From Mariprofundus sp. KV (GTDB taxonomy: Bacteria > Pseudomonadota > Zetaproteobacteria > Mariprofundales > Mariprofundaceae): a DNA stretch of 33,302 nucleotides. A program made the position numbers and the translations under genes. The notes below the pieces were generated by a model that was given only the letters and a program-made list of their open reading frames with translations, ran no database searches and was not told where the DNA came from. Positions 1 to 33,302 of the stretch are shown piece by piece. The stretch spans positions 1 through 33,302 of the forward strand of contig NZ_VWNB01000017.1 of the NCBI RefSeq assembly GCF_013387475.1, written 5' to 3'. Numbering within the stretch: the first letter of the stretch is position 1; each line of letters opens with the position of its first letter.

Positions 1-66
1 CGCCTCACGGCGCGTCTTGCGACGCTTGTGATCGTATTCCGCTTCCGCAAAACTCAACTGATCCAT
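1..66 (-). CDS. IS5-family transposase, N-terminal fragment (runs off window)
   Basis: Reading the minus strand from the ATG at 66-64 gives 22 codons beginning MDQLSFAEAEY and continuing with a basic stretch HKRRKTRRE. This opening is what I recognise from IS5-type DDE transposases. A strong ribosome binding site (AGGAGGAG, minus strand of 69-76) sits 2-3 bases before the ATG. Only the first 22 residues are in the window, so neither the catalytic DDE residues nor the intactness of the gene can be judged. The family call rests on the N-terminal resemblance plus the IS-like end next to it at 104-122. Confidence 0.7.
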   Translation of the reverse strand, partial: MDQLSFAEAEYDHKRRKTRREA

Positions 67-125
67 AACTCCTCCTGTTCGGAGAAATTATACAGGAATC
101 GACGAGTTATTCAGAGTATCCCTAG
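1..125 (-). mobile_element. End of an IS5-type insertion sequence next to cysE
   Basis: The transposase start at 66, its ribosome binding site and a short leader are followed by a terminus that reads, on the minus strand from 122, GGGATACTCTGAATAACTC. This resembles the ends of IS5-group elements. It abuts CTAG (122-125), which fits the four-base YTAR-type target of that group. The second end and the matching target duplicate lie outside the window. The stop codon of cysE (TAG, 124-122) falls within this CTAG, so the insertion is at the very 3' end of cysE. The exact boundary could be off by one or two bases. Confidence 0.6.
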
Positions 126-862
126 ATACCACCGCCAAGAAAGCGTTCCAGCTTCTCCTGCTCGCTGAGGCGATCCTTATCAAGATCATCGGAAGCTTTT
201 GCCGCTTTACCTTTGACATCGGGATGGAAGGTATCAATACGCGCATTCACATCCTCGATCATCTTCAGCACATGGCCAAGTGCTTCAGAGACCGGGTTGG
301 CCAGCAGATGATGATCAAGGTTGATTTTACCATCCTCGATCAACGGTCCGGTGATTGAGACCACCGTGCCCGGAATACCAACAACGGTTGAATGCTCGGG
401 CACATCACGGAACACCACCGAGTTGGCACCGATACGTGACTGCTGGCCGATGGTAATCGCACCGAGCACCTTCGCGCCGGCACCAACAATCACTCCATCC
501 TTGAGTGTCGGATGACGTTTGGTCTTCTCCCAGGTGGTACCACCGAGCGTAACCCCGTGGTAGAGCGTCACATCATCACCGATTTCGGTTGTCTCACCGA
601 TCACAATGCCCATGCCGTGATCGATAAAGAAACGGCGGCCTATCGTTGCCCCGGGATGAATCTCAATACCGGTGAAGAAACGGGCCATGTGCGAGATGAA
701 ACGGCCAAGCCAGAAAAAACGGCGACGCCAGAGCGCATTGGCCAGACGATACATCCAGATTGCATGCAGCCCCGGATAGCAGGTCAGCACCTCCCAAGCC
801 GAACGAACGGCAGGATCGCGGTCATATGCGGTGCGTATATCTTCTCTGATAGCGGTAAACAT
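122..862 (-). CDS. cysE: Serine O-acetyltransferase
   Basis: Acetylates L-serine with acetyl-CoA to O-acetylserine, the acceptor for sulfide in cytosolic cysteine synthesis. The 246-aa product has the short N-terminal helical part (about 1-65) and then the left-handed beta-helix made of hexapeptide repeats (about 66-170). The family's conserved segments are visible: [10 protein letters not shown] (H69), [11 protein letters not shown] (D81, H82) and [10 protein letters not shown] (H102). A tail of about 70 residues, rich in charged residues, follows the beta-helix. The ATG at 862-860 overlaps the stop of the upstream M16 peptidase gene by one base (TGATG), so the two are probably co-translated. 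The stop codon lies in the CTAG target of the neighbouring insertion sequence, so the last residues (GGGI) may have been altered by that insertion. Function confidence is high. Confidence 0.96.
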
Positions 863-2115
863 CAGCGAATTCTATCACAGATTTCTGAAAGTGCCTTCTC
901 AGGTGCGGCAACACTCCACAGTTTGCCTGCAGAGAGGTGGGATGCTGCCCACTGCGCAACGGCATCAGCATCAACCGCGTTAATGCGCTGCAGCCACTGC
1001 ATCGGAGAGGTGAGCTGCTGCTCATCAAATCTGCCACCAAGGTAGAGCATCTGCCCCTCCACTGAATCCAGCCCCATACGCAGCTGAACCTCCAGCTGTC
1101 GGCGGGCTCGTTCAACCTCCTGCGGGGTAATACTTTCAGCAAAATCGTCCATCAGCGAGGAGAGCAGAGATACACACTCCGCCGCCCGTTCCGGCTCAGA
1201 ACCACAGGTGATACTCCAGGTGCCTACATCACTGAGAGAGTTCAGGTGTGAACCGATACTGTAGGCAAGGCCGCGCTTCTCACGCACCTCGCGAAACAGC
1301 CGCGAACTCAAACCACCACCGAGCACCTGATTGGCCAACCATGCTACCGGACGCTGCGTTGAAGAGGCGTGGATACCTGCAACAGAGACAACAATCTGCG
1401 CCTGCACACCCTCTCGTTTCAACGCCTGCACACCAGATGCCATCGCGGCAGGCTGACGACGTGCGACAGGTTCACCCGCTTTGCGCCAGCCAGCCTCTGC
1501 AACCGCATCCACCAGCTGCTGATGATCGATATTGCCCGCAGCGGTGATCAGCATACGTGGCGGTCGATACCAGTGCGCCAGAAAACCACTAAGATCACTC
1601 TGACTGATTGATGCCAGCGATGCATGCGTGCCCAGTACCGGACGACCAATCGCATCACCCGGAAACAGTGCCTCCACATGCTGATCGGTCACCCACTCCT
1701 CCGGTGTATCATCCACCATCGCCATCTCGGCATAGATCACTTCACGCTCACGCTGCCACTCATCTTCCGGCAGCGCCGGCTGCTGAACCATGGCAATCAG
1801 AATATCCAGCGCCTCACGCCACTGCTCATGCAGCACATGCAGATGGAAGCAGGTTCTCTCTCTTGAGGTGTAGGCGTTGGCATTGCCACCGAGCTCATCG
1901 AGTTTTTCAGAGAGCTGATGCACATCCATATCACGGGTGCCCTTGAACAGCATATGCTCCAGTGCATGCGTGATACCAGCCTCGGCAAGAGACTCATCGC
2001 GACTGCCGACATCGATATAGATACCGAGCGCCACACTCTGCGCAGCAGGCATCTGATGCGTGAGCACCAGCGGGCCATCTGTTATCTCTGTTTCCTGATA
2101 ATACGGTTCAGTCAT
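862..2115 (-). CDS. M16-family zinc metallopeptidase (insulinase/mitochondrial-processing-peptidase type)
   Basis: A 417-aa zinc peptidase with the inverted zinc motif HxxEH in [11 protein letters not shown] (H50, E53, H54). The distal glutamate is expected in the segment [10 protein letters not shown] near residue 130. An N-terminal catalytic M16 domain (about 15-165) is followed by a C-terminal M16 domain with the GLAYSIGS segment. Family members of this size cleave peptides or processed leader peptides; the substrate here is unknown. I chose the ATG at 2115-2113, because the longer reading starts with TTG inside the terminator hairpin of pnp. No signal peptide is evident, suggesting a cytosolic location. 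It lies between pnp and cysE and overlaps cysE by one base. Bacterial M16 genes are often found beside pnp, which supports the call. Confidence 0.93.
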
Positions 2116-2130
2116 CTTCACCCACAAACA

Positions 2131-2160
2131 AGAAGAGGCGGGCAAAAGCCCACCTCTTCC
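2131..2160 (-). terminator. Intrinsic terminator downstream of pnp
   Basis: GAAGAGG-C-GGGC, a loop of AAAA, then GCCC-A-CCTCTTC form an 11-pair hairpin with one mismatch at 2132-2159. On the minus strand it is followed by a T-rich stretch (TTGTTTG). It starts about 20 bases after the pnp stop and ends only 16 bases before the M16 peptidase start codon. The downstream pair therefore depends on read-through, or on a promoter that I could not identify. Confidence 0.7.
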
Positions 2161-2182
2161 GAACAGCTTGAATTAAGCCTCA

Positions 2183-4285
2183 TTAGCCCTCGGATTCTTC
2201 CAGAAGCGCCTTCATGGAGAGACGGATACGACCATTACGATCAACATCCAGAACCTTCACGCGAACCTCCTGACCTTCAGAGAGCTCATCAGCCACTTTA
2301 TCAACACGATGATTGGCAATCTGTGAGATATGCACCAGACCATCGGTACCGCCAACAACACGAACGAACGCACCGAAGTCCATCAGCTTGACAACCTTAC
2401 CGGTGTAGATCGCGCCAACTTCAACCTCAGATACGATATCTTCGATCATCTTCTTAGCCGCTTCACCAGCCTCGCCGGTTACCGCAAAGATCTTCACTGT
2501 GCCATCATCTTCAAGATCAACCTTGGCACCTGTTGCTTCAACGATACCACGGATCACTTTACCACCGGCACCGATCACTTCGCGAATCTTGTCCGCCTTG
2601 ATCTTCATGGTAATCATGCGAGGCGCATGGTCAGCAATCGATGGACGTGCTGTATCGATGCACTTGGCCATCTCATCAAGGATATGGATACGACCGGCAT
2701 GTGCCTGAGCGAGTGCTTCACGCATGATTTCACGCGTCAGTCCACCGATTTTGATATCCAGCTGCAGCGTGGTTACGCCATCACGGGTACCAGCCACTTT
2801 AAAGTCCATATCGCCGAGATGATCTTCATCACCCAGGATATCGGTCAGTACAGCGTAGCCGTCTGACTCAAGAATCAGACCCATCGCCACACCGGCAACC
2901 GCAGCCTTGGTAGGCACACCGGCATCCATCAGCGCCAGAGAGGTACCGCACACGGAGGCCATCGAAGATGAACCGTTGGACTCGGTAATCTCAGATACGG
3001 AGCGGATCGCATAACCGAAATCATCCATGGCAGGCAGAACAGCTTCAATACCGCGACGGGCAAGACGGCCATGGCCGATCTCACGACGTCCCGGAGGGCC
3101 GAAGCGACGCGCTTCACCAACAGAGTATGGCGGGAAGTTGTAGTGCAGCATGAAACGCTGTTTGGCTACGCCTTCCAGAGACTCAGTCATCTGCATGTCA
3201 GATTCTGTACCGAGTGTAATGGTAACCAGCGCCTGCGTTTCACCACGAGTGAACAGAGCAGAACCGTGTGTACGTGGCAGCACGCCAATCTGGCAATCAA
3301 TCGCACGCACCTGATCGGTTGAACGGCCGTCAATACGCGGATTACCGGCAATGATAGAGCGACGAACAACACTCTTCTCAAGGTTCTTCATTGCAGAGCT
3401 GACATCGTTGGATGAGAACTGACCGGGATTCTCTTCTGTACCAGCAAGCTTCTCCTGTGCCGCAGCACGGAAGGCGTCGATCTTGGCTGCACGTGCCGAT
3501 TTATCGACAATGGCGTAGGCCTCGCGAACATCAGCTTCGAATGCTGCATTGACAGCCTCTTTCACTGCATCGTTTCCTGCCAGCTCAACAACCAGCTTCT
3601 CTTTACCGGCAATCCTGACCAGCTCTTCGATGGCATCGAGTACAGGCTGATAACCCTCCTGACCGAAGATGATCGCATCGATCATCTGCTCTTCAGAGAG
3701 CTCCTTCGCTTCAGACTCAATCATCAGTACCGCATCGCGTGTGCCAGCAACGATCAGATCCAGCGCTGAATCTTCCATCTGCGCATAGGTAGGGTTGAGT
3801 ACAAACTCACCATTGATCATACCAACGCGGGAAGCAGCAATCGGCTCAGCAAATGGCACGTCAGAGATAGAGAGTGCTGCAGATACGCCGTTAATGGCGA
3901 TGATATCCGGATTGGTGGCATCATCAGCAGAGATCACAGTTGCGATAACCTGAGTCTCGTGGAAGTAGCCTTTAGGGAACAGCGGGCGGATTGGACGGTC
4001 GATCAGACGGGAGGTGAGTGTCTCCTTCTCCGATGGACGACCTTCACGCTTGAAGAAACCGCCAAGAAAACGGCCTGCCGCGTAAGTTTTTTCCTGATAG
4101 TGAACAGTCAGCGGCATGAAATCCACGCCCTGCAGTGGCTGCTTGGCAGCGGTTGCAGCAACGTGAACAACAACGTCTCCAACCTTGGCCAGAACCGATC
4201 CACCGGCCTGTCGGGCTACACGCCCTGTTTCAAATGAGATTGTTTGGCCAGCAACATCGGCCTGAGTAGTCTTTACATCAAACAT
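2183..4285 (-). CDS. pnp: Polyribonucleotide nucleotidyltransferase (PNPase)
   Basis: A 3'-to-5' phosphorolytic exoribonuclease that degrades RNA to nucleoside diphosphates; it forms a trimer and is a component of degradosomes. The 700-aa length is typical. Domain order is: first RNase PH domain (about 1-140), helical linker (about 145-300), second RNase PH domain (about 310-540, with FPPYSVGE and the SNGSSSMASVCG active-site region), KH domain with VIGAGGKVIRGI (about 560-610), and S1 domain beginning VGAIYTGKVVKLMDFGAF (about 622-692). The ATG at 4285 is preceded by AAGGAA. It lies directly downstream of rpsO, the classical arrangement, with an intrinsic terminator between the two that may partly insulate it. 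In E. coli PNPase controls its own mRNA leader; that was not examined here. Confidence 0.98.
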   Translation of the reverse strand: MFDVKTTQADVAGQTISFETGRVARQAGGSVLAKVGDVVVHVAATAAKQPLQGVDFMPLTVHYQEKTYAAGRFLGGFFKREGRPSEKETLTSRLIDRPIRPLFPKGYFHETQVIATVISADDATNPDIIAINGVSAALSISDVPFAEPIAASRVGMINGEFVLNPTYAQMEDSALDLIVAGTRDAVLMIESEAKELSEEQMIDAIIFGQEGYQPVLDAIEELVRIAGKEKLVVELAGNDAVKEAVNAAFEADVREAYAIVDKSARAAKIDAFRAAAQEKLAGTEENPGQFSSNDVSSAMKNLEKSVVRRSIIAGNPRIDGRSTDQVRAIDCQIGVLPRTHGSALFTRGETQALVTITLGTESDMQMTESLEGVAKQRFMLHYNFPPYSVGEARRFGPPGRREIGHGRLARRGIEAVLPAMDDFGYAIRSVSEITESNGSSSMASVCGTSLALMDAGVPTKAAVAGVAMGLILESDGYAVLTDILGDEDHLGDMDFKVAGTRDGVTTLQLDIKIGGLTREIMREALAQAHAGRIHILDEMAKCIDTARPSIADHAPRMITMKIKADKIREVIGAGGKVIRGIVEATGAKVDLEDDGTVKIFAVTGEAGEAAKKMIEDIVSEVEVGAIYTGKVVKLMDFGAFVRVVGGTDGLVHISQIANHRVDKVADELSEGQEVRVKVLDVDRNGRIRLSMKALLEESEG

Positions 4286-4334
4286 AGAGTTATTTCCTTT
4301 TTAACGCGCATGCCTTTGGCAGGGATAGAACCGA

Positions 4335-4368
4335 TAAAAAGAAAAAAGGCGGCCCACAAGGGGCCGCC
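4335..4368 (-). terminator. Intrinsic terminator between rpsO and pnp
   Basis: A perfect eight-pair stem GGCGGCCC/GGGCCGCC with a five-base loop at 4348-4368. On the minus strand it is followed by TTTTTTCTTTTT (4347-4336). This is a textbook rho-independent terminator just after the rpsO stop codon. It implies that much of the rpsO transcription ends here and that pnp is expressed by read-through or from its own promoter. Confidence 0.9.
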
Positions 4369-4378
4369 TGAAACTTGT

Positions 4379-4651
4379 TTACTTACGCAGACCCAGGGCT
4401 TCGATCAGGGCGCGATAACGGCCGAAGTCTTTTCCTTTAAGGTAACCGAGCAAGCTACGACGCTGGCCGACCATCTTGAGCAGGCCGCGACGTGAATGAT
4501 GATCTTTGTGATTGTTTTTAAAATGATTCTGGGAGAGCTGATTGATACGCTCTGTCAGCAGTGCCACCTGTACTTCAGGTGAACCTGTGTCGCCTTCACT
4601 GCGACGAAATTTCTCGATAATTGTGTTTTTTTCTTCCAGCGCCAAAGACAT
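4379..4651 (-). CDS. rpsO: 30S ribosomal protein S15
   Basis: A primary 16S rRNA-binding protein that organises the central domain of the small subunit. The 90-aa product is the usual length (89-90). It contains the family's hallmark segments [19 protein letters not shown] (about 20-38) and [21 protein letters not shown] (about 51-71), which carry the rRNA-contacting basic residues. The ATG at 4651 is preceded by AAGAGGTAAG. truB, which precedes rpsO in many proteobacteria, is absent: the next gene upstream is a symporter on the same strand, 284 bases away. rpsO therefore probably has its own promoter in 4652-4935, where I see no other gene. Confidence 0.98.
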
Positions 4652-4935
4652 GAACGTTCTTACCTCTTATTTTCTTTCCTTTTCATTAGGGCGGCGAACC
4701 ATAGCGACAGGTTTCGATGCATGCAAATATTTATTACACCAAGTGCAATTCCGCCACATCGCCATTGGAACCAACGCCCCTTCTATTAATAGATAGCACA
4801 ATTCGTTCGTAACCGATGCAATCTGGTCAGCAAACGTAAACTAGGCGAAACAAAGCCAAGCACCGCCTCCCACTTACTTCAGAGAATAACTCAATAGCTC
4901 ATCTCGAACATCGCTGTTTATCACATCTTAAGATG

Positions 4936-6237
4936 CTACTTTTGCTCGCTCGGATGAGTTGTTGGCAATATTACATCTTTCGCATGGCCTGCATCCGGAT
5001 CATCAAATATCGCCATATCAATGCTGCTTTCACTGCGGGCTACGATGGCTGTGACGACTGCGTCACCCGTGATATTTACTGCGGTTCGGATCATATCAAG
5101 CAGGCGATCCACACCGATAATCAGGGCAATGCCCTCAACAGGCAGACCAACCTGATTAAAGACCATCGCCAGCATGATTAACCCCACACCGGGCACACCC
5201 GCAGTACCGATCGATGCCAGCACGGACATGGCAATCACGGTAAGGTAACCGGTAAGGCCCAAATCAATACCGTAAACATTGGCAATGAATACTGTTGCCA
5301 CGCCCTGCATAATTGCAGTGCCATCCATATTGATCGTGGCACCAAAGGGTACGACAAAAGAGGCTGTGGAGTTATCAACACCGATCCGCTTCTCAACACA
5401 CTGCAGCGTGATCGGAATCGTGGCGTTTGAGCTTGAGGTGCTGAATGCGAATATCTGGGCGCTGCGCATTTTACGCAGAAATTGCAGCGGACTGACCCGC
5501 CCAAGCACCTTAAGCAGAATCATCAGTGTTCCTGTTCCATGCAGGATCAGGGCACCAACCAGCACTGCAAAGTAACCAAGCATGGGCAGAATCATACTCA
5601 TACCCTGCAAGGAGAAGGTTTTAGCCATCAAGGCAAAGACGCCAATGGGAGCCACATGCATCACCACATTGACCACCTCCATCATCACCATGTTCAGGCG
5701 CTCGGACATATCGATAATGGGCTTGCCTGGGTCTCCAATCATCAAAATACAGACGGCAAACAGAATGGTGAAAAAGATGATCTGCAGCATGTTGCCTTCG
5801 GCATAAGCGGCAATTGGATTGCCCGGCACGAGGTCAATAAAGACCTGACTCAATGGCGGAGCAGCAGGGGCGGTAAAGGAACCTGTGGATGCAGAGGCAA
5901 GCTCAAAGCCCTGGCCCGGAGCAAAAAAGGTTGCGATAGCGATGGCGAGGCTGATAGCCAAAGCCGTGGTAAACATAAACAGTGCGAATGCTTTTCCGCC
6001 CACACGGCCAAGTTTGCTGATATCCCCAATGCCACATACACCACAAATAAGAGAGAAGGTGACCAGTGGTACGACCAGCATTTTTAACATGCTAATAAAA
6101 ATTGCACCCACGACATGAAACAGACCCATAACCAGATAGGTATGAATCCATTGATTATCAGATGCAAAATTATTAATCAGACTTCCGGCAATCAGTCCGG
6201 CAACCATCCAGACCAGAATTTTATTGGTCATGTTCAT
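4936..6237 (-). CDS. Dicarboxylate/amino-acid:cation symporter (DAACS family)
   Basis: An inner-membrane sodium- or proton-coupled importer of the GltP/DctA type, about 433 aa with eight transmembrane helices and two re-entrant hairpins expected. Diagnostic motifs are present: the serine-rich hairpin FSTSSSNATIP, FGATINMDGTA (the NMDGT cation/substrate site), GTAGVPG, and the helix-8 segment VDRLLDMIRTAVNITGDA. The choice between glutamate/aspartate, C4-dicarboxylates and serine/threonine cannot be made safely by eye. The start was set at the ATG at 6237, which has AGAAGGAAG about eight bases upstream; longer readings begin with TTG or another ATG at 14 and 7 codons upstream. It appears monocistronic and is transcribed away from the PilZ gene. 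Confidence 0.93.
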   Translation of the reverse strand: MNMTNKILVWMVAGLIAGSLINNFASDNQWIHTYLVMGLFHVVGAIFISMLKMLVVPLVTFSLICGVCGIGDISKLGRVGGKAFALFMFTTALAISLAIAIATFFAPGQGFELASASTGSFTAPAAPPLSQVFIDLVPGNPIAAYAEGNMLQIIFFTILFAVCILMIGDPGKPIIDMSERLNMVMMEVVNVVMHVAPIGVFALMAKTFSLQGMSMILPMLGYFAVLVGALILHGTGTLMILLKVLGRVSPLQFLRKMRSAQIFAFSTSSSNATIPITLQCVEKRIGVDNSTASFVVPFGATINMDGTAIMQGVATVFIANVYGIDLGLTGYLTVIAMSVLASIGTAGVPGVGLIMLAMVFNQVGLPVEGIALIIGVDRLLDMIRTAVNITGDAVVTAIVARSESSIDMAIFDDPDAGHAKDVILPTTHPSEQK

Positions 6238-6391
6238 TTTATTGCTTCCTTCTCGCATGCCACCTTCCCGATTACTCAAGTTTCAACAGCAAAACCATAA
6301 GCCGCCGGGCCATCAATTGCACACATGCCTTTGCCATAACCGGCGCCATGTATATAGTTAAGTCGAACAAAACCCTCAACAGGGAGGCTCG

Positions 6392-6787
6392 ATGCCAAAC
6401 AGCAATCACCGCAGATACACCCGATCACAGGTTGAAGTTGCCGCACTGTTAACGATTGAGCATCAGGAGCCTGTTGAGGTTGAAGTGCTCGATGTAAGCA
6501 TGAATGGCACCTTTCTGAAGACCAACCTTAAACTTGAAGCGGGCACCCGCTGCACAGTCAGCATTCTGCTTGGCCACTTTCAGCATGAGCTGCCCATTGA
6601 GGCCGAAGCAGTTGTTGTTCGAGCCACGGCGATGGGGCTGGCCCTGCGCTTTGAGTCGGTAAAAATCGACAGCACTCCGCGACTGCAGACCCTGATTGTC
6701 GACCACGCTGAAGACCCTAAACAGGTTCAACTTGAGTTTTCACAACAGGGTGGTTTTATTTTCAATCCCGACCGGCAGCAGCGCTGA
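6392..6787 (+). CDS. PilZ domain protein, probable c-di-GMP receptor
   Basis: A 131-aa protein consisting almost entirely of one PilZ domain. Both parts of the c-di-GMP binding signature are present: RxxxR as RRYTR (R7, R11) and DxSxxG as DVSMNG (D34, S36, G39). Such single-domain proteins bind c-di-GMP and pass the signal to a partner, commonly in motility, polysaccharide or stalk production; the partner here is unknown. The ATG has GGGAGG just upstream (6380-6385). The next gene on the same strand encodes a GGDEF-EAL enzyme that can make or break the same nucleotide, 123 bases downstream, so the two may form one signalling unit. Confidence 0.9.
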   Translation: MPNSNHRRYTRSQVEVAALLTIEHQEPVEVEVLDVSMNGTFLKTNLKLEAGTRCTVSILLGHFQHELPIEAEAVVVRATAMGLALRFESVKIDSTPRLQTLIVDHAEDPKQVQLEFSQQGGFIFNPDRQQR

Positions 6788-6851
6788 AGTGTTAAAAACC
6801 AACGCGTTACAACAGCAAAACCGGCAAGTTTATGCCGCTCAATAAAAGTGC

Positions 6852-6878
6852 CCTGACGGCGGTCAGCCGCCTGTTCAG
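6852..6878 (+). other. Hairpin in the leader of the GGDEF-EAL gene
   Basis: CTGA-C-GGCGG, loop TCAG, CCGCC-TGT-TCAG at 6853-6878 forms a five-pair GC stem extended by a four-pair outer stem across a bulge. There is no T-run after it, so it is not a standard terminator. It lies about 17 bases before the probable ribosome binding site of the next gene and could affect mRNA stability or processing. Role unknown. Confidence 0.35.
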
Positions 6879-6910
6879 TAATGGCACACGATTTGCTGAG
6901 GCTAAAGCCC

Positions 6911-9049
6911 ATGCAACAGCCTGATAACCACAAGACCTTCGACGCTCTGGCCACCATCATGGTGGTCGATGATGATGAGATTCTGCGCGAGACGCTGACA
7001 GAGATCCTGCACGACTCCGATTACACTGTCGTAGAAGCGACCAATGGCGCAGAGGCGCTGGAGCGCTTTAAAGAATCCGCACCGGATCTGCTGCTTGTGG
7101 ATGTCACCATGCCACTGATGAACGGCTATGAACTTTGCGAAGCGCTGCGCAAACTACCCAATGGCCACAATGTCCCTCTCATCATTATGACCGGCCAGGA
7201 TGATGTCGAGGCGATTGAACAGGCGTTTGACAGCGGTGCCACCGATTTCATCTCTAAACCGATCAACTGGCCTATTATCGGCCATCGTATCCAGTATACC
7301 CTGCGTGCCAGCCAGGCCATGAAGGAGGCCACGCTCACTGCCAAGCTACTCTCCGATGCACAGCGCATCGCCAAACTCGGCAACTGGAGCTGGGACACCA
7401 ACGGCAAGGAGATCCATGTCTCCACTGAGTCCTACCGCATCTTCGGCGTACCACGCACCTCGCCATGTATATTTCATCAGCTGCTGCTCTCCTCCATCCA
7501 CCCCGATGACCGAGTCACCTTTGACAGAGCGATCAAACGTGCAGAAGACAATATCCCTGCCGACATCGAATTTCGCATCACGCCACCGAATGGCAACCTG
7601 CGTATCATCCATATGCATGCTGAACGAACACCGGATGGAACCCCGACACAGCTCTTCGGCACACTTCAGGATATTACTGAGCGAAAGAACACCGAAGAGG
7701 AGATCCGTCAGCTCGCCTATTACGATGCCGTCACCGGCCTGCCCAACCGCACCCTGTTCAAGGAGCATCTCAAGGTGGCCATCAAACAGGCCGCCCGCAA
7801 CGGCACCAAAGTGGCGGTCATGTTCCTTGATCTGGATAACTTCAAACGCATCAATGACAGCCTCGGCCATGATGCCGGTGACCAGCTGCTCGAAGAGGTC
7901 TCCAATCGCCTGACCCGGAGCATTCGCCCCAGCGATCTGGCCGGCTCGGAACGCGATGATGGCAATGGCCACTCGCTTGCCCGCCTTGGCGGCGATGAGT
8001 TCACCGTCATGCTTAGTGACATTGAGGATATCAGACATATCAGCCTGATCGCCGAACGTATTCTCGCCTCCCTGAATGAACCTGTGATGTTAAGCGGCAA
8101 TCGGGTAGTGGTGACATCATCTATAGGCATCTCGGTCTACCCTGAGGATGGCGAAAACATCGACCTGCTGCTCAAACATGCCGATGCAGCCATGTATCAG
8201 GTGAAATATAAGGGTAGAAACGGCGTCTTCTTTTACGATGATGATCTGCGCATTCAGAGCCAGTCCAGGATCCAACTGGAGGGCGAGCTCTACAAAGCAT
8301 TGAAAAATGATGAGATGACACTCTTCTATCAGCCCAAGGTGGATGCTGTCACACAGACGGTCGTTGGCTTTGAAGCGCTGATCCGCTGGATTCATCCTGA
8401 GCGCGGCATGGTCTCCCCGATCGACTTCATTCCTGTTGCCGAAGAGTCCGGCCTGATTATCCCGATGGGTAAATGGATCATCAAAACAGCCTGCAAACAG
8501 CATCAGGCATGGCGTGCAACCGGTGCTGAGCCGGTGGTCATCTCGGTCAATATCTCATGTCACCAGTTTACCGACCACTCGCTGGTCAGTGCCGTAAAAG
8601 AGATTCTTGCCGAGACAGGCATGGATCCGACCTATCTCGAATTTGAGATCACCGAAAGTATTCTGATGCAGGATGCAGATGCCGCCATGCGGGTACTGAA
8701 AGAGCTTAAGGAGATGGGGCTGAAGCTCTCCATTGATGATTTCGGCACCGGCTACTCCAGTATGAGTTACCTCAAACACTTCCCGATCGACATCCTGAAA
8801 GTCGACCGCTCCTTCATCATGGATATCCCTGAGAATGAGCAGGATGCCACGATCACCAAAGCGATCATCTCACTGGCTAAAGCGCTTGAGTTGGGTGTGG
8901 TTGCCGAAGGTGTTGAGACCACAGAGCAGCTGCAGTTCTTATGCGATTGTGAGTGCGACCAGATTCAGGGTTACCTCTTCAGCCCGCCTCTGCCACCGGA
9001 AAAAGCAGGCAAGCTACTGGGCACCAGCTTCGATATCGGTAAAAGCTAA
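6911..9049 (+). CDS. Response regulator with PAS, GGDEF and EAL domains (c-di-GMP turnover)
   Basis: A 712-aa signalling protein, numbered from the ATG at 6911, which has GAGG upstream; a longer reading from 6881 lacks one. Domain order: receiver (about 16-135, acidic MVVDDDE, phosphoacceptor D64 in LLLVDVTMP, conserved KP), PAS (about 155-265), GGDEF (about 285-440, intact GGDEF at 360-364) and EAL (about 460-705). The EAL catalytic set is visible: EAL at 488-490, SVNIS, EITES, IDDFGTGYS, LKVDRSF, VVAEGVET and QGYLFSPPLP. Both activities are therefore plausible. The RxxD inhibitory site normally five residues before the GGDEF motif is not present; that spot holds a short Gly/Asp/Ser-rich insertion. 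No membrane segments. No histidine kinase is adjacent. Its stop overlaps that of nagZ by four bases. Confidence 0.95.
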   Translation: MQQPDNHKTFDALATIMVVDDDEILRETLTEILHDSDYTVVEATNGAEALERFKESAPDLLLVDVTMPLMNGYELCEALRKLPNGHNVPLIIMTGQDDVEAIEQAFDSGATDFISKPINWPIIGHRIQYTLRASQAMKEATLTAKLLSDAQRIAKLGNWSWDTNGKEIHVSTESYRIFGVPRTSPCIFHQLLLSSIHPDDRVTFDRAIKRAEDNIPADIEFRITPPNGNLRIIHMHAERTPDGTPTQLFGTLQDITERKNTEEEIRQLAYYDAVTGLPNRTLFKEHLKVAIKQAARNGTKVAVMFLDLDNFKRINDSLGHDAGDQLLEEVSNRLTRSIRPSDLAGSERDDGNGHSLARLGGDEFTVMLSDIEDIRHISLIAERILASLNEPVMLSGNRVVVTSSIGISVYPEDGENIDLLLKHADAAMYQVKYKGRNGVFFYDDDLRIQSQSRIQLEGELYKALKNDEMTLFYQPKVDAVTQTVVGFEALIRWIHPERGMVSPIDFIPVAEESGLIIPMGKWIIKTACKQHQAWRATGAEPVVISVNISCHQFTDHSLVSAVKEILAETGMDPTYLEFEITESILMQDADAAMRVLKELKEMGLKLSIDDFGTGYSSMSYLKHFPIDILKVDRSFIMDIPENEQDATITKAIISLAKALELGVVAEGVETTEQLQFLCDCECDQIQGYLFSPPLPPEKAGKLLGTSFDIGKS

Positions 9050-9933
9050 CCCTCCAGGCTGCGGTAGACTTCAGCCACACCCTCAGGCTCACAGACCAGC
9101 AGAACATCACAACCCACTTCCAGTGCAGCTTTAGCGGCCTGCACCACATCATCACCGACACCCCTCATGCAGAGATCATCACTCCATACCTGTCCGAAGA
9201 AACCGATGCGTTCACGCAGCACATGATGAATCCAGAACGGCGAAAGTGTGCCGACATCGCGATTGACCGCCGTATAGATCACATGCGCTGTCATCACATG
9301 CCTTAACCCCTCTCTGATCACACGCCGGAAGGTCTCGCTCTCCTCAAGCAGGACCGGAAGAGCAGCATCCACCTCAGGCACCGCCACATGCGAATCGGCA
9401 TTGGCGCGACCATGGCCGGGGAAATGTTTGCCGACAGCGTCAATGCCCGCATCGTGCAGCCCACGCATGCAGGCGGCACCCAGCGCAACCACCACATCAA
9501 CCTCAGATGAGTAGGCACGCTTTCCGATAATGCCGTGCCCCTCGGGATGAAACAGATCAAGATCCGGTGCGCAGTTGTGCGTAAACCCAAGCTCAGCCAG
9601 CGCCCTGCCCACGATCAGACTATCCTCATAGACCGCATCCACGCCTGCCTGCGCATCGCTCTTATATATAGATTCATACTCCGCCGCATGCCGCCGATTG
9701 TTAAACGGTGCCCAAGGCAGACGATTCACCCGGCCACCCTCCTCATCAATCGCCGCCCACGTATCTGCACCTGTGCAGAGCCGCACATCATCCAGTAGCG
9801 CTTTCACCTGCTCAGGGCTCTCAATGTTACGGGCAAACAGAATCACCCCCAGCGGCGGCTTACTCTTAAGCCACACCCGCTCCTGCTCACTTAATACTGT
9901 GCCACTCAATCCAATGATCAGGTGTTCATTCAT
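9046..9933 (-). CDS. nagZ: Beta-N-acetylhexosaminidase (glycoside hydrolase family 3)
   Basis: A cytosolic GH3 enzyme of muropeptide recycling that removes N-acetylglucosamine from anhydro-muropeptides. The 295-aa product has the NagZ-type single TIM-barrel. The family signature KHFPGHGRANADSH (about 165-178) carries the acid/base His/Asp loop, and SDDLCMRG carries the nucleophilic aspartate. The segment AIDEEGGRVNRL matches the conserved DxEGGxVxRL. I chose the ATG at 9933; a TTG directly before it is less likely. The gene converges on the GGDEF-EAL gene with a four-base overlap of the 3' ends. A small ATTCC-TTC-GGAAT inverted repeat (about 9946-9959) lies in its leader. Confidence 0.95.
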   Translation of the reverse strand: MNEHLIIGLSGTVLSEQERVWLKSKPPLGVILFARNIESPEQVKALLDDVRLCTGADTWAAIDEEGGRVNRLPWAPFNNRRHAAEYESIYKSDAQAGVDAVYEDSLIVGRALAELGFTHNCAPDLDLFHPEGHGIIGKRAYSSEVDVVVALGAACMRGLHDAGIDAVGKHFPGHGRANADSHVAVPEVDAALPVLLEESETFRRVIREGLRHVMTAHVIYTAVNRDVGTLSPFWIHHVLRERIGFFGQVWSDDLCMRGVGDDVVQAAKAALEVGCDVLLVCEPEGVAEVYRSLEG

Positions 9934-10014
9934 CAATAGCCCATTCCTTCGGAATCCTTCAATTCACCCTGCTTACCGTATTTAATCAACCTGATTCATC
10001 TCGCTAATATGAAA

Positions 10015-10560
10015 TCATAAGATACTGACCACTGGAGCAATGATAGCGACAACAATTGGTGCAATATATTCAGTCACCCGAGGAGTCATCACTGTTACGT
10101 GCAAAACCGAACGCAACAACCATACAGCAACATGCCCCAATGACACTTTCTTAGATGAAATATCCCTTACTTTGCCTTCCCCAGGATTATAGTCGTTCAG
10201 GACATAATCCCACCTCAAAAAGCCAACCTTCTTCAAATAATAACTTCTATTTTCTTGGTCGATTTCAGCATTGAATGATTTCAGCTTCGTATGGGCAACA
10301 GCAAGACCTTCAAAGCGATGAAGAATCGTAGAAATAATTTTTAAATCTTTCTCTTCTCGCATGTATTGATAGTAGCGAAGAAAAAAGTACCCCCAAAGTA
10401 CCCAAGCGGCAACCATCAACACTTCAGGCTTCCCAATTAATAGTTCGGTACCCAATAAATTGATTTTCACCACAGTCAACTGTGCGAAATCAAATACGAT
10501 TAGAGCACTACTAATAATTAACAGATTTCTACGCTGCCTTAAAAGACCACTTCCCAACAA
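10015..10560 (-). CDS. Predicted membrane protein of unknown function
   Basis: A 181-aa protein that I do not recognise. Visible parts: a short basic N-terminus, two hydrophobic helices (about 12-32 and 46-64), a charged soluble middle (about 68-140, containing HRFEGLAVAHTKLKSFNAEID), and a hydrophobic C-terminal third (about 142-181) that could hold one or two more helices and ends almost at the stop codon. The start is TTG at 10560, supported by AAGGGG seven bases upstream; the first in-frame ATG is about 48 codons inside. The DNA is clearly more AT-rich, with A/T-ending codons, than nagZ or the permease genes on either side, which suggests acquisition by transfer. It stands alone on its strand between nagZ and the permease remnants. 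Confidence 0.6.
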   Translation of the reverse strand: MLGSGLLRQRRNLLIISSALIVFDFAQLTVVKINLLGTELLIGKPEVLMVAAWVLWGYFFLRYYQYMREEKDLKIISTILHRFEGLAVAHTKLKSFNAEIDQENRSYYLKKVGFLRWDYVLNDYNPGEGKVRDISSKKVSLGHVAVWLLRSVLHVTVMTPRVTEYIAPIVVAIIAPVVSIL

Positions 10561-10705
10561 TACAATTCCCCTTGTTCACAATCGCCCCAATTAATAATTA
10601 TTACTTCTCTAATGAGATCATACTGGGGAACATAGAGTGTACAAGTCTACTTAACGTCAATCACATTAAACCCTATTGATCTTTCTCTTCATCTGTTGAA
10701 TCAAA
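10561..10705. other. AT-rich spacer upstream of the orphan membrane protein
   Basis: No gene is visible. The stretch TAATAATTATTAATTGG on the minus strand (about 10588-10604) could hold the promoter of the 181-aa gene, but no confident -35/-10 pair was found. The permease-remnant homology starts shortly after, at about 10713. Confidence 0.4.
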
Positions 10706-11012
10706 TCAGCCTTTGATCTCCATGCGCACATCAAGTTTATCGCGCAGAGCGTCGCCGAGAAGGTTCACGGCCCACCAGTGAGAAGAGAATCAGACCGGGC
10801 CAGATGGCGAATGGCGATATAGGGAACGCCGGATCCATTGGCGATAGCCGCCTCAACAAAGGGGACGGATTTGAATGAGAGCACCTGTGCACGTGAAAGA
10901 CGGGCAAACCCGACCCAGCCAACCACCAGCGCCATCACCAGGTTATCGATGCCGGGGCCAGCAGCGGCAAGGCAAGGCAGAACGCTGCCAGTCTCAAAGT
11001 AGATCTAGACAT
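10706..11012 (-). pseudogene. Decayed copy of the dppC/oppC-type permease gene
   Basis: This stretch aligns with the intact permease gene at 11423-12229 in three blocks. The first (about 10713-10806) matches 11427-11522 and carries the C-terminal codons, with a two-base deletion in the ACGGCC/CACC segment. The second (about 10807-10960) matches about 11702-11858 and has a three-base deletion. The third (from 10961) matches from 12178 and carries the N-terminal codons, beginning MSRSTLRLAAFC. Two internal stretches, about 179 and 319 bases of the intact gene, are missing. The start codon (11012-11010) and a stop (10708-10706) are still recognisable, but the reading frame is broken and most membrane helices and part of the EAA loop are lost. 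It cannot make a working permease. Confidence 0.88.
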
Positions 11013-11134
11013 TACGATCTCTTAAGCTTTGATTCGAGGCGTGCATGTGCCTTACTTTGCGAACCTTTGCGTCAAGGTGAATTGCGCTTGCGCAAGAGAG
11101 AGTACCCTGGGGTGCCTCTGCGGTGAAAAAGTCG

Positions 11135-11289
11135 TTACTCATGACGCTGCCTCGGATCGAGCCAGAGGCCGAGCAGATCGGCAAAGAGATTGGCCCGCAC
11201 ATAGAAACCGGCAATGATCAACACGCACCCCTGCACCAGCGGATAGTCTCGGCGCTGAATCGCCTCAATGGTCAACAATCCCAACCCCG
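11135..11289 (-). pseudogene. 3' fragment of a dppB/oppB-type permease gene
   Basis: Matches the last roughly 50 codons of the intact dppB-type gene at 12352-12506 at a constant offset of 1217 bases. It is in frame to a stop (TAA, 11137-11135) and preserves the C-terminal sequence ADLLGLWLDPRQRHE. Homology stops abruptly at 11289, and the upstream 80 percent of the gene is absent. Past the break lies a short tandem repeat. With the dppC-type remnant it forms the leftover of a second permease operon in the same order and orientation as the intact one. Confidence 0.88.
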
Positions 11290-11291
11290 TT

Positions 11292-11345
11292 CAATTGTAA
11301 AGTTTTGCATCGTCCAATCGTAAAGTTCTGTACCGTCTGATTGTA
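11292..11345. repeat. 23-bp tandem repeat at the permease homology breakpoint
   Basis: Two adjacent 23-base units (11292-11314 and 11315-11337) share CAAT-GTAAAGTT-TG-A-CGTC and match at 19 of 23 positions, all four differences being transitions. A partial third unit starts at 11338 (TGATTGTAA). The repeat begins right where homology to dppB ends. Short repeated GTAAAGTT-type units are reminiscent of the multiply repeated ends of some insertion sequences such as the IS21 family, but no transposase is near. The mobile-element reading is a guess. Confidence 0.55.
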
Positions 11346-11422
11346 ACCTTTAAACACAATAGCATCGCTGAACAGTCATGTGTTCTTCATGATTTTCCAT
11401 CACTGCCCTGCCAAACAGACGC
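11346..11422. other. Spacer with no recognised feature
   Basis: Downstream of the intact dppC-type gene on its strand. I see neither an open frame of note nor a clear terminator hairpin with a T-run. Confidence 0.4.
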
Positions 11423-12229
11423 TCATTTAATATCCATCCGCACATCGAGTTTATCGCGCAGGGCGTCGCCGAGAAGGTTCACGGCCATCACCAGTGAGAA
11501 GAGGATCAGGCCGGGCCAGATGACAAGACCGGGGGAGACCAGCATCAGGCGGGTGCCTTCGCGGATCATGGTGCCGAGTGATGCATCGGGCGGTTGCACA
11601 CCGACACCGAGGAAAGAGAGCCCAGCTTCACCGATAATCACTGCCGCAAGACCGAAGCTGGCTTCAACCAGCAAGGGGGCGGCGATATTGGGCAGCAGGT
11701 GGCGAACTGCGATATAGGGGACGCTTGTGCCGTTGGCGATGGCAGCTTCAACAAAAGGAACGGATTTAAAGGAGAGCACCTGCGCGCGCGAAAGGCGGGC
11801 AAAACCGACCCAGCCGACCACCACCAGTGCCATCACCAGATTATCGATGCCGGGGCCAAGCATCGCAGCCAGTGCAATCGCCAGAAGAATGCCGGGGAAG
11901 GAGAGCACGATATCGGCGATCCGCATCAGCAGCGCATCCACCCAGCCGCCGACCCAGCCTGAAACCATGCCGATGGTGATGCCCACACAGCCGCCAAACA
12001 GCACAACGGTAACCCCCACCATCAGCGAGAGCTGCAGACCTTCGGAGAGGCGCGCCAGCAGGTCGCGCCCCAGCGCGTCGGTGCCCAGCAGGTGTGTACC
12101 ACTTGCACGCTGCAGTACCGCATCAAGATCAATGGCATGGCTATCGATGCCACCCACTGCCGCAGCCAGTAGTACCAGCAGCGGAAAGGCCAGACAGAAA
12201 CTTGCCAGTCTCAAAGCAGATCTAGACAT
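11423..12229 (-). CDS. Peptide/nickel-type ABC transporter permease (DppC/OppC family)
   Basis: One of the two inner-membrane channel subunits of a peptide-type ABC importer. The 268-aa product has an N-terminal signal-anchor helix (about 5-28), the family segment HLLGTDALGRDLLARL (about 46-61) and about five further helices. The cytoplasmic EAA loop, which docks the ATPase, is visible as EAAIANGTSVPYIAVRHLLPN near residues 160-180. The C-terminus has the typical NLLGDALRDKLDVR. I chose the ATG at 12229 over a GTG one codon upstream. The partner permease lies upstream, separated by 119 bases. No substrate-binding protein or ATPase gene is adjacent, so these must be encoded elsewhere or shared. 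Substrate unknown: peptides, nickel and other ligands are all used by this family. Confidence 0.92.
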   Translation of the reverse strand: MSRSALRLASFCLAFPLLVLLAAAVGGIDSHAIDLDAVLQRASGTHLLGTDALGRDLLARLSEGLQLSLMVGVTVVLFGGCVGITIGMVSGWVGGWVDALLMRIADIVLSFPGILLAIALAAMLGPGIDNLVMALVVVGWVGFARLSRAQVLSFKSVPFVEAAIANGTSVPYIAVRHLLPNIAAPLLVEASFGLAAVIIGEAGLSFLGVGVQPPDASLGTMIREGTRLMLVSPGLVIWPGLILFSLVMAVNLLGDALRDKLDVRMDIK

Positions 12230-12232
12230 CAC

Positions 12233-12351
12233 GGTCTCTTAAGCTTTGATTCGAGACGTTCATGTGCCTTACTTTGCGAACCTTTGCGTCAAGGTGAATT
12301 GCGCTTGCGCAAGAGAGAGTACCCTGGGGTGCCTTTGCGGTGAAAAAGTCG
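12233..12351 (-). repeat. Repeated spacer between the two permease genes
   Basis: This 119-bp spacer and its edges are nearly duplicated at 11016-11134 in the decayed copy (offset 1217; 6 differences that I count over about 137 bp). On the minus strand it contains several CGCAAAG units (CACCGCAAAGGCACC, GACGCAAAGGTTCGCAAAG) and a TTGCGCAAGCGCAA core. The CGCAAAG-type composition resembles dispersed short intergenic repeats known from many bacteria. Whether other copies exist in this genome cannot be seen here. Confidence 0.55.
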
Positions 12352-13260
12352 CTACTCATGACGCTGCCTCGGATCGAGCCAGAGACCGAGCAGATCGGCA
12401 AAGAGATTGGCCAACACATAAAAACCGGCGATCAGCAGCACACAGCCCTGCACCAATGGATAATCACGGCGCTGAATCGCTTCAATGGTCAATAGTCCCA
12501 GCCCCGGCCAGTCAAATACGGTTTCAGTGATCACCGCACCGCCAAGCACTGCCCCCAGCTGCAGGGCAAACATGGTGATCACAGGAATCGCAGCCAGACG
12601 CGCGGCATGACGCCACCAGATCAGGCCTTCGGAGATACCGAAGGCGCGCGCGGTACGTGTGGCATCCATGCTCATCGCCTCCAGCCATGAGGAGCGGGCC
12701 ATACGCGACAGTACTGCAGCCAGTGCTGTGCCCAGTGTCACCGCAGGCAGGATGATCGAACCGGGTTGATCCATGCCGGAGACCGGCAACCAGCCGAGTC
12801 CCACAGCAAACAGCAGCATCAGCATCGGGCCTAACCAGAAGTTGGGGATCGAGACACCGATCAGCGAGAACCCCATGGCTGCCACATCCTCTTTTTTACC
12901 GGCATGGCGCGCTGCCCAGTAACCAAGCGGCAGCGCCAGAATCACCGCCAGCATCAGGCTGACTATCGCCAGCTGTGCCGTTGCCGGCACCCGCTCAAGG
13001 ATAAGTTCGAGCACCGGCCGGTGATCCACCAGCGATGTGCCCCACTCGCCAGTGGCAAGGCCGGTAAGATAACTGCCATATTGCATGAGAATCGGCTGAT
13101 CCAGACCCAGCGCCTGCCGCAGCACTTCACGATCGGCCTGCATCGCAGTCTCACCGAGCAGCGCATCCACCGGATCACCCGGCACCAGATGCAGCAGGAA
13201 AAAGACCAGCGTAGCCACGCCCAACAGCGTGGGAATCGCCTGTAGTAGTCTGGTTGCCAT
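12352..13260 (-). CDS. Peptide/nickel-type ABC transporter permease (DppB/OppB family)
   Basis: The second channel subunit of the peptide-type importer, about 302 aa with six predicted helices. Family marks include the N-terminal helix with LVFFLLHLVPGDPVDALLG (PGDP motif, about 17-35), the segment YWAARHAGKKED, and the EAA loop ARAFGISEGLIWWRHAARLAAIPVI about 80 residues from the end. The C-terminal helix region contains FYVLANLFADLLGLWLDPR. The ATG at 13260 was chosen over a GTG five codons upstream. It is divergent from ubiG with about 120 bases between the start codons. The partner permease follows after the repeated spacer. The same two genes are present as a decayed copy further downstream. 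Confidence 0.93.
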   Translation of the reverse strand: MATRLLQAIPTLLGVATLVFFLLHLVPGDPVDALLGETAMQADREVLRQALGLDQPILMQYGSYLTGLATGEWGTSLVDHRPVLELILERVPATAQLAIVSLMLAVILALPLGYWAARHAGKKEDVAAMGFSLIGVSIPNFWLGPMLMLLFAVGLGWLPVSGMDQPGSIILPAVTLGTALAAVLSRMARSSWLEAMSMDATRTARAFGISEGLIWWRHAARLAAIPVITMFALQLGAVLGGAVITETVFDWPGLGLLTIEAIQRRDYPLVQGCVLLIAGFYVLANLFADLLGLWLDPRQRHE

Positions 13261-13273
13261 AATTCGTCCGAAC

Positions 13274-13300
13274 ACACGGGCAGCCTACCCGTGTTTTTTT
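13274..13300 (+). terminator. Rho-independent terminator facing ubiG
   Basis: ACACGGG, loop CAGCCTA, CCCGTGT (13274-13294), followed by a T-run (13293-13300): a clean seven-pair stem and U-tract in the plus direction. It lies between two divergent genes, upstream of ubiG and not behind any plus-strand gene. It would stop plus-strand transcripts entering from the permease side, or act as a leader attenuator of ubiG. Confidence 0.75.
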
Positions 13301-13379
13301 GCCTGACCAGCCCTGTTGTCTGTCGCGACAAGAGAGATCACCGCTTGCCTTCAAAGCGCTTGAAAGACAGCCTGCGCCT

Positions 13380-14096
13380 ATGCAAACAGAGCAGCAGACA
13401 CAGCACTTTGACAGCGATGAGATCGCCAAATTTGAAGCGATGGCAGAGGAGTGGTGGGATCCCACCGGAAAATTCAAACCTCTGCACAAGATCAATCCGA
13501 TCCGGCTCGACTATATCGACCGGCAGGTAAAACTTGCTACGGCCACCGTGCTTGATGTCGGCTGCGGTGGCGGCCTGCTGGCTGAAAACATGGCCGCACG
13601 CGGCGCCAAAGTGACCGGCCTTGATCGCTCCCCTAAAGCACTGGCTATCGCACGTCTGCATAGCGAGCAGTCAGGGGTATCGGTTGAATATGTAGAGAAC
13701 GATGCGGAGACATGGGCTGAAAACCATGCCGGGCACTATGATGCGGTCACCTGCCTTGAAGTGCTGGAGCATGTGCCGGATGTGCCACGCACGGTAGCTG
13801 CCTGCGCCGCCATGATTAAACCCGGTGGCCACTTCTTTTTTGCCACCCTGAACCGCAACCCCACCTCCTATATCAAAGCGATTCTGGGCGCGGAGTACAT
13901 TCTCGGCTGGCTGCCTAAAGGCACCCATGAGTATGCCAAGTTTATTAAACCTTCAGAGATGAACAGCGCACTGCGCGGTGCGGGTCTTGAGATCAAAGAT
14001 CTGAAAGGACTCTCCTATGCCATGCTCAGTGACCGCTTCTCGCTCTCGGACGACCTCTCCGTCAACTACCTCGGCTTCGCCATTAAACCGCTCTGA
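13380..14096 (+). CDS. ubiG: Ubiquinone biosynthesis O-methyltransferase
   Basis: SAM-dependent methyltransferase that performs both O-methylations in ubiquinone synthesis. The 238-aa product, numbered from the ATG at 13380, begins MQTEQQTQHFDSDEIAKFE and continues with WWDPTGKFKPLHKINPIRLDYI, the hallmark N-terminus of UbiG. The SAM-binding motif I is VLDVGCGGGLLAENMA (about 56-71), with later motifs DAVTCLEVLEHVPD and KPGGHFFFATLNR. A longer reading from 13299 adds 27 residues that do not look like the family. No strong ribosome binding site is visible for either start. It implies a ubiquinone-based, aerobic or nitrate-type respiratory chain. lptD follows on the same strand after 83 bases. 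Confidence 0.96.
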   Translation: MQTEQQTQHFDSDEIAKFEAMAEEWWDPTGKFKPLHKINPIRLDYIDRQVKLATATVLDVGCGGGLLAENMAARGAKVTGLDRSPKALAIARLHSEQSGVSVEYVENDAETWAENHAGHYDAVTCLEVLEHVPDVPRTVAACAAMIKPGGHFFFATLNRNPTSYIKAILGAEYILGWLPKGTHEYAKFIKPSEMNSALRGAGLEIKDLKGLSYAMLSDRFSLSDDLSVNYLGFAIKPL

Positions 14097-14179
14097 ACCT
14101 GCTGAAAAGCGGCTCCGGGGCGTTATGTCCGGCCACGGTAAAGTGGACGGGTGGGAATTGTAAGATAGCTTGCCACCCC

Positions 14180-16276
14180 ATGCTCGATCTGCGCCGCATT
14201 TTACAGGCTATTGTTGCCACCACCCTGCTGCTTGCCGCAACAGCCTCCAACGCCGCCCCTGTAGATATTTCAGCCGATGAGATCTCGCGCAGCAGTGATG
14301 GTGTCATCACCGCCAGAGGCAATGTGATCATCAAACGGGAGCGCGAGACACTGCGTGCCGATGAGGTACTCTATCGCAGCGAACAGCAGATTCTCGAGGC
14401 GCGTGGCCATGTGGTGATTGAGTCGCCACAGGCAACCATTCAAGCCGAAGATGCCATCATGCAGGCCAACAGCAAAACAGGAGAGATGAACAAGGCGACA
14501 ATCATGCTTCCCGATGGTTCCCGTCTGGTTGCAGCGCGGGTGAAGCGCATTGATGACCAGCGCTTTGAGGCTGAAGAGCTGACCTATTCAGCCTGCCCGA
14601 TTGATGAAGAGTCATGGTCTATCGCCGCCAGCAAAGCGGAACTTGATCAGCAGGAGGGCTCGCTGACTGTACAGCACAGCAGATTTCAACTCTTGGGGGT
14701 GCCTGTACTCTACGCCCCCTGGTGGCAGCAACCACTACGCCGCAAATCAGGACTGCTTATGCCCAAGGTCGCATCCGGCAAGCGGCGCGGCACTGAGGTG
14801 GCCCTGCCGCTCTATCTGGCTGTTGACCCAAGCTGGGATTTCACGGCCACCCCACACTGGATGAGTGCGCGTGGCGTGATGGGCACGGGCGAATTGCGCC
14901 ACATCTCCGGCCTGGGCTCTGAACGACTACAGGCCGCCTGGATTGATGATGCTGAACTCAACAGACAGCGCTACCGCTTTGATGGTGCAATCCACTGGGA
15001 TCTGCCTGCGAATTTCGCCTTTGATGCTGATGGCGACTTCGTCAGCGATCCCGATTATCTGGCCGATTATGATACCGGCGACAATATCAGCGCCTACTAC
15101 CTGACCAGTCACGCCACCCTTTCTCAGGGTTTTGATCTCAACACCTTCACGGGTGACTGGATGGTGCAGGCCAGACACCAGCAGAACCTGCTGCTGGCCA
15201 ACAACAAAACCACACTGCAGATACTACCTCGTGCTGAAAGCCGCATGCAGCTGGAGCTGCATCCGAATCTGCTGCTCCACTTTGACCAGCAGAGTACCCG
15301 TTTTGACAGAATTACCGGCGTCGATGGCGGACGCATGGATCTGCACCCCTACCTGGAGATTCCGTGGGAGCTTGGCGGCGGCGGCCTTGCAGCCAATATG
15401 CAGATTGGTGCCCGCCAGACACGCTACTGGCTGCAACAGAGTAACCTGACCAACACCAGACCTGTTCGCACAACGATTGAAGCCAATCTCGAACTGCGCA
15501 GCGATTTTGAACGCATCAGCGACAGCCGCAGCTGGCGTCATCTGATCTCACCCGTCATCCGCTATGATTATATCGATGCACCTGATCAGAGCGCACTGCC
15601 CAATTTCGATTCAGGCTTTGGAGGACTGAGCTGGAGCAATCTTCTTTCGGGTAATCGCTTTGTCGGTTATGACCGCATTGAGCGCAGCAATCGCATCTCT
15701 CTGGTTCTGGAGAACAGACTGCAGCACAAAGCGGATGTTGATCAGGCAGCCCGTGACCTGTTAATCCTTCGCGCCGGTGCAGCTTATGATCGACAAAGAA
15801 AAAGCGTTGATCCCGCCCTCCAGGCGGCAACGCCGCGTCCATTCTCCAACCTCCTGGCTGAGGTAATCCTGTCGCCTGTTGCCGGCCTGCATATTGCCGG
15901 CAGCGGCCAGTACAACCATGCGCAGCGCTACTGGGCTACAGGTTATGCTACAGCCGGTTACGCAGATGCGAGAGGTAATGGCCTGAACATCAGCTACGCC
16001 TACACCGATGCCCGATACACCACCCGCTCACAAACCGTCAGCGCAACGGCAAACATCCGACTGGCCAATCGCTGGCTTGCTGCAGGCACTTGGCAATATG
16101 ACACCCTGCTCAAGCTCTCCCAGCAGAGTTCGGTGACGCTGAAATACCAGCATCCATGCTGGACGCTGGGGGGAGAGGGCTACCGCACCAACCGCCGTAC
16201 AGGCACCACCAATGCTGCCAACTTTGGCTTCCGTATCTTGCTTGAATTCAAAGGACTCGGTAGCGTCGGTTCGTGA
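14180..16276 (+). CDS. lptD: LPS-assembly outer-membrane protein LptD
   Basis: Outer-membrane translocon that, with LptE, places lipopolysaccharide in the outer leaflet. The 698-aa precursor has a signal peptide (about 1-25, ending SNA-AP), a periplasmic OstA/LptA-like N-domain (about 30-140, with repeated beta segments such as ARGNVIIKR and ARGHVVIES), then the LptD beta-barrel with YAPWWQQPLRRKSGLLMP at its start. The last residues form a short beta-strand, NFGFRILLEFKGL. The whole mature protein has only two cysteines, C139 (SACPIDEESW) and C660 (HPCWTLGG), where E. coli LptD has four; one N-domain to barrel disulfide could still form. It is followed by surA and pdxA as in many gammaproteobacteria. 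Confidence 0.96.
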   Translation: MLDLRRILQAIVATTLLLAATASNAAPVDISADEISRSSDGVITARGNVIIKRERETLRADEVLYRSEQQILEARGHVVIESPQATIQAEDAIMQANSKTGEMNKATIMLPDGSRLVAARVKRIDDQRFEAEELTYSACPIDEESWSIAASKAELDQQEGSLTVQHSRFQLLGVPVLYAPWWQQPLRRKSGLLMPKVASGKRRGTEVALPLYLAVDPSWDFTATPHWMSARGVMGTGELRHISGLGSERLQAAWIDDAELNRQRYRFDGAIHWDLPANFAFDADGDFVSDPDYLADYDTGDNISAYYLTSHATLSQGFDLNTFTGDWMVQARHQQNLLLANNKTTLQILPRAESRMQLELHPNLLLHFDQQSTRFDRITGVDGGRMDLHPYLEIPWELGGGGLAANMQIGARQTRYWLQQSNLTNTRPVRTTIEANLELRSDFERISDSRSWRHLISPVIRYDYIDAPDQSALPNFDSGFGGLSWSNLLSGNRFVGYDRIERSNRISLVLENRLQHKADVDQAARDLLILRAGAAYDRQRKSVDPALQAATPRPFSNLLAEVILSPVAGLHIAGSGQYNHAQRYWATGYATAGYADARGNGLNISYAYTDARYTTRSQTVSATANIRLANRWLAAGTWQYDTLLKLSQQSSVTLKYQHPCWTLGGEGYRTNRRTGTTNAANFGFRILLEFKGLGSVGS

Positions 16277-16328
16277 GCGTTTTACCTCTTTCCCTGCACT
16301 GCGAGTAAAACTTCATAAAACCCATCAA

Positions 16329-16354
16329 CCGGAAAATTCGGCACCTTTTTTTTT
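16329..16354 (+). terminator. Weak terminator-like element between lptD and surA
   Basis: CCGGAAAATTCGG (16329-16341) can form a short stem and is followed after four bases by nine Ts (16346-16354). The stem is weak (about five pairs, one a G-T), so termination is probably partial at most. Confidence 0.35.
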
Positions 16355-16392
16355 GCTGACTTATGCCATTTGCAACACTCTGTGGAGGTTCC

Positions 16393-18087
16393 ATGCGTTT
16401 CACCATCTTGCTGACCGCGATCCTGATGACATGTTCAGCCGCAAAAGCGGAAACCTTTGACTCAATTGCAGCCGTCATCAACAACGAGGCTGTATCCTGC
16501 TACGACATCCAGCGTGATGCCGATACAATGCTTATGCAACTTAAGACAAGTGGTGTTGAGCAGCCCGCTTCACGTGATCAACTCACCAAGCGTGCACTTG
16601 AAAGCAAAATTGTTAAAACCATTCAGTTGCAGGAAGCAGCCATACTGGAGCTCAGAGTCAGTCGTGAAGAGGTTGAGCAGGCAGTCCAAAAGATGGAGAT
16701 GCAGAATAATCTGATGCCCGGCCAGCTTGAGCAGGCACTGGGCATGCAGGGAATGAGCTTTGACGATTACAAGCGCAATCTCAAAGAGCAGATTCTGATC
16801 GGCAAGCTGATTAACATTGCCGTGCGCAGTAATATCAAAATCAGTGAAGAGGCGTTGCGCGAGTACCATCGTAAATATCTCGCCAACCCTCAGCCACGCA
16901 GAGAGGTAGAGCTGGCACAGATATTCCTGCCACTACCAAGTGAACCGAGCCCTGCGCAGATCGCTGACGTGCGCAACAGTGCAAAAGCAATTCATGCCAA
17001 ACTTCTGGCCGGAAGCGATTTCAAACAGCTGGTCGCAGTCCACTCTGAGTCGCCTGATCGTGATCAGGGCGGCATCATGGGCTGGGTCATGGAGAGTGGC
17101 ATCGCCAAACGCTTCTCTCCGGCACTGGAGCTGCCTGTCGGGCAGATCACCCAGCCGATCCGCTCCCCTTCCGGCTTCCATATTCTTAAAGTGATGCAGG
17201 AGCGCTGGCAGGAGCCGGCACCGGCTGGCGAGAGTTATGAAGAGGTGCGTGCGCGCCATATTCTCCTCAAAGTTCCCTCCTTCAGTGATGAGAAGACCAG
17301 CGCAAAAATCCGCCAGCGTGCCGAAGAGATTGCCAAAGAGATGCAGGGTGCCAGCGAAGAGGAGTTCATCACCCGTGCCAAAGAGGCATCTCAGGGCCCC
17401 AGCGCCGGTAAAGGCGGTGACCTTGGCTGGTTCAGGCGCGGCATGATGGTTCCGGAGTTTGAAGAGGCCGCCTTTGCACTGGATGCCGGCGGCACCAGTG
17501 GCATTGTTGAATCCAGCTTCGGCCTTCACATTATCCGTACCGTTGCCAAGCGTAAGATTGACCCCAACTCACTGGAAGCGCACCGTGACAACATTACCCA
17601 GATTCTGACCAATGTGGAGATGCAGGAGCAGCTTCCGCGCTGGATGTCCGGCCTGCGTTCAAAAGCCAGGATTGAACTGCATGACTGCAGCAGTATGGAT
17701 GTCCTGCAGATCCCTTCACAGCCAGATACTGCAGTACAACAGGATGCACAGGAGCTGCTGAATACTGCAGAAGGGTGGCGCAAAGCATGGAGTGAGCGCG
17801 ATATTGAGGCCTATTTCTCCTTCTACTCACCCAAATTCTCCCCTGAAAAAAAAACTCTTGAGCAGTGGAAAAGCTATAAAAAAAAAGTTATTGGCAACAA
17901 ATCTTACATAAAAGTCTCGGTTACCAACGTCAGCATCAAGTTTAATGACGACAATGAGGCGTTTGTCGAATTTGATCAGCGCTATGAGTCCAACCGATTC
18001 ACATCAGAGGATCACAAACTGCTGATCATGGAGAAAAACGGCCCCAGGTGGCAAATCATTAAGGAGCTGGTTCAGGCTCAAAGCTAG
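16393..18087 (+). CDS. surA: SurA-type periplasmic peptidyl-prolyl isomerase with an extra C-terminal NTF2-like domain
   Basis: Periplasmic chaperone for outer-membrane proteins. The 564-aa protein is numbered from the ATG at 16393, chosen because GGAGG lies just upstream. It has a signal peptide (about 1-21, AAKA-ET), a SurA N-domain (DSIAAVINNEAVSCYDI onward, about 22-165), two parvulin PpiC domains (about 172-271 and 284-389, both with the GG-LGW/GWV and FGLHI/GFHIL segments), and a linker with a cysteine. Residues about 449-564 form an added domain with W-AWSERDIEAYFSFYSPKF, a central basic helix and the end VEFDQRYESNRF...RWQIIKE, typical of NTF2-like/SnoaL folds fused to L,D-transpeptidases (Cds6-C type). 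Usual SurA is about 430 aa. Two runs of nine As lie inside this extension. Confidence 0.93.
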   Translation: MRFTILLTAILMTCSAAKAETFDSIAAVINNEAVSCYDIQRDADTMLMQLKTSGVEQPASRDQLTKRALESKIVKTIQLQEAAILELRVSREEVEQAVQKMEMQNNLMPGQLEQALGMQGMSFDDYKRNLKEQILIGKLINIAVRSNIKISEEALREYHRKYLANPQPRREVELAQIFLPLPSEPSPAQIADVRNSAKAIHAKLLAGSDFKQLVAVHSESPDRDQGGIMGWVMESGIAKRFSPALELPVGQITQPIRSPSGFHILKVMQERWQEPAPAGESYEEVRARHILLKVPSFSDEKTSAKIRQRAEEIAKEMQGASEEEFITRAKEASQGPSAGKGGDLGWFRRGMMVPEFEEAAFALDAGGTSGIVESSFGLHIIRTVAKRKIDPNSLEAHRDNITQILTNVEMQEQLPRWMSGLRSKARIELHDCSSMDVLQIPSQPDTAVQQDAQELLNTAEGWRKAWSERDIEAYFSFYSPKFSPEKKTLEQWKSYKKKVIGNKSYIKVSVTNVSIKFNDDNEAFVEFDQRYESNRFTSEDHKLLIMEKNGPRWQIIKELVQAQS

Positions 18088-18088
18088 G

Positions 18089-19120
18089 ATGGCAGCGATT
18101 CAGATGAAACCCAGTTTAATTACCGTCGGCGAACCTGCTGGCATCGGCCCGGACTGCATCCTGCGTGCCTTTTCACAACACCCGCAAGCCTTTCAACATT
18201 GCATCATTGTCTCGCCAGCGAACTGGCTGGAAGATCGAGCCCGTGCAATCAATATACCTGTTCAGTTCAGGGTTTTCTCCTCACTGCACGAAGCAAGCAG
18301 CTATAAACCCGGCCCACATGAGCTCTGCCTCTGGAATCCGGTTCCGGACCATTTGCGTGGCACAGTGACTGCGGGAGTGCCGTCGACTTCAACCTCCCAT
18401 GCAGTCATTTGCTGTATTGAATCGGCCACCCGCGCCTGCTTAGCTGATGATGCGCAAGCACTGATAACCGGCCCGATTGAAAAAGCGATCCTGAAACGTC
18501 AGGGCTTCCAGTTTCCCGGCCACACCGAATTCCTCGCCCATCTCTCGCGCCGGGAACATGTCGAGAAAACAACCGATTTCGTCATGATGCTGGCCTCCGA
18601 TACGCTGCGCGTGGCGCTATTGACCACCCATATGGCCATCAGCGAAGTACCCGATGCCCTCTCGATTGAAGGCACCCTCGACTGCATTCGCATCGTAGAC
18701 CATGATCTGAAACAGCGTTTTGGCATCAGAGAGCCTCGCCTCGGCCTCTGCGGCCTCAACCCCCATGCCGGCGAGCAGGGCCACTTTGGCAAAGAGGAGA
18801 TTGAGATTCTGGCACCTGCAGCCCGGATTGCTGCGACAGAAGGGATCAACATCACCGAGCCGCTGCCAGCCGACACCCTCTTCTCTGCCAACAATCGCAA
18901 GAACTTTGATGCAATCATCTGCTGCTACCACGATCAGGCACTGATCCCGATCAAAGCCTTAAGTTTTGGTGATGCTGTGAATGTCACACTGGGTCTGCCT
19001 TTTGTGCGCACCAGTGTCGATCACGGCACTGCACTTGACCTCGTCGGTAGCCCGGACGTATCTTCTACAAGTCTTCTGGCCGCCATCGTCATGGCCAGAG
19101 ACATGTGCGACACGGCGTAA
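18089..19120 (+). CDS. pdxA: 4-hydroxythreonine-4-phosphate dehydrogenase
   Basis: NAD-dependent, metal-dependent enzyme of the DXP-dependent vitamin B6 pathway; it oxidises 4-phosphohydroxy-threonine ahead of ring closure by PdxJ. At 343 aa it is slightly longer than the E. coli protein (329). Family segments are visible: TVGEPAGIGPDCILRAF near the N-terminus, TGPIEKAILKRQGFQFPGHTEFLA with the metal/substrate histidine, THMAISEVPDALS, GLNPHAGEQGHFGKEE, and CCYHDQALIPIKAL with the catalytic-site histidine. The ATG at 18089 lies one base after the surA stop. An in-frame ATG five codons later (18104), with AGGATGG upstream, is an equally good start. In many gammaproteobacteria rsmA follows; here yqgE does. 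Confidence 0.96.
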   Translation: MAAIQMKPSLITVGEPAGIGPDCILRAFSQHPQAFQHCIIVSPANWLEDRARAINIPVQFRVFSSLHEASSYKPGPHELCLWNPVPDHLRGTVTAGVPSTSTSHAVICCIESATRACLADDAQALITGPIEKAILKRQGFQFPGHTEFLAHLSRREHVEKTTDFVMMLASDTLRVALLTTHMAISEVPDALSIEGTLDCIRIVDHDLKQRFGIREPRLGLCGLNPHAGEQGHFGKEEIEILAPAARIAATEGINITEPLPADTLFSANNRKNFDAIICCYHDQALIPIKALSFGDAVNVTLGLPFVRTSVDHGTALDLVGSPDVSSTSLLAAIVMARDMCDTA

Positions 19121-19132
19121 AAGGAGATAGAT

Positions 19133-19708
19133 GTGCAGAAGATCAGTGAACTCACCGGACAGCTTCTGCTTGCTACCCCCTCCCTGCAGGATCCCAACTT
19201 TTCCGACAGCGTCATCCTGATATGCCACCATGATGATGAGGGCTGCATGGGCCTGATTGTCAACCGACCACAGGAGATAAGCCTCTCGGATGTGCTGAAT
19301 GACCTTGGCATTGAACAGTCAGCCAAAGCCGACCCATCTGATGAAGTGAAGCAGCGAGTCTATGAGGGGGGGCCGGTTGATGCCTTTCGCGGCTTCGTGC
19401 TGCATGACGGCTGGCACATCTATGAATCAACCATGCAGATCTCTGAAGAGCTGCACCTCACCTCCTCCCGCGACGTGCTGGAAGAGCTGGCGCGCGGAGA
19501 AGGGCCTGAACACTATATGTTCATTCTCGGTTATGCCGGCTGGAGCGCCGGTCAACTTGAGCAGGAACTCTCCAATAACGACTGGATCATTGCGCCGGTA
19601 AGCCATCATATTCTGTTTCAGGAACCACCGGAGATGCGCTGGAGTTTTGGTGCCCGCTGCATGGGCATCAACCGCAGCCAGCTCTCAAGTCAGGTCGGGC
19701 ATGCTTAG
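19133..19708 (+). CDS. yqgE: YqgE/AlgH family protein (DUF179)
   Basis: A 191-aa protein of the widespread DUF179 family, whose biochemical role is not settled; AlgH was named from an alginate phenotype in Pseudomonas. Family marks are: GQLLLATPSLQDPNFSDSVILI at the N-terminus, GCMGLIVNRP, VYEGGPV, GYAGWSAGQLEQEL, and a conserved C-terminal segment. The start is GTG (19133-19135), fixed by AAGGAG at 19121-19126. The ATG two bases upstream is out of frame. It starts 12 bases after pdxA and is the last gene of the plus-strand group; glmM converges on it 37 bases on, with no clear terminator hairpin between them. Confidence 0.93.
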   Translation: MQKISELTGQLLLATPSLQDPNFSDSVILICHHDDEGCMGLIVNRPQEISLSDVLNDLGIEQSAKADPSDEVKQRVYEGGPVDAFRGFVLHDGWHIYESTMQISEELHLTSSRDVLEELARGEGPEHYMFILGYAGWSAGQLEQELSNNDWIIAPVSHHILFQEPPEMRWSFGARCMGINRSQLSSQVGHA

Positions 19709-19745
19709 CAAGTGAGGAGAGAGAAGAGCTTAACCCCTTTTCACC

Positions 19746-21092
19746 TCACGCTTCACACCTCGCTTTAATCGCCTGCATCAACGGCTCACCAATGCCGAGC
19801 ATCAGCTCCTCATCTTCAGCCTCTACCATAATACGTAATTTTGGTTCGGTTCCTGACATTCGTACATTGATACGCCCATGATTACCCAATCGGGATTCAG
19901 CATCAGCAACCAGTGCCTGCACCTGCGGATCAGCCAGCAGATCGCGGCGCTCTTTCATCACAATATTCCAGAGTTTCTGTGGAAATAACACCATACCACA
20001 AGCCAGTTCCGACAACGGTTTCTGCTGCTCGGTCATGGCGGTTAACAGCTGCAAACCGGTCATCAACCCATCTCCGGTTGTATTGTGATCGAGAAGAATC
20101 ATGTGACCGGACTGTTCTCCACCGATATTGCAGCCCCGCTCGCGCATCATCTCCAGCACATAGCGGTCACCCACTGCAGCACGCAGCATCTCCAGCCCCA
20201 TATCAGCCAGATAGCGCTCCAGCCCCATATTACTCATCAGCGTAGTGACCACAGCGCCACCGCTAAGCTGACCATGGCGGTTTGCATGTTCAGCCAGAAT
20301 GGCAATCACACGATCACCATCAATAATCTGACCCTGATGATCGCAGGCGATCAGGCGATCTGCATCACCATCGAGTGCCAGCCCGACATCTGCCCCGCTC
20401 TCCACCACCCTGCGCATCATATGCTCAGGATAGGTCGAACCGCATTCGCGATTGATGTTGTAACCATCCGGTGAGGCGTGCATGGCAATCACGTCACAGC
20501 CAAGCTCCCTGAGCATGCGCGGCGCAACATCATAGGCGGCACCATTGGCGCAATCGACAACAACTTTTAAACCATCCAGACGCAACCCTCTGGGCAGGGA
20601 GCCCTTAAGAAACTCAATATAACGACCACGCGCATCATCGACGCGGGCTGCCTTACCGATCTCCAGTGCCGACGGCAGCGGCGGCAGGTCATCCAGACAC
20701 GCCTCAATCTCCAACTCCACCTCATCAGGCAGCTTATACCCATCTGCAGCAAAAAATTTAATGCCGTTGTCTCCGGCCGGATTATGTGAGGCTGAGAGCA
20801 TGACACCTGCATCAGCCCTGAGGCTGCGGGTCAGATAGGCGACTGCAGGCGTTGGCACCGGGCCCACCAGCAGCACATTCATACCCTGTGCTGTCAGGCC
20901 TGCACAGAGGGCTGACTCAATCATATAACCGGAGAGGCGCGTATCCTTGCCGATCAGGATATGGGGGCGGTGCCCCAGATGACGGGTAAGTACATGGCCT
21001 GCTGCACGCCCCAGAGCGAGCGCAAACTCAGCGGTCATCGGCGACTTATTGACTGTTCCGCGTACACCATCGGTTCCAAAATAGCGTCTCAT
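19746..21092 (-). CDS. glmM: Phosphoglucosamine mutase
   Basis: Interconverts glucosamine-6-phosphate and glucosamine-1-phosphate on the way to UDP-GlcNAc for peptidoglycan and LPS. The 448-aa length is typical. Four-domain alpha-D-phosphohexomutase features are present: the N-terminal FGTDGVRG, the phosphoserine loop GVMLSASHNPAGDNGIKFF (catalytic Ser about 100), the metal-binding DGDADR (about 240), and the phosphate-binding RMSGTEPKLRIMVE near the C-terminus. Its ATG overlaps the stop of ybbR by four bases, and ybbR in turn overlaps cdaA. This reproduces the cdaA-cdaR-glmM order best known from Firmicutes, where GlmM binds and inhibits the cyclase CdaA. Confidence 0.97.
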   Translation of the reverse strand: MRRYFGTDGVRGTVNKSPMTAEFALALGRAAGHVLTRHLGHRPHILIGKDTRLSGYMIESALCAGLTAQGMNVLLVGPVPTPAVAYLTRSLRADAGVMLSASHNPAGDNGIKFFAADGYKLPDEVELEIEACLDDLPPLPSALEIGKAARVDDARGRYIEFLKGSLPRGLRLDGLKVVVDCANGAAYDVAPRMLRELGCDVIAMHASPDGYNINRECGSTYPEHMMRRVVESGADVGLALDGDADRLIACDHQGQIIDGDRVIAILAEHANRHGQLSGGAVVTTLMSNMGLERYLADMGLEMLRAAVGDRYVLEMMRERGCNIGGEQSGHMILLDHNTTGDGLMTGLQLLTAMTEQQKPLSELACGMVLFPQKLWNIVMKERRDLLADPQVQALVADAESRLGNHGRINVRMSGTEPKLRIMVEAEDEELMLGIGEPLMQAIKARCEA

Positions 21093-21775
21093 CTCTCTTC
21101 TCCGATCATCTCATTGGGAATGACAGGTGTTACCACCTGAGAAAGCAGCCCCTTCACTTCAATTTCAATATTGCCATCAACAAGGCGAATCGCCTTGCCC
21201 GATGGACTCTCCACGCCCGCTTTCACCTTGAACGGACCGCTCTTCAGTTCCGGCCTGATCGGTGAGGTATCCACCTTTTTCAAGCTGTCGAGCCACACCT
21301 CAGGCCCAATAAGCTTAACCTCTCCCGGTTCAATGGTTAGCCCGCTCACCTGCCACTCTTCCGGCAACTCGAAGTGCGCATGCAGCGGCATCGAACGGGT
21401 TACCAGCCTGTCTACCTGCAACTCCAGACGATCTGGCTGAACCTTCTCAATACGCAGACCTGCCGGCACAGCGACAGCATCCATCTGCAACGCTCTGACC
21501 ACCACACCCGGCGTTGTAATATCGGAGACATCCAGCGGCATGGTCAACGTCTTCTGGCGCAGATCCTTCAACCGGCTCTGCAACCCTTTGACCGTTACCC
21601 GTACATGATCGGGCATATCATTCACGATCACCATCTCTGCAGGTGTTCCCTGTACCTGCAGCGGAATATCAAGACTCACCGACCCTTCACCCTGACCGTG
21701 CACCTGTAGCCAGAGTGCCACAGCAATAATAATAGCCCAGAAGTGGAGATTATATCGACGCAGCATCTCCATCAC
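21089..21775 (-). CDS. YbbR/CdaR-like membrane-anchored protein
   Basis: A 228-aa protein with one N-terminal transmembrane helix (about 8-25, FWAIIIAVALWLQVHG) followed by an extracytoplasmic part made of YbbR-type beta-rich repeats (about 30-215; segments such as DIPLQVQGTPAEMVIVNDMP and VRVTVKGLQSRL repeat the pattern with variation). In Firmicutes the equivalent CdaR binds the membrane cyclase CdaA and modulates c-di-AMP output. Four-base overlaps on both sides, with cdaA and with glmM, suggest translational coupling and a shared complex. It is shorter than the four-repeat Bacillus protein and probably has two or three repeats. Function is inferred from context and fold only. Confidence 0.88.
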   Translation of the reverse strand: MMEMLRRYNLHFWAIIIAVALWLQVHGQGEGSVSLDIPLQVQGTPAEMVIVNDMPDHVRVTVKGLQSRLKDLRQKTLTMPLDVSDITTPGVVVRALQMDAVAVPAGLRIEKVQPDRLELQVDRLVTRSMPLHAHFELPEEWQVSGLTIEPGEVKLIGPEVWLDSLKKVDTSPIRPELKSGPFKVKAGVESPSGKAIRLVDGNIEIEVKGLLSQVVTPVIPNEMIGEER

Positions 21776-22572
21776 ACTTTAGCTCCGGGTTTTGTGCCGT
21801 TCTGTGGCACGGCAGCCACCACAGATGAGAGCTTTTGATTCAGCGCTTCGCGCAACTCGCTGCTACTCATCGCGGCACCAATTTGCCCCTCTTCCACCAG
21901 AAGCACCTCCCCCCTCTCTTCGGAAACAACCACAACCAGCGCATCGGTCTCTTCTGAGAGGCCGACAGCAGCACGGTGGCGGGTACCATAATCACCGGCC
22001 ACAGCATTGGCCTGTGCCAACGGCAGCAACACACGGGCAGCAACAATACGTCCACCCTGCAGATCGGGGCAGACAATCACCGCACCGTCATGCATCGGCG
22101 CATCAGGACAGAAGAGCGCCTGCACAATATCCGGCCGTAGCGGCGCATCCAGCTCAACGCCTGACTCAAAGAGGTGACGCAGGCCGGTATCCCGTTCAAT
22201 CACAATCAGACCACCCCAGCCGCGGTGCACCAGAGAGAAGGCAGACTCCACCAGCCCGTCGAGCAGCTCATCAGTCGCAACCGCAGTGGCAGCAAGCGGA
22301 TTCACGGCCACACGCATCAGCGCACGACGAATCTCCTGCTGAAACAGTACAACGAGAATAACCATGAAGGCGGAGAAGAAGTGGCCGAACATCCACTCAA
22401 CAGTGAACAGACCAAAGGTACGGGCGGCCTGATAAGTGACGACTACAATCGCCACTCCGATCAACATCTGTACGGCTCGCGTGCCGCGAATCAGGCGAAG
22501 AAAGAAATAGACAACGATGGCGACCACCGCGATATCAAGTATATCTATGAGTCCGAATTGCCAGTTAGCCAT
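21772..22572 (-). CDS. cdaA: Membrane diadenylate cyclase (CdaA type)
   Basis: Makes cyclic di-AMP from two ATP. The 266-aa protein has three N-terminal transmembrane helices (about 8-75), then the linker FQQEIRRAL and a DisA_N/DAC catalytic domain (about 100-240). The two catalytic motifs are present: DGA in MHDGAVIV, and RHR in DYGTRHRAAVGLSEETDALVVVVSEE. The arrangement with a YbbR-domain gene and glmM directly downstream, each overlapping by four bases, is the classical CdaA context. No c-di-AMP phosphodiesterase (GdpP, PgpH) or receptor gene was recognised in the window. folP lies 91 bases upstream on the same strand and may share the transcript. Confidence 0.95.
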   Translation of the reverse strand: MANWQFGLIDILDIAVVAIVVYFFLRLIRGTRAVQMLIGVAIVVVTYQAARTFGLFTVEWMFGHFFSAFMVILVVLFQQEIRRALMRVAVNPLAATAVATDELLDGLVESAFSLVHRGWGGLIVIERDTGLRHLFESGVELDAPLRPDIVQALFCPDAPMHDGAVIVCPDLQGGRIVAARVLLPLAQANAVAGDYGTRHRAAVGLSEETDALVVVVSEERGEVLLVEEGQIGAAMSSSELREALNQKLSSVVAAVPQNGTKPGAKV

Positions 22573-22663
22573 CTGTCAGAATACCTGTCACTTTCATAGT
22601 GCTCAGAATAGTTGCATCAGAGGTGCATGCAAGGAATTAACTATCAGGATACTCAGAGCATCC

Positions 22664-23482
22664 TTAAGAGAGCACCGATGCCATACGAATAGCTCTTCCC
22701 TGTAGTGCAACATCATGTACTCGCAGTATATCAGCCCCGTGCAGGATACCAACAGCTCCGGCCACTGCCGTTTCAACTTCGCGATCATCAACTGCTGCTC
22801 CGGTCACCAGACCAATAAATGATTTGCGCGACAGGCCCAGCAGCAGTGGCATGGCAAAGCGCCGCTTAAATTCGCCGGTCGCCTTGATCAGCGTCAGGTT
22901 ATCTTCAAGGCGTTTGCCAAAACCGATACCGGGATCAAGCACAATCGATGACTCGGCGATGCCCGCCTGCAGACAGGCGGTGATACGCTGTTCAAAAAAG
23001 AGACTGACCTCATCGACTACGCCACGGTATTCAGGGTTAAGCTGCATGGTTTCGGGGCGCCCCTGCATATGCATCAGACAGAGATCAACACCGCTCTCTG
23101 CTACCACTTGCAGACTCTCTGCATCAAAAGTCAGGGCGGAGACATCATTCACCAGTGCCGCTCCTGCTGCAACGGCCTGCCGCATCACCTCAGCTTTCAT
23201 GGTATCAACAGATACCGTGCAACCTGCAGCAGTCAGCGCTTTGATCACCGGAATGACCCGCTGCAACTCATCTTCAAGCGAGACCGGTTTCGAACCGGGT
23301 CTGGTCGATTCACCACCCACATCGATAATCGCAGCGCCAGCATCGCGCATGGCCTGGCCATGTTGCAGTGCTTTTTCGACATCAACATAGTTTCCGCCAT
23401 CGGAAAACGAATCGGGGGTGCAATTAAGCACCCCCATCATCCATACATCACGATTGGCCGGACGAAACCAGCGAGAAGGCAT
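22664..23482 (-). CDS. folP: Dihydropteroate synthase
   Basis: Condenses 4-aminobenzoate with hydroxymethyl-dihydropterin pyrophosphate in folate synthesis; the target of sulfonamides. The 272-aa TIM-barrel protein shows the family signatures MGVLNCTPDSFSDGG (about 16-30), DVGGESTRPGS (about 54-64), SVDTMKAEVMRQA, NDVSAL, LMHMQGRPETMQ, LDPGIGFGK and GLSRKSFIG. The ATG shares one base with the stop of ftsH (TGATG at 23484-23480), the same ftsH-folP-glmM neighbourhood seen in E. coli. Here cdaA and ybbR are inserted between folP and glmM. Confidence 0.97.
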   Translation of the reverse strand: MPSRWFRPANRDVWMMGVLNCTPDSFSDGGNYVDVEKALQHGQAMRDAGAAIIDVGGESTRPGSKPVSLEDELQRVIPVIKALTAAGCTVSVDTMKAEVMRQAVAAGAALVNDVSALTFDAESLQVVAESGVDLCLMHMQGRPETMQLNPEYRGVVDEVSLFFEQRITACLQAGIAESSIVLDPGIGFGKRLEDNLTLIKATGEFKRRFAMPLLLGLSRKSFIGLVTGAAVDDREVETAVAGAVGILHGADILRVHDVALQGRAIRMASVLS

Positions 23483-25416
23483 CAGTGAACCTGACCCGCC
23501 TCTCCGTCTGACGACTTGCTCTCTTCACCGCTTTCACCGATATCCACCTTCGCAGATGGCTCATGCGGCGGCGTTTTCGGAGATGAAGGTTTCTGCTCAA
23601 ACTCCTTAATCAGCAGCGGCTCCTTACCTTCCATGACACGATCAATATCGGTGGTGTCGAGTGTCTCATACTTGATCAGACCCTTGGCCAGCAGATGCAG
23701 CTGATCCATGTGCTCTTCGAGAATCTTCTTGGCGCGATTGTAGTTCTCCTCGATCAGATTGCGCACCACGATATCGATCTTGCGTGCAGTCTCTTCCGAG
23801 ATGTTGGTCTGACGGGTGATTTCACGCCCCAAAAACGGCTCATGTTCACGCTCGCCATAGACCATCGGCCCCATCTCATCGGACATGCCCCACTGGGTTA
23901 CCATGTTACGGGCCAGTTGCGTGGCGCGTTCAAAGTCATTGGATGCACCGGTTGTCATCTGTCCGAGCACCAGCTCTTCACCGAGGCGTCCACCCATCAT
24001 GATCGAGATCTGATCACGCAGGTACTCCTTATCATGGTTGAACTTATCCTCAGCAGGCATCTGCATGGTGATACCGAGCGCCTGTCCACGTGGAATAATG
24101 CTCACCTTATGCACCGGATCGGCATGTTTCAGATACTTGGCCACCAGTGTATGCCCGGCCTCATGATAGGCGGTTGTCTCTTTCTGATCGTCCGAGATCA
24201 GCATGGAGCGACGCTCTGTACCCATCATCACCTTATCTTTTGCCGTTTCAAAATCGGCACGGGTCACCTTATCACGGTCAAATCGGGCGGCATTAAGTGC
24301 TGCCTCATTAACCAGATTCGCCAGATCGGCACCGGAAAATCCCGGCGTACCACGCGCCAGCTCCTTGGTATTCACATCAGATGCCAACGGCACCTTGCGC
24401 ATATGGACTTTGAGAATCTGGTCACGACCCAGTAGATCCGGACGCGGCACAGTGACCTGACGGTCGAAACGACCCGGACGCAGCAGCGCCGGATCAAGCA
24501 CGTCAGGACGGTTGGTGGCGGCCACCAGAATCACACCCTCATTGGACTCAAAACCATCCATCTCAACCAGCATCTGGTTAAGTGTCTGTTCGCGCTCGTC
24601 GTTACCACCACCGATTCCGGCACCGCGATGGCGACCCATCGCATCAATCTCATCCACAAAGATAATGCATGGCGCATGTTTCTTGGCCTGTTCGAACATA
24701 TCACGCACGCGTGATGCACCGACACCAACAAACATCTCCACAAAATCAGAACCGGAGATGGAGTAAAATGGCACCTCTGCCTCACCGGCGATGGCGCGCG
24801 CCAGCAGCGTTTTACCTGTACCCGGAGGGCCTACCAGCAACACACCTTTAGGGATTTTACCACCAAGGCGAGTGAATTTGGAGGGGTCACGCAGAAATTC
24901 GATCACCTCGGTGACCTCCTGCTTGGCCTCATCACAACCAGCCACATCTTCAAAGGTGACGCGAGCGGTATTTTCATTGAGCAATTTGGCCTTGCTCTTG
25001 CCAAAGCCCATGGCACCACCTTTACCACCGCCCTGCATCTGGCGCATGAAGAATACCCATACTGCGATCAGCAGCAGCATCGGGAACCATGAGATCAGCA
25101 CCGAAAGAATAAACGGCACCTCTTCGGCCTCCTTCACATTCACCACAACATGCTGCTCCAGCAGACGCTGAGTCAGTGCCGGATCATTGGCAGGAATGGT
25201 GACATCATAGGTTTTCAGCTCGCCACCGTTGTCGCGATACTGCCCCAACACCTGATTGTCCTTGAGGGTGGCGGTCTCAACCAGACCGCTATCCACCTTT
25301 TCAATAAAGGTGGAGTAAGCCATCTTGCTGCCTTTGGTCATCGGTGCCGAAAACATATTGAACAGACTCATCATCGTTACGCCGATAACCAGCCACAGTA
25401 CTAAATTCTTACCCAT
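23482..25416 (-). CDS. ftsH: ATP-dependent zinc metalloprotease FtsH
   Basis: Inner-membrane AAA+ protease that removes misfolded membrane proteins and short-lived regulators (in E. coli sigma-32 and LpxC). The 644-aa protein has two transmembrane helices (about 4-22 and 103-124) around a periplasmic domain, then the AAA module with Walker A GPPGTGKT (196-203), Walker B IIFVDEID (251-258), pore segment [10 protein letters not shown] and the second region of homology [20 protein letters not shown]. The zinc-protease motif HEAGH is at 418-422. A charged Ser/Pro/Lys-rich tail (about 605-644) is non-conserved. The ATG at 25416 is preceded by AAGGATAGG. Twin inverted repeats lie at 17-66 bases upstream. 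It overlaps folP by one base. Confidence 0.98.
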
Positions 25417-25432
25417 TGTTCCTATCCTTTGT

Positions 25433-25482
25433 TATCCCCTAGTCGGGATCTGCTGCAAACGATCTATCCCTTAAGCGGGATG
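25433..25482 (-). promoter_or_regulatory. Twin TATCCC-N6-GGGAT inverted repeats in the ftsH leader
   Basis: Two copies of the same imperfectly conserved palindrome, TATCCC-N6-GGGAT, lie at 25433-25449 and 25465-25481, their first bases 32 apart, which is about three helical turns. They share 14 of 18 positions including a TA and a C in the spacer. They lie 17-66 bases upstream of the ftsH start. This fits a pair of protein-binding operator half-sites on the same face of the DNA, or two small hairpins in the mRNA leader. I do not recognise the motif, and no promoter elements were identified with confidence. Confidence 0.5.
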
Positions 25483-25632
25483 AATGTAAAACCAATTTCA
25501 CGCAAGCGTCACTTAAAAGCATGAAAAGAAGATTAAAAACCACAACCTCTTCTTACTATCATATGTAGGGACAGAGCCTTAGCGATTCAACCCTATGCCA
25601 CTCAAACAAGCCGAAACAGCGCTCTTTTCTAA

Positions 25633-26625
25633 TCAACTGCGAGTGACTGCACAAGCTGACGTTCTCGGCCGCAGATGCAAGCGCCCCTGCCTGCGCTGCA
25701 GACGACAGCCGGAGAGATCGAGCCCGCCACGACCTCCGCGAGCCGTCCACTGCTCCACCAGCAGAATATGCCTGCGCCCGGGTGTCACCCCTTCACCCAG
25801 TGTTGCCACCATCATCCGCTGCAACACCCTGGCACGAATCGGCGCTGAACTGTTGGCCCATACCGCCCATGGCAGCACCATCAGGCCATCTTTACTGTTT
25901 GCAGCCTGAGCCAGAACAGCATCCGCACCAGCCTCCAGCTCTAAAGCCAGCCGCTGCGCCTGCCGCTGCCAGCGCAGAAACAGCTGTTGCGGATTCAGAC
26001 CCGTAGCGGCTATGCGCGGGAACAATTCGTGCCTGATGCGATTGCGCCAGATGGTCGTGTCGTGATTGCTGGGATCTTCAAACCACGTTACACCAGCCAG
26101 AGAGAGGGCCTCGCGCAGTGCGGTGCCGCCAATATGTAGCAGTGGCCGAATGATGCGCAACCCCTGATAGGTACGTTCAGACTGCATGCCGCGACAGCCA
26201 CCAGCCCCGGCCCCCTGCAGCAGCCGCATACAGACAGTCTCTGCCTGATCATCACGGTTGTGGGCCAGACAGAGGGTTGTGATACCGGACTCCCGACTCC
26301 ATGCCAGAAACTGCGCAAAGCGCCCCTCTCGAGCCTCCGCCTCACGATTGGTCTGGCCTGAAAAAGCGAGTCTGGCGCTGAAAAAAGGGATCTCCCAGCT
26401 TCTGGCCTGCTGCGCCAGTGCCTCACACTCCAGCTGCGAACTCTCTCGCCAGCCGTGGTCAACATGCCAGGCCTGCACATCATGACCTTTGGCTTTCAGG
26501 GCCAACAGCAGGGCCGTTGAATCTGCGCCGCCGGACCAGCCAACGGCCAGTTGATGCGGAAGTTCAGGAATTTCAGGATTGCTTAACCACGCTGTAAAGG
26601 TTGCAGATACTGCATCCAGCCTCAT
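25633..26625 (-). CDS. tilS: tRNA(Ile)-lysidine synthase
   Basis: Modifies the wobble cytidine of the CAU-anticodon isoleucine tRNA to lysidine, using lysine and ATP, so that it reads AUA. The 330-aa protein has the N-terminal ATP-pyrophosphatase domain with the PP-loop SGGADST (about 31-37), then WHVDHGWRESS, LAHNRDDQAETVCMRLLQGAGAGG (about 120-143), IIRPLL and the conserved FEDPSNHD with RNRIRHELFP (about 182-201). The C-terminal part is short compared with E. coli TilS (432 aa), so the second C-terminal tRNA-binding domain appears missing, as in several shorter family members. The start codon overlaps the stop of the upstream 741-aa gene by four bases (ATGA), implying translational coupling. 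ftsH follows after 216 bases. Confidence 0.94.
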   Translation of the reverse strand: MRLDAVSATFTAWLSNPEIPELPHQLAVGWSGGADSTALLLALKAKGHDVQAWHVDHGWRESSQLECEALAQQARSWEIPFFSARLAFSGQTNREAEAREGRFAQFLAWSRESGITTLCLAHNRDDQAETVCMRLLQGAGAGGCRGMQSERTYQGLRIIRPLLHIGGTALREALSLAGVTWFEDPSNHDTTIWRNRIRHELFPRIAATGLNPQQLFLRWQRQAQRLALELEAGADAVLAQAANSKDGLMVLPWAVWANSSAPIRARVLQRMMVATLGEGVTPGRRHILLVEQWTARGGRGGLDLSGCRLQRRQGRLHLRPRTSACAVTRS

Positions 26626-28847
26626 TGCCAGAGCATCAACCCCTGATCGACGATCCTGGCGGCAGCATCTGTATGCAGATCAAGCAGCTCATAGAGCTCA
26701 ACATTCACCCCGGCCAGTGTCGGTTTGCCGGCTTTCATCAGCACCCAGGGCGCCTTGCCTTCATCGCCATAGCGTTGAATCACCAACAGCTCCAGACCGC
26801 CAAGCGGCAGACGATAACCATCTAACACACCCTTCACCTGACTGACCGTGAGACGGAATTCACGGACGTCAGCTTTGTTCTTCAACATGCCGGTAAGCTC
26901 TCGCATCGCAGAACCGGTCAATGCCACGCCTTCGTTATGGACAATCTGAACGGTTTCGCCAGCCCCTGTTTTGATTGGCTCCACATTGACACGACCAACC
27001 GGAAACTGCCCCAGCTTCTCATCACGCGCACGCATCATGCGCGCCACACCGGCATCACGAACGATACCCGCCTCCACCTGCGGCACCGCCAGTGAAAATG
27101 CGATACGCTGCACACCCAGCTTGGCATGTTTCTGCTCGCTGAAGGTCCACTCGCCGGTCATATCCATACACATCGCCACAACAGGAAGGCTCGCCTCTTC
27201 AACCTCCTGATCAAGCTGACCGATAGTCTCCAGATAGAGGCGGCGCAGCCGCTCTCGCAGCAACAGGGCTGTTTCAGTCAACGCCAGAATGGAGCCGCGC
27301 AACACACAACCGGAACCGGAACACTCATCGAGAAAGAGATTCTCTTTGGCTTCAACAACAGAGAAGAGTGTTGGCATAAAACGATTCTCAAGAAAATGGG
27401 CAGCCTCGGAACCGGTTAATGCATGCATGCGCGCCAGATAATCCGACCACTCCACCCGCATGCAACCGTGGCGCAACGAGAGGGTTTTGCCACTATGCAG
27501 CGCTTTGGTGACATCCGGCTGAATCAGGACAAGTTCGCCCTCCTGCCAGCCCTTCTCAAGGGCCTTGTCGCCATCGACATTGCGTCCGCCACGCAAGCCA
27601 CCCTGCACGCGCAGCTCACTGATACCAACCAGACCACCACGTGATTTTCCGGCCGCAGCCAGATCGGCCTTGCGGTCCATCCAGGAGCGCTCGGCATTGC
27701 GGCGGGCGATCTCCACACGCACATCCTCATCGAAAACCCGGAACGCCAGCAGTGTAATCTTGTCGCGCAGCCACGGGTCGTCGGCATGTTTTGCAGCCCT
27801 GCCCCCAGCCATCTGAGAGAGCAGCCAGATCGCTACCGGCTCCTCACCGTTGGCACGCAAATCCTCAATGGCGGGTTCATCCAGTTTCACCTGTCCGGCC
27901 AGCAGCTGATCAAGCCGCTTGGCATCGAGCACCCAGCGCATCCAGAAGCCGTGGCCGGTTTTCATCGCCAGCTTCCAGAGCGAGAGCCTTGCCCAGGTGC
28001 GCCGCAGCATATGCTCACCAAGTTTCTCCTTGGCCAGCAGCGCCAGAATACCGCCCTCGTTTTTTGACCCGACCTTGGCAATCAGGTAACGCATCTGCGG
28101 CACAATTTCAGGCTCAAGGCCGTAGGTTCGAATCAGACGACTATCATCAGCCAGCAGAGGGGAGTCAGGCTGGTGATGGAGAAAGGCCATCGGCGTCGCC
28201 GGCAACATCATCGACTCATAATTGGAGATACGCGCCACCTCAACCACACCCTCAAGGTAGTGCTTGAGAAACTCCTGCAGCGCCCAGACATAGAGGCCAC
28301 CGACCACACAGAGCATCACATGGTTGGTGGTTGCACTCTCCTCATCAGGCAGTGAAGCGATAGCGGTTCTGATCAGGCGCAGCAGCAGCACATTAACAGC
28401 AGGCACCCAGGGTGCGGCATCCGCCTTGTCCTGTTTCCAGCCCTGCTCCCAAAGCACCTCACATACATTCAGCAGTGCGGCTGCCCCCTGTGGCTCTGCA
28501 CACCAGTGGTGCAGCAGATCGCGGGAGATATGCGGATTCTGCTTGCGCAGATAGGCCACCATAGCACGCACCCTGGCATCCATCGGCGGCAGCGTGTGGG
28601 CAGAGACCTTTTCACCGCGCACCATGTAACGGATGGCGTAATCCTGCAGCCTGCGCAGCGAGCCGGAGATCGCCTTCTCAACAGCCGCATCAACCGCATA
28701 AGGAATATACTCGCCGGCATCGCGACCCGACATGCGGATCGGCAGCCTGCGCACCTCTACAGCACAGCGGTCACCCGGCTGCTCCTGGCGATTGAGGATA
28801 GGCCGGTACCAGCTCCAGCGAAAATCAAAGTAATCCGGTGAAATCAT
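26622..28847 (-). CDS. Large cytosolic protein of unknown function, C-terminus faintly like a nucleotide cyclase
   Basis: A 741-aa protein that I do not recognise. It has no signal peptide, and hydrophobic stretches such as NHVMLCVVGGLYVWALQEFL (about 186-205) are short. Residues about 1-460 are mostly helical and rich in Arg, Leu, Trp and Ala; a basic Gly-rich patch GGLVGISELRVQGGLRGGRN lies near 408-427. Residues about 480-640 have an order of segments faintly like the second half of a class III nucleotide cyclase: LFLDECSGSGCVLRGSILALTETALLLRERL, then VVAMCMDMTGEW, then VARMMRARDEK. The metal-binding Asp pair of a working cyclase is not evident, so activity is doubtful. It is coupled to tilS by an ATGA overlap and lies divergent from znuA. 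Confidence 0.75.
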   Translation of the reverse strand: MISPDYFDFRWSWYRPILNRQEQPGDRCAVEVRRLPIRMSGRDAGEYIPYAVDAAVEKAISGSLRRLQDYAIRYMVRGEKVSAHTLPPMDARVRAMVAYLRKQNPHISRDLLHHWCAEPQGAAALLNVCEVLWEQGWKQDKADAAPWVPAVNVLLLRLIRTAIASLPDEESATTNHVMLCVVGGLYVWALQEFLKHYLEGVVEVARISNYESMMLPATPMAFLHHQPDSPLLADDSRLIRTYGLEPEIVPQMRYLIAKVGSKNEGGILALLAKEKLGEHMLRRTWARLSLWKLAMKTGHGFWMRWVLDAKRLDQLLAGQVKLDEPAIEDLRANGEEPVAIWLLSQMAGGRAAKHADDPWLRDKITLLAFRVFDEDVRVEIARRNAERSWMDRKADLAAAGKSRGGLVGISELRVQGGLRGGRNVDGDKALEKGWQEGELVLIQPDVTKALHSGKTLSLRHGCMRVEWSDYLARMHALTGSEAAHFLENRFMPTLFSVVEAKENLFLDECSGSGCVLRGSILALTETALLLRERLRRLYLETIGQLDQEVEEASLPVVAMCMDMTGEWTFSEQKHAKLGVQRIAFSLAVPQVEAGIVRDAGVARMMRARDEKLGQFPVGRVNVEPIKTGAGETVQIVHNEGVALTGSAMRELTGMLKNKADVREFRLTVSQVKGVLDGYRLPLGGLELLVIQRYGDEGKAPWVLMKAGKPTLAGVNVELYELLDLHTDAAARIVDQGLMLWQ

Positions 28848-28951
28848 AGGCTGGAGAGTTTCCTTATATTCTCCCGGTTAATCAAGGCTGAATACCACTT
28901 CATGGTGGCAATCTTAAATCCATAGATGGACTTTCCCTATAAACTGTTAAG
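28848..28951. promoter_or_regulatory. Divergent promoter region between the 741-aa gene and znuA
   Basis: About 104 bases separate the two divergent start regions, so promoters for both directions should lie here. A CCAC-TTCATG-GTGG inverted repeat is present at about 28893-28906. No match to the AT-rich Zur operator known from gammaproteobacteria was seen, although zinc control of znuA would be expected. Confidence 0.4.
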
Positions 28952-29776
28952 ATGCGCCGCATGCAGAGAATTTTTAAAATGCGATGGCGACTTGTGGCAG
29001 CAGCCCTCTCCGTGCTACTGACCCCTTCATTTGCCCTGAGCGCAGGGATTGCCACCACACTGCCACCGCTGGCGGGGCTGGTGAAAATGCTCGATACCGA
29101 GAGTGAGGTGATCTGCCTGCTGCCTGCCGGCGCTGATCCGCACCACTTCCAGATGCAGCCGCGCACCATCGAGCGGCTGAGCAGAAGCAATCTGTTGATT
29201 CGCACCTCATTCGATGACGGCGGCTGGCCTCTGCCTGCGCATCATGACAACGTGCTCGACCTCTGGCCTGATAAGGATCACGGCTGGGTCAGCCCTGAAG
29301 AGGTGCGCCTGATCCTGCCGCGCATAGCCGAAGCCCTGATCAGACTGAAACCTGAACAGGCAGACGCCATCAACAGCAACCTGAGCAGAGCTGTCGCTTT
29401 AACCCACAGCATTGAAAAACAGTGGCAGCAGGCGCTCGCCCCGGCCAAAGCAGCCGGTATTATCATGCAGCACCCCTCCTGGCGCAGGCTGATGAACGAC
29501 ATGCAGGTGCCGATTCTCAATGTGCTGGAGTCCGGTCACCACGGCCATGAGCACGGCCCACATGCGCTCGATGATTCCCTGCATCAGCTTGATGAGCATC
29601 CCGATGCCTGGCTGATCAGCGATGCCGGACACAACAACAGGGCACTGGCCTGGCTGCAGCAGCATAGCGGGCAAGCAGTTCGCCATATCACGCTTGATGC
29701 CCTCTCCGACTGCGGCATAAGCTGGGATCAGATGATGCTGCAGAACCTGCAGCAGATCTCCGGAGTGAATCACTGA
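28952..29776 (+). CDS. znuA: Zinc ABC transporter substrate-binding protein
   Basis: Periplasmic metal-binding protein of the cluster A-I (ZnuA/TroA) type that hands zinc to the ZnuBC importer. The 274-aa precursor has a basic N-terminus and hydrophobic signal (about 10-30, ending FALSA-G). The metal-site segment GADPHHFQMQP (about 59-69, matching the usual ADPHxFxPxP) is present. A short His-rich loop GHHGHEHGPH (about 194-203), typical of zinc rather than manganese members, follows the segment MQHPSWRRLM. ATGs at 28952, 28961 and 28979 are all possible; none has a clear ribosome binding site. The stop shares one base with the znuC ATG (TGATG). Confidence 0.92.
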   Translation: MRRMQRIFKMRWRLVAAALSVLLTPSFALSAGIATTLPPLAGLVKMLDTESEVICLLPAGADPHHFQMQPRTIERLSRSNLLIRTSFDDGGWPLPAHHDNVLDLWPDKDHGWVSPEEVRLILPRIAEALIRLKPEQADAINSNLSRAVALTHSIEKQWQQALAPAKAAGIIMQHPSWRRLMNDMQVPILNVLESGHHGHEHGPHALDDSLHQLDEHPDAWLISDAGHNNRALAWLQQHSGQAVRHITLDALSDCGISWDQMMLQNLQQISGVNH

Positions 29777-30570
29777 TGGCCCAGAGCATTGTCAAAGTCT
29801 CCCATCTCCGCTTCGGGCCAGCCCATAAGCCGATTCTGGATAACATCAGCCTGAATGTTGAAGCGGGCCACTTCATGGGCATTGTCGGCCCCAATGGCGC
29901 CGGCAAAAGCACGCTGATCAACATCATCGCCGGGCTCACGCCAGCCGATGGCGGTCATATTGATCTGATGGGTGAGTGCCTGACCCGATACAGCCGCCAC
30001 CGCCTGCTCAAGCAGATCGGCTTCCTGCATCAGCTGCACGATCATCAGCCAAGACTACCAATGCGCGTATCGGATGTGGTCGCGATGGGGCTGCCCGATT
30101 ATGCCATGCCGTGGCAGTTCGGTGACGACAAAAAGGCCATTCTGGAAGCGCTCACCCTTGTCGATATGCAGGAACTCACAGAGCGTGATTTCCGCCAGCT
30201 CTCCGGCGGCCAGAGGCAGCGAGTCCGCCTTGCCCGCGCGCTGGTCAGAAAGCCGAAACTGCTGCTGCTCGATGAGCCATCGGCAGCGCTGGACAGCGTC
30301 AGTCAGGATCGCCTCTTCCGCCTGCTGAGAAGGCTTTGTGATGAGAGCGGCATGTGTGCGATTATGGTTGAGCATGACATTGCCGCCATCAGCTCGCATG
30401 TCGATTCCGTGGCCTGCCTGAACCGCCAGATCCATCACCACGCCATGAAAGGTGAAAACATCCCCGATGATGTCTGGCGTGCGATGTACGGCGAGCACAT
30501 CCAGATCGTCGCCCACGATGCCGGCTGCATCGGCTGCACTCCCGGCAGTCAAGAAGCGAACCACGAATGA
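29776..30570 (+). CDS. znuC: Zinc ABC transporter ATP-binding protein
   Basis: Cytoplasmic ATPase that powers the ZnuB channel. The 264-aa protein has Walker A GPNGAGKS (about 36-43), Q-loop FLHQLHDHQPR, signature LSGGQRQRVRLARAL (about 140-154), Walker B LLLLDEPSAALD (about 163-174) and the switch histidine in IMVEHDIAAI. The start overlaps znuA by one base. The 3' end is unusual: the last residues NHE and the TGA stop are encoded by the left inverted repeat of the inserted GxxExxY cassette. The cassette therefore replaced the native end of the gene. The C-terminal zone carries cysteines and histidines (HDAGCIGCTPG), which could be a metal-responsive tail. Function is not in doubt. Confidence 0.95.
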   Translation: MAQSIVKVSHLRFGPAHKPILDNISLNVEAGHFMGIVGPNGAGKSTLINIIAGLTPADGGHIDLMGECLTRYSRHRLLKQIGFLHQLHDHQPRLPMRVSDVVAMGLPDYAMPWQFGDDKKAILEALTLVDMQELTERDFRQLSGGQRQRVRLARALVRKPKLLLLDEPSAALDSVSQDRLFRLLRRLCDESGMCAIMVEHDIAAISSHVDSVACLNRQIHHHAMKGENIPDDVWRAMYGEHIQIVAHDAGCIGCTPGSQEANHE

Positions 30571-31017
30571 ACACCAACAGACACGAATTACTTCTGAAGA
30601 GGGAAGCCCATCAGATCGTCGGCTGCGCCATGGAGGTTCTGAACACTCTCGGGCACGGGTTTCTTGAAAAACCATATGAGAATGCTCTGGTCGTTGAGTT
30701 TGGACTGCAAGGCATCCCATTCAAACAGCAGCCCCGATTTGATGTGAACTACAAATCTGTAAAGGTCGGCGAATACATCCCTGACCTGATCTGCTTTGAT
30801 CAAATCGTCGTCGATACCAAATCGATAGATAAAGTAACCAATCATGAAATCGGACAGATGCTGAATTATTTGAAGATGACCAATCTGAAGCTTGGCATTC
30901 TATTGAATTTCAAACACTCAACACTGGAGTGGCGACGGGTTGTGTTGGACGGGGAAAGCCGGTGAATATCGACCTGATCTCTATTCATTCGTGTAAATTC
31001 GCGTTCATTCGTGGTTC
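30558..31017 (+). mobile_element. 460-bp cassette with terminal inverted repeats carrying a GxxExxY gene
   Basis: The left end (30558-30588, starting GAACCACGAATGAAC) and the reverse complement of the right end (31017-30987) match at 26 of 31 positions, with the first 15 and last 8 identical. The repeats bracket only the GxxExxY gene. The outer repeats of the ACGAATGAAC/ACACGAAT type are known to accompany this gene family in many genomes. It sits exactly between znuC and znuB of an otherwise tight operon. No clear target duplication was found, and no transposase is encoded, so movement must be by a helper or another route. Confidence 0.8.
30567..30965 (+). CDS. GxxExxY family protein
   Basis: A 132-aa protein of the GxxExxY family. 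The naming motif is visible as GHGFLEKPYENAL (about 27-39: G, E and Y in register). A nuclease-like core follows: VEFGLQGIPFKQQPRFDVNYKSVKVGEYIPDLICFDQIVVDTKS, whose D...(V/D)xK pattern resembles a PD-(D/E)XK fold. The family's biological role is unknown; its genes are often multicopy and linked to short repeats. The ATG (30567-30569) lies inside the left inverted repeat and overlaps the znuC stop by four bases (ATGA). The first codons MNTNRHE are therefore part of the repeat. The DNA is more AT-rich than the znu genes, consistent with insertion. Confidence 0.9.
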   Translation: MNTNRHELLLKREAHQIVGCAMEVLNTLGHGFLEKPYENALVVEFGLQGIPFKQQPRFDVNYKSVKVGEYIPDLICFDQIVVDTKSIDKVTNHEIGQMLNYLKMTNLKLGILLNFKHSTLEWRRVVLDGESR

Positions 31018-31038
31018 AATAGTTTACAGGAGACCATC

Positions 31039-31872
31039 ATGATTGAGTTGCTGACCAGCTTTCTCGCCAGCTCCGTGATGAGTGCCAGCCTGCTGCCTGC
31101 GCTGCTGATTGCGGTGGTGACCGCCTCAATGTCGGTGATGGTGATGGCGCATCGACTCTCATTCCTTACCGTTGGTGTGTCGCACGCCTCACTGGCTGGC
31201 CTTGGTATTGCCGTTTCACTATCTCTGCCGCTACTGCCGGTTGCCACCATCTTCTCTGTGGCCATCGCCCTGCTGCTGGCGCTGATGCCCAAACGTCAGG
31301 GCATCTCCGAAGATGCGGGCACAGGCATCCTTTTCGCGGGCTCTATGGCGCTGGGCATCGTATTGATCTCCACGGCCACTACCACACGCGTGGATCTGTT
31401 CGGTCTGCTGTTCGGCAACATCCTGACCGTCAGCGCAGATGAGAAGCTCTGGCTCTATCTTCTCGCCAGCCTGATTCTGATTATCATGCTTTTAGCCTCG
31501 CGTGCATGGTGGAGCATCGCTTTTGACGCTGTCACGGCTGAGGCCTCCGGACTGCCGGTGAATGCGCTGCGCCTGCTGCTCTACGGACTGGTCGGCCTGA
31601 CTGTTATCCTCTGCGTCAAACTTGCCGGTATCGTCTTAACAGCAGGTCTGTTGGTGCTGCCTGCCGCCTGCGCCTGGCTGTGGGGACGCTCGCTGGCACA
31701 CCTGTGGATGCTTTCAGTAGCCTTCTCCATCATCGGCACACTGGCCGGACTGATCTGGTCCTATGCCTATGAATGGCCTTCCGGTGCATCGGTTGTGCTG
31801 GCACTATGCGGCCTGTTCGTGATCAGCTGGGCAGTGCATGGCATCCGTGCAGCGATTGCGACACAGAAGTAA
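31039..31872 (+). CDS. znuB: Zinc ABC transporter membrane permease
   Basis: Inner-membrane channel of the zinc importer, family ABC-3. The 277-aa protein is almost wholly hydrophobic, with about eight predicted helices. Family segments are visible: MAHRLSFLTVGVSHASLAGLGIA (about 36-58), GTGILFAGSMALGIVL, DLFGLLFGNILTVS (about 120-133), and DAVTAEASGLPVNALRLLLYGLVGLTVI (about 170-197). The ATG at 31039 has CAGGAG upstream (31026-31031), just beyond the right inverted repeat of the inserted cassette. It therefore keeps a ribosome binding site of its own, and translation does not depend on the upstream gene. Confidence 0.95.
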   Translation: MIELLTSFLASSVMSASLLPALLIAVVTASMSVMVMAHRLSFLTVGVSHASLAGLGIAVSLSLPLLPVATIFSVAIALLLALMPKRQGISEDAGTGILFAGSMALGIVLISTATTTRVDLFGLLFGNILTVSADEKLWLYLLASLILIIMLLASRAWWSIAFDAVTAEASGLPVNALRLLLYGLVGLTVILCVKLAGIVLTAGLLVLPAACAWLWGRSLAHLWMLSVAFSIIGTLAGLIWSYAYEWPSGASVVLALCGLFVISWAVHGIRAAIATQK

Positions 31873-31906
31873 CAGACGGCATTAGTAGCAGAGAGAGGGG
31901 AGAGAG

Positions 31907-32422
31907 ATGGCAGAGAGCAGTCGCGATCAGGGATCAAGAGCAGGCATTGTTGTCCGCATACTCGCCAGCGCTTATGACCTCACCATTCTGTTCGGTGTCA
32001 CCATGATTCTGGTCGGCATCCCCATCACCATCAGTGTTGAGATGTTAGGCATGACACCACCGAAATGGCTGCAGGGACTGCTCTTCCTGACCGTTGTTGC
32101 CGCCTACTTTATCGGCTTCTGGGTTAAAGGTGGTGCCACCACCGGCATGCGGCCGTGGAAGCTGCGTCTGGCCATGCTGGAGACCGGCGATCCACTCTCT
32201 CCGTTTACAGCCAGCATCCGCTTTGCCGGACTGATGATCACCTGGCTGGCACTGGCGATGACCCTCTGGTACATCGCCACCAAGGATACCGGCCACTTCC
32301 TCTTCTTTGTTGCCGCCTCCATCCCCGCCCTGAGTCTGATGGTGATGACACTGAGCAAAGAGAAGCTGGCGCTGCACGATCTGATCTCCGGCTCCACCGT
32401 TTACAGGCTCAAACTGAAATGA
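31907..32422 (+). CDS. RDD family membrane protein
   Basis: A 171-aa inner-membrane protein of the RDD family, named after conserved Arg, Asp and Asp. The arginine and first aspartate are in VVRILASAYDLTILFG (about 16-31), a helix-central segment GGATTGMRPWKLRLAML is at about 75-91, and the last aspartate is in LHDLISGSTVYRLK near the C-terminus. About four to five helices are predicted. The family's role is not established in general; some members are proposed cation exchangers. The ATG has GGGGAGAGAG upstream. It follows znuB by 34 bases and overlaps the next small gene by four bases, so it could be co-transcribed with the zinc operon. Confidence 0.88.
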   Translation: MAESSRDQGSRAGIVVRILASAYDLTILFGVTMILVGIPITISVEMLGMTPPKWLQGLLFLTVVAAYFIGFWVKGGATTGMRPWKLRLAMLETGDPLSPFTASIRFAGLMITWLALAMTLWYIATKDTGHFLFFVAASIPALSLMVMTLSKEKLALHDLISGSTVYRLKLK

Positions 32423-32622
32423 GCGCCAGCGACATCTTCTTCAAGATCGGCCTCTCAGCATGGCTGCTCGGCGCAGGCGGCACAGCCCTTGTGTTCATGC
32501 TCTCATGGCTGGATGTGATGACCACCGAAGGCATCGACTGGCGCATGGTCTGGATCGTCTGCGGTGCAGGTGGACTTGCTGCCATCATCATCGGCGGCGT
32601 CTTCAATATCTGGAAGAAGTAA
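32419..32622 (+). CDS. Small two-helix membrane protein
   Basis: A 67-aa product starting at the ATG at 32419, which overlaps the RDD gene's TGA (ATGA). The sequence has two hydrophobic helices (about 7-30, starting FKIGLSAWLLGAGGTALVF, and about 43-63, containing WIVCGAGGLAAIIIGGVFNIW) joined by a short acidic loop, and ends in two lysines. I do not recognise a family. The overlap, the codon use in line with its neighbour and the intact frame support a real gene. A longer in-frame reading starting inside the RDD gene is a shadow upstream of this ATG. Possible partner of the RDD protein. Confidence 0.7.
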   Translation: MSASDIFFKIGLSAWLLGAGGTALVFMLSWLDVMTTEGIDWRMVWIVCGAGGLAAIIIGGVFNIWKK

Positions 32623-32793
32623 ATCTCTGCTGCATTTGCAATTACCACATCACTCTACCCATCCAATCTATCGAACTCAGCTAGGTATCTACTAGTTCGG
32701 GGCCTGTGCGGAGAACCGCTGAAATCACCTGCGAAGTAATTCCCTTAGTTTATAAATATTTACAAATTACAGCTTTTATGTTATTAATAACCT
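32623..32793. other. AT-rich spacer before the truncated sensor gene
   Basis: No gene or RNA is visible. The last 50 bases are strongly AT-rich (TTTATAAATATTTACAAATTAC and TTATGTTATTAATAACC) and probably hold a promoter for the following gene. No clear terminator for the RDD/small-protein genes was found. Confidence 0.4.
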
Positions 32794-33201
32794 ATGGAAG
32801 AGAAAAACAATAAAGAATTTAATATCTCGGTTGGCATACGGGATCGATTAGCGGATAAGCCCGTACTCCATTTTATTCTCATTCCTTCTCTGATTATTCT
32901 AATCTATATCGTTTACCTTCTGGTTTATAACACTGGTGGCATTAAGAACGTTTATTCTCATACGATGTATGTCCCTATTGTAATCGCTGCTGTTCTGTAT
33001 GGCGTTCCGGGATCTATTCTGGCCAGTATCTTTGGAGGTGTTGCACTAGGTCCATTGATGCCTTTAGATACAGCATCCGGTGAGTTGCAAGCGCTAGGTA
33101 ATTGGCTCTATAGAATCGGATTCTTCTCGTTGATTGGAGTGATTGTTGCTCTATTCACCAATCTTTTATGTGCAAACACTGCTGTCCGGTTAAAGATTTA
33201 G
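32794..33201 (+). CDS. Isolated membrane-sensor domain (probable remnant of a signalling protein)
   Basis: A 135-aa protein with a soluble charged N-terminus (about 1-22) and three to four hydrophobic helices (about 26-46, 57-75, 77-95, 108-128). The segment YSHTMYVPIVIAAVLYGVPG followed by GPLMPLDTASGELQALGNWLYR resembles the membrane input domain placed at the N-terminus of some GGDEF, HD-GYP or histidine-kinase proteins. Here the frame ends right after the last helix (ANTAVRLKI), and no catalytic domain follows in the next 100 bases. It is therefore probably truncated or a stand-alone membrane domain. The DNA is AT-rich compared with the upstream genes, and there is no clear ribosome binding site before the ATG. 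Confidence 0.6.
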   Translation: MEEKNNKEFNISVGIRDRLADKPVLHFILIPSLIILIYIVYLLVYNTGGIKNVYSHTMYVPIVIAAVLYGVPGSILASIFGGVALGPLMPLDTASGELQALGNWLYRIGFFSLIGVIVALFTNLLCANTAVRLKI

Positions 33202-33289
33202 CAGTAAGAAAGTAGGCCTGAATTCCCAACGTTTGTGGTACATTTGTAGTTGTCGAGACAGCAAATTTACCGCGCGGAGAACCCAGGCC

Positions 33290-33302
33290 ATGAAGCACAC
33301 TA
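33290..33302 (+). CDS. Possible gene start cut by the window end
   Basis: An ATG at 33290-33292 followed by codons for Lys, His and Thr runs off the window, with GGAG about ten bases upstream (33276-33279). Too little is visible to name it. Confidence 0.2.

Follow-up and report, generated by a model that had tools for sequence, protein, structure and literature searches.

A SurA chaperone fused to a Cds6_C NTF2-like domain in Zetaproteobacteria: a candidate link between outer-membrane assembly and the cell wall

The surA Locus

SurA works in the periplasm as a chaperone and brings unfolded outer-membrane proteins to BAM. The window, which here means the whole stretch of 33,302 nucleotides that was analysed, comes from genome G000 (2.53 Mb, 28 contigs, 99.95% complete) and contains a surA gene between lptD and pdxA, the usual surA neighbourhood (Table 1). 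With its SurA_N domain, two parvulin domains, SurA fold, and this neighbourhood, the encoded protein is the SurA of the lptD-surA-pdxA operon. The two parvulin domains, which the first-pass annotation of this DNA had also named, correspond to two Pfam Rotamase stretches. Residue numbers follow the 574-residue open reading frame and are obtained from those of the AlphaFold2 model by adding 10. The probable start is the ATG at 16393, which is conserved in relatives and gives a protein of 564 residues with a putative signal peptide; by sequence comparison, the signal-like N-terminus is shared with these relatives.

Table 1. Features of the surA region of the window and proteins with Cds6_C domains in other genomes; positions without a locus name refer to the window.
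Feature	Position	Strand	Genome	Remarks
lptD	14180..16276	+	G000	698 aa, ordinary length; same apparent operon, upstream of surA; Pfam LptD E 3.4e-47
surA open reading frame	16363..18087	+	G000	574 aa, stop included, uninterrupted; putative signal peptide from the probable start ATG 16393, MRFTILLTAILMTCSAAKA
SurA_N chaperone domain	16459..16809	+	G000	residues 33-149; Pfam SurA_N E 3.4e-19
Parvulin domain 1	16897..17211	+	G000	residues ~179-283; approximate limits, from model secondary structure; Pfam Rotamase stretch
Parvulin domain 2	17257..17538	+	G000	residues 299-392; Pfam Rotamase, best of two Rotamase stretches
C-terminal helix and strand completing the SurA core	17542..17688	+	G000	model helix 394-424, strand 427-429; end at conserved Cys 442
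Flexible, variable linker from SurA core to NTF2-like domain	17689..17754	+	G000	pLDDT <50 at model residues 436-445
Cds6_C NTF2-like domain	17755..18066	+	G000	residues 465-568; Pfam PF24125, model, superposition
pdxA	18089..19120	+	G000	next operon gene after surA; Pfam PdxA E 1.9e-94
TolC-like outer-membrane efflux protein with Cds6_C	L147:2330-4252	-	G011	
TolC-like outer-membrane efflux protein with Cds6_C	L146:1970-3967	-	G042	
TolC-like outer-membrane efflux protein with Cds6_C, then SPOR	L145:1750-4539	-	G054	
LptD with Cds6_C insert	L138:3997-6822	-	G033	

The SurA core holds two cysteines, C46 (16498-16500) and C442 (17686-17688), that are invariant across 35 aligned zetaproteobacterial SurA sequences. 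Exactly two cysteines occur in 65 of 66 cores from this class and none in three SurA sequences from outside it. It is possible that C46 and C442 form a disulfide that closes the core. Elsewhere in the window, an open frame of 741 aa on the reverse strand (26622-28847) has no Pfam match and is divergent from zinc-uptake ABC genes (ZnuA-like, 28952-29776).

Identity and Fold of the SurA Tail

The first-pass annotation had described this SurA as fused, at 17740-18087, to an NTF2-like domain resembling those of some L,D-transpeptidases and TPR proteins. Both the profile search and the structure prediction that it had proposed bear this out. In Pfam, the tail matches Cds6_C (PF24125), with an E-value of 8.5e-21 when the whole protein is searched and of 2.1e-22 when the tail is searched by itself, and the score of 74.8 bits lies above the curated cut-off of 27; the matched stretch agrees with the earlier coordinates. 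The next matches of the tail (DUF4440, SnoaL_3, and CaMKII_AD) are weak, and all of them are NTF2-like. Every residue of the motifs quoted earlier is found in the tail (W472, W476, Y484, Y488, F492, Q539, Y541, W563, I565, and E568), and most belong to the positions that are invariant in an alignment of 26 sequences (W472, W476, Y488, F492, W502, Q539, K552, W563, I565, and E568). The best PDB profile matches of the domain are Bd1075 (1.7e-16), Csd6 (8.5e-12), and Pgp2 (1.2e-9).

The AlphaFold2 model was built with 35 aligned sequences and has a mean pLDDT of 85. Residues 436–445 of the model, which belong to the linker, are disordered, and residues 446–561 form three helices followed by four strands (HHH-EEEE), an NTF2-like fold with a pLDDT that is mostly 80–92. 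The SurA core superposes on 1m5y_B with a Z of 29.5 over 375 residues and on 9hg7_F with a Z of 28.3 and an rmsd of 2.7; on both SurA structures, the superposition extends to model residue 431. The tail superposes on Csd6 (Z 16.6, rmsd 2.4, 117 residues), Pgp2 (Z 16.2), and Bd1075 (Z 15.6), and because other NTF2-like proteins of little sequence identity reach a similar Z against it, the assignment to the Cds6_C family rests on sequence. The tail of SurA is confirmed in this way as a Cds6_C domain, the type of NTF2-like C-terminal domain that is found in Csd6, Pgp2, and Bd1075.

The Conserved Pocket

The NTF2 pocket of Pgp2 from Campylobacter binds peptidoglycan fragments, as demonstrated by NMR and pull-down experiments, and alanine mutants of its Y233, K257, and K307 match the deletion strain in how straight the cells are (PMC8038945). 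All five mutation-tested residues of Pgp2 are present in the SurA tail, where Y233, F242, K257, K307, and E324 align to Y484, F492, K506, K552, and E568, respectively; Y274 of Bd1075 aligns to Y541. Pocket residues of the SurA tail are Y484, Y488, F492, K506, Y541, K552, and E568. Across 40 SurA tails, K552, E568, Y488, and W476 are invariant, position 484 is a tyrosine in 39, and position 506 is a lysine or arginine in all. F492 is more variable: 28 of the 40 have phenylalanine, and V, H, or Q takes its place in some others. The mean conservation of eight pocket positions is 0.96, compared with 0.61 for the whole domain, and this value exceeds that of every one of 20,000 random sets of eight positions. 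The SurA NTF2 domains have a median pI of 9.2.

In Bd1075, the NTF2 domain targets the enzyme to the convex face of the cell, and the enzyme with its NTF2 domain is monomeric (PMC8938487). The localisation depends on a Bdellovibrio-specific C-terminal extension with W303, which is absent from the SurA tail: E568 is followed by LVQAQS and then the end of the protein, with no tryptophan. No Pfam match to the YkuD catalytic domain was obtained in the SurA-NTF2 protein. A link of the added domain to cell-wall or stalk machinery had been suggested in the first-pass annotation. This suggestion is partly supported. Its cell-wall half is a well-supported inference, given the peptidoglycan binding by the Pgp2 member of the domain family and the conservation of the pocket residues in the SurA tail; its stalk half is no more than suggestive, the tail being present also in genomes without a detected sfz cluster.

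Distribution, Descent, and Selection

The survey of SurA length covered 78 genomes of Zetaproteobacteria, 66 of which gave a readable SurA core for the tree. SurA-NTF2 is found in 40 of these 66 and in six genera, and the joined frame is open in all 40 genomes, which rules out a mis-joined or separate gene. On the SurA core tree, the presence and absence of the tail need eight changes. The tree of the short NTF2 domain needs six, three of which are forced by supported branches, so that the domain on SurA may have had one origin or several. The tail is not essential, as its several losses show. In genome G030, which is likely that of the stalkless Ghiorsea bivora TAG-1, surA is followed by a fossil of the domain that is broken by three in-frame stops (L032:2812-3201), and the domain is intact in the close relatives G079, G082, and G083. 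Where the domain is kept, all pairs tested show purifying selection on it: its dN/dS was 0.04–0.33 in 13 close pairs and at most 0.16 in 10 of them. The linker is looser and evolves faster than the SurA core and the NTF2-like domain on either side of it.

Among the matches listed from about 320 other Pseudomonadota genomes that were sampled, none was a SurA-NTF2 fusion; these were the best-scoring matches, with up to eight candidates scored per genome, and fusions rank at the top of the list. A contig search with the whole SurA matched SurA- and PrsA-like relatives, none of them to the end of the tail, and a plasmid search with the tail gave no match. No paper on a SurA with such a domain was found in literature whose coverage mostly leaves aside subscription journals.

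Cds6_C on Other Envelope Proteins

The Cds6_C domain is repeatedly joined to other envelope proteins. Cds6_C paralogues in the source genome (contigs C1 and C24) are 31–35% identical to the SurA tail. They are a YkuD L,D-transpeptidase (434 aa), a TPR protein (308 aa) encoded next to it, and a SPOR protein (413 aa), so the likeness to L,D-transpeptidase and TPR proteins that had been noticed earlier is found within the same genome. An M14-type zinc carboxypeptidase gene adjoins the Cds6_C-SPOR gene (L003:119-2169, contig C24), and the two products may form a wall-trimming pair. In other genomes, Cds6_C follows the channel domain of TolC-like efflux proteins, at or near the protein end. The LptD of genome G033 carries an in-frame insert in its N-terminal region that consists of a complete Cds6_C domain and two partial ones; the SurA of this genome also has the tail. 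As it comes from a single draft genome (87% complete, 120 contigs), the insert is a provisional finding. The lptD of the window is without a Cds6_C insert. The occurrence of Cds6_C on TolC-like proteins and in LptD was found here rather than taken from a paper.

Within the genus, both independent losses of the SurA tail coincide with the absence of all other Cds6_C genes. Nevertheless, the coupling of the tail to these genes is loose, because genus g10 has kept SurA-NTF2 but lacks every other Cds6_C gene, and 18 genomes combine other Cds6_C genes with a plain SurA. That the SurA copy is the only one in g10 also rules out that the tail strictly depends on the Cds6_C protein with the L,D-transpeptidase domain. 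After correction for descent, the class-wide association was not significant; Fisher tests (p 0.05 for the class and 4e-5 for the genus) were set aside, as the data hold two to six independent contrasts. It is a tentative and rather doubtful idea that Cds6_C serves in Zetaproteobacteria as a shared wall address, borne by wall-trimming enzymes, SurA, TolC-like channels, and LptD, which would bring wall editing, outer-membrane protein insertion, and the lipopolysaccharide and export machinery to one zone of the wall.

A Proposed Wall-Tethered Chaperone

The explanation that we favour, and hold to be fairly probable, is that SurA gained a peptidoglycan-binding Cds6_C module on a flexible linker. 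From the conserved pocket, we infer that the module would bind peptidoglycan as in Pgp2 and, once bound, would tether SurA, together with its clients, to the wall that lies between the inner and outer membranes. Spatial control of delivery could follow, with a preference for sites at which the wall exposes suitable chemistry. In E. coli, the maturation state of the wall controls the activity of BAM and where BAM works, and SurA itself has been assayed against sacculi (PMC9242858). A wall-reading chaperone is plausible because the state of the wall already sets where BAM works in that organism.

Alternative Explanations

The convex-face targeting by the NTF2 domain of Bd1075 (PMC8938487) raises the alternative that the tail addresses SurA to one side of the curved cell, which would place SurA and outer-membrane protein insertion at the wall-shaping face where the stalk leaves. 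The source genome has a complete sfz stalk cluster (contig C28, L142:3634-16159), and all 14 genomes with sfz2 and sfz3 close to this stalk-type set have the SurA tail. Conversely, the tail and every other Cds6_C protein are absent from G012 and G008, which are likely M. aestuarium CP-5 and M. ferrinatatus CP-8, dread-formers with closed genomes (PMC5513912, PMC8250860). The tail is also absent from G004 and G017, where sfz is partial or divergent, and is a fossil in the stalkless G030. However, the description of CP-5 and CP-8 is still that of rods with a slight curve (PMC5513912), the relatives of G030 keep the domain intact, and the W303 that targeting needs in Bdellovibrio is absent from the SurA tail. 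Several genomes, such as G028 and G031, have the tail with no detected sfz cluster, and G021 has it with a dread-type cluster only. There are just two independent contrasts, both of them losses, in the genus, and no test of stalk against tail was significant after correction for descent. The tail is therefore unsupported as a strict stalk marker, its link to the stalk is only suggestive, and one-face targeting appears unlikely to us.

Genomes G019 and G020 have two sfz2/sfz3 sets each, one of the stalk type and one resembling the dread type. The Sfz2 proteins of the likely CP-5 and CP-8 are 67–68% identical to the Sfz2 of the source genome; the published statement is <40% (PMC8250860).

Many NTF2-like domains form dimers or take up hydrophobic ligands, and in the one described here a flexible linker makes the connection to a chaperone. 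The tail might accordingly extend the chaperone, as a client-holding cradle or through SurA dimerisation, with no binding of peptidoglycan. This is an improbable reading, given that the charged wall-binding pocket is kept, with K552 and E568 in 40 of 40 tails, that Cds6_C also occurs on wall enzymes and SPOR proteins without a chaperone role, and that Bd1075 with its NTF2 domain is a monomer (PMC8938487). Binding of another envelope glycan, for instance exopolysaccharide or nonulosonic acid, was once proposed for Csd6, in which pseudaminic acid was docked (PMC4599014), and the basic pI of the SurA domains is like that of the Csd6 domain. NMR and pull-down experiments published later show that Pgp2 binds peptidoglycan (PMC8038945), and such a role for the SurA tail seems very unlikely. 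It is just as hard to believe that the tail is a neutral passenger of a gene fusion. Its repeated loss, with eight changes on the core tree and one fossil, would fit a passenger, but the purifying selection in all pairs tested, the conserved pocket, and the persistence across six genera would not.

It is an open question how bacteria coordinate the growth of the outer membrane with that of the cell wall; in E. coli, BAM is under the direct control of the wall (PMC9242858). If SurA is indeed tethered to peptidoglycan by its own wall-binding domain, this would be a second answer to the problem, one step before BAM, at the level of the chaperone. A physical tie between the cell wall and the assembly of the outer membrane may exist in many marine iron-oxidising bacteria.

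Comparison with Known Systems

The gene order lptD-surA-pdxA is the same as in E. coli. The protein also agrees with E. coli SurA (PDB 1m5y; BAM complexes 9hg7 and 8pz1) in its SurA_N domain, two parvulin domains, and core-closing C-terminal helix, with the core Z of 29.5 given above. It differs in that the E. coli protein ends after the core, whereas a linker and Cds6_C are added here. The conserved cysteine pair of the zetaproteobacterial core sets it apart from the three SurA sequences of other bacteria that were compared.

With the L,D-carboxypeptidases Csd6, Pgp2, and Bd1075 of Helicobacter, Campylobacter, and Bdellovibrio, SurA-NTF2 shares the C-terminal Cds6_C domain, its pocket residues, and its fold. 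Unlike these enzymes, it lacks the YkuD catalytic domain and bears the module on a chaperone. Any wall binding would thus position a chaperone and not an enzyme, because Cds6_C is attached to SurA. The TPR-Cds6_C, YkuD-Cds6_C, and Cds6_C-SPOR proteins of the source genome have the same module with different partners, namely TPR repeats, an L,D-transpeptidase, and SPOR. In the TolC-like efflux proteins with Cds6_C and the LptD with the insert, the domain is likewise found on outer-membrane assembly or export machinery; those are integral outer-membrane proteins, whereas SurA is a soluble chaperone.

Follow-up and report, generated by a model that had tools for sequence, protein, structure and literature searches.

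Does the pair of near-identical palindromes ahead of ftsH in Mariprofundus sp. KV, a member of a genus of iron oxidisers, represent a pair of operators, a switch in the mRNA, or something else? We considered this question on a window of 33,302 nt, i.e. the whole stretch of DNA analysed, which forms contig C8 in a genome of 2.53 Mb (G000 in the following). The two palindromes described by the first-pass annotation are present where it placed them, TATCCCCTAGTCGGGATC at 25433-25450 and TATCCCTTAAGCGGGATG at 25465-25482; both have the form ATCCC-N6-GGGAT, share 14 of 18 positions and start 32 bp from each other. In the mRNA sense the distal palindrome reads ATCCCGCTTAAGGGAT and the proximal one ATCCCGACTAGGGGAT, followed by AAGGAT and by the ATG of ftsH (Table 1). 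A gene for a CdaA-type diadenylate cyclase (window positions 21772-22572, DAC and CdaA_N domains) lies two genes downstream of ftsH, past folP, the gene order being tilS-ftsH-folP-cdaA.

Table 1. Features of the ftsH locus in the window, and 6S RNA matches on other contigs of the same genome (contig and locus handles are ours).
Feature	Position	Strand	Basis
ftsH CDS, start at 25416; Peptidase_M41, AAA and FtsH_ext domains	23482..25416	(-)	
Probable ribosome-binding site AAGGAT, 7 nt before ATG	25424..25429	(-)	assigned by position
Proximal stem-loop unit, mRNA sense ATCCC-GACTAG-GGGAT; ends 4 nt before AAGGAT	25434..25449	(-)	sequence and predicted fold
Spacer between stem-loops, 16 nt, AGATCGTTTGCAGCAG in mRNA sense; diverging part of the repeated unit	25450..25465	(-)	leader comparison
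Distal stem-loop unit, mRNA sense ATCCC-GCTTAA-GGGAT	25466..25481	(-)	sequence and predicted fold
CTTGCG, possible -35 element	25501..25506	(-)	most leaders have CTTGCG or a variant at a near-constant 14-15 nt past TTCAT
Conserved element TTTAATCTTCTTTTCATG, 11-bp direct repeat TTMAY-N6-TTCAY; probable, putative regulator-binding site	25520..25537	(-)	22/22 genus leaders
tilS-like gene (PP-loop ATPase), upstream of ftsH on the same strand, ending at 25633	25633..26625	(-)	
6S RNA match (L151)	C27:83831-84008		Infernal
6S RNA match (L149)	C24:189972-190141		Infernal
6S RNA match (L148)	C25:113961-114130		Infernal
6S RNA match (L147)	C25:91299-91464		Infernal

The pairing of the two palindromes is not due to chance. 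Perfect inverted repeats with 5-bp arms and a loop of 3-8 nt, occurring twice with identical arms at most 100 bp apart, were found once in the whole window, precisely at ftsH; the expectation from 200 first-order Markov simulations was a mean of 0.25 per window (0.045 with equal loops), and of 5000 simulated versions of the 216-bp intergenic region, 4 contained such a twin. The single motif is common by itself, since ATCCC-N4-8-GGGAT occurs at 19 places in the G000 genome, the simulated counts being 11-16, 6-8 and 2-4 for Markov models of order 1, 2 and 3 trained on the window. The reversed pattern, used as a control, was found once in G000 but 0-4 times in simulated sequence, and it is a poor yardstick because the pattern itself is scarcer in simulated sequence. 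Tandem Repeats Finder, with a minimum score of 30, did not list the twin pair, which is not decisive because this tool overlooks short diverged arrays. In fact, the kinship of the two G000 copies becomes visible only by comparison with relatives.

For this comparison ftsH was found in 22 of 23 Mariprofundus genomes (G006 gave no match at E 1e-10), and the 22 leaders of the genus were read (21 plus that of G004); in another of the searches, loci were obtained for 30 of the 66 matches listed. The ATCCC/GGGAT unit is present in two copies in G000 and in G001, in three in G012, where the middle unit carries GGGAA in place of GGGAT, and in one in G008; the other 18 leaders have none. It is also absent from 9 further leaders of the family and the order. 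Among 80 additional loci the leaders of nine were read (L039-L047, six of them sequence-identical to genomes of the set); here the unit was absent by eye from L040, L045 and L047. On the ftsH tree (24 sequences, 1860 nt, 969 nt for G004, GTR+G, rooted on G026) the four carriers form one group with an ultrafast bootstrap of 71, within which G000, G001 and G012 are joined with a support of 88 and G000 and G001 with 99. This group adjoins G016, G019 and G020, and both G019 and G020 have at the same position, starting 32 nt before the ATG, one stem-loop of different sequence (GCCCGTTTTGACGGGC and CCCGTTTCTGACGGG, respectively).

The flank on the 5' side of each palindrome is repeated too, for example as AAATGGTTTGAAATTC, AAATAGTTTGGAATTC and AAATGGTTTGAAACTC in G012, hence an entire block of 32-34 bp was duplicated. 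The copies stand head to tail at one locus and their number varies among relatives, as expected of a tandem repeat. From the copy numbers and the grouping of the carriers on the tree, it follows that the twins are tandem copies of one 32-34 bp unit. When the 204-bp leader was used as a query, beyond the ftsH leaders of the four carriers only matches of 15-32 bases were obtained (best E 8e-4), and the rest of the genus gave no further example of the repeated unit. The tandem duplication of this small stem-loop unit ahead of ftsH is thus real, and it is limited to one lineage. A literature search returned no abstract, among those listed, that describes this repeat.

The feature is real and has probably been under selection, because the closest relatives retain the arms (8 units, in 4 of the 22 leaders). 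Precisely, the arms show one deviation in 80 positions over the eight units of the four genomes, being invariant in seven of the eight. The mean pairwise identity was 97.5% in the arms and fell to 64.5% in the 14-nt spacer and to 45% among equally long loops; permuting the columns gave 0.0003 for arm conservation, with the units aligned on the arms, which favours the arms. This alignment left the loops and spacers that lie between these arms free to agree, yet they have diverged strongly. The loops measure 6, 6, 7, 6, 8, 8, 6 and 6 nt, which are lengths appropriate to a hairpin, and the steps between the centres of the units are 32, 32.5, 34 and 32 bp, that of 34 bp being in G012. In all four carrier genomes the proximal stem-loop ends 3-4 nt before AAGGAT. 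Five of the 22 leaders, against 1.1 expected, have a perfect hairpin beside the ribosome-binding site by our count, with the qualification that four of the five are homologous and that the counting rule missed G020.

A dimer on DNA normally needs a fixed spacing of its half-sites, and RNA hairpins keep their stems with free loops and a loose phase. Invariant arms combined with variable loops, spacers and phasing are hence better explained by RNA stem-loops beside the ribosome-binding site than by a dimeric operator. Compensatory evidence for the stems is thin because the arms hardly vary. In the predicted folds of G000 the two stem-loops have probabilities of 0.99-1.0 and 0.90-0.97 between 5 and 42 °C and of at least 0.87 up to 50 °C; those of G001 stay at or above 0.75 up to 50 °C. 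The proximal stem-loop is well predicted in G000, G001 and G008, and in G012 it is predicted to lose to competing pairings, with a probability of 0.06-0.12. The G000 leader as a whole has only a modest advantage over shuffled sequences (z -1.60, 10 of 200 as good).

We favour, with about as much doubt as confidence, the reading that the duplicated stem-loop unit belongs to the leader RNA of ftsH and has a modest role there. The unit of 32-34 bp, made of approximately AAATnGTTTGAAnnTC and ATCCC-loop-GGGAT, lies between the upstream control region of ftsH and the ribosome-binding site, and has been tandemly duplicated in one small Mariprofundus branch, as the comparison shows, to two copies in G000 and three in G012. 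Each copy, if transcribed, is predicted to fold into a stem-loop of 5 bp, and 3-4 nt would separate the last of these from the ribosome-binding site. As part of the 5' leader of the ftsH mRNA, these stem-loops would probably influence its stability or the loading of ribosomes to a modest extent, and the extra copies, which may have arisen by slippage or unequal recombination, would be tolerated or mildly tuned. Stem-loops of the 5' leader adjoining the ribosome-binding site are a class of mRNA stabilisers or translation modulators. The ftsH unit resembles them in its predicted stem-loop 3-4 nt before AAGGAT, with a kept stem and a loop free to vary; it differs in having serial copies in one leader, and is known here from sequence and predicted folds. 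Should transcription of ftsH start downstream of the palindromes, these would lie outside the RNA. In a consensus promoter scan of positions 25380-25680 the single site lay on the wrong strand; the scan gave none on the ftsH strand and no terminator, and no -10 element could be assigned ahead of ftsH.

A possible explanation, although we hold it to be unlikely, is that the unit has no function, i.e. that it is a short tandem repeat evolving neutrally or under slight selection, whose arms owe their apparent conservation to the youth of the copies and to an alignment anchored on the arms. The confinement of the unit to 4 of 22 leaders, its presence in one to three copies and the absence of a counterpart elsewhere agree with this, but the loops and spacers between the same arms have diverged strongly and the arms have not. 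Head-to-tail units of 32-34 bp present once, twice or three times in close relatives recall the short intergenic tandem repeats (minisatellites) of bacteria, from which the ftsH units differ in being few and diverged, in being missed by Tandem Repeats Finder and in carrying each a well-kept stem-loop.

The first-pass annotation had noted a geometry typical of cooperative operator pairs; on this reading a dimeric regulator would bind both palindromes cooperatively and repress or activate ftsH. Two similar palindromes about three helical turns apart at ftsH do resemble such pairs; moreover, the arms are invariant in seven of eight units, the centres are 32-32.5 bp apart in two genomes and the first palindrome begins within a 71-nt stretch identical in G000 and G001. 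However, the distance between half-sites varies among units (6, 7 or 8 nt), as does that between centres (32-34 bp) and the number of copies per leader (one to three), and such loops, together with the 34-bp step of G012, would break both half-site spacing and helical phase. No regulon was found either. A search for the twin in the 23 genomes gave nine matches, five in ftsH leaders and four single odd ones; neither this search, nor the leader query, nor the places of the single motif in G000 revealed a second promoter with the pair.

We traced all 19 places of the single motif in G000: two are at ftsH, two in 6S RNA genes, one in hisC (C25:171694, inside the frame), 13 in open frames and one before an SDR-like frame. 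Those in open frames include C9:17045, just past a possible start, and C2:18487, inside a rhodanese-like frame; the last one, C24:15934, about 50 nt before the ATG, is one possible single site outside ftsH (the names of these frames are read from their translations). The annotation had considered that its proposal would fail if the arms were not conserved in related ftsH leaders and if there were no other occurrences near promoters. By this standard the proposal fails for the 18 leaders, out of 22, that lack the arms, and also for 14 of the 15 places outside ftsH and 6S RNA genes, which lie within frames; in the four carriers the arms are retained. Overall, we regard a paired operator as improbable.

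The two motif copies at C25:91374 and C25:114041 fall within 6S RNA matches. The other perfect motif copies at first suggested a shared target, but two of them sit in a dispersed element that Infernal identified as 6S RNA; 6S RNA paralogues account for both of these perfect ATCCC-N6-GGGAT copies. As the dispersed element is 6S RNA, the arms that it has in common with the ftsH unit are probably a coincidence of short stems. The 6S RNA family (RF00013) is multi-copy in the genus, with 70 Infernal matches (E of 0.01 or lower) spread over all 23 genomes and up to five copies per genome (G012, G013, G019), a typical set consisting of one strong copy plus divergent ones, mostly under the gathering score of 46.4. 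In an alignment (L006, 1880-2140, and relatives), most divergent copies have beside them a hairpin whose loop is G-rich, GGCCTGCC...GGCAGGCC, which may be a terminator of these copies or of the neighbouring gene. A literature search for 6S RNA in Mariprofundus gave no paper.

A bolder form of the leader reading is that the number of stem-loops is an evolvable dial, gain or loss of a unit stepping the translation of ftsH or the life of its mRNA, so that the repeat number would set the protease level of each species; to this idea we attach little probability.

It was also suggested that the GGGAT/ATCCC arms pair with the GGAT of the ribosome-binding region, making an RNA switch. That the arms trap the ribosome-binding site, as an RNA thermometer or another kind of switch would, is very unlikely. 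Folding at different temperatures gave for AAGGAT in G000 a mean unpaired probability of 0.19 at 5 °C, 0.29 at 37 °C and 0.68 at 60 °C, and a similar rise, from 0.16 to 0.63, in G008, so that some melting is predicted in these two leaders. In G000, however, it is the AUCGUUU segment of the spacer that partly masks AAGGAT; the masking pairs use spacer and flank bases rather than the arms, which pair inside their own hairpins (at 0.9 or more between 5 and 42 °C). In G001, whose FtsH is 97% identical and whose arms are the same, AAGGAT is unpaired at 0.74-0.84 from 5 to 60 °C; the value goes from 0.37 to 0.82 in G012, and the site is open in G016. Since G001 keeps the arms and has an open ribosome-binding site at every temperature, a conserved thermometer is unsupported. 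Rfam gave no match at the gathering score anywhere in the window. A stress-protease gene with a structured leader and some predicted melting in G000 and G008 is reminiscent of the thermometers of heat-shock genes, but at ftsH the arms do not pair with the ribosome-binding site. Finally, that the repeats are binding sites for CsrA is hardly credible: the genome has two csrA-like genes above the Pfam cut-off and GGA recurs in every 3' arm and in AAGGAT, but CsrA prefers GGA that is unpaired or placed in the loop of a hairpin, and GGA is in none of the eight loops and is paired in the arms in the G000 and G001 predictions.

The control of ftsH transcription more probably resides in the direct-repeat element upstream. 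The pattern TT[AC]A[TC]-N6-TTCA[TC] is present in all 22 leaders of the genus, starting 75-153 nt before the ATG; its chance occurrence is about 0.003 per 200-nt leader, to be read knowing that the 22 leaders have a common ancestry. All four carriers have the stretch TTTTTAATCTTCTTTTCATGC in identical form. A scan of four genomes for TTTAATCTNNTTTTCATG with two mismatches gave ftsH and a few scattered two-mismatch places (controls 0); when the pattern was loosened and included CTTR, 15 of the 23 genomes yielded 20 matches, for the most part in ftsH leaders. Half-sites repeated every 11 bp would presumably suit a response regulator of the OmpR/PhoB kind, which we take as a candidate. Readings of the element as a sigma-54, sigma-32 or sigma-70 site, made by eye, were rejected, none being convincing in all leaders.

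What appeared as an operator pair at ftsH is, on this analysis, a recent local duplication, which suggests caution with twin palindromes read from a single genome. If the copies change the level of FtsH, the four related species, with one, two, two and three units, would be a natural test series. For the control of ftsH in these iron oxidisers, the element common to all 22 leaders is the better lead.
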